Assembly: GCA_024331125.1 (NCBI GenBank)
Contig: JANDJI010000001.1
Coordinates: 714,001 to 778,000 of the forward strand
Source: Nitrospira sp.
GTDB taxonomy: Bacteria > Nitrospirota > Nitrospiria > Nitrospirales > Nitrospiraceae
Length of the DNA stretch: 64,000 nucleotides
Direction: 5' to 3'
Positions within the stretch are counted from its first letter, which is position 1. Every line of letters starts with the position of its first letter. The notes beneath the pieces are model-generated. The model saw nothing but the letters and a program-made list of their open reading frames with translations, was not told the origin of the DNA and made no database searches. This document shows positions 1-64,000 of this stretch, one piece after another. A program made the position numbers and the translations under genes.

Positions 1-788
1 AAGTGCTCGAGAATTTCCGGCGGCGTCGCTTCAGGGCTCGTATCCAATATGACTTCGTCGATACTGAAGGCGAAACTGCCTGAACGGTGCAAAGCGACGC
101 CCGGCTCCATATTGATGAATTCGCCGACGCCCAGATCATGCGGGCCGTCAAATCCCGCCGCCCCCCAGGCTTCAAGGCGAAACTGCGGACTCAAATCGTT
201 GTCATCGTCGCTCTGGCTGTAACTGAGCAGCACTTTCGGTAGACGAATTTCCACCGGCTTGCCGGCAAATCGCGGGTCGGTGTTTTGAACCACTCTCCGC
301 GTCGTCGGATGGAGCATCCCCGGCAGCCATTCGTCGCCGAGAGAAAACGTCAGGGCATCGACCAACAGCTCAAGGCGAAATTTGAGACCCGGATAATCCG
401 AGACGTCGGCAGGTGTCGGCTCGGTGGGACGCAGATCATTCAGCACGCCGGCCACTTGAGGCAAACTGCCGTCGGCGGAGGAATTAACGACTGTGTCGAT
501 GAACGCGGCCCCGTCGCGTGGAACGACGAGGCGGAACCGCATCCGCACGCCGTTCCAGCGAAACCGGCCGCCCCTGCCGCCCGGGGGTTCATGGATGATT
601 TCGGTCCCGCCGCCGGGGCCATCCACCGAGCAGGTACCACTGTAGAGAATCGCCTGCGGACCGACCTGCGTCCGCAGTTCATCGACAGAGATGATGGAGA
701 GATAGCGCTGGATATGGTCGGGAAAATCGAACCCCACGAGATAGTGGGGAGCCAACAAGTCAAAGAGGCCTAGGCGCTGGACCGTCAA
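1..788 (-). CDS. Hypothetical protein, C-terminus beyond window
   Basis: An uninterrupted frame runs from a TTG start to the left edge, giving 262 codons with the C-terminal part missing. The TTG is the only likely start: an in-frame TGA lies about 50 bases upstream, and a purine-rich GGGGAG sits 8 bases before it. The product starts roughly as (M)TVQRLGLFDLLAPHYLVG and is rich in beta-type hydrophobic/charged alternation, with no signal peptide or membrane segment. I do not recognise the family. A long acidic Asp-rich stretch (SDDDNDLS) occurs near codon 200. The opposite-strand frames over the same bases look like shadows. No function is proposed. Confidence 0.6.
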   Translation of the reverse strand, partial: MTVQRLGLFDLLAPHYLVGFDFPDHIQRYLSIISVDELRTQVGPQAILYSGTCSVDGPGGGTEIIHEPPGGRGGRFRWNGVRMRFRLVVPRDGAAFIDTVVNSSADGSLPQVAGVLNDLRPTEPTPADVSDYPGLKFRLELLVDALTFSLGDEWLPGMLHPTTRRVVQNTDPRFAGKPVEIRLPKVLLSYSQSDDDNDLSPQFRLEAWGAAGFDGPHDLGVGEFINMEPGVALHRSGSFAFSIDEVILDTSPEATPPEILEH

Positions 789-1089
789 GGTATTCTCTCC
801 CCACTCGGATCGTTGCTTTTCCGAGGAAGATGTATTTCAGCAAACACTGCCGTCGACTGACCAGAACCTGCGGTGGCGCCTTGATCCGATGATCTGAAAT
901 CAGGGCTGCACGTTCCTACATGCCCACGACCCGACATTCCCTCTCTTTTGGTATCCACCCTGCACGTAGAAACAGGTAGCGATCTTTACCATGATGCTCA
1001 CGATGATGTAAAGGATGAGGCAAAGGTCTCCTGAACGGGAGCAAAAGGGAGCAAGAACATGCCGGATAAAGCGGTGAGGCTGAGACAGA
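789..1089. other. Intergenic region, nothing recognised
   Basis: About 300 bases separate the aroC stop codon from the start of the truncated leftmost gene. I see no convincing hairpin followed by a T-run, no tRNA cloverleaf and no good coding frame. The promoter of the leftmost gene should lie here, but no clear -35/-10 pair stands out. Confidence 0.4.
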
Positions 1090-2253
1090 CTACGCGTCGG
1101 ACGGATCAGGGTTGACCTTTGAGACTGACTTTTCGCTCCCGGATGCCGCGCCCCTCGTCAACGAGCCGGCGATTTTCGGCGTCTTCGTGCTCACGTCGGC
1201 ATTTTGCGCGCGGTGCAGCAGCGCGTGATCGATCAGCACCAACGCCATCATGGCCTCCGCGATCGGCGTGGCACGGATGCCGACGCAGGGATCGTGACGG
1301 CCCTGCGTTTCGACCGTCACCGGCTTGCCCTGCTTGTCGATCGAGCGGCGGGGAATGCGGATGCTTGACGTCGGCTTGAGACCGATCGTGACGATGATGT
1401 CCTGGGCCGTCGAAATCCCGCCGAGAATGCCGCCGGCGTGGTTGGTGACAAACCCTTCAGGCGTGAGTTCGTCGCCGTGTTCGGACCCGCGCTGCGCCAC
1501 CGATGCAAACCCGGCTCCGATTTCGACCGCTTTCACCGCGTTGATGCTCATCATGGCCCCGGCCAGGTCGGCATCCAGCTTCGCATAGACCGGCGCCCCC
1601 CATCCCACCGGCACGCGCTCGGCCACCACCCTGATCTTCGCCCCGACCGAATCGCCGGACTTCCGCAGCTCGTCCATGAACGATTCGAGCGTCGAGACCA
1701 TCTCAGCATTGGCAGCGAAGAACGGATTGCCGTCCACGATGTCCCATCCCTGAAACGGAATTTCGATCGGCCCAAGCTGGGTCAAATGGCCGCGAATCAG
1801 AATGCCGTGTTTCTCGGAGAGCCATTTTCTGGCGATGGCTCCGGCCGCCACCCGCACGGCGGTTTCCCGCGCCGAGGCCCTCCCTCCGCCACGGTGATCC
1901 CGAATCCCATACTTCTGCCAATAGGTGTAATCGGCGTGCCCGGGCCGGAAGGTATCGATCAGATTGCCGTAGTCTCGACTCCGCTGGTCTTCGTTGCGAA
2001 TCAGGAGAGCGACCGGCGTGCCGGTCGTCTTTCCTTCGAAAACGCCGGAGAGAATTTCAACCGTATCCGATTCCTGCCGTTGCGTGACGTGGCGCGAGGT
2101 GCCGGGTTTCCGCCGATCGAGATCGCGCTGAATATCCGCGACGGACAGTTCCAACCCGGGCGGACATCCGTCCACCACGCAGCCGATCGCGGGCCCATGG
2201 CTTTCGCCGAACGAGGTGACCGTGAAGAGCCTGCCGAACGTATTGCCGGCCAT
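1090..2253 (-). CDS. aroC: Chorismate synthase
   Basis: AroC converts 5-enolpyruvylshikimate 3-phosphate to chorismate using reduced FMN, the last common step of aromatic amino acid synthesis in the cytoplasm. The 387-residue product starts [20 protein letters not shown], the typical N-terminus, and carries the other family signatures [11 protein letters not shown] and [14 protein letters not shown] placed the start at the ATG 5 bases after the aspS stop; a longer in-frame version would run back into aspS and is not conserved-looking. The last 35 or so residues (Ser/Lys-rich) form a tail beyond the usual core. It is the last gene of the guaB-guaA-rluB-aspS-aroC run and is probably cotranscribed. 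Confidence 0.96.
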
Positions 2254-2258
2254 GAAGA

Positions 2259-4025
2259 CTACTCGACCAAATCCAGCTTGATGCGCAGCTCTTTCAACTG
2301 ATCGGCGCTCACCGCCGACGGCGCGTCGGTCAGCGGACATTGTGCGCGCTGCGTCTTGGGGAACGCGATCACGTCGCGGATGGACTCCGCGCCGCCGAGC
2401 AACATGACCAACCGATCGAGGCCGAACGCGATCCCTCCGTGGGGCGGCGCGCCGAAATCCAGCGCCTCCAACAGGAACCCGAACTTGGCATGAGCCTGCT
2501 CCTTACCGATGCCGAGCAGATCAAGAATTTTGAGCTGGACCTCGCTCCGATGGTTTCGGATGCTGCCGCCGCCGATTTCATTGCCGTTGAGCACCATGTC
2601 ATAGGCCTTCGCCCGGACTTTCAAAGGATCGGAATCCAGAAGGGCCAGGTCTTCGTCCATCGGCGCGGCGAAGGGATTGTGCATGAACACGTACCGTTTT
2701 TCTTCCGGCGAATAGTCGAGCAGGGGAAACTCGGTGACCCAAAGCGGCTTCCACGACGCCTTGTCGATTAACTGCAATTCTTCTCCCAGGAGCAATCTGA
2801 TCCGGCCCAGCACGTCGTGCACGACGGCCGGCTTGTCCGCGCCGAATAGGACCAGATCTCCCGCCTGGGCTTCCGGCAAGGCGGCTCTGAACGCCGACGC
2901 GTCGAGAAATTTGGCGATGACCGATTCCAACTGGCCCTCTCCCGTCACCTTGAGCCAGGCCAATCCCTTGGCGCCGAAACTCTTGGCGGTTTCTCCCAAG
3001 GCGTCGATTCTCGTCCGGGACAGAGCGGCGCCGCCCTTGACAATCAGGGCCTTGACGATGCCCCCCTTCGCCGCCGCCTCTTGAAAAACTTTGAACCGGC
3101 TTTCCGCGCCAAACGCCGTCAGGTCGTAAAGCGGCATGTCGAAACGCAGATCGGGCTTGTCGGAGCCGTAGCGTCCCACCGCCTCGGCGTAGGTCAGGCG
3201 AGGAAACGGCATCGGCAATTGCACGCCGCCCGCTTCGCGGAACATCGTCACGATCATCCGCTCCATCAGGTCCATCACCTGTTCGCGATCGACGAACGAC
3301 AGTTCGAGGTCGATCTGGGTGAACTCCGGTTGCCGGTCGTTGCGGAGATCTTCATCCCGAAAACAGCGGGCGATTTGATAGTATCGATCGACGCCGCCGA
3401 CCATCAGAATTTGTTTAAAAAGCTGCGGCGACTGGGGCAGGGCAAAAAACTGACCGGGATTGACCCGACTCGGCACCAAATAGTCCCGCGCCCCTTCCGG
3501 CGTGCTCTTGGTCAAGATGGGCGTTTCGACCTCGAGAAACCCGTTGGCGTTGAGAAATCCTCGGGCGGCCTGCGCGACGGCGTGCCGCAAAGCCAGCAAC
3601 CGTTGCATCTTCGGACGGCGCAGATCGAGATACCGATATTTGAGGCGAACGGCCTCCGTCACCTCGGCCTCGTCCTCGATGAGAAACGGCGGCGTGTCGG
3701 CTTCGTTCAGAATCTCCACTTCGTCGGCGAACACTTCGATCTCGCCGGTGGACAGATTTGGATTCTTGGACTCTTCCGGACGAGCCGTGACCCGGCCGGC
3801 AATCGACACGACACACTCGCTCCGCAACGCATGAGCGGCTTTATGCACGGCGGCATTGTGCTCGGCATTGAACACGACCTGAGTGATACCGGTTCGATCG
3901 CGCAGATCGATGAACATGACGGCGCCGTGATCCCTCCGCCGCTGGACCCAGCCGTTCAACACCACCGACTGCCCGACCTGTCTCTTCGTCAACTCCCCGC
4001 ACCGATGTGTCCGCAGCTTCATCAT
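2259..4025 (-). CDS. aspS: Aspartyl-tRNA synthetase
   Basis: Class II synthetase that charges tRNA-Asp (or Asp/Asn tRNAs in non-discriminating forms). The 588-residue length is normal for the bacterial type with a GAD insertion domain. Visible parts are an N-terminal OB-fold anticodon-binding region ([10 protein letters not shown]), motif 2 around [16 protein letters not shown], and motif 3 around [13 protein letters not shown]. The start ATG overlaps the stop of the upstream pseudouridine synthase gene by one base (TAATG), and a second ATG follows directly, so translational coupling is likely. Whether it is discriminating cannot be decided here, because no asnS or gatCAB genes lie in the window. 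Confidence 0.97.
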
Positions 4026-4843
4026 TACGCCACTTTCGTTTTCTTCGAACGGGCCCAGCCCTCTCGTCGAACAGGGCGTTTCGGACGAACGGGCGCTCCT
4101 CCTCGTTCAACCATCTCGACACGTTCCTCGACCAACGCCCGCAGCGCGTTGGCTTCCCGATCGGTCAAAAACCGAAACGCTCCCGACTCCAACCGCCCCA
4201 ATGACAGCGGCCCCATTTTCACCCTGGTCAGTCGAATGACCGGATGGCCGACCGCTTCCAACATCCGTTTGACTTGATGCTTGCGTCCCTCGCGAATCGT
4301 GATCTCCAGCCAGGAATTCTGCTCCGCCTTCCCGACTTTTTTCACCTGGGCCGGCGCGGTCATGCCGTCATCGAGCCGCACCCCGTCCTCCAATTGCCGG
4401 ATCTCATCGTCGGTCAGCACGCCTTTCACTTTAATGAGGTACGTCTTCGCCACCCCGTAACGAGGATGGAGCAACGCCTGAGCCAACGCCCCGTGGTTCG
4501 TCAACAGCATGAGGCCTTCGCTGTCAAAATCGAGACGGCCGACCGGAAAGACACGGACCGATACCCCGCGAAGCAAGTCCTTCACGGTCGGTCTGCCCCC
4601 GGGGTCGTCCAGAGTGGACATGACGTGTTTCGGCTTGTTCAACATGAGATAGACGAACGGCTGGACCGCGCGGAGATGTTTTCCATCCACCTTGACGTGG
4701 TCGCGCGAAGGATCGACCTTCGTCCCCAGCTCCGTCACGATCTTCCCGTTGACGGTGACCCGCCCCGCCGCAATCAGTCGCTCCGCCTTGCGGCGGGACG
4801 CGAGCCCTGTCCCGGCGATGAGTTTTTGCAGCCTGACTTCCAT
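4025..4843 (-). CDS. rluB: RsuA/RluB-family 23S rRNA pseudouridine synthase
   Basis: The 272-residue protein has an N-terminal S4 RNA-binding domain ([20 protein letters not shown]) followed by the RsuA-type catalytic domain with the [15 protein letters not shown] motif that holds the catalytic Asp. RluB-type enzymes modify U2605 of 23S rRNA (E. coli numbering). The C-terminal 35 residues are Arg/Lys-rich, as often seen in RluB. A close relative such as RsuA or RluE cannot be fully excluded, but the S4 domain and length favour RluB. It lies between guaA (37-base gap) and aspS (one-base overlap), so it belongs to the gua-asp run. Confidence 0.88.
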
Positions 4844-4880
4844 CCGCTCCGTCTTCTCCTCTCAAGCTTTGGAAGCAGTC

Positions 4881-6437
4881 CTACTCCCATTCGATCGTAG
4901 CGGGCGGCTTCGAGCTGACGTCATAGACCACCCGGTTGACGCCCTTGACTTCGTTGATGATCCGATTCGACATCCGGCCCAGCACCTCATCGGGAATCTT
5001 CGCCCAGTCGGCGGTCATGCCGTCCACGCTCGTGACGGCCCGAATCGCGATGACGTGCTCGTAGGTCCGCCGGTCGCCCATGACGCCGACCGTTCGAACG
5101 GGCAACAACACCGCGAACGCCTGCCAGATGTCTCGATAGAGGCCGGCCTCGCGAATTTCCTGATCGACGACGGCTTCAGCCGCGCGAAGAATCGCCAACC
5201 GTTCCGGCGTCACGGCCCCCAACACTCGGATCGCAAGACCAGGTCCCGGAAACGGCTGCCGCCAAATAATCTCATCCGGCAACCCCAATTCTTTCCCCAA
5301 CACCCGCACTTCGTCTTTGAAAAGCTCCCGCAAGGGCTCGATGATCTTCAGGCGCATCCGCGCCGGCAGTCCGCCGACGTTATGATGCGTTTTGATCGTG
5401 GCCGACGGGCCTTTGAAACTGACGCTCTCGATCACGTCGGGATAGAGCGTCCCCTGCACAAGATAGGCCGCGTCTTTCAGTTTCTTGGACTCCGCCTCGA
5501 AATGCTTGATGAATTGCCGGCCGATGATCTTGCGCTTCCGTTCCGGGTCCGTCACGTTTTTGAGAGCGGCCAAAAACTGCTTCGTGCCGTCGATGACGCG
5601 CAGGTTGAGATGCATCTGCGAGGCGAACGTCTTCTCCACCTGCCGACGCTCGCCGGCCCGCAACACGCCGTTGTCCACGAAGATGCACGTGAGCTGGTCG
5701 CCGACGGCTCGGTGCGTCAGCGCGGCGGCGACCGACGAATCCACGCCGCCGCTCAGCGCGCAGATCACCCGATCCCGTCCGACCCGTTCTCGGATTTGCC
5801 GGACGGCCGTCTCCACGTAGGACTGCATAGTCCAGGTCGGTTTGCAGCCGCAAATTTCAAAGACGAAATTGCGGAGGATCGCCGCTCCTTCCGGCGTATG
5901 GGCGACTTCGGGATGAAATTGCAGGCAATAAATCCGCCGTTTCGAATCCTCCCGCTTCATCGCTGCGATCGGTGAATTGTCCGTGTGGGCGATGGCGCGA
6001 AACCCGGGCGGCAGACGTTCGATTCGGTCGCCGTGCGACATCCACACGACCGTGGAACCGTCCTTCCCGATCCCCTTGAACAGGCCACCCGCGTCGTCGA
6101 TCGTCAGATCGGCCCGCCCGTACTCCCGGCGGTCCGACTTGGCAACGTCGCCGCCCGACAGATGGGTGATCAACTGCATGCCGTAACAGATGCCCAGAAT
6201 GGGAATGCCCTGATCGAGCAACGTTTTATCGACGGTCGGCGCGTTTTTTTCATAGACGCTGGAAGGCCCCCCCGACAGCACGATACCCTGCGGCCGATAA
6301 GCCAGAATCGTGGCCGGCGGCACCGTGCAGGGGAGAATCTGGGAATAGACCCGCGCTTCGCGGATCCGGCGGGCGATCAGTTGGGTGTATTGCGAACCGA
6401 AATCAAGGACCAGGATTCTATCGTGCCAGAGTTCCAT
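4881..6437 (-). CDS. guaA: GMP synthase (glutamine-hydrolysing)
   Basis: GuaA aminates XMP to GMP with glutamine and ATP, the final step of guanine nucleotide synthesis. The 518-residue product starts [20 protein letters not shown]. The N-terminal class I glutaminase has the nucleophile Cys in GICYGMQ and a downstream His-x-Glu in FHPEVAH. The ATP pyrophosphatase P-loop is [11 protein letters not shown], and the C-terminal dimerisation domain ends [10 protein letters not shown], the usual terminus. The frame stays open further upstream, but the extra 61 residues are not GuaA-like, so I used the internal ATG. It follows guaB by 44 bases, forming a guanine-synthesis pair. Confidence 0.97.
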
Positions 6438-6481
6438 TTTGATACGGTCAGGGGCGAGGGGTGAAATAGAAGGGGCCGCAA

Positions 6482-8009
<1,528 letters not shown>

Positions 8010-8037
8010 ACGTCCTTGGTTTCTCGACCGACCGGCG

Positions 8038-11022
8038 TCACGGCTCTCGGCCTTCCGGCCGTTGAACCAACTCGTCGGTCGCCTCGGCTTCTTCCTGAAG
8101 CCGTTCGCTCCCTTCCTCGGCCGGCATGAATTGCTGCACCCTGGTATTTCCGCTGTCCACGACGTAGACGCTGCCTTTGGCGTCCACGGCGATCCCGTAG
8201 GGGAAGTTGAACTGCCCGCCCCCGTTGCCGAACCCCCCCCACTGCGTGATGAAGTTGCCTTCCCGATCGAACTTCTCCACGCGATGGTTTCCGGTATCCG
8301 TCACGTACACGTCCCCGGCGTGGTCGACGGCGATGCCCCACGGCGATCGAAGCTGTCCGGCCTCCCGGGCCAGCGCGCTGCTGGCGTGCCCGGCCTCGGG
8401 GCTGCCGCCCCATTTGGTCAGCAATTGCGGCAACACGTTGGTGCTGGTGTCGAACTTCTGAATGCGATGATTTCCCATGTCCACGACGTAGACCGATCCG
8501 TCTTCCTGGTCGACGGCGACGCCGCGAGGAAAATAGAATTGGCCGTCTCCGCTCCCGAAACTCCCCCAGGCCATGATGAATTCGCCGCTCATGTCGAATT
8601 TCTGCACGCGGAAGTTCGCGCTGTCCACGACGTACACGAATCCCCGCACGCGATCGATCGCGATGCCCCAGGGGGCGTTGAATTGTCCTTCGCCGTTGCC
8701 GCGCGAGCCGAACTTCATCAGGTAGCCGCCCAACTTGCCGTCGAATTTTTGAACCCGGTGATTGTTCGTATCCACCACCCAGACATCGCCGTTTCCGTCG
8801 CAGGCGATGCCGGTCGGATTGTGGAAATTGGCGTTGGCCGATCCGAAATTGCCCCAGAGAATGATGAAATTCCCCGCGTTGTCGAACTTCTGAATGCGAT
8901 TATTGCCGTTGTCGACCACGAACAGACAGCCCTGCTGATCGACGCACAGGCCGTACATCGGCGCCATGAACTCGCCGCCGTGGAGCAGCGAGGCGCCCCG
9001 CCCCGGCTTTCCCCACTTGGCGACGCACACGTAGCCGGACGTGTTGAGGAGAATGGTGGCGCTGGCGGGCGTGGAAATGTTGTTGCCCACGTCCTTGAAC
9101 CACACATAGATCGTTTTCTGCCCGTCGCCCGGAGACAGGATGAAGGGGATCGTCGCGCCGAACTTCACGGCCGGCTCTACTTCGACCCAGCCGGGCGTGC
9201 CCGCCATCGGCGTCAAGGGACTCTCGGAAATGAAATAGGCTCCCACGCCGGTGTCGATATCGTTGGCCGAAATGGTGACCATCACTTCCGGCGAATTGGT
9301 CATGAACGCGCCGTGGTTGATGACGGCGTAGGGATTCTGCGGCGCCGTAATGTCGATGAGCACCGGCGTCGCCGTGACTTCTTCGGACAAGGAGCTTTCC
9401 CGTCCGTCTTCGAACAACGCCGTCACGGCGTAGAAATAAGGGACGTCGTTGGTCAAGCCCGCGTGGGTATAGGGGTTGGTCACGCCTTCGATCTTCGTCG
9501 CGCTCTGCGTCGTCAGATGCGGCGCCGTCCCGAAATAGAGGTTGTAGGAGACCGCTCCCGGCACCTCCAGCCAACTCACAAACACTTCGGTGTCCCCGGC
9601 CTTGGCCGCGACGCTGCGCGGCGGCGGGGTATCGTCCCGGACGACCTGTGTCGGCTCCTCTTTTCCTCGATTCAGCTCTTCTTCGGTGGGAACGAACTTG
9701 AGCACGCGGTTGTTGCCGCTGTCGACCGCATAGACCGCGCCTTCCTTGTCCACGGCGACGCCGTAAGGGAAATTGAGCTGCCCTTCCGCCCGTCCGCGAT
9801 TTCCAAAGGCGCAGAGAAACGTTCCGTTGCCGTCGAACTTTTGAATGCGATGGTTGCCGCTGTCGACCACGTAGACATTGCCCAAGGCGTCGCACGCGAT
9901 GCCCCACGGAGCCTTGAATTGGCCGGGCCCGCTTCCTTCTCGACCCCACTTGGTCAGGAAACTTCCCCTCGCGTCGAACTTTTGGACTCGATTATTGCCT
10001 TCGTCCGCCACGTAGATGTTGCCGACAAAGTCGACCGCCACGCCGCGCGGGAAGAAAAAGGCGCCGTCGAAACTGCCGTCGCGTCCCCATTTGAGCAGAG
10101 GCCGGCCGTCGGACTGGAACTTCTGAATGCGGGCGTTGCTTGTGTCGGAGACGTACACATTGCCGTCCGAATCCGTAGCGACTCCCCAAGGCACGTCGAA
10201 TTTTCCCATCTCGGCCCCGCGCCAGGCGAACCCGAATTTCCCCCAGGCTTTTTGGGCGTTGCCTTCCAAGTCGAATTTTTGAACCCGATTGTTGCCGCTG
10301 TCGGCCACGTAGAGGACGCCCTCCGGCCCGACGGCCAACCCGCGGGGATAATAAAACTGCCCCTCCTGCGAGCTCGGCTCTCCGCCCCATCGGGCCAAAA
10401 ATTTTCCGGTCTTGTCGAACTTTTGAATGGAATGATTGTCGGTGTCGGCAACGTAGATATTGCCGTCCTTGTCGAGCGCGATGCCGGTCGGCGAGCTGAA
10501 CTCCCCGTCCTCGCTGCCCTCTTTTCCGATCACCATGGCCAACAGATAAGGAGAAGGCACGGCCATGACTTCCTGCGACTCGGGGCTTTCGCCCTTGGGC
10601 GTCACCACGGTCACGACATAGTGATAGCAGGTGCCGTTGGCGAGATCGTCGTGCACAAAGGGGCTGGTCACGCCCTCCAAACAAGTCGCTTTCTCCTTTT
10701 TGACGCCGATGACGGTCTTGAAATCCTCTTCACTCGCGATGGGGCGGGTGAGTTCGGAAAACTTGATCTGCACACCCTTCGTAGTCTGGAAATAGAGGTT
10801 GTAATACATAGCGTCCGGCACGGGGTCCCAGGTGATCGTCACCCGCCCGTTTCCGGGTTTGGCCTTGACGTTGACCGGCGCAGGAGGCGGCGCCTCCTCC
10901 TCCGCTACCGGCTCGCCCCCTCCCCATTCACTGTGGATACCGTCAATCATGAGCTCTCGCATGATCCCCCGACGGCCGAACCCGAACAATTCATCCCAGA
11001 GCCACGACTTCGCCACCGCCAT
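8038..11022 (-). CDS. NHL-repeat/fibronectin III protein with two six-repeat propellers
   Basis: The roughly 994-residue product starts with a fibronectin III-like domain (about residues 45-155). Six NHL repeats follow, each with a core such as GNIYVADTDNHSIQKF. Next come a second fibronectin III-like domain and an Ig-like segment, then six more NHL repeats. By eye this makes 6 + 6 repeats, suggesting two six-bladed beta-propellers. NHL propellers usually bind protein, RNA or ligands; no catalytic motif is visible. No signal peptide is evident, which is unusual for this kind of multidomain protein. The start is uncertain: I chose MAVAKSWLWDELFGF (ATG after GAGGTG), but a TTG ten codons upstream and later ATGs are possible. 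Confidence refers to gene and domains, not role. Confidence 0.85.
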   Translation of the reverse strand: MAVAKSWLWDELFGFGRRGIMRELMIDGIHSEWGGGEPVAEEEAPPPAPVNVKAKPGNGRVTITWDPVPDAMYYNLYFQTTKGVQIKFSELTRPIASEEDFKTVIGVKKEKATCLEGVTSPFVHDDLANGTCYHYVVTVVTPKGESPESQEVMAVPSPYLLAMVIGKEGSEDGEFSSPTGIALDKDGNIYVADTDNHSIQKFDKTGKFLARWGGEPSSQEGQFYYPRGLAVGPEGVLYVADSGNNRVQKFDLEGNAQKAWGKFGFAWRGAEMGKFDVPWGVATDSDGNVYVSDTSNARIQKFQSDGRPLLKWGRDGSFDGAFFFPRGVAVDFVGNIYVADEGNNRVQKFDARGSFLTKWGREGSGPGQFKAPWGIACDALGNVYVVDSGNHRIQKFDGNGTFLCAFGNRGRAEGQLNFPYGVAVDKEGAVYAVDSGNNRVLKFVPTEEELNRGKEEPTQVVRDDTPPPRSVAAKAGDTEVFVSWLEVPGAVSYNLYFGTAPHLTTQSATKIEGVTNPYTHAGLTNDVPYFYAVTALFEDGRESSLSEEVTATPVLIDITAPQNPYAVINHGAFMTNSPEVMVTISANDIDTGVGAYFISESPLTPMAGTPGWVEVEPAVKFGATIPFILSPGDGQKTIYVWFKDVGNNISTPASATILLNTSGYVCVAKWGKPGRGASLLHGGEFMAPMYGLCVDQQGCLFVVDNGNNRIQKFDNAGNFIILWGNFGSANANFHNPTGIACDGNGDVWVVDTNNHRVQKFDGKLGGYLMKFGSRGNGEGQFNAPWGIAIDRVRGFVYVVDSANFRVQKFDMSGEFIMAWGSFGSGDGQFYFPRGVAVDQEDGSVYVVDMGNHRIQKFDTSTNVLPQLLTKWGGSPEAGHASSALAREAGQLRSPWGIAVDHAGDVYVTDTGNHRVEKFDREGNFITQWGGFGNGGGQFNFPYGIAVDAKGSVYVVDSGNTRVQQFMPAEEGSERLQEEAEATDELVQRPEGREP

Positions 11023-11073
11023 CACCTCATGGATCCTGGTCGACTGATTCAAAAAACAAGGGATGTTTCAATG

Positions 11074-11102
11074 ATTTAGAAATGGATTGTGGAGTCTAAC
11101 AA
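11074..11102 (-). promoter_or_regulatory. Predicted promoter of the NHL-repeat gene
   Basis: On the minus strand, TTGTTA (11097-11102) and CTAAAT (11074-11079) are 17 bases apart, a fair sigma-70-type pair, and point into the NHL-repeat gene about 50 bases downstream. The surrounding sequence is AT-rich compared with its neighbours. Confidence 0.45.
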
Positions 11103-11197
11103 ACCGCCAAAAAGAGAGTCAAGGAACGGATAGCCGAGGAACACCGCTCAGCCGATCGGCTTTCATGATGAAACCGAAACGTCCCGCAAGGAAGAAC

Positions 11198-12097
11198 TCA
11201 TGTCTGCTCAACCGGTTCGTCAAGAAGCATTCCGTCCGGCTCGGCATCGGCGGTTGGGAGTGCTTTCAACTCCGCTTCCAGCGCCGTTTCGATCTGATCT
11301 CTTTCAGCCTGATCTTCTTCGACGACCGCCTCGGATAACGCGCCGGCCTGATCGACAAGCGCGTCAGCCCGGACCAAATCGGCGATGTGAGCGGAGCCGT
11401 TCGCCGCGAATCTCTCGGCCTCATCCATCGGCAGCGTCGTCTGTTCCGACTCGCCCAACTCTTTGAATTCCCGGAGTGGCGGCAGTTGCGAGAGATCGTT
11501 CAACCCGAAATGCTCAAGAAAATACTTCGTCGTCCCGTACATGATGGGGCGACCCGGCACCTCCTTGCGCCCGACGATCCGAACCAGTTTCCGTTCCAAG
11601 AGAGTCCGTACGACCCCGGACGTTTCGACTCCGCGAATTTCTTCGATTTCCGCCTTCACGATCGGCTGCTTATAGGCGATGATCGCCAGCGATTCGAGCG
11701 CCGACCGCGACAGTTTCGCCGTCGATTTCGATTTATCCAATCGCTTGATCCAGGGCGCATACTCTTGTTTCGTAACCAGCCGAAATCCTCCGGCAACCTC
11801 GACCAGACGAATCCCGCGCCCTTGCTTTCCCAATTCCTCCTCAAGCATGCCGAGCGCCTCGGACACCTCCGCCTTCGTGACGCCCCCGATCACCGTCACA
11901 AGCCGTTGAAGCGACAGAGGCTCCTGCGACACGAACAACAGCGACTCCACAATGCCCTTCAGCTCGCAGGTCTCGAAGGTTCGTGTCGCCGTTTCACGGC
12001 CCGAGGAGGGTTCGCCGCCCGGAGAATCGCCGGCCGACGCGATCTCGGCCGGCTCACTTGCCGATTCAGCCGATGGGGGATTCATCTGATCGATCAT
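11198..12097 (-). CDS. scpB: Segregation and condensation protein B
   Basis: ScpB is the winged-helix kleisin-partner subunit of the SMC-ScpA-ScpB condensin that organises the chromosome. The conserved core (about residues 50-215) has LKGIVESLLFVSQEPLS and the second-wing motif ALESLAIIAYKQPI followed by YGTTKYFLEHFGL. The roughly 299-residue product is longer than usual because of an acidic, Ala-rich C-terminal tail of about 80 residues. I chose the ATG at MIDQMNPP, which has GGGAG 11 bases upstream; an in-frame ATG 15 codons earlier would overlap the scpA end by 20 bases. It lies directly downstream of scpA, as in most bacteria. Confidence 0.93.
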   Translation of the reverse strand: MIDQMNPPSAESASEPAEIASAGDSPGGEPSSGRETATRTFETCELKGIVESLLFVSQEPLSLQRLVTVIGGVTKAEVSEALGMLEEELGKQGRGIRLVEVAGGFRLVTKQEYAPWIKRLDKSKSTAKLSRSALESLAIIAYKQPIVKAEIEEIRGVETSGVVRTLLERKLVRIVGRKEVPGRPIMYGTTKYFLEHFGLNDLSQLPPLREFKELGESEQTTLPMDEAERFAANGSAHIADLVRADALVDQAGALSEAVVEEDQAERDQIETALEAELKALPTADAEPDGMLLDEPVEQT

Positions 12098-12122
12098 TGG
12101 AGGGGCGTCTCCCTTTTTTATT

Positions 12123-12917
12123 TTATTCCATGTCGCCGGCATCGACTTCGGCGGGATCGGGCACCAAGGAAAAGGCCCGCGACACCAAAATCGGTCCGAA
12201 CAATTTCGCTTGAAAAACCCGCGCCACGCGAAGCCGGATCAATTCCAACATCGCCAAAAACGTCACGATCACGACCAGGCGATGAGTCGCCTGGTCGAAG
12301 AGTTCCGCAAACGGCACGGAGTCTTTTCTTTCCAGCAGCTCAAGAATTTTGTTCATTCGTTCCCGAACCGTCAGATTATCGGGAGCGATCTCAATAAGTC
12401 GCTTCCCGGAGTCGCGGTCCAGGATCTTTTGAAGCGCGTCGACCAGGTCGAAGAGCGAGACGTGCTCCAAGGACATCTCGTCCGATTCGACGGATTCCGC
12501 GGCCGCTTTCCCGCGGGGGAACAGTTCACGCCACATCTTTTCCTGCTCATCAAGTCGGGACGCCGCCTCTTTGTACGCCTTGTATTCCAGCAGCCGCCGA
12601 ACGAGCTCATCCCTCGGATCCGGCCCTTCGTCCTCATCGTGGGCGGCTTTGTCGGAGGGCAGCAGCATTTTCGACTTGATCTGTAAAAGGGTCGCCGCCA
12701 TGACCAAAAAGTCTCCCGCAACGTTGAGGTTGAGCGTCTTCATCGCCTCGATGTACTCCAAGTACTGCCGTGCGATGAGCGCGATCGGGATATCGTAAAT
12801 ATTGATTTCGTTCTTTTTAATGAGATGGAGCAGAAGGTCCAGCGGTCCTTCAAAATTCTCAATGCGGACCTGATAGGACGATTCCGCCGATTGGGAGGCT
12901 TCAACCTGGTGAGCCAT
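12123..12917 (-). CDS. scpA: Segregation and condensation protein A (kleisin)
   Basis: ScpA bridges SMC heads in the condensin complex. The product (264 residues from the chosen ATG) starts MAHQVEASQ and has the family hallmark YQVRIENFEGPLDLLLHLI near its N-terminus and a C-terminal winged helix (VIVTFLAMLELIRLRVARVF). An upstream in-frame ATG at 13010 would add 31 residues that are not ScpA-like and would overlap the preceding gene. The chosen ATG has no ribosome-binding site, but a good promoter ends 7 bases before it, which supports this start as a leaderless transcript. scpB follows with a gap of 25 bases. Confidence 0.94.
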   Translation of the reverse strand: MAHQVEASQSAESSYQVRIENFEGPLDLLLHLIKKNEINIYDIPIALIARQYLEYIEAMKTLNLNVAGDFLVMAATLLQIKSKMLLPSDKAAHDEDEGPDPRDELVRRLLEYKAYKEAASRLDEQEKMWRELFPRGKAAAESVESDEMSLEHVSLFDLVDALQKILDRDSGKRLIEIAPDNLTVRERMNKILELLERKDSVPFAELFDQATHRLVVIVTFLAMLELIRLRVARVFQAKLFGPILVSRAFSLVPDPAEVDAGDME

Positions 12918-12924
12918 GACGCTC

Positions 12925-12953
12925 GTTATACCAGCCCAAGAGATGGCGAGCAA
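12925..12953 (-). promoter_or_regulatory. Predicted scpA promoter placing the ATG near +1
   Basis: On the minus strand, TTGCTC (12948-12953), a 17-base spacer and TATAAC (12925-12930) precede the scpA ATG by only 7 bases. With normal spacing, transcription would start at or next to the ATG, so scpA would be leaderless. There is no purine-rich ribosome-binding site between them. Confidence 0.6.
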
Positions 12954-12997
12954 GCCGGAATCCCCGCGCCCGGAAACGCTCGGATTTTCCGTGCCGT

Positions 12998-14089
12998 TCA
13001 GATTTTCCATGCATAGACCAACAAAGCCACCGCCAGCACCAAACAGACCACGGTCACGGCGTACAGGCCGAAAGAAGGGCCGGAGCCGGGCATGGGCGAC
13101 TCTTCGGAGACTCGGCTTGCATCGGTAAAAAGCGGGGGCACGTCGAACCGCGCCTTGGCCAAATCATCCGTCCTCCTGAACACCGCGCCTGAAAAATCAG
13201 CGCTCCCCAAAAACCTGGCGCCGGAGAACATGACGGTTTCTTCAAACACGGAAAACGCAAAAAACGAATCGCGGCTGAAGATGGCTTCTTCGAAATTCGC
13301 CGTTCGAGCAAACCGACTTCCGGAAAATCCGGTGCCGGACCCGAATCGCGCCCGCTCAAAAACGGCCGGCTGTTCAAACGCGACCTCCAACAACTCCGCC
13401 ATTCCGTCGAACAGAGCCCCGGCGCAATTGACCGGCCCTCGAAAGACGGAGCGATGAAACCTCGTGCGAGGTCCGAATTTCGTTTCCCGACAGTCAAGCC
13501 CCTTCACAAATGATCCTTGGACGAAGTAGGCCTCTTTCTGAAAGGTCGCTCCCGACAGTTGCACCACCTCCTGAAAGATTGATCGTGAAAAATCCACCTC
13601 TTCTTCAAAGGTCGTTCCGCGAAGATCGATCGGTTGCGCAAACAGCAGCGCCCCCTCGGACTGGCCGTGACGCACCGCTCCGCGCACGATCGAATCCCTG
13701 ATGATCAACATCTCACGAATATGTCGCAACTCCCTCCCCCTTGCCCCCTCCAGCCCCTCCGGCACCGTCTGTTCACCGCTCACGGCACCTCGGACAGGCA
13801 AGCGGTCCAAATTCAGATCGCCCTGGACGATCACACCGACCAGTTCGACCCGCCGTCCTTTCATGAGGACATCGAGAATGGCCGTTGCCTGAACCGCCCT
13901 GGCTTCCCGTTCCGACTGCGAACAGGTCGGAGCAAGTCGTAGAACCAAACCCGCCCCTCCCGAACCGGCCGCCGTCTCCACCGCGCAATCCGCGGCGGCT
14001 AGGGAGCGACTCACGATACCTCCCCCAATAATCCATCCGATCATACAGCCGACCATACAAATCAGAAGACGGACGACCCAACGGCTCAC
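12998..14089 (-). CDS. Membrane-anchored pentapeptide-repeat protein
   Basis: The 363-residue protein begins at a GTG preceded by AGGA (VSRWVVRLLICMVGCMIG); this start gives a clean N-terminal signal or membrane segment ending LAAADC. Residues about 170-315 are pentapeptide repeats with a central Phe, for example GTTFEEEVDFSRSIF and GATFQKEAYF, which fold as a right-handed quadrilateral helix. A second hydrophobic segment ends the protein (AVTVVCLVLAVALLVYAW), so the repeat domain is probably outside the cytoplasm and tethered by its C-terminus. The role is unknown; pentapeptide proteins include gyrase-protecting DNA mimics, but those are not membrane-anchored. It ends just before the scpA promoter. 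Confidence 0.8.
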   Translation of the reverse strand: MSRWVVRLLICMVGCMIGWIIGGGIVSRSLAAADCAVETAAGSGGAGLVLRLAPTCSQSEREARAVQATAILDVLMKGRRVELVGVIVQGDLNLDRLPVRGAVSGEQTVPEGLEGARGRELRHIREMLIIRDSIVRGAVRHGQSEGALLFAQPIDLRGTTFEEEVDFSRSIFQEVVQLSGATFQKEAYFVQGSFVKGLDCRETKFGPRTRFHRSVFRGPVNCAGALFDGMAELLEVAFEQPAVFERARFGSGTGFSGSRFARTANFEEAIFSRDSFFAFSVFEETVMFSGARFLGSADFSGAVFRRTDDLAKARFDVPPLFTDASRVSEESPMPGSGPSFGLYAVTVVCLVLAVALLVYAWKI

Positions 14090-14340
14090 AGCGGATTTCC
14101 TAACGGGGTTTTGAGAAGATCCGTCCCACGAGAAAATGGGACCTCTCAGTGTCGAGATGGCAAAAGAGAGACACGCAAAGCAATCTCCCTTCACCAACGG
14201 GGTTCGCTTACTTAACGGGCAGGGCACACGCACAAGACGGACAGTTCTCTCGATAGCGGTCGTTCTCCTGAAGACCCTTCACATCTCCTCACGAAATCGG
14301 CAGCGATCTGACTGACAAGACCCGATCGAGGCCCGAAGGT

Positions 14341-14823
14341 TTATTCGTCTCGGTAATCATCCTGGTCATCCAAAAGATTTTCGGACTTTTCCAGGAACTC
14401 GTCGCTGTCTTCATCATCGAGATCCAGATCTTCTCCCATGTCGTCGTCAAGGTCGCCTTCCATGTCCAATTCCTCGTCCACCATGTCCTCCTCATCCAGG
14501 TCGAGGTCCTTGGGCTCGATCGGCGTGACGGCAGGGGCCTTGCGAGACGCCTTCTCATCCGAAACCGCCTCTTTTGCCGCGGGAACGCCGGCACTGACCG
14601 GCTTAGCGGGAGATTTCTTCGCGGGTTTCCTTGCGGGTTTCTTCGTGGGCTTCTTGGCGACTGCCGTCTTGGCGACCTTCTTAGCGACTTTCTTGCCGAC
14701 AGCCGCACTCTTCTTGGCGACTTTCTTTACGGGTTTCTTCTTCTTGACTGCGGCTGCGATTTTCTTTTTTGCCGCGGTCTTCTTCGCCGAGGTTTTCTTG
14801 GCTGCGGCTTTTTTCTTCGCCAT
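14341..14823 (-). CDS. Histone H1-like Lys/Ala-rich protein with acidic tail
   Basis: The 160-residue product starts MAKKKAAAKKTSAKK after a strong AGGAGG. About 90 residues of Lys/Ala/Pro repeats (AKKTSAKKTAAKK, VAKKVAKTAVAKK, KKPARKPAKK) resemble the C-terminal tail of histone H1 and bacterial H1-like proteins that bind nucleic acid by charge. The last 60 residues reverse the charge and are almost solid Asp/Glu (DLDLDEEDMVDEELDMEGD). The whole protein is probably disordered. It is most likely a nucleoid- or RNA-associated protein whose acidic tail tempers binding; this is inference from composition alone. The gene stands alone, divergent from the cupredoxin gene. Confidence 0.8.
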   Translation of the reverse strand: MAKKKAAAKKTSAKKTAAKKKIAAAVKKKKPVKKVAKKSAAVGKKVAKKVAKTAVAKKPTKKPARKPAKKSPAKPVSAGVPAAKEAVSDEKASRKAPAVTPIEPKDLDLDEEDMVDEELDMEGDLDDDMGEDLDLDDEDSDEFLEKSENLLDDQDDYRDE

Positions 14824-15124
14824 CTTTCGTCCTCCTGGTTGTCGTCGTATCAATTCACGACCGCCCACGACTGATTGACGGCCACCATCTAGCATGAACG
14901 AACGATCTCTTGCAACTGCTTCTCGTCCCATCTACTTCTTCTTCCTCCGGACGACCGGTACGCACGATCAGGACCATGAAAGTTGCCGCACGGCCATGTC
15001 ATGCTAAGATGATTCCATGCCTGAATCCATGCGCGCCGGTCGAGCGAATCCTTCCTCCATTGCTCGGCTCTCATGGATTGTACAGCGGAGATCATCGCCG
15101 TCGCGAGCTAAGGATAACGTTTCC
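14824..15124. other. Divergent intergenic region, about 300 bases
   Basis: This lies between the start codons of the Lys-rich protein (minus) and the cupredoxin (plus). It contains the Lys-rich gene's ribosome-binding site at its left edge and one promoter candidate pointing right (14983-15010). The cupredoxin frame is open back to an ATG at 15017, but those 36 codons would bury the signal peptide. No RNA gene or hairpin terminator was seen. Confidence 0.4.
14983..15010 (+). promoter_or_regulatory. Predicted promoter of the cupredoxin gene
   Basis: TTGCCG (14983-14988) and TAAGAT (15005-15010) are separated by 16 bases. If the transcript starts about 7 bases downstream, it begins close to an in-frame ATG at 15017 and would carry a leader of about 110 bases to the preferred start at 15125. 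Confidence 0.4.
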
Positions 15125-15502
15125 ATGAACTGGTTACAGACGATCGGTCTAGTCACACTGTGGGGGGCCTGCTCGACCGGCTTGACGATAGGGGGCCCGC
15201 CGCCAACGAGCATCATCATGGAAGATGGGTCGCCCTATTACGTTCCCGCTTCCGCGACTGTTTCCAGCGGCAATCCCATTCGGTGGGAGAATCCGACCCC
15301 GACTCACCACACCGTCACGCACAACGGGTGCATGGAAGAGCAGCGATCGTGTTTGTTTGACTCGGGGCCCGTCCCCCCCGGAGGGCAATTTATCGTTCCC
15401 GGCCTGCCACCCGGTCGCTATCCGTACCACTGTCGCATTCATCCCATCATGAGAGGCATTGTGATCGTCACCGACACGCCTTCGGCGCCGTCGCAATTGT
15501 AG
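15125..15502 (+). CDS. Secreted plastocyanin-like cupredoxin
   Basis: A 125-residue small blue copper protein candidate. The N-terminus MNWLQTIGLVTLWGACST is a short signal peptide; the Cys may be lipidated although the lipobox is imperfect. The type 1 copper ligands are visible: a His in TPTHHTVTHNGC, then Cys, His and Met in YPYHCRIHPIMRG. Such proteins carry electrons in the periplasm, and multiple cupredoxins are typical of nitrite-oxidising respiratory chains. The start has AAGGA 12 bases upstream; an upstream in-frame ATG at 15017 would add 36 residues and hide the signal peptide. The next gene, a methyltransferase, begins 63 bases downstream. Confidence 0.85.
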   Translation: MNWLQTIGLVTLWGACSTGLTIGGPPPTSIIMEDGSPYYVPASATVSSGNPIRWENPTPTHHTVTHNGCMEEQRSCLFDSGPVPPGGQFIVPGLPPGRYPYHCRIHPIMRGIVIVTDTPSAPSQL

Positions 15503-15565
15503 TCGCCATCCTCGCAACGTCTTGCGGAACGACGAACCCTTCTTGTAGGCTGCTCGCCTCTTGTC

Positions 15566-17056
15566 ATGAAACCCCGCGCGTTCGTTCAAGAACCGATCCC
15601 GCTGACCGATGATACGCTCAATCTCTTTGCCTGGCGCGTCCCCGACCTCGTCATTTATCAGCACCATAGCGACGAGTTTTGGCTCGCTCCTCTTGATGAC
15701 GCCCTGCCGGTGATACGCCTCAACCCGACAGGCGTCGCCATGCTCCGCGCCATGAACGGCCACACGACCGTGGGCGCCTTGTTGGAACAGTATGGAACCA
15801 AGATCTGCAGCCCGGACGGCCAACCGGGACGCTGGCACCTGGAGCGGTGGGCCACGCCGAGCTATTCCCTCTGCTACTACGGCAGCGAACCGCCCGGCGG
15901 CCACCGGCACCAGGCCAAATGGGATCTCTTGCTCCAACGAATACGGGAAGACTGGTCGGGGGAGGATGGTTTCGAAGGGGAGGACCATCTGGACCACTTT
16001 CACCGGCATATCTTGACGGAACCGCACGAGGACGATCGCCACTTCGATCTGATCGAAACCACCGTCTCGCACCTGTTTCGCGAGCCAACCGAGGCGCTCG
16101 GCGGACTGACCTACGGCCGGCTGCTCATGCGACAGATTCGTCGCCTTGGCTGGCTTTCGCCCAAGCCCAAGACCATCCTCGAAATAGGGGGAGGGCTGGG
16201 GTACGTCGCGCGAGAACTGGGGAAAGACCTGCTGCCGTTCGAAAAACAGTCCGTTCGCTACATCTCGCTCGATCTGACCGGGGCCTTCTTGCAACTTCAA
16301 ATCCGACGGGCGAAAGAAGGAGGCTGGAACGCCGTCGGCGCCAGGGCCGACGCCGAAGTCCTGCCGTTTATGGACAATTCGATCGATCTGGCCATCGACA
16401 ATGAAAACATGGCCGATATGACGCCGGTCCGGCTCTCCAAACAAGAGCTGCAATCCGGCACCGGTGCGACCCCTCAGCACCAGGAGGCGCTGGATTGGAT
16501 CAGACGCGCGCACATTCCCCTCGACCCTGATCCCCCGAACCACGTGATCTTCAATCTGGGCCCCATCCGCTTTATTGCGGAGCTCTGGCGAGTGCTGAAG
16601 CCGGGGGGACGGGCGTTTCTCGCGGAATTCGGCATCGAAACCGGCTGGCCTCAACCGGTTCGATTACCGGGTCACACCGAGTATGAAGTCCAATACTCCC
16701 ACTTGCGACAGGTGATCCGGTGGCTGGGTTTCCAAGAGCGGTACCTCTCGCTGCCTCAATTTCTTGCCGTCAAACCCGACACGAAAGTCCTCTGTACCGG
16801 TGCCACCTACACGATTCAGCGATTCTGCGACCTGCTCAACAAACCGTTCGCCGTCAAAGCCTATACCGAGCCGGAGCTGCAACGGGCTTTAGGCGACATG
16901 CTCCCTAAGCTCCAGGGTTGCCACTATCACGACGTGGCGGATCCGGCCTGGTTTAATCTCTTTGACTTCAAGGTCCTGCTCCTCGAAAAGCCGGGTGGCG
17001 TCTCCAAGACGCGATTCACCGAAGCCAAAGGGTATCGCTGGTATTCCCAGCAGTAG
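15566..17056 (+). CDS. SAM-dependent methyltransferase with PqqD-like N-terminal domain
   Basis: The 496-residue protein has two recognisable parts. Residues about 28-80 resemble the PqqD/RiPP-recognition fold (IRLNPTGVAMLRAMNGHTTV), which binds leader peptides in several peptide-modifying systems. Residues about 205-370 form a class I methyltransferase: motif I is ILEIGGGLGYVARELG, followed by an acidic residue in YISLDLTG, DAEVLPFMDNSIDLAID, and LWRVLKPGGRAFLAEFG. The last 120 residues are unassigned. No ribosome-binding site precedes the ATG. A peptide substrate is possible, and a 27-codon gene lies 225 bases downstream, but nothing shows that the two interact. It could equally be a small-molecule methyltransferase. 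Confidence 0.78.
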   Translation: MKPRAFVQEPIPLTDDTLNLFAWRVPDLVIYQHHSDEFWLAPLDDALPVIRLNPTGVAMLRAMNGHTTVGALLEQYGTKICSPDGQPGRWHLERWATPSYSLCYYGSEPPGGHRHQAKWDLLLQRIREDWSGEDGFEGEDHLDHFHRHILTEPHEDDRHFDLIETTVSHLFREPTEALGGLTYGRLLMRQIRRLGWLSPKPKTILEIGGGLGYVARELGKDLLPFEKQSVRYISLDLTGAFLQLQIRRAKEGGWNAVGARADAEVLPFMDNSIDLAIDNENMADMTPVRLSKQELQSGTGATPQHQEALDWIRRAHIPLDPDPPNHVIFNLGPIRFIAELWRVLKPGGRAFLAEFGIETGWPQPVRLPGHTEYEVQYSHLRQVIRWLGFQERYLSLPQFLAVKPDTKVLCTGATYTIQRFCDLLNKPFAVKAYTEPELQRALGDMLPKLQGCHYHDVADPAWFNLFDFKVLLLEKPGGVSKTRFTEAKGYRWYSQQ

Positions 17057-17209
17057 AAAGCACCCGATCAGCCGCGCCAGCCGACCATCGAATTTCACCG
17101 ACTCTTTCGTCGTTTCAAGACCTCACACTCGTAGAAATTCCGGCGCCGACACCAGACAAGATCTCCTCGTTCCTTCCGCCAAGCCCTGCTCCAAATATGA
17201 AAAATTCTT

Positions 17210-17224
17210 CATGATTTCATCATG
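17210..17224. repeat. Inverted repeat upstream of the 27-codon gene
   Basis: CATGAT and ATCATG flank TTC, a perfect 6-bp inverted repeat in an AT-rich stretch that is unusual for this GC-rich window. A second weak inverted repeat (CATAT / ATATG) lies about 10 bases downstream. The position, about 60 bases before the small gene's start, suits an operator. Confidence 0.4.
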
Positions 17225-17281
17225 GATCGTTCATATTCCCTGGATATGCTGATAGGCAGAACTTGAAGGAGGTGATCGATC

Positions 17282-17365
17282 ATGGCAGTCATCGTGTTGG
17301 GCGCGATTGGGGCGACGCTATTGTTTGGAGTGCTCTATAAAGCCTTGTCGGCGGGAAGCGAGTAA
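17282..17365 (+). CDS. 27-residue single-span membrane peptide
   Basis: The reading frame encodes MAVIVLGAIGATLLFGVL, then YKALSAGSE and a TAA stop. About 18 hydrophobic residues form one membrane helix with a short charged C-terminus. The evidence for a real gene is the ribosome-binding site AAGGAGGTGATC, an almost complete match to the 16S rRNA 3' end, six or so bases before the ATG. Size and layout resemble accessory membrane peptides such as KdpF, CcoQ or CydX, but the sequence matches none of them recognisably and no partner complex is encoded nearby. It sits between the methyltransferase gene and the convergent ppx gene. Confidence 0.65.
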   Translation: MAVIVLGAIGATLLFGVLYKALSAGSE

Positions 17366-17548
17366 GATCTGCGACGAAAGCGTGCGAGGGACTTACAGTT
17401 GATCGCAACGACACAACTCATCCACAACCCATTATGGCGCGGAACGGAAGCGAGCTGGGACCAACGGAGACCCGGTGCCCGAAAGACTTGGGCCGCCAGC
17501 CCTTCCGTTCCACCGATTTGACCTTCCGCATAGACTGACCGAGCGCTT

Positions 17549-18505
17549 TTACCTGCTCTGCATCCTCATCGCCAAGTCGATCAGCACGCCCTCCCGCAGA
17601 CCCAGATCGCTGACCAGAAGCTTGGCCATTCCAAGTGTCTTCATGATCGTCCCGACGATGATGACTCCGGCGGCGATGACCTCTTCGCGATTCTTTTCAA
17701 GACCCGGGAGGCCGACGAGATCGGCCTTCTTGCGGCCAAGTAGCGTCCGTTCTAGCTCCAAAACCGTGGAAAGTGTGAGCGTATAGTTGTGGATGCGGGC
17801 CGGCTCATAGGCCGGCAACTTCTGCGCCATGGCCGCCAACGTGGTGATCGTGCCGGCCGTGCCGACGACCGTCGAATCCCGATAGCCCTGCATCTTTTCG
17901 ACGGCGGTTTCGACCTCGCGCCGCACCCACTCCCCTGCCTGCTCGATTTCTTCCGCCGTCGGCGGGTCATCTTTCAGCACTCTCTCGCACAGGCGTACCA
18001 CCCCGATGTCAATCGAGCGGACGATGGGCTGCCCGGCCGGCCGATCGAGAATCAACTCGGTGCTCCCCCCACCGATGTCCAATGCCAGGATGTTCGTGAC
18101 ACCGGCCGGAAGCCCGGAACGAATGCCGAGCAGGGTGCGACGGGCTTCTTCCTCACCCGAGATGACCTCAATCTCGAAACCCGTTTCGCGCTTCACCCGC
18201 TCCAGGAATTCGTCACGATTCTTTGCATCCCGCACGGCGCTGGTGGCCACGACGGCGCGCCCTGTAACCCGATGGTCGTCGATGACGGTTCTCCACTCGC
18301 GCAAACACCGGACGACGCGATCCATTGCGGAACCGCTGAGTCGTTTTGTGCGATCGACTCCCTCCCCCAGCCGAAGAATGCGCCGGTCGGAATACAGCTC
18401 TTGAGGAAAACCGTGCGGGGCCAGATCGGCGATGAGAAGACGGCAGGTCAGTGTGCCGACGTCGATGCCGGCGAGGCGAAGAGAAGGGACGCAGGGCCTG
18501 GTCAT
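17549..18505 (-). CDS. ppx: Ppx/GppA-family phosphatase, short form
   Basis: The 318-residue protein belongs to the actin-like ATPase fold family that hydrolyses polyphosphate or pppGpp. Motifs are the N-terminal phosphate loop AGIDVGTLTCRLLIAD, the second loop LDIGGGSTELIL, and AVRDAKNRDEFLERV between them. It lacks the C-terminal HD-like domain of long Ppx/GppA proteins, so it corresponds to the two-domain short form. Polyphosphatase and pppGpp hydrolase activities cannot be separated by sequence here. Its ATG overlaps the stop of the upstream coiled-coil gene (ATGA), so the two are translationally coupled in a recG-led run. Confidence 0.88.
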   Translation of the reverse strand: MTRPCVPSLRLAGIDVGTLTCRLLIADLAPHGFPQELYSDRRILRLGEGVDRTKRLSGSAMDRVVRCLREWRTVIDDHRVTGRAVVATSAVRDAKNRDEFLERVKRETGFEIEVISGEEEARRTLLGIRSGLPAGVTNILALDIGGGSTELILDRPAGQPIVRSIDIGVVRLCERVLKDDPPTAEEIEQAGEWVRREVETAVEKMQGYRDSTVVGTAGTITTLAAMAQKLPAYEPARIHNYTLTLSTVLELERTLLGRKKADLVGLPGLEKNREEVIAAGVIIVGTIMKTLGMAKLLVSDLGLREGVLIDLAMRMQSR

Positions 18506-18825
18506 GCTTCGCTCTTGATGTCTTGCATCTCATCTTCCAGTTTTTTTCGTGTTTCCTTGAGGGCCTGCACGTTCTGCACCAGCCGGATGATGTCGGCGTC
18601 ATGGGCGATCTGCTCCACGGTGGCCCCTCGTTCTTTCATCTCGACGGCCCGTTCGCCGATGTCCTTGTACAGATCGGCCAATTGTTGATCGACCTTCCGG
18701 ATTTCCAGCCGCAGACGGAGCCGTTCCGTCTCCTCGAGCGCCCGGCCGGCCGCGTGCGCCGTCCCCAGACGCAATTTCGCAATCCCCGCCCGCAAATCAT
18801 GTCTCAGCCGCTGAAGCAATCCCAT
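18502..18825 (-). CDS. Small coiled-coil protein between recG and ppx
   Basis: A 107-residue, strongly charged protein with a continuous helix-forming pattern over about residues 25-105 (ALEETERLRLRLEIRKVDQ, QNVQALKETRKKLEDEM). It has no signal peptide or membrane span. I do not recognise a family. It starts 61 bases downstream of recG and overlaps ppx by 4 bases, so it is almost certainly translated with ppx. A role with recombination or polyphosphate metabolism is only suggested by position. Confidence 0.75.
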   Translation of the reverse strand: MGLLQRLRHDLRAGIAKLRLGTAHAAGRALEETERLRLRLEIRKVDQQLADLYKDIGERAVEMKERGATVEQIAHDADIIRLVQNVQALKETRKKLEDEMQDIKSEA

Positions 18826-18886
18826 GGCATTCAGGCCGACGGCGGCGCAGCGAAGCCGCCCGCGCCGTCGAAGCGTTTTCCAACGG

Positions 18887-21424
18887 TCAACTGATCGACC
18901 CGAGATCCAACTTCTCCCGCCACTTCCGCAGCATGGCGTCCCGCAACTCGCGGTGGGCCGGCGCGTTCAATTCCGGATCAACCTGCAACAACGCCGACGC
19001 CTCTTGTCTGGCTTCCGACAACAACTCGCCGTCCCGCACGAGATCGGCGACGCGAAACTCCGGCATGCCCCATTGCCGGACCCCCAAAAATTCTCCCGGC
19101 CCTCTGATGCGGAGATCCTCCTCGGCGATGACGAACCCGTCGTTCGACCGCACAAGCGCCTCCAACCGCTCTCCGGCCGACGACGTTTCACGCGCCGGCC
19201 CCTTCGAGGACGGTCCAAACGACACGCTCCCGCGATCCGACAGATTCGCCATGAGCAAACAATAGGATTGATGGCCGGCGCGCCCCACCCGTCCACGCAG
19301 TTGGTGCAACTGCGCCAGACCGAACCGTTCGGCATGTTCGATCATCATCACCGTCGCGTTGGGCACATCGACTCCCACTTCGATCACGGTAGTCGCGACG
19401 AGCGCCTGGATGACTCCGGCCTTGAACTGGGCCATCACCGATTCCCGCTCGGCGGTTTTCAGTCGCCCATGCAACAGCCCCACGCGGAATTCCGCCAACT
19501 CCTCGCGTTGCAGCCGCTCGGCTCCTTGAATCGCCGCCTGTAAATCGGTGCGCTCCGATTCTTCGATGAGAGGATACACGATATACGCCTGCCGATTGTC
19601 GCGCAGCTCATCGCGCAAGATCTGAAGGGCCCGCCGTCGTTGCGCTTGCCCGAAGAGAAAAGTCCGCACCGGCTTCCGTCCGGGCGGCAACATGTCGATC
19701 ACCGAAACGTCCAGATCGCCGTACACCGTCATCGCCAGCGTTCGAGGGATCGGCGTCGCCGTCATGACCAACACGTCCGGCCTATAGCCTTTGTCGACCA
19801 GCATCTTCCGCTGCAACACGCCGAACTTGTGCTGCTCATCCACGACGGCCAACGCCAAGTTTTTGAAGACGACGCCCTTTTGAATCAACGCATGGGTTCC
19901 GATCGCCACCTGAATTTCGCCCGAAGCGAGCGCGGCCGCCTGCGCCTTCTTCACCGACGCCTTGTCTCCCCCCCGCACGAGGGCCGCTTGCACTCCCAGC
20001 GATTCGAACAGGCCGGACAGATTTCGATGGTGCTGCTCGGCCAAAATTTCGGTCGGCGCCATCAGGGCCGCCTGATAACCCGATCCGCAGGCCATGACGA
20101 TGGCATGGAGCGCGACGGCGGTCTTGCCGGATCCGACATCGCCCTGCACCAGTCGATTCATCGGTCGAGGCGACGCCATGTCGCGAACAATCTCCCCGAC
20201 CACTCGTTCCTGAGCGGCCGTCAGGCGAAAGGGCAGAAGGCGTCGCAGCTTTTCCACCAACGGCGCGCGCGGATCGAATCGCAGTCCTTTCCTCTCTTCC
20301 TGAACCGATCTCCGCTGAGCCGCCAACGCAAGTTGCAGCAGGAACAGCTCCTCGAACGCCAGCCGCCGATACGCCGGCGTTTTCCCCTGTTCGAGCAACC
20401 GCCAATCGGTGCCGGTCTTGGGGAAATGCACCTCCTGCAGGGCCTGCTGAACGGGGATGAGCCGGCGACGCGCGCGAAGCGCCACAGGCAGACAGTCGCG
20501 CAAGTCCCGGGCGTACGTGTCCAACAACGTCTTCTCCAACACCCGCATGTGGCGGGACGTCCAACCTTTCGTTTCATGATAGACCGGCACGATCCGCCCG
20601 ACGTGAAGCAGCGACTCCGTCTCCTCGCCGACCGTCTCATAGTGCGCCGCCTCCATTCTCGGCGCCATCCACCCCTCGGTCCCCGCAGTCACGCGCCCGC
20701 TCATCACCACGCGCGTCCCGACAACGAATACCTTTTCCAAATACGGTCGATTGAAGAACACGACCTGCAGGCGGCCCGTCCGATCTTGCACTCGGACGTC
20801 GAGCACGCTCATTCGGCGATTCCTGGTGCGCACGGCCCGGCATTGCTCGATCGTTCCGCAGATCGTCGCCGCCGTGCCGGGCACAAGGCTGCCGATCGGC
20901 GTCATGACCGAACGGTCCTCGTAACGCCAAGGCACCGTCCAAAGGGCGTCTTCGACGGTCTCGATCTTCCACCGCCGCAACAATTGAACGCGTTTCGGCC
21001 CCACGCCCTTGACGAAGCGAATCGGCAGTTTCCACAGATCTTGACGCGCCGCGCCGTTCGACGGTTCTTGCAAAACGGTGTGTCCCGGCGTATCGCCCGA
21101 CGGGTGAGAATCGGTTGCCATCCCGCGAAGCGCTTTCACGATCGCGGCGGCCTCCTGTAATCGGCGACACCGTTCTTGTCGGGGAAGCGACGGGTGGAAA
21201 TCGATGAAGAGATCCCGCAAGGCCAGCAAATGCGCCTCGACGGATTGCGGGAACACTCGACCCGTTAACGCGGAAAGCACGTGCGCGGAGACGAACGAAC
21301 CGAGATTCGTGACCGTTTCCAGGCGCGCGAATCGGTCTTTTGCCGCAAACTCAATGGGCCGAGCCACGCGCTCTATCCAGTCGGACAGCGACGCTCTGAA
21401 ATCTGACTCGGTCAGAGTCTGCAT
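18887..21424 (-). CDS. recG: ATP-dependent DNA helicase RecG
   Basis: RecG is a superfamily 2 double-strand translocase that reverses stalled forks and branch-migrates Holliday junctions. The 845-residue product is about 150 residues longer than E. coli RecG at the N-terminus, similar to the long form known in Thermotoga. The wedge domain starts near FVKGVGPKRVQLLRRW. Helicase motifs are Walker A GDVGSGKTAVALHA, DEQHKFGVLQ, TATPIPRTLAMT, LLHGRLKTAERE and LHQLRGRVGRAGHQSYCLLM. I chose the ATG at MQTLTESDF; there is no ribosome-binding site, but a promoter lies 10 bases upstream. It heads the run recG, coiled-coil gene, ppx. Confidence 0.96.
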   Translation of the reverse strand: MQTLTESDFRASLSDWIERVARPIEFAAKDRFARLETVTNLGSFVSAHVLSALTGRVFPQSVEAHLLALRDLFIDFHPSLPRQERCRRLQEAAAIVKALRGMATDSHPSGDTPGHTVLQEPSNGAARQDLWKLPIRFVKGVGPKRVQLLRRWKIETVEDALWTVPWRYEDRSVMTPIGSLVPGTAATICGTIEQCRAVRTRNRRMSVLDVRVQDRTGRLQVVFFNRPYLEKVFVVGTRVVMSGRVTAGTEGWMAPRMEAAHYETVGEETESLLHVGRIVPVYHETKGWTSRHMRVLEKTLLDTYARDLRDCLPVALRARRRLIPVQQALQEVHFPKTGTDWRLLEQGKTPAYRRLAFEELFLLQLALAAQRRSVQEERKGLRFDPRAPLVEKLRRLLPFRLTAAQERVVGEIVRDMASPRPMNRLVQGDVGSGKTAVALHAIVMACGSGYQAALMAPTEILAEQHHRNLSGLFESLGVQAALVRGGDKASVKKAQAAALASGEIQVAIGTHALIQKGVVFKNLALAVVDEQHKFGVLQRKMLVDKGYRPDVLVMTATPIPRTLAMTVYGDLDVSVIDMLPPGRKPVRTFLFGQAQRRRALQILRDELRDNRQAYIVYPLIEESERTDLQAAIQGAERLQREELAEFRVGLLHGRLKTAERESVMAQFKAGVIQALVATTVIEVGVDVPNATVMMIEHAERFGLAQLHQLRGRVGRAGHQSYCLLMANLSDRGSVSFGPSSKGPARETSSAGERLEALVRSNDGFVIAEEDLRIRGPGEFLGVRQWGMPEFRVADLVRDGELLSEARQEASALLQVDPELNAPAHRELRDAMLRKWREKLDLGSIS

Positions 21425-21434
21425 ACCGGAACGG

Positions 21435-21463
21435 ATCGTAGCACAGCACCCCTTCCTGCTCAA
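21435..21463 (-). promoter_or_regulatory. Predicted recG promoter with a very short leader
   Basis: On the minus strand TTGAGC (21458-21463) and TACGAT (21435-21440) have exact 17-base spacing. The -10 element ends 10 bases before the recG ATG, so the leader would be only about 3 bases. No ribosome-binding site is present. Confidence 0.5.
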
Positions 21464-21517
21464 TTACGCACGGCGCTCGTTTCCCGCCGATTCTGCGCGC
21501 CGGTTTCGGCCGAACGC

Positions 21518-21546
21518 TTGGTGGGCATTCCCGGGAGTGCTACCAT
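21518..21546 (+). promoter_or_regulatory. Predicted promoter of the membrane-anchored TPR-like gene
   Basis: TTGGTG (21518-21523) and TACCAT (21541-21546) are separated by 17 bases and point at the ATG at 21564. The resulting leader would be about 10 bases, with an AAGAGA that could serve as a weak ribosome-binding site. Confidence 0.4.
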
Positions 21547-21563
21547 CCGGGCAAGAGACCGCC

Positions 21564-22322
21564 ATGTACCGACGGGATATTTCTCCGCTGCTCATGTGGC
21601 TCGCGCTCGCCGTCTTTCTGCTGATCGGCATTCATCAGTTTTTCCCTTCCTTTCGGGAAAAATTCGCTCCGCCGGCCCCTTCCGTGTCCGTCGAATCCGA
21701 CAAGCCGATCGCCGAGCCGCCGCCTCCTTCGCTTCCGCCATCAGCCCCGATCCCCTCGACACGCCTGATCGAGTTGCCGCCGCTCCCGCTCTCCGCCTAC
21801 GAGGTGCCGCTGGCCGTCATCCGTGACGATATCGAAGCGCACCGTTTCTCGCTTGCCGAGTCCAAACTGCTCGCATTGCCGAGAGACGTTCAGTCGGACA
21901 AGACGAGCAGGGCGTACATCGCCGGTTTGTGGAACAACCTGGGCATTCAACAGGAGCTGATCCACGGCACGGCCGGCTCCCTCCCTTCATTCAAACGCGC
22001 CGCCTCCCTCGAAGACTCCAATCCCGTGATCCTGATGAATCTGGCCCATGCATATTGGGAACGGCGGGACCCCGCCCTCAATCAGGAGCTGCTTGAGAAA
22101 TTGATCGGCGCGGCGCCTCGTGAGCCGTTTCCTCATTTGGCTTTGGCCGACTGGTTGCAGGAACACGACCGGCTCGACGAAGCGGAACGTCACCTGTCTC
22201 ATGCGACCGATCGTATCAGCCGGGACCCTGCGCTGCGTTCTTACCTCGCCTCGGTCACCACGAAAATCCATCGGAAGAAAACCGCCGAGGCCGACGCGAG
22301 GGCGCAGGACGCGGATCAATGA
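21564..22322 (+). CDS. Membrane-anchored TPR-like protein
   Basis: The 252-residue product starts MYRRDISPLLMWLALAVF, an uncleaved membrane anchor with the bulk of the protein outside. A Pro-rich linker follows (EPPPPSLPPSAPIP). Residues about 100-240 have the spacing and helix pattern of tetratricopeptide repeats (NLGIQQELIHGTAGSLPSFK, NPVILMNLAHAYWERRD). The frame is open further upstream over the recG start, but that part is antisense to recG and not protein-like. The role is unknown; envelope TPR proteins usually scaffold assembly machinery. Confidence 0.75.
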   Translation: MYRRDISPLLMWLALAVFLLIGIHQFFPSFREKFAPPAPSVSVESDKPIAEPPPPSLPPSAPIPSTRLIELPPLPLSAYEVPLAVIRDDIEAHRFSLAESKLLALPRDVQSDKTSRAYIAGLWNNLGIQQELIHGTAGSLPSFKRAASLEDSNPVILMNLAHAYWERRDPALNQELLEKLIGAAPREPFPHLALADWLQEHDRLDEAERHLSHATDRISRDPALRSYLASVTTKIHRKKTAEADARAQDADQ

Positions 22323-22435
22323 ATCCTGAGTCGGCAAGCATGAAGATTATTGACGATCGGCGGCAAGGCCTTTCGATGTCCGCGGCGGCCGATCTTGAGA
22401 AACGGCCGTCCGGGGAAACCGCGTTGTCTCCGAGG

Positions 22436-23287
22436 TCAAATGTCTTTCAGGGACGGCCCGGCGTCGGACGGTCCCATCCGGTCCGGCACTCTTTGCGCGG
22501 GGTCATTCGGTGATGCTGGGGGTTCTTCGTCCATCCACTGAACCGCCCGGTCTTCCCACAAGACCGATCCCTTTTTACAGTCAACCATCAGAATTTGAAA
22601 ATCAACCACGCCCCCTTCGGCCCACGGCTTCTCCCGGGCAGCCGCATGAAAGACGGCGGTCCCGACCGACGCCGCAACTTCTTCATCCGGAGAAAACTCA
22701 TCTTCCCAATTGAGAACGCCCGTTGACGGATCCCACCCCCGCAGGATGAACAACGGGTAAGAATCCTCGGACCGGACGGGGCCCCCGATTTTTGTCAGAG
22801 TCGCTCGTCGAACCATCGAGGGGGAAATTTCAAGCTCTCTGTCGTCTCCGCCTCGCTCCGTCGGATTGAAATGCAGCCTCCCAACCCACTGAAACTCTCC
22901 GGTCTTTCCATCATAGGCGCGCAGCAGAAAACTCGAGAGACCGGCCGGTGTCCCTCCCGCCCCTCCGGCAAAGATGCGCATCATCGAGCCATTCGATTGC
23001 GCGCCCGTGTCTTCCTCAACGATCAATTCGTACACGTCTTCGGACAGCACCTCGCCCGAAACGGCGTCATAGACCTTCACCGTCATGGTCGCCCCGGTTT
23101 CATTCTGATACCCGAACCCCGCGGCGACGACCGCTCGCTCGGCCTGTTCTCCAACCGGCTCGTGCCCCGTCGCCTGCTCCCCCATCAGCACGAGACAACA
23201 GCAGACTCCCATGATCAGGGGACACAGAGCCCGCAACCGGACGACCGCCTCGTGAAAAGATCGGAGTACCCCGTCGATCGGCGCCAT
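22436..23287 (-). CDS. Secreted protein with degenerate PQQ-like repeats
   Basis: The 283-residue product has a long N-terminal region ending in a hydrophobic signal segment (LCPLIMGVCCCLVLMGEQA). The mature part holds repeated motifs of the PQQ/Trp-docking propeller type: VYDAVSGEVLSED, AYDGKTGEFQWVG, GWDPSTGVLNWED and VDCKKGSVLWED. Only about four are visible, fewer than in a full eight-bladed quinoprotein, so enzyme activity is not expected. GGGAG lies 5 bases before the chosen ATG. It is divergent from the small membrane-protein gene at 23443 and convergent with the TPR-like gene. Confidence 0.72.
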   Translation of the reverse strand: MAPIDGVLRSFHEAVVRLRALCPLIMGVCCCLVLMGEQATGHEPVGEQAERAVVAAGFGYQNETGATMTVKVYDAVSGEVLSEDVYELIVEEDTGAQSNGSMMRIFAGGAGGTPAGLSSFLLRAYDGKTGEFQWVGRLHFNPTERGGDDRELEISPSMVRRATLTKIGGPVRSEDSYPLFILRGWDPSTGVLNWEDEFSPDEEVAASVGTAVFHAAAREKPWAEGGVVDFQILMVDCKKGSVLWEDRAVQWMDEEPPASPNDPAQRVPDRMGPSDAGPSLKDI

Positions 23288-23405
23288 AGACGCTCCCGAT
23301 AGCCTGGCGCATTCTGGAGAAGATCGAAGCCGTCGTCTATTCCCCACTGTGGCGAGATCCCCCTCGAAGGAGGGGTTCATGAGTCAGCCGGGCGGCGGGA
23401 AGCCG

Positions 23406-23435
23406 TTGCCGAACCCGCTCCGCCATCTTTATAGT
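23406..23435 (+). promoter_or_regulatory. Predicted promoter placing an ATG near +1
   Basis: TTGCCG (23406-23411), an 18-base spacer and TATAGT (23430-23435) lie immediately before the ATG at 23443. Seven pyrimidine-rich bases separate the -10 element from the ATG, leaving no room for a ribosome-binding site. Confidence 0.55.
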
Positions 23436-23442
23436 CTCCCCC

Positions 23443-23832
23443 ATGAAGCGACGGGCTTTGCTCACCGTTTTGGCCGGGCTCCTGCTCTTCGAGACCGGCG
23501 CCCTGATTGCTTCCGCCGCGCCGACCGGAGCCTGGTGGATCGTCTTTCTCGTGTTCACGCCGGTCTGCTTGGGAACGTTGGTCTGGTGGGGATTGCGATG
23601 GGCCGCGATGGCCTGCGTGATGTATGGAACGGTGGGGCTGGCGCTTGACCTCTCAACGATGGTGCACGTTCTGACGAAAGAGGCAGGCGACTTGTGGTCC
23701 CTCTCGACCAATCTGGTCAGCGGGGGGTTGAACTTTCTGTTGATCCTGCTCGGCGGGCGGTCTTTCCTGGGAGAAGTCGTGGCGCAACCGCCTCCAGGAT
23801 CCCGTCCTCCCAATCCCCCAGTCCTTTCCTGA
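23443..23832 (+). CDS. Small four-span inner membrane protein
   Basis: A 129-residue hydrophobic protein with about four predicted membrane helices (LTVLAGLLLFETGALIASA, WWIVFLVFTPVCLGTLVWW, AAMACVMYGTVGLALDL, LVSGGLNFLLILLGG). The C-terminal tail is Pro-rich. No family was recognised. Its last 116 bases overlap the 3' end of the convergent methyltransferase gene, so the tail sequence is constrained by two frames. It appears to be expressed from a leaderless promoter. The closest general match in appearance is small uncharacterised membrane proteins of Nitrospira. Confidence 0.65.
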   Translation: MKRRALLTVLAGLLLFETGALIASAAPTGAWWIVFLVFTPVCLGTLVWWGLRWAAMACVMYGTVGLALDLSTMVHVLTKEAGDLWSLSTNLVSGGLNFLLILLGGRSFLGEVVAQPPPGSRPPNPPVLS

Positions 23833-24784
23833 TCCGCAAAGCCTTGACGCGAACAAAGCCGGACGTTTTGAGCCATCGCGTCACATCGGAAACCGTATAG
23901 GTGTTGCCGCTCTCCGTAAACAAGAGCATCGACACGGCAAAGAGACTCGCTTCAGCGGGGTACAGCCCCTCGCGGTCATGAAGGAAGGCATCGTGAATGA
24001 TCAACCTCCCGCCCGGTGTCAACGCCGCCAAGGCCCTGCGAAAGATCGCCAGATTGTCCTCCGGTGAATACATGTGCAGCACGTTGGAATACCAGACGAC
24101 GTCGTACCGGCCGGGGATGTCCTCTTTGGTGAAATCCAGCGGCAGATAAGACAGCCTCCGCCCGGCCGGATGGGTCGCGGCGATCTCTTTCGCCACCGCC
24201 AAGGCCGCCTCGCGATCGCAGACGGTGGCGCGCAACCGACGGTTCCCGGCCAAAAACGCCATCGCGTAGGTGCCGGGGCCTCCGCCGAGGTCCAGCAACG
24301 TCTCGGCCTTTCCCAGCTTCACGCGCGACGCGATGGCGGGCGCCAGCTCCATCGTGCGGTGATGCATCGCCCACGTAAAGCGTCTTCTCCAGTCCGGATC
24401 CTCCGGCGCCTCATGGTCGATCGGCAAGCCGGTTCTGACCGATTCGGGAAGCCGAATCCAGTCGGCCCAATGGCTCTGGACCAAGGCAAGATAGTCGCCG
24501 CGATAGGCCGGATGGTCAGCGTTCAACGCCGTGGCTCCCAACCGGCTGTTGCGGTAGAGCGATCCCTTTTTCTGGAGCACGCCGGCCATCGCCAGATTTC
24601 GGCACAGAATCTCCAGCCCGCGCTCGCTGACCTTGAGTTTTTCGGCGAGATCGGGAATCGACCACGCGCGATCGCCGATCGCCGTGCACAGGTTCAACTC
24701 CAACGCCGCCAGCAGAACTCGCGGCAGTCGGTACGCCGACACCGCTTCTCGAAACTCGTTGAAGGTGGCGATGCGTTGTTTCAT
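23717..24784 (-). CDS. O-methyltransferase-like protein with N-terminal winged helix
   Basis: The 355-residue protein follows the layout of small-molecule O-methyltransferases of the Methyltransf_2 type. The N-terminal dimerisation/winged-helix domain covers about residues 1-90 (WSIPDLAEKLKVSERGLEIL). A SAM-binding domain follows with motif I TLLDLGGGPGTYAMAFLAG, the acidic residue in VCDREAAL, and LAALTPGGRLIIHDAFL. The ATG overlaps the stop of the preceding 145-aa gene (ATGA). It is the last gene of the coupled cassette beginning at 26638 and overlaps the convergent membrane gene by 116 bases. The substrate is unknown. Confidence 0.85.
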   Translation of the reverse strand: MKQRIATFNEFREAVSAYRLPRVLLAALELNLCTAIGDRAWSIPDLAEKLKVSERGLEILCRNLAMAGVLQKKGSLYRNSRLGATALNADHPAYRGDYLALVQSHWADWIRLPESVRTGLPIDHEAPEDPDWRRRFTWAMHHRTMELAPAIASRVKLGKAETLLDLGGGPGTYAMAFLAGNRRLRATVCDREAALAVAKEIAATHPAGRRLSYLPLDFTKEDIPGRYDVVWYSNVLHMYSPEDNLAIFRRALAALTPGGRLIIHDAFLHDREGLYPAEASLFAVSMLLFTESGNTYTVSDVTRWLKTSGFVRVKALRIRKGLGDWEDGILEAVAPRLLPGKTARRAGSTESSTPR

Positions 24785-25218
24785 CCCGCGCCGCCGATCT
24801 GGCGCCGGCACCACCGAATGAGATCCTGCACTTTAGCCGGGTTCTCCACGTCCGTCGCCCGCGTAAACGCGACCGCCACGAACTCGTCGGTCATCTCCGT
24901 CGCCTCGACAAATCCGGATTGCAAGAGAAGCGGGCGAAACTTCGATACGGCCGGTTGAAGATAGTACTTGGCTTGCTTGGCCACTTCGTCGGTGCCGAGG
25001 TCTTCCGCGGTCCCCTCGGACATCAGGGCCATCACGTCGTCCATCGCGATGCCATATTGGCACACCACCGTGCCGTCCGGCTTGACCTCCAGGAGCCAAC
25101 CGTCATGCCCCAGATCCATTATCAGCGGCCCGCCGGAGTCGAGCGTATAGAATTGGGGAAAGGCGTCGGTCAAGGAGGCGCGGAGCCGAGCCCATGCCGG
25201 GGACATCGGATCGGTCAT
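24781..25218 (-). CDS. Conserved-looking hypothetical protein in a coupled cassette
   Basis: A 145-residue acidic protein with no signal peptide or membrane span. It begins MTDPMSPAWARLRASL and has a mixed alpha/beta pattern (GGPLIMDLGHDGWLLEV, YGIAMDDVMALMSEG, EFVAVAFTRATDVENP). I do not recognise a family. Both ends overlap neighbours by 4 bases (ATGA with the TPR gene upstream and with the methyltransferase downstream), so it is translated as part of that cassette. Confidence 0.72.
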   Translation of the reverse strand: MTDPMSPAWARLRASLTDAFPQFYTLDSGGPLIMDLGHDGWLLEVKPDGTVVCQYGIAMDDVMALMSEGTAEDLGTDEVAKQAKYYLQPAVSKFRPLLLQSGFVEATEMTDEFVAVAFTRATDVENPAKVQDLIRWCRRQIGGAG

Positions 25219-26036
25219 GCCGGCGTCTCCCGATGAAGTTCCCGACGATCTTCCTCGGCAAGACGAACCCGCAAGACCGTCAGGCGGCGCACGTTGTCCT
25301 GGAGTTTCGGCAACCCGTATTTTCGGTCCATCTCAACGACCTGTTCGAGCAGCGAGGCAGCATCCCGCCATCGGCCGGTTTCTTCGTAACATTGGGCCAG
25401 CACGTAGCGGGCCCCGCCGGCGCGGAGTTCGTCACGAGACCGTTCGGCGATCGATTGACTGGTGTGGCAGCAGGCGATCGCGTCGTCATACCGTTTTTGA
25501 GCCAAGAACGTGCGCGCGAGCATGCGCCATGCGTCCGCCATCCCGCCCCAATCACTCAATCGCCGCATGAGCGCCAACGACCGCTCATACCACTGCACGG
25601 CCTCGTCGAATCGTCCGGTCTCGCGCGCCACCAAGCCGAGATCGGAATACAACACCGCCTGAGCCGCCTCGTCCCCCGTCCTCTTCAACAAATCCAGCGC
25701 CTCCAAATAATACGCGCGGGCCCGGTCCCACTCTCCGGCGTCGGCCCTCAAGTTTCCCAGGTTCGCCAGCGTCGTCCCCACCCCTCGCTCGTCGCCGAAC
25801 GTTTTCTGCAACTCCAACACTTCCTGGTAATAGGCCTGCGCCGATTCCCGCCGGCCGCTGACCGCGCAGATGTTGCCGAGATTTCCGAGCGTCATGACCA
25901 GAGCCCGCCGATCGCCGCTCAGCCGATCACACTCCAAGGCCTTGACATAGCAGGCATGGGCGTCCGTATAGAGCCCGCGGGAAAACAGTTCGTTGCCCCG
26001 GCGGTTGAGTTCCTCCGACGATCCGTTCCAGCCCAT
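25215..26036 (-). CDS. Tetratricopeptide-repeat protein
   Basis: A 273-residue cytoplasmic protein made almost entirely of TPR units of about 40 residues, the spacing seen in MalT/Rapsyn-type repeats: RGLYTDAHACYVKALE, GRRESAQAYYQEVLEL, GEWDRARAYYLEALDL, GRFDEAVQWYERSLAL, KRYDDAIACCHTSQSI and GRWRDAASLLEQVVEM. Such superhelices mediate protein contacts. I used the ATG that shares one base with the preceding stop (TGATG); a GTG one codon earlier is possible. It lies between the degenerate beta-lactamase-fold gene and the 145-aa gene, coupled to both. Confidence 0.85.
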   Translation of the reverse strand: MGWNGSSEELNRRGNELFSRGLYTDAHACYVKALECDRLSGDRRALVMTLGNLGNICAVSGRRESAQAYYQEVLELQKTFGDERGVGTTLANLGNLRADAGEWDRARAYYLEALDLLKRTGDEAAQAVLYSDLGLVARETGRFDEAVQWYERSLALMRRLSDWGGMADAWRMLARTFLAQKRYDDAIACCHTSQSIAERSRDELRAGGARYVLAQCYEETGRWRDAASLLEQVVEMDRKYGLPKLQDNVRRLTVLRVRLAEEDRRELHRETPA

Positions 26037-26638
26037 CACGACGTCCCTTCCAGAAAACGCCGAACGATCGGCTTGGCCCCCGTAAGAATCGAGGCGCCGT
26101 CCCCCACCAGCAGACTGTCAAACTCATATTGAAGCAGACGGCGGAGTCCTTCTTTGGCTTTCACCGCATCCGCATATTTGTCGGGGGGAAGCATGCCGAC
26201 GCCGCCGGCCGGCTTGCCGATCAAGGCGTCTCCCACGATCAATACGCCTCCTTCTCGCTGGAGAAACAACGCGGATTCACCCGGTGATTTTTGATCCTTG
26301 AGCCCGATGACCAGGACCCTGCCCGGCAGGACCTCACCATCCCCATACGTAACATCAGGCTTGAGGTCCAGGGCAGCCGCGTCGAGAGCCGGGGCAAATA
26401 GGCGACCACCGAACTCCGATCGACAGGCTGCCGCTTCCCGAACGTGATCGCGATTGGTGAGGATCAGGCAATCAACGGCTCCTGCTTGGCGAATCACCGC
26501 CCTGGCCTCCTCCGTCACGGAAGGCGGGTCCACCAGGATCCTGTGTTCTCCGATCACGAGAAACAACCCGTTGAAATCGAGTTGTTTTTCTTCGGAAAAC
26601 CACGACCATTGCCAGATATCGGGGAAAAGCCGCTTCAT
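26036..26638 (-). CDS. Degenerate metallo-beta-lactamase-fold protein
   Basis: The 200-residue product keeps the outline of a small metallo-beta-lactamase-fold hydrolase (GLFLVIGEHRILVDPP near the start, then alternating strands and helices). The usual HxHxDH metal motif is reduced to ILTNRDHVREA, and the later HxxG-type site reads KSPGESALF before VLIVGDALIG. Two of the first three His ligands are therefore missing, so a two-metal hydrolase is unlikely; it may be a single-metal enzyme or a binding protein. AGGA lies 10 bases before the ATG. It shares one base with the following TPR gene (TGATG). Confidence 0.75.
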   Translation of the reverse strand: MKRLFPDIWQWSWFSEEKQLDFNGLFLVIGEHRILVDPPSVTEEARAVIRQAGAVDCLILTNRDHVREAAACRSEFGGRLFAPALDAAALDLKPDVTYGDGEVLPGRVLVIGLKDQKSPGESALFLQREGGVLIVGDALIGKPAGGVGMLPPDKYADAVKAKEGLRRLLQYEFDSLLVGDGASILTGAKPIVRRFLEGTS

Positions 26639-26683
26639 TGCGTGGCCGTCCTGCTTTCGTTCGGAAGACTCCCTGTTCCCCTG

Positions 26684-26923
26684 TCAGAGGGCGGCGACCG
26701 TCTCCTTCACCATTTTTGTTACCTTAGCGAGAATTCCGGCGTCGGACGGCAAATCCATCACATCGTCTTCCGAGAGCGTCATGAACTTGCGGTTCGGCCC
26801 TTTGGTCAACGAGATCAAAAATTGGCTGTTCGACGGCGCAACCGGAATCACAACGTGGACCGTTTCGTCTATCTCTTTCACGACCTCCAGAAATTTCCGT
26901 TTTCCTTCTTCCATCTCGTCCAT
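26684..26923 (-). CDS. Small hypothetical protein
   Basis: A 79-residue protein beginning MDEMEEGKRKFLEVVKEI, with a helical N-terminus, a central beta-rich stretch (HVVIPVAPSNSQFLISLT) and a charged C-terminus. GAGGGAG lies upstream of the first ATG, 11 bases away. It precedes the degenerate beta-lactamase-fold gene by 45 bases and is probably the first gene of that cassette. No family was recognised. Confidence 0.65.
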   Translation of the reverse strand: MDEMEEGKRKFLEVVKEIDETVHVVIPVAPSNSQFLISLTKGPNRKFMTLSEDDVMDLPSDAGILAKVTKMVKETVAAL

Positions 26924-27102
26924 CGTGTCACAGGCTCCCTCTCGGCGATATGAAGGCGGATGCCTCGGAAATCGACCGTGTCACTCACCCACGCGGTGGA
27001 TGGCATCGTACTCCGCCTCTCAGAAACCGTCGTCATGCACGACGGCGCATGACGCCGGATCCTAGCACGGCATTTTTTGAACGGGCAACCGAGGAGAGAA
27101 AA

Positions 27103-27456
27103 TCAATCGGACGGAGGACCGTCGTGCTGATTCAGCATGTCTTCAAGCTGCTGCTTGGCGGTTCCCTCGAATCGGATGAATTCCACTCCATATCGATTGT
27201 CCTGCCTCCAGCGAACGATGCCGAGCGAAATCACGATCGGCGGCCGGGCGCCGGAAGTCTCGACTCGAAGAGAGAGCGGCGTGCCGACGGCCAATTGCAC
27301 GTCGCTTTCGATCTCGCTGCCGCCGATGGTCAGGTTTCTCAACAAGCCGGTTCCGCTCACGACGTCGCTCGTGAACGACGCTTCATAATCGACCGGCACA
27401 CGCGAGTTCGATCGTGGTTGCATCCGTCCGGCACCGCCGGTCTTTTTAGAGGTCAC
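27103..27456 (-). CDS. Single-domain PilZ protein
   Basis: A 117-residue protein consisting of one PilZ domain, the cyclic di-GMP receptor fold. The two binding motifs are present: RxxxR in RSNSRVPV and (D/N)x(S/T)xxG in [10 protein letters not shown], and the domain ends with [11 protein letters not shown] chose a GTG start that overlaps the purF stop (GTGA) and has GAGGGGG a few bases upstream; an ATG 11 codons later is the alternative. Coupling to purF is probably positional rather than functional. It likely links cyclic di-GMP to surface behaviour such as type IV pili. Confidence 0.85.
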
Positions 27457-28928
27457 CGCGCCCCCTCGAACAGGCCGAGTTGTATTTCCTCCGCGCGGGT
27501 GAACGGAATGGGGTACCGTTCCGTAAAACAAGCCGTGCAATACTGACGGGGACTGCCCGGCGCGGCTTTGAGCATGCCCTCGATGCTCAGATAGGCCAAA
27601 CTGTCGGCCGTAATGTATTTGCGAATCTCCTCCCTCGAATGATCGGACGCCACCAATTCTTTCTTGGTCGGCGTATCGATCCCATAGAAGCAGGGTGAGA
27701 CGATGGGAGGCGAACTGATCCGCATGTGCACTTCCTTTGCGCCGGCCTGACGGATCATCTTGACGATTTTTCGGCTCGTCGTGCCGCGCACCAACGAGTC
27801 GTCCACTACGACCACGCGCTTGCCGCGCAACACCTCGGACACGGCGTTCAATTTGATTTTCACCCCGAAGTGCCTGATCGACTGCTCCGGCTCGATAAAG
27901 GTTCGTCCCACGTAATGGTTTCGAATCAACCCCGTTTCGAAACGGAGACCTCCTCCCTCGGCATAGCCCAGGGCGGCCGGCACCCCGGAATCCGGGACCG
28001 GAATCACGATATCGGCCGGCACCCACGACTCCTGCACCAGTTGTCGACCCATCGCCTTGCGAACGGTATACACCGCATCGCCGCCGAAAATCCTGCTGTC
28101 CGGCCTGGCGAAATACACGTACTCGAACACGCACATGGCCGGATCCACCGTGGGAAACGGCCGATAGCTGTCCACGCCGTGGTCGCCGACCATGATCAGC
28201 TCGCCCGGTTCGATCTCCCGCACGTACTCGGCGTCCAGCAGATCGAACGCGCAGGTCTCCGACGCCACCACCCAACTGCTGCGGAGCCGCCCCAGGCACA
28301 GGGGACGCAGCCCGTACGGGTCGCGCGCGGCGATCAACCCTCGGTCGGTCAACAGCACGACCGAAAACGCGCCGCGGACCCGGTTGAGCGCGTCGATGAC
28401 GCGGGCCAGCAACGAATCGGCCTTGGAGTGGGCGATCAGGTGAATGATCACCTCGCTGTCCGACGTGGATTGAAAAATGGCCCCGTAGGCTTCCAGCTCG
28501 TTCCGCAGCACCTGGGCGTTGATCAAGTTGCCGTTGTGCGCCAAGGCCAGATTGCCGAGCGCAAAATTCACGATCAGCGGCTGGACGTTTTTCAGGTCGT
28601 TGCCGCCCGCCGTGGAATATCGATTGTGGCCGATCGCCATATGGCCGGGCAGCTTTTCCAGAACCGATTTGTCGTAGAGATCGGCGACGAGCCCCAACCC
28701 CTTTTTGACGAAAAACTGCTCGCCGTCGCCGGAGACGATCCCGGACGCCTCTTGCCCCCGATGCTGAAGCGCGTAGAGCCCGAGATAGGTGAGATTGGCC
28801 GCCTCTTCATGGCCGAAGACCCCGAACACCGCGCACTCGTCGTGAAACCGATCGGAGCCTTCGCGTCGGCGTCGGGAGGAGCCGAGGGAAACGACCGGAA
28901 GTTCCTTCTTCGCGCGACCAATCTCCAT
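27453..28928 (-). CDS. purF: Amidophosphoribosyltransferase, 4Fe-4S type
   Basis: PurF makes 5-phosphoribosylamine from PRPP and glutamine, the first committed step of purine synthesis. The 491-residue product has a short propeptide before the nucleophile Cys in [11 protein letters not shown]. The N-terminal glutaminase domain is followed by a type I phosphoribosyltransferase domain with the PRPP loop [14 protein letters not shown]. Four Cys at the positions of the Bacillus subtilis cluster ligands are visible ([16 protein letters not shown], and [11 protein letters not shown] with two), so this is the oxygen-sensitive iron-sulphur form. The gene follows purL by 31 bases and overlaps the PilZ gene. 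Confidence 0.97.
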
Positions 28929-28959
28929 GTTTCGCCCTTCCGCGCTTGAAACTTCTTCC

Positions 28960-31197
28960 TCACGTCTCGTTCAGAGCCCGTTCAAGAGAACGGGCCCACC
29001 GGTCGTGCAACGTGGGCAAGGACACGTCGATGACGTTCGCCGTTGAACGTTCGTCGCTCAGAGAGACGACCAGCCGATCGCCTCCCACGGTTCCGATCAC
29101 CGCTGCGGGAACGGCGAGCGATCTGGCCTGTTCGAGAACGGCCTCCCGATGGGCCGGCTTCGCCGAGAGCACGACTCTCGACTGGCTTTCCCCGAACAGC
29201 ACCGCATCTTTTCGCAATCGGCCCCTTGTTAATTGTACCGCCGCGCCGAGCCGGCGGCCAGGCGCAGACAGGCAACTTTCCGCCAGCGCCACGGCCAGCC
29301 CTCCGTCCGAACAATCGTGCGCCGATTGCACCAACCCGCCGCGAACCAACGCCAACACGCAGTCGTGCAGGGCCTTTTCCGCCTCCATGTTCAGAAACGG
29401 CGGCGACCCCTGTTCCCGGCTGTGCATGATCTTCAAATACTCGGATCCGCCGAGATCTTCCCTCGTCGCTCCCAGCAGGATAATGTCGTCGCCCTCTTCT
29501 TTGAACCATTGGGTCATCGTCCGATCGGCCCGATCGATCAATCCCACCATGCCCACCATCGGCGTGGGATAAATCGAGAGACCGTTCGTTTCGTTGTAAA
29601 AACTGACGTTGCCGCTCACGATGGGAATCTTCAAGAATTCGCAGGCGTCCGCCAGGCCTTCCACGGCCATCACGAACTGCCACATGATGTCCGGACGCTC
29701 GGGGTTCCCGAAATTCAAACAGTCGGTCAGCCCGATCGGCTCGGCCCCGGAACAAACGAGATTGCGCGCCGCTTCGGCCACCGCAAGCCGCGCCCCTTCG
29801 TAGGGATTCAGCAGGCAATAGCGGCCGTTGCAGTCGATCGTCATGGCCACGGCCTTGTGCGTGCCCTTGATCCGCACGACCGCCGCGTCCGATCCGGGAC
29901 GGACCACCGTGTTCGTCCGGACCATATGGTCGTACTGCTCATAGATCCACCGCTTGCTGGCGATCGTGGGCGACTCCATCAGCGACAGGAGAGCGGCGTT
30001 CGCGTCCTTGACGTCCGGAATCACGTCGTAATTCAGATTCGTCAACAGGTCCTGATAGGCCGGCGGCGAGTACGGACGGTCATACCGGGGTCCCTCGTCG
30101 GCCAGCGCCTTGGCCGGAATTTCCGCCACGATGGTTCCCTGATCTTTCACGCGCAGGACGCCGTCTCCCGTCACCCGCCCGACCACCGCGACGTCCAAAT
30201 CCCATTTTCGGCAAATCGCGACGCACTCGTCCTCTTTGCCGGCCTTCGCCACCATCAACATCCGTTCTTGCGATTCCGACAACATCACTTCATAGGGCGT
30301 CATGCCCGGCTCACGCCGAGGCACGAGGGCTACGTCCAGCTCAATGCCGGTCCCCGCGCGCGACGCCATTTCACAAGACGAACTCGTCAGGCCGGCCGCG
30401 CCCATGTCTTGGATGCCGACCAACAGATCGGCCGCCATCAGTTCCAGACAGGCTTCGAGCAACAGCTTTTCTTGGAACGGGTCGCCGACCTGGACGGTCG
30501 GGCGCTTTCGTTCCGACTCGTCGTCGAACGAATCCGACGCCATCGTCGCGCCGTGAATTCCATCCCGCCCGGTTTTGGAGCCGAAATAGATCACGGGATT
30601 TCCGATCCCCGCAGCCGCGCCGCGAAAAATCTTGTCCTTCTCGGCGATACCCAGGCACAACACGTTCACCAGCGGATTCAGAGAATAGATCTCGTTGAAG
30701 ACCGTCTCGCCTCCCACCGTCGGCACGCCCATGCAGTTGCCATAGCCGGCGATGCCGGCGACGACGCCTTTCATCAGGCGGCGGTTTTGGGGAACGGTCA
30801 ACTCGCCGAAGCGAAGCGAATCGAGCAGCGCGATCGGCCGCGCGCCCATGGTGAAGATATCTCGCAAAATCCCGCCCACTCCCGTGGCGGCCCCTTGATA
30901 GGGTTCGATGAAGGAGGGATGGTTGTGCGATTCCATCTTGAACACGGCGCACAACCCGTCTCCGATGTCCACGGCGCCGGCGTTCTCGCCTGGCCCCTGC
31001 ACCACGCGCGGCCCGGACGTCGGCAGCTTTTTCAAATGGACGCGCGAGCTTTTATACGAACAGTGTTCGGACCACATGACGGAGAACATGCCCAACTCCG
31101 TCAAGTTGGGCTCGCGCCCCAGAATGGTGACGATGCGCTGATATTCATCGCGCGTCAGATTATGCTGAGCAATGAGATCGTCGGTGATGGGCGGCAT
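28960..31197 (-). CDS. purL: Phosphoribosylformylglycinamidine synthase subunit PurL
   Basis: The 745-residue small-type PurL is the ATP-dependent synthetase subunit that, with PurQ (glutaminase) and PurS, converts FGAR to FGAM. Typical motifs are [12 protein letters not shown] near residue 40, [21 protein letters not shown], and [14 protein letters not shown] chose the ATG at [14 protein letters not shown]; upstream in-frame codons belong to the leader. That leader has a perfect hairpin ending 6 bases before the ATG. purQ and purS lie upstream on the same strand, separated by the gene for a small secreted protein. Confidence 0.97.
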
Positions 31198-31203
31198 ACC
31201 AGA

Positions 31204-31218
31204 CCGCTTTACAAGCGG
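31204..31218 (-). promoter_or_regulatory. Hairpin just upstream of the purL start
   Basis: On the minus strand CCGCTT, GTA and AAGCGG form a perfect 6-bp stem with a 3-base loop ending 6 bases before the purL ATG. In this place it would occupy the ribosome-binding region, so it could modulate purL translation. No obvious ribosome-binding site lies outside it. Confidence 0.4.
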
Positions 31219-31258
31219 ACCATAGCGGAAAGGATACGAAAGATGCGATGGAAACACG

Positions 31259-31291
31259 AACCGGCAAGGCCTTCTTCCGACCTTGCCGGTT
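31259..31291 (-). terminator. Hairpin terminator after the small secreted-protein gene
   Basis: A perfect 11-bp inverted repeat (AACCGGCAAGG and CCTTGCCGGTT) with an 11-base loop lies 30 bases beyond the stop of the secreted-protein gene. Only a weak T-rich tail follows on the minus strand, so termination may be partial. It separates this gene from purL. Confidence 0.55.
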
Positions 31292-31320
31292 CTCCCACAT
31301 GCTCGTACTTTTTGGTCTGT

Positions 31321-31656
31321 TTATTCCACTTCCACGGTCACGGAGGCTTCGGCGGCCAACGCTTGATGATCCTTATCCGCCGCGACCACCTTGATTTCAT
31401 GGGTTCCGCGCGACAGTCCCTTCACCGTGCCTTTCCAGCCCTTCTGATATTCCCCGTCCACGAAACAGTGAGCATGGGTCGCGTCGCTGCCCTTGACCAG
31501 TTCATAGACCACTTCGACGTCGCTCCCAACTTTCGAGCCCTGGGCCGGACTCTTGATCGTGATCTTGCTTCCATCATCCTTCGCCGCCCAGACGTCGACG
31601 CCGGATCCCAACGCCAATAACCCCATGATCGCCATTGCGACACCGATGCGCTTCAT
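31321..31656 (-). CDS. Small secreted Ig-like protein
   Basis: A 111-residue protein with a cleavable signal peptide (MKRIGVAMAIMGLLALGSG, then cleavage near VWAA) and a single beta-sandwich-like domain (ITIKSPAQGSKVGSDVEVVY ... THEIKVVAADKD). A strong AGGAGG lies 6 bases before the ATG. The central HAHCFVDGEY stretch, with two His and one Cys, could bind metal. It stands between purQ and purL but has its own upstream AT-rich region (a TATATC near 31680) and its own terminator, so it is probably an independent unit inside the purine genes. The role is unknown. Confidence 0.8.
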   Translation of the reverse strand: MKRIGVAMAIMGLLALGSGVDVWAAKDDGSKITIKSPAQGSKVGSDVEVVYELVKGSDATHAHCFVDGEYQKGWKGTVKGLSRGTHEIKVVAADKDHQALAAEASVTVEVE

Positions 31657-31834
31657 CTCAAGCCTCCTTAAAAAATAATGATATAGGGAAATAGATCGAT
31701 CGTGACATGCGACCGAAGCAAACGACGGCTACACTTTACCTCGACCGTCGCCGATCTTCAATCCGTCTTCCGCACGTTACGGAATCAACGCTTTATTCCC
31801 TTGTACTTCAGAGACTTCGACCCGCTCTTCCGCT

Positions 31835-32533
31835 CTACCGCCTCTTTTTCAGCCTCTCCACCACCGACGCGAGGATCATCCGGCCGTCGTCGTTCCCCAA
31901 GACGGACTCGGCGCAGCGTTCCGGATGAGGCATCATACCGAGCACGTTGCCGGCGGCGTTGCAAATGCCGGCAATGTTGTCGAGCGACCCGTTGGGGTTG
32001 GCTTCCATGGTCACGCAGCCATCCGGTGTGCAATAGCGAAACACGACTTGGGCGTTGGCCTTGAGCGACGCCGCGGTCACCGGATCGGCGTAGTAGTGTC
32101 CGTCGGCGTGGGCGATGGGAATCTTGAGCACCTGGCCTGACTCACAGGCTCCGGTAAACGGCGTGGCCGCGTTTTCCACCTTCACGTGGACGTCCCGGCA
32201 GATGAAATGCAGCGAGTCGTTGCGCAGCATCGCGCCGGGCAGCAGTCCGGCCTCGAGCAGAATCTGAAATCCGTTGCAGATGCCGAGAACCAGCCCTCCT
32301 TCTTCGGCGTACTCTTTCACCGCCTCCATCACCGGCGAGAACCGCGCAATCGCGCCGGTCCGCAGATAATCGCCGTAGGAAAACCCGCCCGGGAGAATGA
32401 TCGCGTCGAGACCGGAGACGGACTTTTCTTTGTGCCAAACCATCGTCACGTCCTGGCCCAGCACGTCCCGGAACACATACTGGCAATCATGGTCGCAATT
32501 GCTGCCGGGGAAGACCACCACGCCGATGTTCAT
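31835..32533 (-). CDS. purQ: Phosphoribosylformylglycinamidine synthase subunit PurQ
   Basis: PurQ supplies ammonia from glutamine to PurL for FGAM formation. The 232-residue class I glutaminase starts [16 protein letters not shown]. The nucleophile Cys is in [14 protein letters not shown], and the catalytic His-x-Glu is in [16 protein letters not shown] precedes the ATG. It follows purS by 63 bases and is the last gene of the ribBA-to-purQ run before the secreted-protein gene. Confidence 0.97.
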
Positions 32534-32596
32534 CGCTCCTCACAAACCGCTTCGCCGACGTCCTTGTCCGGCGCATGCGCCGGACAAGGACGGGCC

Positions 32597-32836
32597 CTAC
32601 GTCAACTCGAACCGATACTCCTCGATGATCGTATTGGCCAACAGCTTCTCGCACATCGACTTGACCTCGACTTCGGCTTTGGCCCTGTCCCGCTCGTCGA
32701 GATCCAGCTCCAGATATTTGCCGACGCGAACGTTCGCCGCGTTCTTGAACCCCAGCGTCTCGAGCGCGTGCTCGATGGCCTTGCCTTGCGGATCCAGAAT
32801 GCCTTGCTTGAGCGTCACGTGTATTTTGGCCTTCAC
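32597..32836 (-). CDS. purS: Phosphoribosylformylglycinamidine synthase subunit PurS
   Basis: The 79-residue PurS bridges PurL and PurQ. It begins at a GTG with GGAGGAG 6 bases upstream, (M)KAKIHVTLKQGILDPQGK, the standard PurS N-terminus, and contains the NVRVGKYLELDLDE strand. The GTG overlaps the stop of the preceding 2-TM gene by 4 bases (GTGA), so translation is coupled. A longer in-frame version is open upstream but antisense-like in composition. Confidence 0.94.
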   Translation of the reverse strand: MKAKIHVTLKQGILDPQGKAIEHALETLGFKNAANVRVGKYLELDLDERDRAKAEVEVKSMCEKLLANTIIEEYRFELT

Positions 32837-33048
32837 TCTTGGCTCCTCCGGTCGGACGATTGCATCTGCCGATCCACGTATTTTTTGATCCACACGATGC
32901 AGGCGACGGTCAACGCGCCCGCGAAGACCAGCGCCACGAAAGCCCATCGCCACGGCGAGTCATCCAGCCGGTAGGCCATGACGGCGACGATGGCCCCCCA
33001 GATCACCACCGACGCGATGAGGCCGTAATTCAAATAGGCCCGCAGCAT
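32833..33048 (-). CDS. Two-span membrane protein between purC and purS
   Basis: A 71-residue protein with two membrane helices (YGLIASVVIWGAIVAVMAY and WAFVALVFAGALTVACIVW) and a positively charged C-terminus. Its stop overlaps the purS start, and it begins 16 bases after purC, so it is translated within the purine operon. No family was recognised and no purine role is known for such a protein. Confidence 0.75.
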   Translation of the reverse strand: MLRAYLNYGLIASVVIWGAIVAVMAYRLDDSPWRWAFVALVFAGALTVACIVWIKKYVDRQMQSSDRRSQE

Positions 33049-33064
33049 GGTTCTGTTCTCTCTC

Positions 33065-33772
33065 TCACCCGCACACCCGTCTCAAGACTTCCTGGTACGC
33101 CTCTTCGACGTTCCCCATATCCTGCCTGAATCGGTCCTTGTCCATCGGATCGCCGGTCACCGCGTCCCACAGGCGGCACGTGTCCGGAGAAATTTCATCG
33201 GCGACGATCAGCTTGTTGTGATACACCCCGAATTCAAGTTTGCAATCGACCAATCGGATCTTCCGGTCGGCCAGAAACGGCTGCAACACGTCGTTCGCGC
33301 GATGGGCGAGTTCCCTCAATTCCCGCAACACCCCCGGCGTCGCCACGTTCAGCAGGCGGAGGTGATCGTCGTTGACCAGGGGATCGCCGAGCGCATCGTC
33401 CTTGTAATAGAATTCGACGACCGCCGGCCGGATGGCCTCCCCCACCCGCAGCCCCAACCGTTTGGCCAAACTGCCGGCCACGACGTTCCGCACCACGACC
33501 TCGACCGGCACGATCGTGACCTTCTTGGCCAGCATCTCTCGATCGCTCAGCCGCTCAATAAAGTGCGTCGGAACCCCTTTCTCATCGAGCAATCGGAACA
33601 GCCGTTCCGACACCTTGTTGTTGACGATGCCCTTGCCCGCAATCGTGCCGCGCTTTTGGGCGTTGAACGCGGTGGCATCGTCCTTGAAGTACTGGACGAC
33701 CTGATCCTGTCTCGCCGCGGCGAAAATTTTCTTGGCTTTTCCCTCGTACAGCATCGGGCCGATCGTCATCAT
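33065..33772 (-). CDS. purC: SAICAR synthetase
   Basis: PurC couples CAIR and aspartate with ATP to form SAICAR. The 235-residue single-domain enzyme begins MMTIGPMLYEGKAKKIF, with the typical LYEGKAKKIF. It contains VPVEVVVRNVVAGSLAKR and the catalytic region DCKLEFGVYHNKLIVADEIS. The tandem ATG start follows GGAGAGGCGGAG. It lies downstream of cld with a 21-base gap and upstream of the 2-TM gene with a 16-base gap. Confidence 0.97.
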   Translation of the reverse strand: MMTIGPMLYEGKAKKIFAAARQDQVVQYFKDDATAFNAQKRGTIAGKGIVNNKVSERLFRLLDEKGVPTHFIERLSDREMLAKKVTIVPVEVVVRNVVAGSLAKRLGLRVGEAIRPAVVEFYYKDDALGDPLVNDDHLRLLNVATPGVLRELRELAHRANDVLQPFLADRKIRLVDCKLEFGVYHNKLIVADEISPDTCRLWDAVTGDPMDKDRFRQDMGNVEEAYQEVLRRVCG

Positions 33773-33793
33773 CTCCGCCTCTCCACGAACGTC

Positions 33794-34588
33794 CTATTGC
33801 GCGAGCGCCTCGATTACCTCGTCCACCGACTTGACGGCGCCGATCAGCGTCGGATGGCCGAACCGTCGCACGTAGTGAAATTCTTCGGCCTGTTCCAGAG
33901 CCAACACCAGACTGTGAAAATCTTCCAGCCTGGATGTTTCAAAATAGGTGATGAAATCCAGATCGTCCAGCCCGCTGGAGTGGTAGAGCTTCCGCTTGAC
34001 CGTCGGAAGATAGGGCACCGACGCCTCCGTGTGCTCGCGCATCATCGCCGCCCGTTTCTCCTGATCCAACGCCCACCAGTCGGCGTTTTTCTGAATCGGA
34101 ATGACGATGGCGTAGGGGCGTGGGCCGGCCTCGCTGGGCCCTTTCAAATCCGCCTTCAAGTGATCCGGCAGCCCGGGCACGTAATTGGGCTTCTTGGTCA
34201 GCCCGTGCATAAGACCGACCGTCTTTAGATATTTGCCGAAGGCGCTGCTCTGAAGATCCAAGAGAAATTGCTGGGTGTCCCGCAACTCGGCGGCGTGGAC
34301 GCGAAACATGAGATCGGCCTTTTCCGACAGTCCGCGCATCAAATAGACGTCGATCGCGATCTTTTCCCGGTGTTGCCCGATCACGCCCCGCAACAGGGTC
34401 AACTGGCCGATCCTGGTCGCTTGGTTCTGTTTCATCCAGGCATCGTCCAGCGCGAAGACGGCGAAGGTGCCGAAGATTCCCGGCTCGTTCAGGAGTTTCT
34501 CCCGATCGGCGGCGCCGAACGAGTCGGGCGCTCCTCGCAACGACCCGATCAGCAGCACGATGATGAACAGACTCCATCGAACGCCCAT
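33794..34588 (-). CDS. cld: Periplasmic chlorite dismutase
   Basis: Cld is a heme b enzyme that splits chlorite into chloride and oxygen; in nitrite oxidisers it may detoxify chlorite made by nitrite oxidoreductase acting on chlorate. The 264-residue precursor has a signal peptide (MGVRWSLFIIVLLIGSLRG, cleavage near SFGA). The mature start AADREKLLNEPGIFGTFA closely resembles the N. defluvii enzyme. The proximal heme His lies in MREHTEAS. The distal catalytic Arg is 13 residues later in PTVKRKLYHSSG (His160 and Arg173 in N. defluvii numbering). The ATG two codons into the frame is preferred because AAGGA lies 7 bases upstream; a GTG overlapping the purB stop is the alternative. It sits between purB and purC. 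Confidence 0.95.
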   Translation of the reverse strand: MGVRWSLFIIVLLIGSLRGAPDSFGAADREKLLNEPGIFGTFAVFALDDAWMKQNQATRIGQLTLLRGVIGQHREKIAIDVYLMRGLSEKADLMFRVHAAELRDTQQFLLDLQSSAFGKYLKTVGLMHGLTKKPNYVPGLPDHLKADLKGPSEAGPRPYAIVIPIQKNADWWALDQEKRAAMMREHTEASVPYLPTVKRKLYHSSGLDDLDFITYFETSRLEDFHSLVLALEQAEEFHYVRRFGHPTLIGAVKSVDEVIEALAQ

Positions 34589-34590
34589 CC

Positions 34591-35931
34591 TCACTTCCTT
34601 TTCCTCCCTTCGCCTTCGATCGACGGACCGCGCCCTGACGCGCCGAACACCCGGCCGTAAATTTTACCCACGTGCCGCAGATAGTAGGACGGGTCGAAGC
34701 ACGCGGCGATCTCCCGCGCCGTGAGATGCCGACTGATGAACGGATCTTTTCCCGCCAATTCTTGAAGCCCGCCTCCTCCCCGCCACGAAGCCATGGCGTT
34801 TCGTTGCACGGCCTCGTACGATTCTTTGCGTTGCGCGCCTTTCTCGATCAATGCCAGCAGGAGCCGCTGCGAATAGACCAACCCGCCGGTCAGTTCCAGG
34901 TTCCGCCTCATCCGCTCGGGATAGACGACGAGACGTTCGATCAGCTCCGTCGCCCGCGCCAGCATGTAGTCGATCAGAATGGTGCTGTCCGGCAGGATGA
35001 CGCGCTCGACGGAGGAATGACTGATGTCCCGCTCGTGCCAGAGCGCGACGTTTTCCATCGCGGCCAGGCTGTTCGCCCGGACGACACGCGCCAGACCGCA
35101 GAGATTTTCCGAAACGATCGGGTTACGCTTGTGCGGCATGGCCGACGACCCTTTTTGACCGGCTGAAAAATACTCCTCCGCCTCCAGCACTTCGGTCCGT
35201 TGAAGGTGACGGATTTCCGTGGCGATTTTTTCGATCGTCGCGGCCAACAGCGCGAGCGCCGTTACATAGGCCGCGTGCCGATCCCGCTGGACCACTTGAT
35301 TGGAAATCGGATCGGCGACCAACCCCAGCTTGGCGCACACGTACTCTTCGATCTCCGGCCCTTGATGCGCGAAGGTGCCCATCGCCCCGGACAATTTGCC
35401 GACCGCGACATGGACGCGGACCTGGCGAAGCCGCTCCAGGTGCCTGGCAAGCTCCTCGTACCAGAGCGCCATCTTGAGCCCGAAGGAGATCGGCTCGCCA
35501 TGGATCCCGTGCGACCGGCCGACCATGACCGTTCGTTTGTGCCGAAGGGCCTGCTTCTTCAACGCCCCGCGCAGTCCCTCGACGCTTTTCAGAATCAAAT
35601 CCAATGCTTCGGTCATCTGGACGGCGAGCGCTGTGTCCACCACGTCGGAAGAAGTGAGCCCCATGTGCAGATAGCGATGCGCGGGCCCCACCGAGTCGGT
35701 CAGCGACTCGAGAAACGCGATCACGTCGTGTTTGGTCACCTGCTCGATCTCGGCGATCCGCTCGACGTCGATGCGCGCGCGTTTGCGGATGGCCGCCGCC
35801 GTCCCCTTGGGCGCCAAACCGGCCTTCTCAAACGCGGCGCACGCCTGAAGCTCGACCTCGAGCCAGATCTCATACTTGTGTTTGAGATCCCAAACGGCCT
35901 TCATGGGGGGGCGACTATACCGGTCGATCAT
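34591..35931 (-). CDS. purB: Adenylosuccinate lyase
   Basis: PurB cleaves SAICAR to AICAR and adenylosuccinate to AMP. The 446-residue fumarase-superfamily enzyme begins MIDRYSRPPMKAVW, the usual N-terminus, and has the signature loop GSSAMPHKRNP and the catalytic His region in VGRSHGIHGEP. Its stop overlaps the GTG alternative start of cld. nusB ends 88 bases upstream. It is the first purine gene of the run. Confidence 0.97.
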   Translation of the reverse strand: MIDRYSRPPMKAVWDLKHKYEIWLEVELQACAAFEKAGLAPKGTAAAIRKRARIDVERIAEIEQVTKHDVIAFLESLTDSVGPAHRYLHMGLTSSDVVDTALAVQMTEALDLILKSVEGLRGALKKQALRHKRTVMVGRSHGIHGEPISFGLKMALWYEELARHLERLRQVRVHVAVGKLSGAMGTFAHQGPEIEEYVCAKLGLVADPISNQVVQRDRHAAYVTALALLAATIEKIATEIRHLQRTEVLEAEEYFSAGQKGSSAMPHKRNPIVSENLCGLARVVRANSLAAMENVALWHERDISHSSVERVILPDSTILIDYMLARATELIERLVVYPERMRRNLELTGGLVYSQRLLLALIEKGAQRKESYEAVQRNAMASWRGGGGLQELAGKDPFISRHLTAREIAACFDPSYYLRHVGKIYGRVFGASGRGPSIEGEGRKRK

Positions 35932-36018
35932 CTGCTTCCTCGTGCGCGATTCCTCGTCGATTCCACTTCCTCGTCCCTCACCACGGCCGGCCCGCGAGCA
36001 CGGGCTCCCCGGAGCGGC

Positions 36019-36468
36019 TCACCCTTCGCTCTTCACCCGCGACGCCTCGGCGCGTTTGGCGGCGAGCCGCGACTCCGTGACCAACACTTTATCCAACACA
36101 CCGTTGATGAATTTCGACGCTTCCTCGTCTCCGAAACTTTTGGCCAATTTCACCGCCTCATCCAACGTGACCCTTGCCGGCACGTCGTCCAGCCATAGGA
36201 GCTCATAGAGCCCGGCGCGGAGGATGTTGCGATCGACGATCGGCATGCGACTGACCTTCCAATTCGTCGCATATCGGCCGAGCAACCGGTCGAGCTCGAC
36301 TTTGTTGTTCAATACTCCCGCCACCAACCGCTCGGTGAACGCCCTCGTTCCCTGGTCGGCCTTGAGCGGTTTCCAAAACTCTTCCAGCCACGGCCCCGCT
36401 TCCCCATGGACGTCGTACTGAAACAAAATCTGCAAGGCCCACTCGCGGGCCCGATGGCGCGATCCCAT
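36019..36468 (-). CDS. nusB: Transcription antitermination protein NusB
   Basis: NusB binds boxA RNA with NusE (S10) in rRNA antitermination. The 149-residue product begins [19 protein letters not shown], the conserved start, and ends with [20 protein letters not shown], the family C-terminal signature. The ATG is 4 bases after the ribH stop, so the pair is coupled. The ribH-nusB order is common in bacteria. Confidence 0.96.
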
Positions 36469-36472
36469 ACGA

Positions 36473-37006
36473 CTATTTTCCGGACCTCCTCGCGGGCCGT
36501 CGCGGGAGCACCGTCGAATCATTCCCCTGCGGCGGCGTCATCGCGTTGAGCCGCCTCATCACTTTCGCCGTCTCGATCGCGGCCTTGGCCGCTTCTCTTC
36601 CCCGGTTGAATTTCGAGGGGTCCGCTCGTTCCATCGCCTGCGCCACTGTTTCCGTCGTCAACACGCCGAAGATGATCGGCACGCCGGTCGCCAGCGCCGC
36701 TTGACCGATCCCCCTGCTGGTTTCCGCGCAAATGTAATCGAAATGCGGGGTCTCGCCTCGGATCACGGCGCCGAGACAGATCACGGCGTCAAACCGTCCC
36801 GTCATCGCCATCGTGCGGGCGATCAATGGAATCTCAAAGGCCCCCGGCACCCTCTCTACATGGATGTCGGCCGGTACGATCCCCTGCTCGGCCAACCCGT
36901 CGAGGCAAGACGCCAACAGTTTGCCCGTCACCGATCGATTGAACTTCGAAACCACGATGCCGAATCGGAATCGGCCCGCGCGGCGACGGTGTTCGGAGAC
37001 CGTCAT
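36473..37006 (-). CDS. ribH: 6,7-Dimethyl-8-ribityllumazine synthase
   Basis: RibH condenses ArP and DHBP into lumazine, the precursor of riboflavin, in an icosahedral or pentameric assembly. Family motifs are [42 protein letters not shown] and [20 protein letters not shown] used the ATG at MTVSEHRR (177 residues); two upstream starts, an ATG at 37045 and a GTG at 37066 with a GGTG-type site, are possible. A C-terminal Arg-rich extension is present. It follows ribBA and precedes nusB by 4 bases. Confidence 0.95.
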
Positions 37007-37084
37007 CGTATGACCACGCTCACGTGACGCTCCGGAACCCGGCATGGTCCGCTTCGACTCGCGCACATCCAGATCACACCTCGT

Positions 37085-38296
37085 TCACACCTCTTTGAGA
37101 AGGTGCCCCAGTTTCTTTTTTTTCGCTCTTAAATACCGCACGTTCGCTTTGCGCGGCGCGATTTCGATCGGCACCCGCTCCACCACCTTGAGCCCATACC
37201 CCTCGATGCCGACGATCTTGCGCGGGTTGTTCGTGATGAGGCGGATCTCGTGCAGCCCGAGATTCGCCAAAATTTGCGCCCCCACGCCGTAATCCCTCAG
37301 ATCGGCCTTGAATCCCAACTTCAAATTGGCCTCGACCGTGTCGCTGCCCTTGTCCTGGAGCCGATACGCCTTGATCTTGTTGAGCAACCCGATCCCCCGC
37401 CCTTCCTGATTCAGATACAACAACACCCCACGCCCCGCCCGTTGAATCATCTCCATCGCCGCGTGCAACTGGTCGCGGCAATCGCAGCGAAGGGAGCCCA
37501 GGGCATCGCCGGTCAGACAGCCGGAGTGCACGCGCACGAGCGTCGCCCCTCCGCCGTCCACCTGGCCCTTCACCAACGCAATGTGCGTGACCCCGTCGAT
37601 TTGATTCTCGAACGCGACCGCCTCGAATTCGCCGAAAACCGTCGGGAGCTTGGCGCTCGCCATGCGCCGCACGAACGTTTCGTAGCGCATGCGATATTCG
37701 ATCAACGCCTTCACGGTGACCATTGTCAGCCGGTGCGCCTTCGCGAACGCGGCCAGCTCTGGCACACGCGCCATCGTTCCGTCCTCGTTCATGATCTCAC
37801 AGATCACCCCGGCCGGATACAGCCCCGCCAGGCGGGCCAAATCAACGGCTCCTTCCGTCTGGCCGGCCCGTTTCAACACCCCGCCCTGCTGGGCCTTCAA
37901 GGGGAAAATGTGGCCGGGACGCGCAAGATCGCTCGGCTTCGTTTTCGGATCAATGGCGACCTGAATCGTTCTCGCGCGGTCGGCGGCGGAAATGCCGGTG
38001 GTGATGCCTTTGCGCGCGTCGATCGATACGGTGAACGCGGTGCCGAACTGAGCCGTGTTCTCGATCGCCTGGGGGGGAAGCTGCAGCTCCTCGACCCGTT
38101 CCGGCGCCAGCGCCAGACAAATGAGCCCGCGCGCGTGTTTAGCCATAAAATTGATCGCCTGGGGAGTGACCTTTTCCGCGGCGATGACGAGATCTCCTTC
38201 GTTTTCTCGATCTTCGTCGTCCACTAAAATCACGAACTTGCCGTCTTTGATGTCTTGGACGGCCTGCTCTATGCTGTCGAACGGCGATGCCTTCAT
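37085..38296 (-). CDS. ribBA: Bifunctional DHBP synthase/GTP cyclohydrolase II
   Basis: The 403-residue fusion makes both riboflavin precursors. The N-terminal half is RibB ([20 protein letters not shown] with the acidic loop, and [20 protein letters not shown]). The C-terminal half is RibA with zinc Cys residues in [20 protein letters not shown] and the catalytic region [18 protein letters not shown]. It ends with a basic tail. No FMN riboswitch is visible in the 145-base upstream gap. It starts the run ribBA-ribH-nusB-purB, divergent from the sigma-factor gene. Confidence 0.97.
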
Positions 38297-38402
38297 TATG
38301 CGCTGGAATATCTGGAATTTTTATTATGGTGACCGGTCCGGTTCGGCCCCGCGATGTGGTGCCCGGTTGGGGCGAGGGCACTCTACCATTGAACATTGGC
38401 CA

Positions 38403-38430
38403 TTGTCACGGGCCGGCGTTCTGTTATAGT
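38403..38430 (+). promoter_or_regulatory. Predicted promoter of the sigma-factor gene
   Basis: TTGTCA (38403-38408), a 16-base spacer and TATAGT (38425-38430) form a good sigma-70 promoter. The -10 element ends 11 bases before the ATG at 38442, giving a leader of about 4 or 5 bases and no ribosome-binding site. Confidence 0.6.
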
Positions 38431-38441
38431 TACCCACTTGT

Positions 38442-39440
38442 ATGACCCCATTTTCCGACGCGCATGAGAGTGATTCCCCGGAACCCGACGTGCTGGACCC
38501 CTCGGACGAGGAACTGCACGCCGAGCGGCTCCCGGTCGAACTGCTCCCCCCGCCGGAACCAGCCGCCCAATCTTCTTCGACCGCGCCGGCGAGCGTACCG
38601 GCCACGGCGTTGCAACGATACCTCGCGGAAATCCGCCGATACCCCTATCTCTCCAAAGAAGAAGAACTCCGGTTGTTTCAAGAATATAAAACGCTCGGCA
38701 GCCGCGAAGCCGCGGTCAAGCTCATTATGGCCAACTTGCGTGTTTCGGTCGCGATCGCGGCGGAATATCTGCACACCGGCGCCGATCACATGGACCTCAT
38801 CCAGGAAGGCAACGTCGGCTTGCTGCACGCGATCAAGAAATTCGACCCGACCAAGAACGTCCGCTTTTATGCCTATGCCGCCTGGTGGTCGCGAGCCTAT
38901 ATTTTACGGTATCTGCTGAACAACTATCGGCTGATCAAGATCGGCACCACCCAAGACCAGCGCAAACTGTTCTACAACCTCAAAAAAGAAAAAGCGAAGC
39001 TGGAACGGGAAGGTTTTGCACCCGACACGAAACTGCTCGCCGACCGGTTGCAAGTCCGCGAGCAGGACGTCATCGAGATGGATCAACGTTTGGGCAACTG
39101 GGAAGTGTCGCTGGATCAGCCGATCGGCGAAAACCAAGATGCCAGTCTACTCGACATCCTGCCCTCCCAACAGCAACCCACCGATGATCAGTTGGCCGAC
39201 TATCAACTGCGCAAGCTGTTCCGAACCAAGCTTACCGAGTTCATCAAGACGCTGGAAGAGCGGGACGAGGACATTCTGAGAAACCGCATCCTGTCCGACA
39301 ATCCCCTGACGCTGGACGAACTGGGGGCCAAGTACGGGATCACCAAAGAGCGAACCCGCCAATTGGAAGCCCGCATCATCAAACGACTGCGCGACTACAT
39401 CAAGAAAGACGTTAAGGATTTCGACAGGTTGCGCGCGTGA
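38442..39440 (+). CDS. rpoH: RpoH-like (sigma-32 group) RNA polymerase sigma factor
   Basis: The 332-residue sigma factor has an acidic, Pro-rich N-terminal extension of about 55 residues that is not part of the sigma fold. Region 1.2/2 follows: ALQRYLAEIRRYPYLSKEEE, DLIQEGNVGLLHAIKKFD and FYAYAAWWSRAYILRYLL. The RpoH-box-like QDQRKLFYNLKKEK, used by sigma-32 proteins for core binding, is present, and region 4 has TLDELGAKYGITKERTRQLE. It lies directly upstream of groES-groEL, which fits a heat-shock sigma factor. A general alternative sigma factor of the RpoD family is the other option. Its ATG is almost at the predicted transcription start. Confidence 0.88.
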   Translation: MTPFSDAHESDSPEPDVLDPSDEELHAERLPVELLPPPEPAAQSSSTAPASVPATALQRYLAEIRRYPYLSKEEELRLFQEYKTLGSREAAVKLIMANLRVSVAIAAEYLHTGADHMDLIQEGNVGLLHAIKKFDPTKNVRFYAYAAWWSRAYILRYLLNNYRLIKIGTTQDQRKLFYNLKKEKAKLEREGFAPDTKLLADRLQVREQDVIEMDQRLGNWEVSLDQPIGENQDASLLDILPSQQQPTDDQLADYQLRKLFRTKLTEFIKTLEERDEDILRNRILSDNPLTLDELGAKYGITKERTRQLEARIIKRLRDYIKKDVKDFDRLRA

Positions 39441-39569
39441 TTTCTCAGAAATCTCGCCCGTTTGTGTTTCCTCGTCATTCCAGACCGCCGAACGTGGCCG
39501 CCCTCCGTCCGTGCCCGTTGAGGAGCGTCCGAGAAAAACGGAATGAAAAGAAAAACCTATCCCACCCCC

Positions 39570-39597
39570 CTTGACTTGGAGGAACATCGCGCTATCT
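39570..39597 (+). promoter_or_regulatory. Predicted heat-shock-type promoter upstream of groES
   Basis: CTTGACT (39570-39576), 13 bases, then CGCTATCT (39590-39597) resembles the sigma-32 consensus (CTTGAA-type -35 and CCCCATnT -10). The same bases can be read as sigma-70 elements TTGACT and TATCTA with 16-base spacing. Either leaves a leader of about 125 bases before groES. No CIRCE operator is present. Confidence 0.5.
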
Positions 39598-39729
39598 ACC
39601 GTTTTGTCTTCGGGCATGTTTGTGCGTTGTCGTGCGAGAGCACCGCTTAAGGCGCCATCGAAACCCAGGCTCTCCCGCATCGTTAATATTTTATAACCAC
39701 GTTATCTTTCATCACGAGGAGGTTCTGCT

Positions 39730-40035
39730 ATGAGCGCGACCGCGAAGGACAAGAAGGACATCGCCAAGGGATTTCAGCCCCTGGGTGAGCGGGTGTTCGT
39801 CACCTATACCGAAGAAATGGAGCGCACCGCCGGCGGCATTTACGTGCCGGATTCCGCGAAGGAAAAGCCCCAGCGAGGCATCGTGCAGGCGATCGGCAAG
39901 AAAGTCGAAAGCGTGAAGGTCGGCGATCAGGTGCTGTTCGACAAATATTCCGGCACCAAGTTGCGCATCGACGACGAAGAGTGCTTGATCCTGAAGGAAG
40001 AAGACATCCTGGGCGTGTTCACCAATGCATCATAG
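39730..40035 (+). CDS. groS: Co-chaperonin GroES
   Basis: The 101-residue GroES forms the heptameric lid of GroEL. The product has FQPLGERVFVTYTEEMERTAG, with the mobile-loop region around TAGGIYVPDSAKEKPQ, and the C-terminal DDEECLILKEEDILGVF. The usual KPL is FQPL here. A strong GAGGAGG precedes the ATG. The N-terminal 13 residues (MSATAKDKKDIAK) are an extra charged extension. groEL follows after 133 bases. Confidence 0.97.
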   Translation: MSATAKDKKDIAKGFQPLGERVFVTYTEEMERTAGGIYVPDSAKEKPQRGIVQAIGKKVESVKVGDQVLFDKYSGTKLRIDDEECLILKEEDILGVFTNAS

Positions 40036-40060
40036 CGACCGTGACGTCGGGATTCGACGA

Positions 40061-40113
40061 CGAGACGGGGCCTTGATGCATGGTTTGTGTTTGCGCCCCG
40101 GCTCTCGGTTTTT
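40061..40113 (+). terminator. Terminator-like hairpin between groES and groEL
   Basis: CGAGACGGGGC (40061-40071) pairs with GCCCCG plus TCTCG (40095-40107) across a 2-base bulge, with a 23-base loop, and is followed by TTTTT at 40109-40113. This resembles an intrinsic terminator placed in the 133-base gap, and could reduce groEL relative to groES or act as a processing site. Confidence 0.4.
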
Positions 40114-40129
40114 GTGCACATGTAGCTGA

Positions 40130-41806
<1,677 letters not shown>

Positions 41807-41858
41807 GTCAGTACTGAGCGGGCTAGCCGCAGATCGCGGCTGTCTCGGAGTGAAGAGA

Positions 41859-41898
41859 GACGGCCCCGGCGGGATCCCCGCCGGGGCCGTCGTGTTTT
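41859..41898 (+). terminator. Strong terminator of groESL
   Basis: A perfect 15-bp GC-rich stem (GACGGCCCCGGCGGG and its complement) with a 3-base ATC loop is followed by GTGTTTT. It lies 52 bases beyond the groEL stop and 30 bases before the convergent glnE-like gene's end, so it could also terminate that transcript in the other direction. Confidence 0.85.
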
Positions 41899-41928
41899 CG
41901 AGCTTGTCCTCTCCAACGCGGAAACCGC

Positions 41929-43653
41929 TTATCCCTGCGCCTCAATGGCTTGCAGCACCGATTTCAGAATCGGAGAGGCGTCAGGCTCCAGGAACAACGA
42001 CGAGAACAGCCGGCGAACCGTTTCCCGATGAGAACTATGGTCCGCGTGAAAATGTTCGGCGCCACGTTTCGGATCATCCGCGTCGTATCCCATTCGAATC
42101 GCACATCGTTCCAACGCCTCGTCGTCCTCCGGAAGGGTGTGCGTCTGCAAATCATCGACCATCTGAAGCTTGTGCTCGACGTCCCGAAGGAACACATACG
42201 CGGCAACCAATTCATTCCGCTGCCGTTTTGAAATCAACCGGTAGTGCGCACACCGGTCCAACGAGCGAAGCGTGTTCCGATCCAACAGGCCGGGGAGCCG
42301 CCTACCGGCAATGGCCTGGATCGTCTGCACTAAAAACTCGATCTCGCGGATGCCGCCGATGCCGAGCTTCACGTTCCGCCGCTCATGGCCTCGATCGGCA
42401 ATCTTGGCGTCGATCATCTCCTTGACGCTCCGCACGTCTCGCACGATGGCTCGCGCACGGTCGGCATCCGATTTCTCCCTTGGCCCGCCGACGATGAACG
42501 GCTTGACCATTTTAAGAAACGCCTGCCCTACCTCCAACGAGCCGGCGACCGGCCAGGCCTTGAGCAGCGCCAGCCGCTCCCACACCGCGCCGCGGTTTCG
42601 ATAGTACGCGGCATAGTCGTCAAGCGACCGGGCCAACTGCCCGACCGCCCCCTCCGCCCGCAATCGAAGATCCACGCGAAACACGGACCCCTCGTTCGTC
42701 TTTTCAGACAAGGCCCTCGTCAGCTCACGGGACAGTATTTCAAAGTATTCTTCATTGGAGATCCCGACGGCGCCGGGCGTATCCGATGTACGCCGAGGCA
42801 TCCGCGTCTCTCCCTTGCGCGACGCGTAGACATAGATCAAATCGACGTCGGAACTGTAGTTGAGCTCGTGGCCGCCGAGCTTGCCCATTCCGATCACGGT
42901 GAATCCCGTCTCCACCCACCGCCCGTGCCGATTTTTGTGCATCGGCACGCCGTACTGCCGACGCAAATCGGCGTCGACGATCTGGTAGGCCGCATGGATC
43001 AACGCGCCAGCCAAATCGGAGAGCGCGGCGGTCGTTTCCTGGACATCAGCAAGACGAAGCAGATCGCGCACGCCGATCCGCAACAGTTCCCGGCGCCGGT
43101 GGCGGCGCAACACGTCCAGCTTGAGCTCGGTGACCGTCAATCGCGCCAACTGTTCATGAAGCGACCGTTCCGTTTCAGCCCGGCTGACCGGCTTTGACAA
43201 GACCTCTTGTTCGCCCAACCAATAGACCAACATGGGGTCGCGAAGGATCGTAAACGCGAGCGCATCGCTGTTGCCGAAGATCGCGCAGAGCAGATCGAGC
43301 ATGCGCGGGGCCCCGGCCAGATACTCCAGCAAGGCGCCCCGCGTCAGGCCACTCAACAGACGTTCCCAGTGATTCAGCGCCTGATCCGGATCCGCCGTTC
43401 TGGAGATGGATGCCAAGAGCCTCGGCAAGATATCGGCCAATTGACGTCGATGGTGCGGCTCTCCGGCCATCGATTGCAGGTTACAATCGGCCCGCGCAAC
43501 GTCGCGAAGGCGGTATGCGGAAAGAATCGCCCGCGTCCGATCGAGGTTTCGATCCGAAGCCAGCAGGAGCGGCCTGGGGTCCGGCTTGTCGGGTTGAAGA
43601 GGGGCCGGCTCATTCAACAAGCGAATGGACGACGGTCTGGAGCGACGAATCAT
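41929..43653 (-). CDS. glnE: GlnE-like adenylyltransferase, single-nucleotidyltransferase form
   Basis: The 574-residue protein is about 60% the length of E. coli GlnE (946), which carries two nucleotidyltransferase domains. It matches the first (adenylyl-removing) half best: GMGKLGGHELNYSSDVDLIY with the catalytic Asp-x-Asp pair, FRVDLRLRAEGAVGQLARS, LGIGGIREIEFLVQTIQ, and FLRDVEHKLQMVDDLQTHTL. Such enzymes add or remove AMP on glutamine synthetase. I chose the ATG at MIRRSRPSS; a TATAAT lies 9 bases upstream and no ribosome-binding site is present. The second GlnE-like gene starts 47 bases away on the other strand. The gene symbol reflects homology; the activity (removal, addition or both) is inferred. 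Confidence 0.87.
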   Translation of the reverse strand: MIRRSRPSSIRLLNEPAPLQPDKPDPRPLLLASDRNLDRTRAILSAYRLRDVARADCNLQSMAGEPHHRRQLADILPRLLASISRTADPDQALNHWERLLSGLTRGALLEYLAGAPRMLDLLCAIFGNSDALAFTILRDPMLVYWLGEQEVLSKPVSRAETERSLHEQLARLTVTELKLDVLRRHRRRELLRIGVRDLLRLADVQETTAALSDLAGALIHAAYQIVDADLRRQYGVPMHKNRHGRWVETGFTVIGMGKLGGHELNYSSDVDLIYVYASRKGETRMPRRTSDTPGAVGISNEEYFEILSRELTRALSEKTNEGSVFRVDLRLRAEGAVGQLARSLDDYAAYYRNRGAVWERLALLKAWPVAGSLEVGQAFLKMVKPFIVGGPREKSDADRARAIVRDVRSVKEMIDAKIADRGHERRNVKLGIGGIREIEFLVQTIQAIAGRRLPGLLDRNTLRSLDRCAHYRLISKRQRNELVAAYVFLRDVEHKLQMVDDLQTHTLPEDDEALERCAIRMGYDADDPKRGAEHFHADHSSHRETVRRLFSSLFLEPDASPILKSVLQAIEAQG

Positions 43654-43700
43654 GACGGGAGCATTATACTGTTCCGCGACATTTCGGTATACTGGCGACC
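43654..43700. promoter_or_regulatory. Interleaved divergent promoters of the two glnE-like genes
   Basis: This 47-base gap holds TATAAT on the minus strand (43663-43668, 9 bases before the left ATG) and TATACT on the plus strand (43688-43693, 7 bases before the right ATG). Each -10 lies where the other's -35 region would be. Neither promoter has a good -35 hexamer, and neither gene has a ribosome-binding site, suggesting leaderless transcripts and mutually exclusive polymerase binding. Confidence 0.55.
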
Positions 43701-45974
43701 ATGGTTTCTCTCCCCTTGGAACGCGAACGTCTGTCAAACGCGCTGCTTCCCCTCTGCCAAAACATTCCATCCGACGTCCTGCAAGATTTTCTGAGCCGCA
43801 TGGACCCCGACTATTTCCTTCGTTTCGATCCGCCCATGATCGCCCGTCACCTCGGCTTGATCGCTCGACTCGAGCCGGACCATCCGTGCGAAGTCGCGAT
43901 CACCGATCAGGGCGGAGAACGGCTCACCGTCACCATCGTCGCCTACGACTACTTCTCCGAGTTCGCCGTCATCTGCGGCTTGCTCGCGGCCTTCGGCCTG
44001 AACATCGAAGAGGGCCAAATCTACACGTTCTCGGAACCGGCGACTTCGACGCTCCCTCGAAGTCGCGTGAGCAAGGAATCACACAGTCGTCACAAAACCA
44101 GACCGGGCTTGACCAGAAAGAAGATCGTCGACGTCTTCCTCGTGCGGCCGGGGCCCGGCGTGTCGTTTGGACCGACCGAACGCCGTCGCTTCACCACTGA
44201 ACTCACCGACCTCTTGAAGCGTCTCGACACCGGACAATATGCCGAAGCCCGCCACGCCGTGAACCGCCGACTGATCGAGCAACTCGGCAAACGACGCGGC
44301 TCCTTCGGCGGCCTTCTCCACACCGTGCACATTACCTTCGACAACGGCCGCTCTCCCACCGATACGGTCATGGACATTCAGTCCGACGATACACCCGCGT
44401 TCTTGTACGCTTTCGCCAACGCCCTGGCCATGCGCAATATCTACGTCAGCAAGGCCCGGGTGGAGAGCACGGGATCGAAGATCCACGATCGATTTTTTGT
44501 CCGCAATCGGCACGGGCACAAGCTGCTGGATCACGCCGAGCAGGATCAGCTTCGCTTGACCGCCGTGTTGATCAAGCAGTTCACTCACGCCCTTACGTGG
44601 GCGCCCGATCCGGCCAAAGCGCTGGAATCGTTCGATCAGTTCCTCGACCTCATCGTGCAGGATCAAGGCAAGAGCGCGCGGAAAGCGCTGTCGTTCGTGA
44701 GTGACAAAAAAAGTCTTCCCGTCCTTGCGCGCCTGCTTGGGGCAAGCGATTTTCTCTGGGAGGATTTCCTCCGCCGGCAGTACGACAATCTGCTCCCGCT
44801 GTTACAAAACTACCGGGATGAGCCGCTCATCAAGCCGCCCACCCTGTTGCGCAAAGAACTGAACGCGGCCGTCAACAAAGCGAAGACCGACGAGGCCAAG
44901 AAGGAAGCCTTGAATCGATTCAAGGACCGCGAGCTGTTCCGGATCGACATGAAACACATTGTCGAGCCCTCGACCAGCCTCCCGGACTTTTCCTTGGCCA
45001 TCACCCACCTGGCCGAAGCGGTCGTCGATCGAGCCCTTGCCGATTGTCGTACCAAACTCGACCGGCTCCACGGCTCCCCCAAGCTTGCCGACAAGACATC
45101 CTGTCCCTTCGCCATTTTCGGGGCCGGCAAATTCGGCGGGCGGGAAATGGGATACGCCTCGGACATCGAGGTGCTTTTCGTGTACGGAGGACCCGGCCGC
45201 ACGAGCGGGAAACAATCCATCGACAACAGCGAGTACTTCGAACGGCTGGCGCAAGAGCTCCTGCAACGGATCGAGGCCAAACGGGAAGGCATCTTCCACC
45301 TGGACGTTCGCCTGCGGCCCCACGGAGACAAGGGTTCGCTGGCCAACGCCTTTGACGAAATCTGCTCCTATTACAGTCCAAGCGGCTTGGCCGCGCCGTT
45401 TGAGCGACAAGCCTTGATCAAACTCCGGTTCGTCTCCGGGGACGCGGGCCTTGGCAAGAAAGTCGAAGCCCACCGAGATCGCTACGTCTATAGCGGCGCT
45501 CCCTGGGACCTTGCCGCCGCGCTGGAGCTGCGTCGCCAACAGATCGCCCAACTCGTCAAACCGGGCCAGGTGAACCTCAAGCATAGCCACGGCGGGATCG
45601 TCACCATTGAGTACGCCGTTCAGTATTTGCAACTCATGCACGGGCACAAGGACCCGCGCCTGCGCACCCCCAACACCCTTCAAGCGCTGGCGGCGCTGAT
45701 CGACGGGGGCTTCATTTCATCCTCGACGGGAGAAGATCTGCGAAAGGCCTATCTGTTCATCCGTATGCTGATTGACGGGCTTCGCATGGTGCGAGGCAAC
45801 ACCAAGGACCTCGTGCTCCCGCCGCCTGATTCCGACGAATTCATCTTTCTCGCCCGCCGCGTCGGTTACATGACCGACGACTGGCAGGCCGGCGCCCGCC
45901 ATCTTCAGGCCGACATCGAGCAACACATGAGCCGGACGCGGGAGTTCTTCGAACGGATGTTTGGGAAACTGTGA
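43701..45974 (+). CDS. GlnE-like nucleotidyltransferase with N-terminal ACT-like region
   Basis: A 757-residue protein with a composite layout. Residues about 60-115 look like an ACT ligand-binding domain (RLTVTIVAYDYFSEFAVICG, LNIEEGQIYTF), as in the sensor end of GlnD; a second ACT-like stretch may lie at 205-275. Residues about 470-690 carry a GlnE-type nucleotidyltransferase (FAIFGAGKFGGREMGYASD, FHLDVRLRPHGDKGSLANA), followed by a helical C-terminal part. The catalytic pair reads Asp-x-Glu (SDIEVLFVY) instead of Asp-x-Asp, so activity needs testing. An ACT region on a GlnE enzyme suggests direct sensing of an amino acid such as glutamine; that is inference. TATACT lies 7 bases before the ATG. 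Confidence 0.83.
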   Translation: MVSLPLERERLSNALLPLCQNIPSDVLQDFLSRMDPDYFLRFDPPMIARHLGLIARLEPDHPCEVAITDQGGERLTVTIVAYDYFSEFAVICGLLAAFGLNIEEGQIYTFSEPATSTLPRSRVSKESHSRHKTRPGLTRKKIVDVFLVRPGPGVSFGPTERRRFTTELTDLLKRLDTGQYAEARHAVNRRLIEQLGKRRGSFGGLLHTVHITFDNGRSPTDTVMDIQSDDTPAFLYAFANALAMRNIYVSKARVESTGSKIHDRFFVRNRHGHKLLDHAEQDQLRLTAVLIKQFTHALTWAPDPAKALESFDQFLDLIVQDQGKSARKALSFVSDKKSLPVLARLLGASDFLWEDFLRRQYDNLLPLLQNYRDEPLIKPPTLLRKELNAAVNKAKTDEAKKEALNRFKDRELFRIDMKHIVEPSTSLPDFSLAITHLAEAVVDRALADCRTKLDRLHGSPKLADKTSCPFAIFGAGKFGGREMGYASDIEVLFVYGGPGRTSGKQSIDNSEYFERLAQELLQRIEAKREGIFHLDVRLRPHGDKGSLANAFDEICSYYSPSGLAAPFERQALIKLRFVSGDAGLGKKVEAHRDRYVYSGAPWDLAAALELRRQQIAQLVKPGQVNLKHSHGGIVTIEYAVQYLQLMHGHKDPRLRTPNTLQALAALIDGGFISSSTGEDLRKAYLFIRMLIDGLRMVRGNTKDLVLPPPDSDEFIFLARRVGYMTDDWQAGARHLQADIEQHMSRTREFFERMFGKL

Positions 45975-46118
45975 GAGCAGGTGACGCCGCAAAAGCCGGG
46001 AGGGGAGCGACTGTTCCTCGAAGGTACGATTTCCGGCAAGGTGTCCGTTTACGATAAATAGGGCGAAGCCTTTCCCTCTTTCTTTTCGGGAATCCCTCTC
46101 CCTGGCCCGGTTGTCATC

Positions 46119-47027
46119 TTACTCTTCCAAGAAATAATCGCTGTCAATTTTCTTCGTTTCATAGGACATGACGGGCATGACGCCGACATTGTGATCAATC
46201 ATAAGCTGGGATAAGTGCTCACCATCGATGAGGACGATCTTTGAATTGATTTTGGCCACGTAGTCTTAGGCTTCCCGCGTGAAGCTGGACGTGGTGATGA
46301 AGATGCCTTTGTTTGTTCTGTGCCCCTGTAAAGCCCCGACGAACTTTTGGATCTCCGGACGGCCGATCGGATCTTTCCAGCGCTTCGCCCGAATATAAAT
46401 GACATCGAGGCCGAGACGATCTTCATTGATGATTCCGTCAATACCTTCATCGCCACTACGGCCGATGGCTTTTCCTGCTTCCTTGCGGGAACCGCCATAT
46501 CCCATTTTCACCAAGACATCGATGACCAACCGCTCAAAGAAAGCCGGCGAGCATTCCTTGACCGTGTTCAGCAACTCGGCCGCAAGGTCTTCGCGTAATT
46601 TTTGGTATGCACTTTCGAGGAGTTCCCCTGGTGTTTGCAGACTCCTATTTCCAGGCAACGGAATCTCTTCTTTGGACTCATGGCGCTTGGTACGGAAGTC
46701 GAGAAACTCCGGAAACTGCTCCAAGAACTTGACAGTGATTGCGGTCGGTCTTTGTGAAAGGATATCGCGCCCACGCTGCGTGATACGGAAAAACCCTCGA
46801 CGTGGAGCCTCAAGCAAGACCGCCTTCACCAGGTAGGTTCGCGCCCATGCGACGCGGTTCTCAAAGGTTGGTTGCTGCCCGCTCGGCAACAATTCCTTCT
46901 TCTCCTCCTCCGTAAGCCCGAACTCGGTCGACAATCTCTCGATTGCCTCCCGAAGGGAATGTTCTTTGTCATCGGCTGCGAACTGGAGCAGGGGAAGCAT
47001 GATGGATTGGTAATCCGGTATGGCCAT
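46119..47027 (-). pseudogene. mrr: Mrr-type restriction endonuclease interrupted by a stop codon
   Basis: Mrr cleaves methylated DNA (type IV restriction). The intact N-terminal DNA-binding part (MAIPDYQSIMLPLLQFA) and most of the nuclease domain (GDEGIDGIINEDRLGLDVIY, then IRAKRW) are encoded, ending FITTSSFTREA. A TAA stop then occurs at 46266-46268, but the same frame continues with DYVAKINSKIVLIDGE and LMIDHNVGVMPVMSYE to a second stop at 46119. The total matches a full-length Mrr of about 302 residues. One change from CAA to TAA explains the interruption. The catalytic motif also reads IRAK where QAK is usual. A 253-residue truncated product would lack the last strands. The region has a slightly lower GC content than its neighbours. 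Confidence 0.88.
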
Positions 47028-47268
47028 GGCATAGCTTCATCCTGAACGGCACAAGAGATGCCGGCCTGCGCGTTTTGGCGTCCCATGCAGGCGCGCGATT
47101 GTTGCGCAGGTTCCCCTCTTTGTCAACGTTACCTACCATGATGCCACCGAACAGGGTTAACGAAAGCTTTACAAAGCCGACATGGTCCCGCAATGCACGG
47201 CCGATACCATCGTCTCCAAATAAGAAGGACAAATTTCTTGACGAATACCTCACAAAGGGGGAATGTCG

Positions 47269-47652
47269 ATGGTCACAGTCGGACAACTCATGAATCACAA
47301 ACTGGTGACAGGATCTGGGACGATGACCGCCGTCGAAGCGGCCCGGTCCATGTCGGCCCACCGCGTCGGCAGCATTCTGGTGGAACACGATCGTCACATT
47401 GTCGGCATTGTGACGGAGTCGGACATCGTGAGGAAAGTGTTGGGGAACGGCCAAGAACCGTCCCTGTTTCCGATCGGCGTGATCATGAGCGCCCCGCTTA
47501 TCGGCATTGATGAACGACGTCCCATTACGGAAGCCGCCGACCTGATGTATCGATACGGTGTCCGGCATCTCGTGGTGCGCAAAGCCGACGCCGTCGTGGG
47601 GATCCTGTCGGTTCGGGATCTTCTCCGCCCGGTTTCAACCGATGACTTTTAG
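47269..47652 (+). CDS. CBS-domain pair protein
   Basis: A 127-residue protein formed by two CBS domains (about residues 5-60 and 70-125): VEAARSMSAHRVGSILVEHD and EAADLMYRYGVRHLVVRKAD, with VGIVTESDIVRKVL and VGILSVRDLLRPV. CBS pairs bind adenosyl ligands such as ATP, AMP or SAM and act as energy sensors. I chose the ATG at MVTVGQLMNHK, because AAAGGGGGA then has 6-base spacing; an ATG two codons earlier would be too close. It lies next to the mrr pseudogene and has no recognised partner. Confidence 0.87.
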   Translation: MVTVGQLMNHKLVTGSGTMTAVEAARSMSAHRVGSILVEHDRHIVGIVTESDIVRKVLGNGQEPSLFPIGVIMSAPLIGIDERRPITEAADLMYRYGVRHLVVRKADAVVGILSVRDLLRPVSTDDF

Positions 47653-47809
47653 CATGCCGACAGCCGATCGGGAGAATTGCTCGCGTCCGGCGACCTTGCC
47701 TTATGGAGACGGTTGCGCAGTCTCGATCTGACGGATGCCTGGGCTTGGAGTGCGTGAAGGGAGTGCGCAGCCACATGATCATCGCCTTTTCAGCCCATGG
47801 AGGCCTCAC

Positions 47810-48085
47810 ATGAGCATCGCGACGGAGCGCACGGAGGCGAGAATCTTGACCATTGTTCATGCACGAGGGGCTATTTCGCTCGAGGAACTGCTGTTGTGCC
47901 TGCCGGAATGGACTTGGAGCCAGGTGTTTACGAGTGTGGACGCCTTGAGTCGGCAAGGAGCGATTTGCTTGCGTCGCCGGAATTTCGAATATGAGTTGCG
48001 GCCGGCCTCTCCCCGGCCGGCCGGTTTCCTGGAAAAGCCTGAGAGAGTCCAAGCCGGAGAGCCGCATTCAGCGGCGTTTCCCTGA
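47810..48085 (+). CDS. Small winged-helix-like protein
   Basis: A 91-residue protein whose central part resembles a helix-turn-helix/winged-helix domain: ARILTIVHARGAISLEELLL and SVDALSRQGAICLRRRNFEY. It would be a small DNA-binding or adaptor protein. GGAGG lies 7 bases before the ATG, and the frame is open but not protein-like further upstream. The Pro/Glu-rich last 25 residues are a disordered tail. No partner gene is clear. Confidence 0.6.
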   Translation: MSIATERTEARILTIVHARGAISLEELLLCLPEWTWSQVFTSVDALSRQGAICLRRRNFEYELRPASPRPAGFLEKPERVQAGEPHSAAFP

Positions 48086-48177
48086 TTTCCTCTCCCCGCG
48101 CACTTCCGTTTTCCACCGTCGCCGTATTTTCATCTCTTCGCCGGGAAGCTTCACGCAAGGCATAAGAGGGCAGATGC

Positions 48178-48193
48178 GGCGGTAACAACCGCC
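48178..48193. terminator. Weak convergent hairpin
   Basis: GGCGGT and ACCGCC form a 6-bp stem with an AACA loop in the gap between two convergent genes (ending at 48085 and 48210). It lacks a strong T-run, so the call as a terminator is tentative. Confidence 0.3.
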
Positions 48194-48209
48194 TCCGCAC
48201 GATCGGTTG

Positions 48210-49151
48210 TCAGGCGGCGGCTCTGCACAACCGTACCAGTTGCTCTTGCACGGCCGGGCTGATGTTGGTGAAGGCAAGACCGAACTCCCTCGGACCGATC
48301 CAGCGCACCGTCGCCCCCTCAATCAGGAGGGCATCGCCGGAACGACCTGAAAAAATGCAGCATTGTACGTCGGTGCCGATCGGAACGGACACCACGCTGC
48401 TGATCCGACATCCCCAGGGAGACAGGTCACACACCTCGCCTTTTCCGGCAACCATGCGCCCTTTGACGGCAAAAGAGCTTGGCAGGCGAAGCGGTACGCG
48501 CTCGCACCGGCGATGCTCGACGGTCCGTTTTTTCAACGTCTGGCTATCCCCTGCGTCGTCATGCGGGCCTGAGAAGGAACGCATCCCGCTCATGCCACGA
48601 CCTTGATTCCGAGGGTGGCCGAGCCGACTCGCAGAGCCTCCCGGCACGGTTTGAGAGGTTCGATCCAGCCACCGCCCGGTTTGCTGGAAAAATGATTTGA
48701 CCCAGAGCCCCCACGAAGGACCCGTTGCTCGGCGAATCGAACGCGAACCACGAGTCGCCGTCACTGATTCGCCTTTTCCAGTGCAGAGATGCCTGATGCG
48801 GAGCGCCACGTCGCCAAAGTCGGGGCTCTCTTTTCTAATTACCCCATAAAGCTCCAAACTTTCAGAAAACCGGCCCTGCTCCTCCAACAACCGGGCCATG
48901 TGATAGAACACGTGCAGCCGTTCCTCGGAGGACAGAACGGGAGACGCCGCCGCTTGGCGAAACGCCGCGACGGCTTCGTCAGTGCGACCGACAGCCCTCC
49001 AGCACAATGCCATCTGAATGTACGCCTGGGCGGCATAGTGCGGATCTTTCGCGGCTTGCTCAAAATCCTCGATCGCCATGTGGAACATGTGCGCTTTTTT
49101 CAGCACCAACCCGCGCCGATAGAGATCGGCTGCCGACATTCGTTGGGCCAT
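48210..49151 (-). CDS. TPR-PilZ protein
   Basis: The 313-residue protein starts MAQRMSAADLYRRGLVL after AGGAGG. Residues about 10-130 contain TPR-type repeats (AIEDFEQAAKDPHYAAQAY, RTDEAVAAFRQAAASP, GRFSESLELYGVIRKE). A linker follows, and residues about 215-305 are a PilZ domain with the cyclic di-GMP motifs RRCERV (RxxxR) and DLSPWG (DxSxxG), ending FGLAFTNISP. It would connect the second messenger to a protein partner bound by the TPR region. The gene may have its own promoter upstream (TTGACG near 49230). Confidence 0.85.
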   Translation of the reverse strand: MAQRMSAADLYRRGLVLKKAHMFHMAIEDFEQAAKDPHYAAQAYIQMALCWRAVGRTDEAVAAFRQAAASPVLSSEERLHVFYHMARLLEEQGRFSESLELYGVIRKESPDFGDVALRIRHLCTGKGESVTATRGSRSIRRATGPSWGLWVKSFFQQTGRWLDRTSQTVPGGSASRLGHPRNQGRGMSGMRSFSGPHDDAGDSQTLKKRTVEHRRCERVPLRLPSSFAVKGRMVAGKGEVCDLSPWGCRISSVVSVPIGTDVQCCIFSGRSGDALLIEGATVRWIGPREFGLAFTNISPAVQEQLVRLCRAAA

Positions 49152-49404
49152 CTCGAGAGTCCTCCTGTTCGTGATTGTTTCACTCAAAGAACCATGATCG
49201 ACACAGCAAAAACGAGGCCTTGGCAAGCGTCAAATTTTCCCTATTTTTCAATGCCTTTCCCACCTTTAGCGACAGGATACAGAAGGGAGATCCCGACAGA
49301 GTGGCCTAGGATGGTACAGCCTCGGCATTCAATGCCTTGAATCTTTGTGGAGGGGAACCGATTGTGTCCCACCCGCTTCGGCACGGGGGTGGTTCGGACG
49401 GAGT

Positions 49405-50178
49405 TCAGGAGGACAGTCGATCCTCCAACGCTCGGAGGAGATCCGAGGCGGACAAGACCCCGATGATGGTCCCGTCGGCGGTGACGGGAATATGCCTGAT
49501 TACGTGTTTTTTCATGAGCGCGAGCGCATCGGCCAGGGGTTCGTCCTCTTCGATCGTCACGATGGATCGACTCATGCAGGAAGCCACCGTCGTGGTATTG
49601 GGATCAAGACCCTTGGCGATGACTTTTCGACTCAGATCGGAATCGGTAATGATCCCGATGTAGCGGGAGCCGTCATCCACGATCAGCGCGTCGATTCGAT
49701 ATTTTTGAAACGTCTTCCCCACCTCTTTGATTGTCGACGTTCGAGCGATGCTCCGCACATCATATGACGTGTAGTGCCGGACCAACGTTCGTTCTTCTCC
49801 TCCGCTCTTCTGGTTCACGGGTCTGCTCGCCAGGAGGCGGCTCCTCATCTCCAAGTCGGCCAGGCAGCTTTCCAAGACCTGTCGCCGCTGTTGAAGACTC
49901 TCACGCTCCATGTCATGGACGCCCGTTTCCTGCGCTTCCTCCGGCAGAAGCGCGGATTCTCCCGTTTTGGCGTACACGTACGCCTCGGCCTGATCGGAGG
50001 CGGCTCCGAAGACTTGTGCGATCAGTTCTTCGGCCTCTTCGTCGAAATCATCGATCGACACAGACGCCCGTTTGCGTGAGAGAAACGGCTGGAATCTATC
50101 AAGCTGTCGCTTGAACCGCTCAATGTATCGTTTCAAGATGTCGCTTCTCGTCAATCCCGTTCGAACGGGTTTCGGCAT
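49405..50178 (-). CDS. CBS-domain protein with long N-terminal coiled region
   Basis: A 257-residue protein. Residues about 1-130 are helical and charged (ILKRYIERFKRQLDRFQPFL, SLQQRRQVLESCLADLEM). Residues about 135-255 form a CBS pair (FQKYRIDALIVDDGSRYIG, IITDSDLSRKVI, LALMKKHVIRHIPV, IIGVLSASDLLRALED). A strong GAGGGGAGGAG precedes the ATG. The family is not otherwise recognised; sensing of adenine nucleotides is the general expectation. It is divergent from the adhesin-E-like gene. Confidence 0.85.
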   Translation of the reverse strand: MPKPVRTGLTRSDILKRYIERFKRQLDRFQPFLSRKRASVSIDDFDEEAEELIAQVFGAASDQAEAYVYAKTGESALLPEEAQETGVHDMERESLQQRRQVLESCLADLEMRSRLLASRPVNQKSGGEERTLVRHYTSYDVRSIARTSTIKEVGKTFQKYRIDALIVDDGSRYIGIITDSDLSRKVIAKGLDPNTTTVASCMSRSIVTIEEDEPLADALALMKKHVIRHIPVTADGTIIGVLSASDLLRALEDRLSS

Positions 50179-50390
50179 GATCTCCTCCCCTCCCTGCGCG
50201 GGAAGCTTATCTCAAGCGCGTAGACGGCTCAAGGCATTTTTCCGGTTGCGCGGACGGCGTAACCGACTCACCGTTCCATGACGCCGCGCCGGCCGACTTT
50301 TATGCAGAGAGACTTGCAACCGATTTCCAAAATCAGGCAAAGTGATGTCAAAACGGAGTTGAAAGATCCCTCGAAACCTGTCTCGTTTCA

Positions 50391-50810
50391 ATGAACGCCC
50401 GACTGGCTCCGCTCATCGGCCTTGCGCTTCCGATCGCCTTGATCTTGCACGGTTCCCCCGCGTGGGGCGGGTGGATTGCGCTCGATAAACGCCATCAGCC
50501 CCAGAGCAAACAGGTTGTGCATTATGATCCCGATACGATCCACCGAGACGGAAATTTGGTCACGATCTGGCAGTTGATGGACGTACAGTGGAGGGGGGAG
50601 TCCCCCACTCCACGTTTTCTATCGGCGACGACGCACAAGCAATTCGACTGCCGCCTGTGGCGCGTTCGGATCTTACAGGTCGTGGAGTTTTCGCGGAACA
50701 TGGCGACCGGCAAATCAAGAAGCGGGTACATCGAAAACGCCAACTGGCAACCGATCGAGCCGCAGAGCGTCGATCACGGCCTGGGGGAAATCGTCTGCCG
50801 GACCCCCTGA
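50391..50810 (+). CDS. Secreted protein resembling surface-adhesin protein E
   Basis: A 139-residue protein with a signal peptide (MNARLAPLIGLALPIALIL, then cleavage near SPAWG). The mature domain (HYDPDTIHRDGNLVTIWQLM, then FDCRLWRVRILQVVEFS and SRSGYI) resembles the surface-adhesin protein E domain found in small exported proteins. Two Cys may form a disulphide. No good ribosome-binding site precedes the ATG. The role in Nitrospira is unknown. Confidence 0.7.
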   Translation: MNARLAPLIGLALPIALILHGSPAWGGWIALDKRHQPQSKQVVHYDPDTIHRDGNLVTIWQLMDVQWRGESPTPRFLSATTHKQFDCRLWRVRILQVVEFSRNMATGKSRSGYIENANWQPIEPQSVDHGLGEIVCRTP

Positions 50811-50874
50811 CCGCCCTCATGGCTTCTCCCCGGCATGGCTCGACGGATGCCTCTTCGCCTCCTTTTGCCGCCCG

Positions 50875-52284
50875 CTACACGTCGTAATACAGGAAAAACT
50901 CATAGGGATGCGGGCGTAACCTGACAGGATCAATTTCCTTATCCCGCTTGTACTTGATCCAGGCTTCGATCAGATCTTCGGTAAACACCTCGCCTTTCAG
51001 CAAAAACTGATGGTCCTTTTCCAGGCAAGCGATCGCTTCATCCAAGCTCCCCGGCATCGTAGGAATGCCTGCGGCTTCTTTCGGGTCGAGATCGTATAGG
51101 TCTTTTTCCGCCGGCTCGCCCGGGTTGATCTTGTTCTGGATTCCGTCCAACCCCGCCATCAACATCGCCGGAAACGCGAGATAGGGATTGCACGACGGGT
51201 CCGGAAACCGCACTTCGATCCGTTTGGCCTTTGGGCTGGGCGAATACATCGGAATGCGGATGCCGGCTGAGCGATTTCGGCTGGAATAGGCCAGCAGTAC
51301 GGGAGCTTCGAATCCCGGCGTGATCCGCTTGTAGGAATTCGTCGTCGGATTGGTAAACGCGGCCAAGGCCGGCGCGTGTTTGAGGATTCCCCCGATGTAA
51401 TAGAGACAGAGTTGCGAGATGCCCGCATATTCTTTTCCGGCAAACAACGGCTTGCCGTCTTTCCACAGGCTCTGATGGGTATGCATGCCGGACCCCGCGT
51501 CGCCGAAGAGAGGCTTGGGCATGAACGTGACCGTTTTCCCGTGCCGGCGCGCGACGTTTTTGACGATGTATTTGTACATCATCATGTTGTCGGCCGTTTT
51601 CACGAGCGTGTCGAATCGGATATCGATCTCGGCTTGGCCGGCCGTCGCCGTCTCGTGATGGTGTTTTTCCACGGCAATCCCTGCTTTTTCCATTTCGAGC
51701 ACCATCTCGCTTCGGATATCTTGCTGCGTATCAGCCGGCGCCACGGGGAAGTAGCCTTGCTTATGGCGGATCTTCCCGCCCAAATTGACCCCCTCCTGGC
51801 CCATGTTCCAAACGCCTTCCTCGGAGTCGAGATAGTAATAGCCGCTGTGGCTCGTTTGGTCATAGCGCGCATGGTCAAAAATAAAAAATTCCGCCTCGGG
51901 CCCCCAATAAGACGTATCAGCGATTTTCGTGCTTTGGAGATACTTCTCGGCCTTCAGAGCCACGTACCGTGGATCGCGGTCATAATTCTGCCGTGAAACC
52001 GGGTCCACCACATTGCCCGTCAAACTGAGCGTCGGCACCGCGGTGAAGGGATCAAGACAGGCCGTCGCCGGGTCGGGGATCAGCAACAAATCGCTGTTAT
52101 TGATGGCCTTCCAGCCGCGAATCGATGATCCATCGAGACCAGACCCGTCCTTGAACAACTGTTCCGTCAGCTCGCTCACGGGGACGCTCATGTGCTGCCA
52201 CACGCCGGGCAAATCGACGAATTTCAGATCGACGATTTGCACCCTGTGTTTCTTGGCGAACTCCAACACCTCGCGCACGTTCAT
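50875..52284 (-). CDS. glnA: Glutamine synthetase, type I
   Basis: The 469-residue GS makes glutamine from glutamate, ammonia and ATP. Family signatures include [29 protein letters not shown] with metal-binding residues, and [16 protein letters not shown]. The adenylylation site Tyr397 is present ([16 protein letters not shown]), so it can be regulated by AMP addition, matching the GlnE-like genes in this window. GGAGGGAAGG precedes the ATG. It lies downstream of glnB with a 248-base gap, in which no clear sigma-54 promoter was found. Confidence 0.98.
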
Positions 52285-52532
52285 CCTTCCCTCCTTTTAG
52301 AAGCCATCCACATAGTCCGCCCAAACGGCAGTCGTCCTCCTCCTCCTCGTCGATCAAGCATCCGTCAACTCAATCATGGCGGCCCGCCCAAGGCTGGCAG
52401 GGAATCGGTGCACCCCGCGTTTGACGACCGTTTTCGCGTCAAGCGGGGCTGCCGTGAGCGCGACGACGTGATTGCCTGGGATGACTCCGCCCGGTCTGAT
52501 GGCTGGAATAAAACCGAAAGGGCATCGCCTTG

Positions 52533-53197
<665 letters not shown>

Positions 53198-54973
53198 TCA
53201 GCTTCCAGGATGACAATAGCCGTTGGTGATGGGCATCCGCCACTCCCTGCCGAAACCGCGAGGAGTGATCTTGACGCCAATCGGCGCCTGCCGTCGCTTA
53301 TACTCGCTCCGATCAACGAGGCCGGCAACGCGCACGACCGTCTCCCGATCAAAACCCTGGGCGACGATGTCCTCGATCGACCGATCTTCTTCGACGTAGG
53401 CTTTCAAAATGGGATCCAGAATCGAATAGGGGGGGAGGCTGTCCTCATCCTTCTGATTCGGTTTCAATTCGGCGCTCGGCGGCCGGTCCAGGACGCGCTG
53501 CGGAATCACGGGGACGTCCGCCATGCGGTTGCGTAATCGAGCCAATTCATAGACCATGGTTTTGGGAACGTCCTTGATGACGGCAAACCCGCCGGCCATG
53601 TCGCCGTACAACGTCGCATACCCCACGCCCATCTCGCTTTTATTCCCCGTCGTCAACACCAGATGCCCGAACTTGTTCGAGAAGGCCATGAGAATCGTCC
53701 CTCGGATCCTGGCCTGTAAATTCTCTTCGGTCTGATCCGTCCGAGTCTCTCGAAACACCTGCGCCAGCGACCGGCGATAGGCTTCAAACAACGGCGTAAT
53801 CGGAATCGTCACACACTCGACGCCCAGCCGATGCGACAGATCCGCAACGTCTTCGATGCTTTCCCTCGACGTGTACGGAGACGGCATGCAGATGCCGACT
53901 ACGTGTTCCGCCCCCACCGCATCCACGGCAATAGCGGCGGTCAATGCCGAGTCGATGCCGCCGCTCAACCCAATGACGACATTCGTGAAACGGTTCTTCC
54001 CGGCATAATCCTTCACTCCCAGGACCAACGCTCGATACACCTCTTCAAGATCGCCGGGCTCCGGCTCCACACGGGACACAATCGGCGAACGGACGCCCGC
54101 GAAACCCGGCACCTCGACAGAAACCCGTTCGACCGCCTTGCCATTCTCCTTCGACGGTTTGTTCTCGTCTCCTCTACGCGATCGGCCTGGGGCGTTCTCC
54201 TCGATGTCAAGATCCGCCACCAGGAGATCCTCTTCAAATGCCCTGGCGCGCGCTACGACGATCCCGTTTCGATCCAGAATCACGCTATTACCGTCGAACA
54301 CCAGCTCATCCTGTCCGCCGACCAGGTTCACAAACGCGACAAAGGCGCTGTTCTCCCTCGCACGAGCCGCCAGTGCCTGCTCGTGAAGCCGGCGTTTGCT
54401 GATGAAAAACGGAGACGCGCCGATGTTCACGATCACCTCCGCTTGGGCCGATCCCGACCTTTCCCATGACCAAATGTCCTCGCCGATCGTCACACCGACC
54501 GTCGCACCGTGAAGATCGATCAACGGACCGGCCTGACCAGGGAGGAAATACCGCCCTTCATCATGGACGCCGTCATACCGCAACACCCGCTTGAGGGACG
54601 AACACACATGGCGGCCGTCAGCCAGAATCGCTGCTGTATTGTATGATTCGTACCGATCAGGAGCGGCTCCGAACGGAGACTCCGCCGACCGTTTCGTCAA
54701 CGGACCTTGCTCCACGTATCCGATCACTGCGACCAAACCGATGCACGACTTCGCAGCCTCTGCGAGCGCCCTCTTGTTCTCATCGATAAATCGAGGCTTG
54801 AGCAGAAGATCTTGGGCTGGATATCCCGTAATGGCCAGCTCGGGAAACACGACGAGATCGGCGTGAACCTGCCGAGCCTGGTCGATCACGGAACGTATGA
54901 GCCGGAGGTTTCCCTCGATGTCTCCGACCAACGGATTAATCTGGGCCAAGGCAAGCCGAAGGGCTGGCATCAA
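53198..54973 (-). CDS. nadE: NAD synthetase with a degenerate glutaminase site
   Basis: NadE converts deamido-NAD to NAD. The 591-residue protein has the two-domain layout of the glutamine-dependent form: an N-terminal nitrilase-type glutaminase and a C-terminal ATP pyrophosphatase (IGLSGGIDSALTAAIA). In the glutaminase triad, Glu45 (VVFPELAITG) and Lys128 (SSLKRVL) are present, but the nucleophile Cys in the usual ICED is Gly164 (VTIGEDIW, codon GGC at 54482-54484). The Lys loop is also shortened (KRVLRYDGV instead of a KxxLPxY pattern). It may therefore use free ammonia. It is downstream of aroB and overlaps it (ATGA). Confidence 0.93.
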   Translation of the reverse strand: MMPALRLALAQINPLVGDIEGNLRLIRSVIDQARQVHADLVVFPELAITGYPAQDLLLKPRFIDENKRALAEAAKSCIGLVAVIGYVEQGPLTKRSAESPFGAAPDRYESYNTAAILADGRHVCSSLKRVLRYDGVHDEGRYFLPGQAGPLIDLHGATVGVTIGEDIWSWERSGSAQAEVIVNIGASPFFISKRRLHEQALAARARENSAFVAFVNLVGGQDELVFDGNSVILDRNGIVVARARAFEEDLLVADLDIEENAPGRSRRGDENKPSKENGKAVERVSVEVPGFAGVRSPIVSRVEPEPGDLEEVYRALVLGVKDYAGKNRFTNVVIGLSGGIDSALTAAIAVDAVGAEHVVGICMPSPYTSRESIEDVADLSHRLGVECVTIPITPLFEAYRRSLAQVFRETRTDQTEENLQARIRGTILMAFSNKFGHLVLTTGNKSEMGVGYATLYGDMAGGFAVIKDVPKTMVYELARLRNRMADVPVIPQRVLDRPPSAELKPNQKDEDSLPPYSILDPILKAYVEEDRSIEDIVAQGFDRETVVRVAGLVDRSEYKRRQAPIGVKITPRGFGREWRMPITNGYCHPGS

Positions 54974-56124
54974 TTGGACCGACTTTTTGTCATGGGCCGC
55001 CCCCTTTTTGACGTGCCGCGACTCAAGATCATGTCATGCCGGCCCTCGCTGTACCATCGATGAAACGTCGGTTCGTCGATCGGCGCCATCCGCACCCGGC
55101 CGATGGAAACAGGCCAGACACCGATCACCTGTCCCCCGGCGACCTTCTTGTCGTGCAACATGGCTCTCCAGACCTTGGCCGACGGCCAAGGGGGCGCCGA
55201 ATCGCGCAAACCGGCCATTCGGACGACGGCCCTGATTCGTTCGGCTACGGCCCGATCGCAGATTCCCAGGAAACAAGCCAGATCGGCCTCTTGCACCATA
55301 CCGATTCCGACCGCTTCGCCGTGGATCAGTGAGCGATATCCTCCCAGTGTCTCCAAAGCATGCCCGATCGTATGGCCGTAGTTCAGAATGCGCCGCCGGT
55401 CCGACTCTCGTTCATCGGCCGTCACGATCGCGGCTTTGATTTCACAGGACCGTTTGATGGCCGCGGTCATCGGAGCCGGCTCCCGTTTGAGCAGGCCGGG
55501 CATATGCCGTTCGACATACGACAAGAACGGTTCGTCCGCGATGATACCGTATTTGATGACCTCCGCCAGTCCGGCGACCCACTCGCGTTTCGGCAGCGTC
55601 CGAAGCGTCATGGGATCGATCCAGACTTCTCGCGGCTGATAAAACGCTCCGATCAGATTTTTCCCCAGCCGATGATCGACTCCCGTCTTCCCTCCGACGC
55701 TGGAATCCGATTGCGCGATCAGAGTCGTCGGGATCTGAACGAAAGGAATCCCCCGCTGATAGATCGCCGCCGTAAATCCCGCGATGTCACCGATGACGCC
55801 TCCGCCAAGCGCAAACACGAAGGAGGACCGCTCAAACCGATGGGCCGCCAGCACATCCAGGATTCGCCTCACCGTTGTCAGCGTCTTGGATTGCTCACCG
55901 GGTGGCAGCACGATGGGAACTGCCTCGACGCTGCACGAGGCCAGCTCGCGCAACACGGGACGGAGGTAATGCCGGCTCACGTGACGATCCGTCACAACCG
56001 CCGCTTTCCCTCGCACCCCCAGCGCACGCACCCGATCCGCAAACCGATTCGCCAGGCCGGCTTGGATCAGAATGTTATAACTTCGGTCGCCCAGCGACAC
56101 GGGCACCGTCGACAAGCGCGCCAC
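54970..56124 (-). CDS. aroB: 3-Dehydroquinate synthase
   Basis: AroB converts DAHP to 3-dehydroquinate, the second step of the shikimate pathway, using NAD and zinc. The 384-residue product starts at a GTG with AAGGA 6 bases upstream ((M)ARLSTVPVSLGDRSYNI). Motifs are FALGGGVIGDIAGFTAAIYQ, PTTLIAQSDSSVGGKTGVD, and the zinc-site region RRILNYGHTIGHALE. The longer frame extends to 56340, but its extra 72 residues are not AroB-like. The stop overlaps the nadE ATG. The pilQ terminator lies upstream, so it has its own promoter. Confidence 0.95.
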   Translation of the reverse strand: MARLSTVPVSLGDRSYNILIQAGLANRFADRVRALGVRGKAAVVTDRHVSRHYLRPVLRELASCSVEAVPIVLPPGEQSKTLTTVRRILDVLAAHRFERSSFVFALGGGVIGDIAGFTAAIYQRGIPFVQIPTTLIAQSDSSVGGKTGVDHRLGKNLIGAFYQPREVWIDPMTLRTLPKREWVAGLAEVIKYGIIADEPFLSYVERHMPGLLKREPAPMTAAIKRSCEIKAAIVTADERESDRRRILNYGHTIGHALETLGGYRSLIHGEAVGIGMVQEADLACFLGICDRAVAERIRAVVRMAGLRDSAPPWPSAKVWRAMLHDKKVAGGQVIGVWPVSIGRVRMAPIDEPTFHRWYSEGRHDMILSRGTSKRGRPMTKSRSN

Positions 56125-56340
56125 CTTCCATCCTTTTTTGATCGTTAGACGCCATACATAGCAAGGAGCCTTCGACTTAGTCGGGTAGAGAAGACGGCCG
56201 AGAGCGGGGGGATCGTAACACAGCTCGGCATGGCGCGGAAAGAATGTGCGACGGACAGAGGAGAGCCCACGTACGCCGTTTCTCACTGGATGGAGCAATG
56301 GAGTCGAATCGGTCGAGACTCCTTTGCGCGCAAACAACAA

Positions 56341-56370
56341 GCGCGGTGATGCATCTATGCATCGCCGCGC
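56341..56370 (-). terminator. Terminator after pilQ
   Basis: GCGCGGTGATGCA and TGCATCGCCGCGC form a 13-bp stem with one wobble and a TCTA loop. On the minus strand it is followed by the T-rich TTGTTGTTTG. It lies about 40 bases beyond the pilQ stop and separates pilMNOPQ from aroB. Confidence 0.75.
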
Positions 56371-56409
56371 GCTTGGTTGTCATCCTGACGTTCTTAAGGC
56401 AGAACTTCC

Positions 56410-58443
56410 CTACGTCTTGACGATGGTCGGCGTCAAGAAAATGAGCAGCTCTTGTTTGGACACCGACTCGGACTTATTTTTGAACAGCCAGCCGAGCACA
56501 GGGAAACGGGACAGATAGGGTACGCCTTGAATATTGTTCCCTTGTACGTCGACGAACACTCCGCCGATCACCATGGTTTCCCCGTCCCGGACGTTGACCT
56601 GCGTCGTCGCCTCACGGCGGTCGATGCTGGGACCGGCCGGGTTGCTTCGCGCCCCGACGGCATTCCGCGTCGCCCGCACCCGCAGTTGGATCCGCCTGGC
56701 CGGCTCATTTGGATCGCGGGAAATGATCGTCGGCGTCACGTTCAATTCCAAATTGGCGTCCACGAACGTCGTTTGTGTTCCTTGCAGCGACGTCGTTTGG
56801 AAAGGGATGGATTCGCCTTGGGAAATTTTGGCCTCCCGCCTGTCCATGGTCGTGATCTTCGGCGAGGCGATGACCTTGGTCAACCCCAGCAATTCCCCGG
56901 CGGACAACCGCATGTCCAATGCAAACCCGTCCGCCAATCTGCCGAACGTCCAGCCGATCGATGGAACGGCCGGCAACCCGCCGACCTGAGCGGGCAAGTT
57001 GACCAGGAAATCCCGCGTGATACCAGTCGACGACGCGCTGGACCCCGTTCCCGAAGCCGCAGCGAAGGGACCGGTGACGTTGCCGACGAGGTGAAACTTG
57101 GTCGGCGTAAACTGCGAATCTTTGATGCCCCACTGGATTCCCATTCCCCTCGCGTAGACCGTATCGGCCTGGACGATGCGCGCCTCGATTTGAACTTGCG
57201 GCACCTCTTGATCCAACCCGTTGATCAGTTGTTCCAGCGCCTGCAGTTTGGTCCCCGTGTCCTTGACGACCAAGGCGTTCGTCGTTTGGTTGAACTGAAT
57301 CATCCCTCGCGGGCTCAGCACGGGTCGCAACGCGGTCATCATCTCCTGCGCGGGGACGTTTCGCAGATAGAACAGCCGATTCACCAAATCCTCGGCTTTC
57401 GTCTTGGCCTCTTTTGATCGCGCTTCTTCATCCTGCTGCTTGGAGAGATTGGCTAGGGTATCGATCCACACGATGGTTCCCTGGCGAATCATCCCGAGAC
57501 CGTTCATTTTCAAAAGCATATCCAGAGCCTGATCCCACGGGACTCCGACCAACTTCATCGTGACCTTGCCCTTGACGCCTTCTCCCACCACGATGTTGAA
57601 GCCGCTGACTTCGGCGATCAATCGCAAGATGTTCGTAATCTCCGCCTGCTGAAAATCCATGGAGATTCGACGTCCCACAAAACGGGTCGTCCCCACCTCG
57701 ACGTCGCCGATTCGTCCCCCCTTCTCCGTCGCGGCGTCATCGGCTGTCATTTGGACGGTCTGAACCCGGAACCTCCCCTTGCCTATGTCCTGAGAAAACG
57801 CGGCGATTCTTTCAGGCGGTCGGGGGAAATAGGCCGACCCTTCAGCGTCACCGCCTCTCTTCATCCCTGTGCGCTCCAGGATGGGAAGAGATCCGTCATC
57901 ACCCTCGCCGGTCTCACTACCGACCGACGGATCGTTATCTTGGCCCGACGATGCGGCGTCTCTGGGCTTAAGCGTCACCACAAAATCGGCTCCCCTCCGG
58001 GAGACAGAAAACTGCGGGCGATCGAGCACGTCGAAGACCAATCGCACTTTATCAGTGTGCTGTCCGATTCTGACCCTTTTGAGAAGGGGATGCCCCCCCG
58101 GCACGACCCATTTCCCGACTACCGGAATCGCCCCCGGAATATCGACGATCAGACGGGACTCGTCCAGCAACCGCGCCTCGGGATGCAGCGGACCATCGCC
58201 TTCAACGGACACGCTGACGCGATCGCCTTCGGTGCGCACCTGAACGTCGGTCACGGCATAGGGAACGGGCTTTACGACGATGTCCCGCCGCTGCGCCGCC
58301 TGGTGCTTCTCATGCCGATCCAGTTCTCCAAGAGAAAACACCGTCGCAGGACAGGCCGCGAGGATCATGACGGAAAGCCCCAGCCCCCCGACGAAACGCT
58401 TGGTTGTGATGAGACCGTACTCTTCGGAGAATAATGGTTTCAT
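56410..58443 (-). CDS. pilQ: Type IV pilus secretin PilQ
   Basis: PilQ forms the outer-membrane channel for type IV pili. The 677-residue product starts with a signal-like segment (KRFVGGLGLSVMILAACPA). It has AMIN-type beta domains (VTDVQVRTEGDRVSVSV), an N0/STN domain (ISMDFQQAEITNILRLIAEV), an N1 domain, and the C-terminal secretin domain (RDGETMVIGGVFVDVQGNN, VPYLSRFPVLGWLFKNK). Its ATG overlaps the pilP stop by 4 bases (ATGA). It is the last gene of the pilMNOPQ operon. Confidence 0.96.
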   Translation of the reverse strand: MKPLFSEEYGLITTKRFVGGLGLSVMILAACPATVFSLGELDRHEKHQAAQRRDIVVKPVPYAVTDVQVRTEGDRVSVSVEGDGPLHPEARLLDESRLIVDIPGAIPVVGKWVVPGGHPLLKRVRIGQHTDKVRLVFDVLDRPQFSVSRRGADFVVTLKPRDAASSGQDNDPSVGSETGEGDDGSLPILERTGMKRGGDAEGSAYFPRPPERIAAFSQDIGKGRFRVQTVQMTADDAATEKGGRIGDVEVGTTRFVGRRISMDFQQAEITNILRLIAEVSGFNIVVGEGVKGKVTMKLVGVPWDQALDMLLKMNGLGMIRQGTIVWIDTLANLSKQQDEEARSKEAKTKAEDLVNRLFYLRNVPAQEMMTALRPVLSPRGMIQFNQTTNALVVKDTGTKLQALEQLINGLDQEVPQVQIEARIVQADTVYARGMGIQWGIKDSQFTPTKFHLVGNVTGPFAAASGTGSSASSTGITRDFLVNLPAQVGGLPAVPSIGWTFGRLADGFALDMRLSAGELLGLTKVIASPKITTMDRREAKISQGESIPFQTTSLQGTQTTFVDANLELNVTPTIISRDPNEPARRIQLRVRATRNAVGARSNPAGPSIDRREATTQVNVRDGETMVIGGVFVDVQGNNIQGVPYLSRFPVLGWLFKNKSESVSKQELLIFLTPTIVKT

Positions 58444-59069
58444 TCTGAACCTTCTTTCGGGTGAAGGAGCTTCACGAACTCCCGCTCCTGCTTCCTGCCA
58501 TACACGTCGGTGAATCGCTCCTGAACGATGATCCCTCGCTCGGTGATCGCGCTCACCACCCCGTTGTTTTGCCCGATGCGCGTCCCGCGCCGAATGGAGT
58601 ACCCATGTCCCTCCGGGGTCTGAACCATAGCCGTATACCCATGGGTTCCCCACACGATTGCGATGAGATTCAGTTCCGTCAGGCCCACCCGCTGCAAAGG
58701 CGGAAGATTTTCATCGAGCCTTCCAGGTTGTAAATCCTGGATGACCGGCGCAAATGGATCACGTCGCCCCGCGGGATCGTAACCGATGCTGACAACACCC
58801 TCATCGGATCGAGGTTCAGCGATCGCCCCTTGCTCCACTTTGGTCCCTTCCCCCGATTCGCCGGCCTTGACCGGCGCTTCCGGAGCGGATGTCATCTTGT
58901 GACCAAGCGGGATCGACTCCTGTCTCATAGGCCCCACTTGAGCAAGGAGAGTCTCCGCTTGCGCGCAAAAAGGTTTTTCAAGGGCCATCACCGCCAGGCT
59001 CAGGAAACTCGCCGCAGCGGAAATGAAAAACCGTCGCTTCCGCTCGACCCGTCCCTTGGATCTTTCCAT
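58440..59069 (-). CDS. pilP: Type IV pilus assembly lipoprotein-like PilP
   Basis: PilP links the inner-membrane PilMNO complex to the PilQ secretin. The 209-residue product has an N-terminal membrane or signal segment (RRFFISAAASFLSLAVMAL), a disordered linker, and the PilP/HR beta-sandwich domain (RRDPFAPVIQDLQPG, LNLIAIVWGTHGYTAMVQTP, IGQNNGVVSAITERGIIV). There is no clear lipobox. It follows pilO with a 15-base gap and overlaps pilQ. Confidence 0.93.
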   Translation of the reverse strand: MERSKGRVERKRRFFISAAASFLSLAVMALEKPFCAQAETLLAQVGPMRQESIPLGHKMTSAPEAPVKAGESGEGTKVEQGAIAEPRSDEGVVSIGYDPAGRRDPFAPVIQDLQPGRLDENLPPLQRVGLTELNLIAIVWGTHGYTAMVQTPEGHGYSIRRGTRIGQNNGVVSAITERGIIVQERFTDVYGRKQEREFVKLLHPKEGSE

Positions 59070-59084
59070 GGCCCCGAGGTTCTC

Positions 59085-59732
59085 CTATCGACTGACTTGA
59101 GCCGGCTGCCCGGGCTTCGTTGTCGAAGCGGTCGCCGCGACCAACGGTTTCTCCTGCGGCGCCGCATAAGCCACAAGCTCGAAGGTCGTCTGGGACACGA
59201 CCCGTCCGACCTCGACTTTCGGCGATCCCATTTTGAGTCCGGACACCGTCACAATGCGCGGCAATCTGTTGATACGATCGAAAAACAGTGCGGCCGTGTG
59301 ATACGCGCCCGCCACTTCCACGCTCACGGGCATTCTCACAAAGAGCTTCGACGCGTCTTCCGACGGAGCTCCCGGTTTCCATAATCGAATGTCGAGCCCC
59401 AACCGAACTCCGAGATCGGACACTTGCTTGAGCAGCATGATGGCCTCCTCTTCGGGCGGAAGGCGTTCCTTCTTTTTGGCGAGCTCTATTTCCAGTTGTT
59501 TGCTCGCGGCCATCAATTCATCAAGGTGTTTGACCTTGATGGTGAGTGTTTGGACTTCGGCATCCAACCTCCCGTTCTCGGCCTGTAACGCGGCGATGCT
59601 CTCCGACTTGGGCTCGGCAATGTAGAAGTAAAAACCCGCGACGATACCCCCGACGAGGAGAAACAGCAGCGCGGCCTTCTGCGTGGCCGGAATGTTGCGT
59701 AACGAACCGAGATTGATCGACGGCAAATCCAT
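59085..59732 (-). CDS. pilO: Type IV pilus assembly protein PilO
   Basis: PilO pairs with PilN in the alignment subcomplex in the periplasm. The 215-residue product has an N-terminal membrane helix (AALLFLLVGGIVAGFYFYI), a coiled-coil stretch (KVKHLDELMAASKQLEIELA), and a C-terminal ferredoxin-like domain (KLFVRMPVSVEVAGAYHTAA). I chose the ATG at MDLPSINLGS (7 bases after the pilN stop) because of AAGGGA upstream; a TTG two codons earlier is possible. Confidence 0.93.
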   Translation of the reverse strand: MDLPSINLGSLRNIPATQKAALLFLLVGGIVAGFYFYIAEPKSESIAALQAENGRLDAEVQTLTIKVKHLDELMAASKQLEIELAKKKERLPPEEEAIMLLKQVSDLGVRLGLDIRLWKPGAPSEDASKLFVRMPVSVEVAGAYHTAALFFDRINRLPRIVTVSGLKMGSPKVEVGRVVSQTTFELVAYAAPQEKPLVAATASTTKPGQPAQVSR

Positions 59733-59739
59733 GCTCAAT

Positions 59740-60294
59740 TCATCCCTTGAGGCGGAACGTCAACCGAAACTGATACACGTTGATCTTATTGTCGGTCGCC
59801 GCCTTGCTTTCCTGAAGATTGATGCCGGTAAAATACTCCGTCCGCCGGAGATTGTTCGCAAATTCCACGACGTCGTCGTTCGTAAGGGCTTTGCCTTCCA
59901 GCTCCACCGCATCGGCCGATACGCCCAACTTGGTCAGCCAGATCTTCAGGGGCTCGATGCTTCGGCTGACATGATCAAGCACCTTCACCGGCCCGCCTCT
60001 TGTTTGCTCAAGCTGATCGATGACTCGGTTTTTTTCCTCGAGCAATTTCTTTTTCTGCTCGAAATCTTGAACTTGCTTGACCTGTTCTTTTAATTGCGCG
60101 ACCTGCTTGTCCTTATTCTGCTTCTCCTCCGTCAAAGCCTCGATTTCTTGATCAAGCGTCGTCGAATACCACCAGCAGCCTGCCAGAGTGATCAGCAACG
60201 TACCGACGCCGAGCAACGCCTGGGCCCGCACGTCGTATTTCGGTTTGGCCTTGGCGCCTTTGGGCTCGGGCGCGAGCAGGTTGATTTTGATCAT
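59740..60294 (-). CDS. pilN: Type IV pilus assembly protein PilN
   Basis: PilN binds PilM in the cytoplasm through its N-terminal INLL motif, seen here as MIKINLLAPEPKGAKAK. A membrane helix (ALLGVGTLLITLAGCWWY) and a long coiled coil (EIEALTEEKQNKDKQVAQL) follow, then a periplasmic ferredoxin-like domain. Length is 184 residues. Its ATG shares one base with the pilM stop (TGATG), coupling the two genes. Confidence 0.95.
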   Translation of the reverse strand: MIKINLLAPEPKGAKAKPKYDVRAQALLGVGTLLITLAGCWWYSTTLDQEIEALTEEKQNKDKQVAQLKEQVKQVQDFEQKKKLLEEKNRVIDQLEQTRGGPVKVLDHVSRSIEPLKIWLTKLGVSADAVELEGKALTNDDVVEFANNLRRTEYFTGINLQESKAATDNKINVYQFRLTFRLKG

Positions 60295-61442
60295 CAGTCT
60301 CCCACCGTTCTTAATGCCAATCCAACGCCCACCGCCGCCGACGGCCCGAATTCCGCCAGCATGTCCGGATCGATCTCGCTCTTCGTCACGTCAATTTCGC
60401 CGAACGGGTCCGCCACTTCGACCGGCACCTGCATTCGATCGGCAAGATGCTGGACCAACCCCCTGGCTTTCGCCACCCCCCCGCACACGAGCACCCGATC
60501 GAGTTCGGCGGTTGAGGAGGACGTCCGGAAATAATCCACCGTTCGCGCCACTTCGGCGGCGACTTCGGCGTTGACGCCGTCCATGACTTGACCGAGCGGC
60601 CCCTGCCACGATCCGTCTCCCCGCTCTTGTCTCTTGACCTCTTCGGCTTCTTCGTGCGACATGCCCATTTCACGTTGAATCGCTTCCGTATAGCGGTTTC
60701 CCCCCAAGGGAACATCCCGCGTAAACAAGGAGGACCCATGCCGGACGATGTTGACGTTCATCACGCTCGCTCCGATGTTGACGAGCGCCGTCACCTCGTC
60801 TTGTCCCATCGGATAACTGACGGCGTGCATGTTCTCGATCGCAAACGCGTCGACGTCCATTACCATGGGAACGAGACCCGCCGCCTTCACAAGCTCGGTC
60901 AATTCGTTGATTTTGTCTTTTTTTGCCGCAACGAGAATCACCGCCATGTCTTCCATCTCTCCCTGCTCAGCGGGCGACGAATCGGGCGGCAAGACATGAA
61001 AGTCGATATTGACTTCGTTGATGTCGAACGGGATGTACTGTTCGGCGGCCAATTTCACTTGCCCCGGCAACTCTTCATCCGGCATGGGAGGAAGATTGAT
61101 CTTTTTGACGATCACGGCGTGTCCCGATATCGAAATGGCGACCTGCTTGTTCTTGACGCCGGTTTCTTCGATCAGCTCTCGGATCGACGAGACGACGCGC
61201 TCCTCGTCCATCACGGTCCCATCGACGATCATTTCGGGATCGAGAAGTTTGACGCCGAACTTTTGCAGGCTGTATCGCCCTTTGCTTTCTTTCAACTGAA
61301 CCAGCTTGATGGCGCTGGATCCGATATCAAGCCCCACCAGTTGCCGGCGAGGGGTCAACATCGACACAAGATCCGTTTCAAACAGGCGTTTGAACGCCCC
61401 TGACTTAAAAACCCCCGGCAGGGATAACGACATGGGTCCCAT
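60294..61442 (-). CDS. pilM: Type IV pilus assembly ATPase-fold protein PilM
   Basis: PilM is an actin-like (FtsA-type) cytoplasmic protein that binds PilN and organises the pilus machine. The 382-residue product has the phosphate loop LVGLDIGSSAIKLVQLKE, VNIGASVMNVNIVRHGSS, and the adenosine motif LVCGGVAKARGLVQHLAD. GGAG precedes the ATG. It is the first gene of the operon; the 274-base upstream gap has no clear promoter beyond a TTGACA near 61555 on the minus strand. Confidence 0.95.
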   Translation of the reverse strand: MGPMSLSLPGVFKSGAFKRLFETDLVSMLTPRRQLVGLDIGSSAIKLVQLKESKGRYSLQKFGVKLLDPEMIVDGTVMDEERVVSSIRELIEETGVKNKQVAISISGHAVIVKKINLPPMPDEELPGQVKLAAEQYIPFDINEVNIDFHVLPPDSSPAEQGEMEDMAVILVAAKKDKINELTELVKAAGLVPMVMDVDAFAIENMHAVSYPMGQDEVTALVNIGASVMNVNIVRHGSSLFTRDVPLGGNRYTEAIQREMGMSHEEAEEVKRQERGDGSWQGPLGQVMDGVNAEVAAEVARTVDYFRTSSSTAELDRVLVCGGVAKARGLVQHLADRMQVPVEVADPFGEIDVTKSEIDPDMLAEFGPSAAVGVGLALRTVGD

Positions 61443-61716
61443 CGCTACTCCGTGTGACTTTCTTTCATGCGCCGATCATTTTTGATTTCGTTGAGTCTGT
61501 CGAGAGGTTTCGCGCCTTGCCGCCGTGCCATGCGCCTCGCACTCTTCAATATGTCAATATGAGCCGTATCGACATTCGGCTTCCGCTGCGCTTGTTCGAC
61601 GGATTCCGCACGCAGGCGCACAGTGGCAAGTATAGTCCCTAGCCTCTACCTGTCAAGAAAACCGCTGAAACGAGATCAATGGAATGGAATGAGGGAAATT
61701 TGAACGTGGCTTGCCG

Positions 61717-62592
61717 CTAAGGCCGCTCGGCCTTGTGCATGTCGCGATGCGTCACGGCCACATCGTAGCCCATCATGGCAAGACTGTCCTGCAGAGACCC
61801 GGCGATGGCGACGGAGCGATGGCGCCCTCCCGTACAACCGATGGCAATGGTCAGATAACTGCGCGGCTCCCGTTCAAAACACGGAATCAGAAATTGCAGC
61901 AATCCCTCGAGCCGATCCAGCAGAGATCGCGCGTTGGGGTCGGAGAGAACGAAAGCCTTGACCCGTGGATCATCGCCCGCCAGCGGCTTCAACTCCGGCA
62001 CGAAATAGGGATTTTTTAGGAACCGCACGTCGAACAGCAAGTCGACGTCGTACGGCACTCCGAATTTGTAACCGAACGTCAGGAGGGAAATGATGAGCTT
62101 GGTTCCTGCAGGCTCCAATCGAAATTGTTTGGTGAGCAGGCCGCGGAGCTCATGCGCCGTAAGATCGGAGGTGTCGATGACGCGGTCGGCACGTCGGCGA
62201 AGTTCCGCAAGCCGCTCTTTTTCAAATCGAACTCCCTCCATGACGGGGGCGTGGGGCATCAGAGGATGCGGCCGCCGAGACTCGGAAAATCGCCTCACCA
62301 GCACTTCTTCGCGCGCCTCAAAAAACAGCAGTTGCACGGAGTGGCCGAGTCCCTTGATTTGCTCCAGTATACCGGTCAAATCGGACAAAAAACTCCTCTC
62401 TCGAATATCGATCCCCAATGCCACATTGGTAATGGCCTCTTTCTGCTGGCTGCACAGTTCGACGAACGTCGGCAACAAAGCGGGAGGGAGATTGTCGATG
62501 CAGAAATAACCGGTATCCTCGAGCGATTTGAGCGCGAGAGACTTACCGGATCCCGACAACCCGCTGATCACGATAACATTGAGACCCGCCAC
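61717..62592 (-). CDS. rapZ: RNase adapter protein RapZ (nucleotide-binding)
   Basis: RapZ (YvcJ) binds nucleotides and, in enterobacteria, guides RNase E to the GlmZ small RNA; elsewhere its role is less clear. The 291-residue protein has the P-loop VISGLSGSGKSLALK near its start, and the C-terminal domain with IAIGCTGGRHRSVAIA, the conserved phosphate-binding motif. It starts at a GTG, required because Walker A begins 10 residues in. It lies downstream of hpf and rpoN, the common rpoN-hpf-(pts)-rapZ order; no pts genes are present between them here. Confidence 0.95.
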   Translation of the reverse strand: MAGLNVIVISGLSGSGKSLALKSLEDTGYFCIDNLPPALLPTFVELCSQQKEAITNVALGIDIRERSFLSDLTGILEQIKGLGHSVQLLFFEAREEVLVRRFSESRRPHPLMPHAPVMEGVRFEKERLAELRRRADRVIDTSDLTAHELRGLLTKQFRLEPAGTKLIISLLTFGYKFGVPYDVDLLFDVRFLKNPYFVPELKPLAGDDPRVKAFVLSDPNARSLLDRLEGLLQFLIPCFEREPRSYLTIAIGCTGGRHRSVAIAGSLQDSLAMMGYDVAVTHRDMHKAERP

Positions 62593-62714
62593 ATCCCCTC
62601 TTTATTCCCGCACAGGCAAGGAATTGAAACATGGACGTTCTCCACTCGCTTGATGAATGGCCGCCACGACCAAAAACAGCAGCTCTCCCCGCGTCTTCTG
62701 GGAGTTCCGGCATC

Positions 62715-63047
62715 TCAGGCGGTTCCGACTCGCCTGCGGGACTTGCTGATCCTCTCCGGCTTATGGTCGGCGAGCCTCCCCTTCCACTTTCTGAACTGGG
62801 CGTCCACCCGATCAACCAATTCATCGATCGACGCGTACATCTCTCGAGTCGACGTCTTCGCTTGCAGGGGTTTGCCGTTCACCGTCCCCACGACTTCCGC
62901 CGTATGCCGGAGCTTTTCAACCCCCAACACGACCTGAAGAGACCCCACTTTGAGCTCGTAGCGGTCCAATCGTTGAAACCGCGTTTGCACATATTCCCGC
63001 AACGCCGGAGTGATGTCGAGGTGTCGGCCTGTAATTCTGATTGTCAT
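62715..63047 (-). CDS. hpf: Ribosome hibernation promoting factor, short form
   Basis: The 110-residue short HPF binds the 30S subunit and promotes 100S ribosome dimers or stabilises idle ribosomes. It begins MTIRITGRHLDITPALREYV, the family N-terminus, and contains VVGTVNGKPLQAKTSTREMY. The long-form C-terminal dimerisation domain is absent. GGAGG lies 5 bases before the ATG. It follows rpoN by 32 bases. Confidence 0.95.
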   Translation of the reverse strand: MTIRITGRHLDITPALREYVQTRFQRLDRYELKVGSLQVVLGVEKLRHTAEVVGTVNGKPLQAKTSTREMYASIDELVDRVDAQFRKWKGRLADHKPERISKSRRRVGTA

Positions 63048-63079
63048 GCGTGCCTCCAGTGCTCTCCGATACAGTCCTC

Positions 63080-64000
63080 TCAAAAGAAACGTTTCCGCTG
63101 GCTGGCGGACGGAATATTTTCCTCCGCCCGATATTTGGCGACGGTTCGTCTGGCGATCAAGATCTGTTTCGCGCGCAGTCGGGCGGCGATTTCTTCGTCT
63201 TTCAACGGCCGTTTCGCGTCCTCTTCGGCCACCATCTGTTTGATCATCTGGCGGACCGACACGGAAGAATGCATGTCGGACGGTCGATCGGCACGTTGAA
63301 GCCCCGCGTTGAAAAAGAACTTGAGCTCGAGCATGCCTTGCGAGCAATACAAATACTTGTTGGCCGTGACGCGGCTGATCGTGGACTCGTGCATTCCGAC
63401 GTCTTCGGCGACTTGCTTGAGCACCAGCGGTTTCAGATACTGCACCCCGTGTTCGAAGAACGGCTCCTGAAATTTCACGATGCTCGACACGACCTTGACG
63501 ATCGTCTTGTTGCGTTGCTCGATGCTTCGAATGACCCATTGCGCGGCGCGCAACTTCTCGTCCATGTACGCTTTTGTTTCAGGAGCGTTTTCCCGCCCGG
63601 ACCCCATCAACTGTTTGTAGTAGGGATTGATCCTCATTTTTGGCATCCCGTCGTCGTTCAGCAAAACGACCCATTCTCCTTCGTCTTTGACGACGAACAC
63701 GTCCGGAACGATCACATAGTTCTGGGTGTTGACGAACGGCCGGCCCGGTTTTGGCTCGAGGTTTTCGATGATTTTGGTCGCTTGAAATACTTCATCGAGC
63801 GTGACGTTCAGAGCCTTGGCGATTTTGGCATACTGCTTTTTCTCAAGATCTTTCAAATGGTGAAGAATGACGGCTTCAACGACCGACCCTTTAAGAGCCC
63901 CCGGTCTCGCGCCCAGCGATCCCATGGGATTACGCCCCAGATGCCCGAGCTGAAGCAACAGACACTCGGGCAGACTTCTGGCGCCGACCCCAGTCGGATC
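63080..64000 (-). CDS. rpoN: RNA polymerase sigma-54 factor, 3' part only
   Basis: The window contains the C-terminal 307 codons; the N-terminal activator-interacting region lies beyond the right edge. Visible features are the start of the core-binding domain (DPTGVGARSLPECLLLQL), the helix-turn-helix VAEDVGMHESTISRVTANKY, and the RpoN box IARRTVAKYRAEENIP near the C-terminus. RpoN recognises -24/-12 promoters, with ATP-dependent activators. It heads the rpoN-hpf-rapZ group. Its presence fits the nitrogen-regulation genes in this window. Confidence 0.96.
   Translation of the reverse strand, partial: DPTGVGARSLPECLLLQLGHLGRNPMGSLGARPGALKGSVVEAVILHHLKDLEKKQYAKIAKALNVTLDEVFQATKIIENLEPKPGRPFVNTQNYVIVPDVFVVKDEGEWVVLLNDDGMPKMRINPYYKQLMGSGRENAPETKAYMDEKLRAAQWVIRSIEQRNKTIVKVVSSIVKFQEPFFEHGVQYLKPLVLKQVAEDVGMHESTISRVTANKYLYCSQGMLELKFFFNAGLQRADRPSDMHSSVSVRQMIKQMVAEEDAKRPLKDEEIAARLRAKQILIARRTVAKYRAEENIPSASQRKRFF

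What the first reader, a model, noticed from the sequence alone, without database searches (positions are those of the whole stretch)
41929..45974. A divergent pair of GlnE-like enzymes, one with an ACT-like sensor region
Two separate proteins each carry one GlnE-type nucleotidyltransferase domain instead of one protein with two. The second has an N-terminal ACT-like region, the kind of amino-acid sensor found in GlnD, and an Asp-x-Glu catalytic pair. GlnA in this window keeps the Tyr397 target and PII keeps Tyr51, while no glnD is present here. The pair could let glutamine be read directly by a modifying enzyme. The domain calls are seen; the circuit is inferred.
Basis: partly seen in the sequence, partly recalled or inferred. 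Interest (0 to 1): 0.75.

Follow-up and report, generated by a model that had tools for sequence, protein, structure and literature searches.

The report
Split GlnE with GlnD-type sensor fusion
In nitrifying Nitrospira bacteria the enzyme that switches glutamine synthetase on and off is split into two proteins, one of which carries the amino-acid-sensing end of a different regulator (GlnD), and in this complete ammonia oxidiser and its close relatives GlnD itself has been deleted, so nitrogen control must run by a rewired circuit.

Summary
Confirmed and extended. ORF1 (41929-43770, -) is a stand-alone deadenylylase (AR) half of GlnE. ORF2 (43701-45974, +) is the adenylylase (AT) half fused behind a tandem ACT module homologous over 231 columns to the C-terminal third of GlnD. 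A tree of 80 domains puts ORF1 with canonical GlnE N-halves and ORF2 on the side of the C-halves (100/99). ORF2 occurs across class Nitrospiria (168 of 197 genomes); other classes of the phylum keep a two-domain GlnE without ACT. The two halves are nearly always kept or lost together. The window is a comammox Nitrospira (amoA and Rh50 in the genome). Its glnD is gone: glnB now abuts glnA where relatives have glnB-glnD-glnA. So the split pair predates the glnD loss and survives it under strong purifying selection. Most likely the ACT tandem gates adenylylation by an amino acid, probably glutamine, without PII-UMP. Not shown: ligand, activity. Cautions: the ACT ligand-loop glycines are Ser/Ala in ORF2, the catalytic DxD is DxE, and Tyr397/Tyr51 persist even where the partner enzyme is lost, so they prove nothing. 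No paper describing this was found.

The parts
41929..43770 (-). ORF1: stand-alone GlnE adenylyl-removing (AR) half, 613 aa as called, probably 574 aa from ATG at 43653
   Evidence: PF03710 + PF08335; groups with canonical GlnE N-halves, branch 100/99; AF2 pLDDT 85.7, first 53 residues of low confidence
42511..43290 (-). ORF1 PF03710 nucleotidyltransferase domain (aa 161-420)
42841..42849 (-). ORF1 catalytic D308-x-D310, both Asp in all 20 homologues
41992..42429 (-). ORF1 PF08335 helical domain (aa 448-593)
43654..43700 (.). 47-bp divergent intergenic stretch if ORF1 starts at 43653
   Evidence: relatives' ORF1 begins at the equivalent Met; inference
43701..45974 (+). ORF2: GlnD-type ACT-ACT tandem fused to GlnE adenylyltransferase (AT) half, 757 aa
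43887..44228 (+). ACT1 (aa 63-176) with a lineage-specific low-confidence insert around aa 111-140
   Evidence: homology to GlnD ACT1; strands and helices of the model
44328..44585 (+). ACT2 (aa 210-295)
   Evidence: PF24931 above cut-off, GlnD ACT2 homology
44724..45467 (+). ORF2 PF03710 nucleotidyltransferase domain (aa 342-589)
   Evidence: Foldseek to 3k7d (AT) and 1v4a (AR), E about 1e-17 to 1e-18
45162..45170 (+). ORF2 catalytic D488-I-E490 (canonical DxD changed to DxE)
   Evidence: invariant in 25 homologues
45303..45305 (+). third active-site Asp, D535 of D-x-R-x-R
   Evidence: invariant
45564..45962 (+). ORF2 PF08335 helical domain (aa 622-754)
50875..52284 (-). glnA, type I glutamine synthetase with Tyr397 (codon 51094-51096), presumed target
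   Evidence: TIGR00653, 672.6 bits
52285..52532 (.). glnB-glnA junction (248 bp) where relatives carry glnD
52533..52874 (-). glnB (PII), Tyr51 kept, T45M in the T-loop

Best explanation
glnE of Nitrospiria is split. ORF1 is the AR enzyme, which removes AMP from Tyr397 of glutamine synthetase. ORF2 is the AT enzyme, which adds AMP, and it has gained the tandem ACT sensor of GlnD at its N-terminus. The two work as one opposing pair. Binding of an amino acid (glutamine most likely) by the ACT tandem gates the AT domain, so adenylylation follows the glutamine pool without PII-UMP. In comammox clade A, including this genome, glnD was deleted from between glnB and glnA, leaving this pair (with unmodified PII at most) as the covalent control of glutamine synthetase. 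Shown: split, domain ancestry, GlnD-type sensor, class-wide conservation, near-perfect co-retention of the halves, purifying selection, glnD loss. Inferred: activities, ligand, direction of control.
For: Domain tree: {ORF1 + canonical N-halves} against {ORF2 + canonical C-halves}, branch 100/99, 20 sequences per group, E. coli GlnE included as reference of known function. ORF2 N-terminus aligns with GlnD pre-ACT, ACT1 and ACT2, E=1.9e-28; ACT-like elements in the AF2 model, pLDDT 83.8; Foldseek hits to both E. coli GlnE halves, and weaker ones to ACT proteins. Active-site residues kept: G476, K477, G479, D488, E490, D535, R537, R539. ORF2 found in 168 of 197 class genomes; of 20 class genomes called ORF2-negative, 18 also lack ORF1 and any other GlnE. 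dN/dS between glnD-less genomes about 0.04-0.06 for ORF2 and 0.08-0.11 for ORF1. glnD missing genome-wide, with glnB directly next to glnA where relatives have glnB-glnD-glnA.
Against: No ligand or activity data. The Gly of the ACT ligand loop is kept in GlnD (18/21 in ACT1, 21/21 in ACT2) but is Ser/Ala in ACT1 and Ala in ACT2 of ORF2 (25/25 each), so glutamine binding may be altered or lost. The active-site DxD is DxE in every ORF2, and a conserved Arg is Asn. ORF2 sits on a long branch (1.35), which weakens its exact placement. Most class members have GlnD as well, so PII-UMP may still dominate there.
Confidence: 0.6

Rival explanations
1. The pair is a split GlnE acting on glutamine synthetase, but the ACT tandem does not sense glutamine: it binds another amino acid, or serves only as a dimerisation or docking module (for PII or for ORF1).
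For: Ligand-loop glycines replaced in both ACTs, with strongly conserved new residues D-Y-F-S/A and D-T/S-P-A-F-L.
Against: The rest of the GlnD ACT signature is kept and the protein is strongly conserved; ACT domains in this pathway are glutamine sensors (own knowledge of GlnD).
Confidence: 0.22
2. ORF2 is not a GS adenylylase but a PII-modifying enzyme: a GlnD-like sensor on a nucleotidyltransferase that uridylylates or adenylylates PII Tyr51.
For: Chimera of GlnD sensor and nucleotidyltransferase; diverged active site (DxE); PII Tyr51 kept in glnD-less genomes.
Against: The catalytic part is GlnE AT-lineage with GlnE-type PF03710 and PF08335; it coexists with full GlnD in most of the class; it is nearly always present or absent together with the AR half; PII Tyr51 can be conserved without uridylylation, as in cyanobacteria (own knowledge).
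Confidence: 0.1
3. ORF2 is catalytically dead and acts as a regulatory subunit of ORF1 or GS.
For: Asp to Glu at a metal-binding position in all homologues; long branch.
Against: All three carboxylates and the glycine and arginine motifs are invariant. Dh[DE]h is an accepted nucleotidyltransferase motif, e.g. kanamycin nucleotidyltransferase (own knowledge). Without an adenylylase ORF1 would have no substrate, yet it is conserved.
Confidence: 0.08

Closest known systems
Bifunctional GlnE / ATase (E. coli glnE; PF03710 twice; PDB 1v4a AR, 3k7d AT)
   Same: Each ORF carries one of its two nucleotidyltransferase + helical halves; ORF1 AR-type, ORF2 AT-type; target GS with Tyr397 is present.
   Different: Two divergently transcribed proteins instead of one; AT half fused to ACT-ACT; DxE in the AT active site; below the NCBIfam equivalog cut-offs.
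GlnD PII uridylyltransferase/uridylyl-removing enzyme (TIGR01693)
   Same: ORF2 aa about 15-286 is homologous to its C-terminal pre-ACT + ACT1 + ACT2 segment.
   Different: Lacks the GlnD nucleotidyltransferase and HD domains; the sensor is N-terminal here; ACT ligand-loop glycines replaced.
Actinobacterial GlnE and GlnD systems (Corynebacterium, Mycobacterium)
   Same: A GS adenylylation enzyme that does not depend on classical PII-UMP (own knowledge).
   Different: Those GlnE proteins are full-length and, to my knowledge, have no ACT domain.

Membership tests
GlnE (GS adenylyltransferase/adenylyl-removing enzyme) | PF03710 nucleotidyltransferase + PF08335 helical domain homology | tested here: met
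   Both ORFs above cut-offs
GlnE (GS adenylyltransferase/adenylyl-removing enzyme) | AR and AT halves both present, identifiable by phylogeny | tested here: met
   ORF1 on the AR side, ORF2 on the AT side, branch 100/99
GlnE (GS adenylyltransferase/adenylyl-removing enzyme) | Both halves in one bifunctional polypeptide above the equivalog cut-off | tested here: not met
   Split into two genes; best 340 and 206 bits against cut-offs 487-724. Filed as a split variant, not as canonical GlnE
GlnE (GS adenylyltransferase/adenylyl-removing enzyme) | Catalytic DxD ... D carboxylates | tested here: inconclusive
   ORF1 DxD met; ORF2 DxE, third Asp met
GlnE (GS adenylyltransferase/adenylyl-removing enzyme) | AMP transfer to, and phosphorolysis from, GS Tyr397 | not testable with these tools
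   Biochemistry needed; Tyr397 is present but also in pair-less genomes
GlnD (PII uridylyltransferase) | Tandem ACT sensor module | tested here: met
   ORF2, E=1.9e-28 over 231 columns
GlnD (PII uridylyltransferase) | GlnD nucleotidyltransferase + HD domains, full-length model above cut-off | tested here: not met
   73 bits against cut-off 519; match confined to positions 612-842
ACT domain | ACT-type alpha/beta fold | tested here: met
   ACT-like strand/helix order in the AF2 model; weak Foldseek hits to L-GDH180, threonine dehydratase regulatory domain, maize R ACT; PF24931 in 22 of 25
ACT domain | Ligand-loop Gly of amino-acid-binding ACTs | tested here: not met
   Ser/Ala in ACT1, Ala in ACT2, 25/25 each

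The most novel reading that the evidence does not exclude
A second architecture for covalent glutamine-synthetase control: a glutamine-gated adenylylase (GlnD sensor on the GlnE AT half) opposed by a separate deadenylylase. It makes the PII-uridylylation layer dispensable, and comammox clade A then deleted GlnD, giving a PII-UMP-free GS adenylylation cycle in complete ammonia oxidisers.
Probability: 0.45. Interest if true: 0.78.

Novelty: new variant of a known kind. Interest (0 to 1): 0.64.

Why it matters
The GlnD-PII-GlnE cascade is a textbook regulatory circuit. Here is a whole bacterial class in which its parts are recombined (GlnD sensor on GlnE AT, AR freed). Nature has also run two reciprocal deletions: comammox clade A lost glnD but kept the pair, while small-genome Nitrospiria kept glnD and lost the pair. 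That makes it directly testable whether sensing by ACT domains can drive GS adenylylation without PII-UMP. It also bears on how comammox Nitrospira balances ammonia as fuel against ammonia as nitrogen source.

Tried and rejected
1) 'glnD only missing because the MAG is 89% complete': rejected. 45 of 58 sampled genomes of the genus lack a glnD match, including near-complete single-contig ones (G147, G201), and the glnB-glnA junction is closed. 2) 'The pair replaced GlnD': rejected as origin, since most of the class has both. 3) 'Both ORFs are AR-like', suggested by family-model hits to the N-half: rejected for ORF2 by the 80-domain tree; a smaller tree left ORF2 unresolved. 4) Tyr397 and Tyr51 as evidence for the circuit: rejected by the control genomes. 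5) amoA-negative, glnD-less genomes as nitrite oxidisers: in the trees they nest among amoA-positive ones, so probably missing amo contigs. 6) G070 as amoA+ with glnD: its glnB sits next to glnA, and the glnD fragment is on another contig, so probably a binning artefact. 8) Literature: no paper with GlnE + ACT domain or with GlnE, GlnD, ACT domain and glutamine synthetase together; a comammox review names GlnD only in a synteny figure legend and does not discuss its loss in the text (PMC6311188). The library holds open-licence papers only, so absence there is not proof.
Full report
WHAT IS THERE. Two divergent genes sit downstream of groES-groEL. ORF1 (41929-43770, -) has one PF03710 and one PF08335 domain; so does ORF2 (43701-45974, +), behind about 290 residues that match the C-terminal ACT region of GlnD. 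The genome has only these two PF03710 domains and no glnD. Relatives' ORF1 begins at the Met equivalent to residue 40, so the real start is probably 43653 and the genes are 47 bp apart.

WHICH HALF IS WHICH. I extracted the nucleotidyltransferase + helical unit from both ORFs of 20 Nitrospiria and from both halves of 20 canonical GlnEs (19 from other classes of the phylum, plus E. coli, whose N-half is the deadenylylase and C-half the adenylylase). In the tree {ORF1 + N-halves} and {ORF2 + C-halves} are separated by a branch with support 100/99; ORF1 and ORF2 each form one clade. So ORF1 is AR-type and ORF2 is AT-type, the latter on a long branch. ORF1 keeps DxD...DxRxR. ORF2 keeps D488, D535, R537 and R539, but has E490 for the second Asp in every homologue, and Asn405 for a conserved Arg.

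THE SENSOR. A profile of 25 ORF2 N-termini aligns with a profile of 21 GlnD C-termini over 231 columns, E=1.9e-28, covering the pre-ACT segment and both ACT domains, including the D-N-x-x-S-x-x-T stretch just before ACT2. AF2 gives ACT-like strand/helix order twice (pLDDT 83.8). Foldseek finds E. coli AR and AT at E about 1e-17 to 1e-18 and, weakly, ACT proteins such as the 180-kDa glutamate dehydrogenase and the threonine dehydratase regulatory domain. ACT1 carries a low-confidence insert. The ligand-loop Gly of GlnD (18/21 in ACT1, 21/21 in ACT2) is Ser/Ala in ACT1 and Ala in ACT2 of ORF2, 25/25 each. The module is therefore kept, but the identity of its ligand is open.

DISTRIBUTION. In a sample of 148 phylum genomes all 40 of the class have ORF2, with a second, ORF1-type match in nearly all (G131 is cut by a contig end). 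The other classes have canonical GlnE, and the matches listed there begin at query residue 270 or later, i.e. without ACT. In 197 class genomes 168 have ORF2 at E<=1e-70. Of 20 class genomes called ORF2-negative, 18 have no ORF1 either and no GlnE domain except weak hits, most of them lying in glnD itself. The halves are thus gained and lost as a unit, although they are separate, divergent genes. Named carriers include Nitrospira defluvii and N. moscoviensis.

GLND LOSS AND COMAMMOX. glnD is present nearly throughout the class but absent in 45 of 58 sampled genomes of the window's genus. 35 of those 45 carry amoA, and the ten without amoA nest among amoA-positive ones in both gene trees. Parsimony on the ORF1 and ORF2 trees needs three changes in glnD state; starred branches force only one (ORF1 tree) or two (ORF2 tree). 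The window genome itself has amoA and a single Amt/Rh transporter of Rh50 type, 615 bits to the bacterial Rh50 structures 3b9w/3bhs, the transporter type reported for comammox clade A (PMC6311188). The amoA-carrying genomes of the second genus (g4, which I take to be clade B) and the nitrite oxidisers keep glnD. G185, with amoA and glnD, may be an early-branching exception. In relatives with glnD the order is glnB-glnD-glnA; in glnD-less genomes glnB abuts glnA with 53-78 bp (190 in G285; 242-248 in the window's subclade). glnD was removed from a defined place, not lost through poor assembly.

SELECTION AND CONTROLS. dN/dS between glnD-less genomes is about 0.04-0.06 for ORF2 and 0.08-0.11 for ORF1, no higher than among glnD-carrying genomes (synonymous sites are near saturation in most pairs, so the ratios are rough). 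GlnA Tyr397 is kept in genomes without the pair, and PII Tyr51 in genomes without GlnD; neither residue is evidence for the modification here.

MECHANISM. Best reading: an opposing enzyme pair on glutamine synthetase in which the ACT tandem gates the adenylylase by an amino acid, most likely glutamine, so that the PII-UMP layer became dispensable and was deleted in comammox clade A. Homology, split, fusion, co-retention, selection and glnD loss are shown. Catalysis, ligand and direction are inferred. From memory, E. coli AR and AT fragments are separately active and E. coli ATase responds directly to glutamine; both make a split, self-sensing pair plausible.

NOVELTY. No paper in the held library joins GlnE with an ACT domain. 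I class it as a new variant of the GlnE/GlnD system. Occurrence outside Nitrospirota could not be tested properly.

Noticed in passing
window 52285-52532 and loci L208-L216: glnD has been deleted from the glnB-glnD-glnA operon in comammox clade A Nitrospira, while the presumed clade B and nitrite oxidisers keep it.
   Followed up: yes
G183, G249, G219, G260, G157 and others: Several small-genome Nitrospiria keep glnD but lack both GlnE halves, the reciprocal of comammox clade A.
   Followed up: partly
window 52719-52740 (PII T-loop): PII of the window's subclade (G000, G262, G208, G227), and of G252 and G232, has Met instead of Thr at position 45, in the T-loop near Tyr51.
   Followed up: no
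window 46266-47027 (-): Mrr-type restriction endonuclease (Mrr_N + Mrr_cat) next to the pair, present in the near relative L133 but not detected at this site in N. defluvii or N. moscoviensis.
   Followed up: no
ORF2 versus ORF1 trees: The window subclade's ORF2 groups with nitrite-oxidiser and g4 sequences, whereas its ORF1 falls in an unresolved group with the other glnD-less genomes; possible gene exchange of ORF2 alone.
   Followed up: no
window 47263-47652 and 49405-50178: Two CBS-pair proteins between the GlnE pair and glnA; the second is syntenic in many Nitrospira.
   Followed up: no
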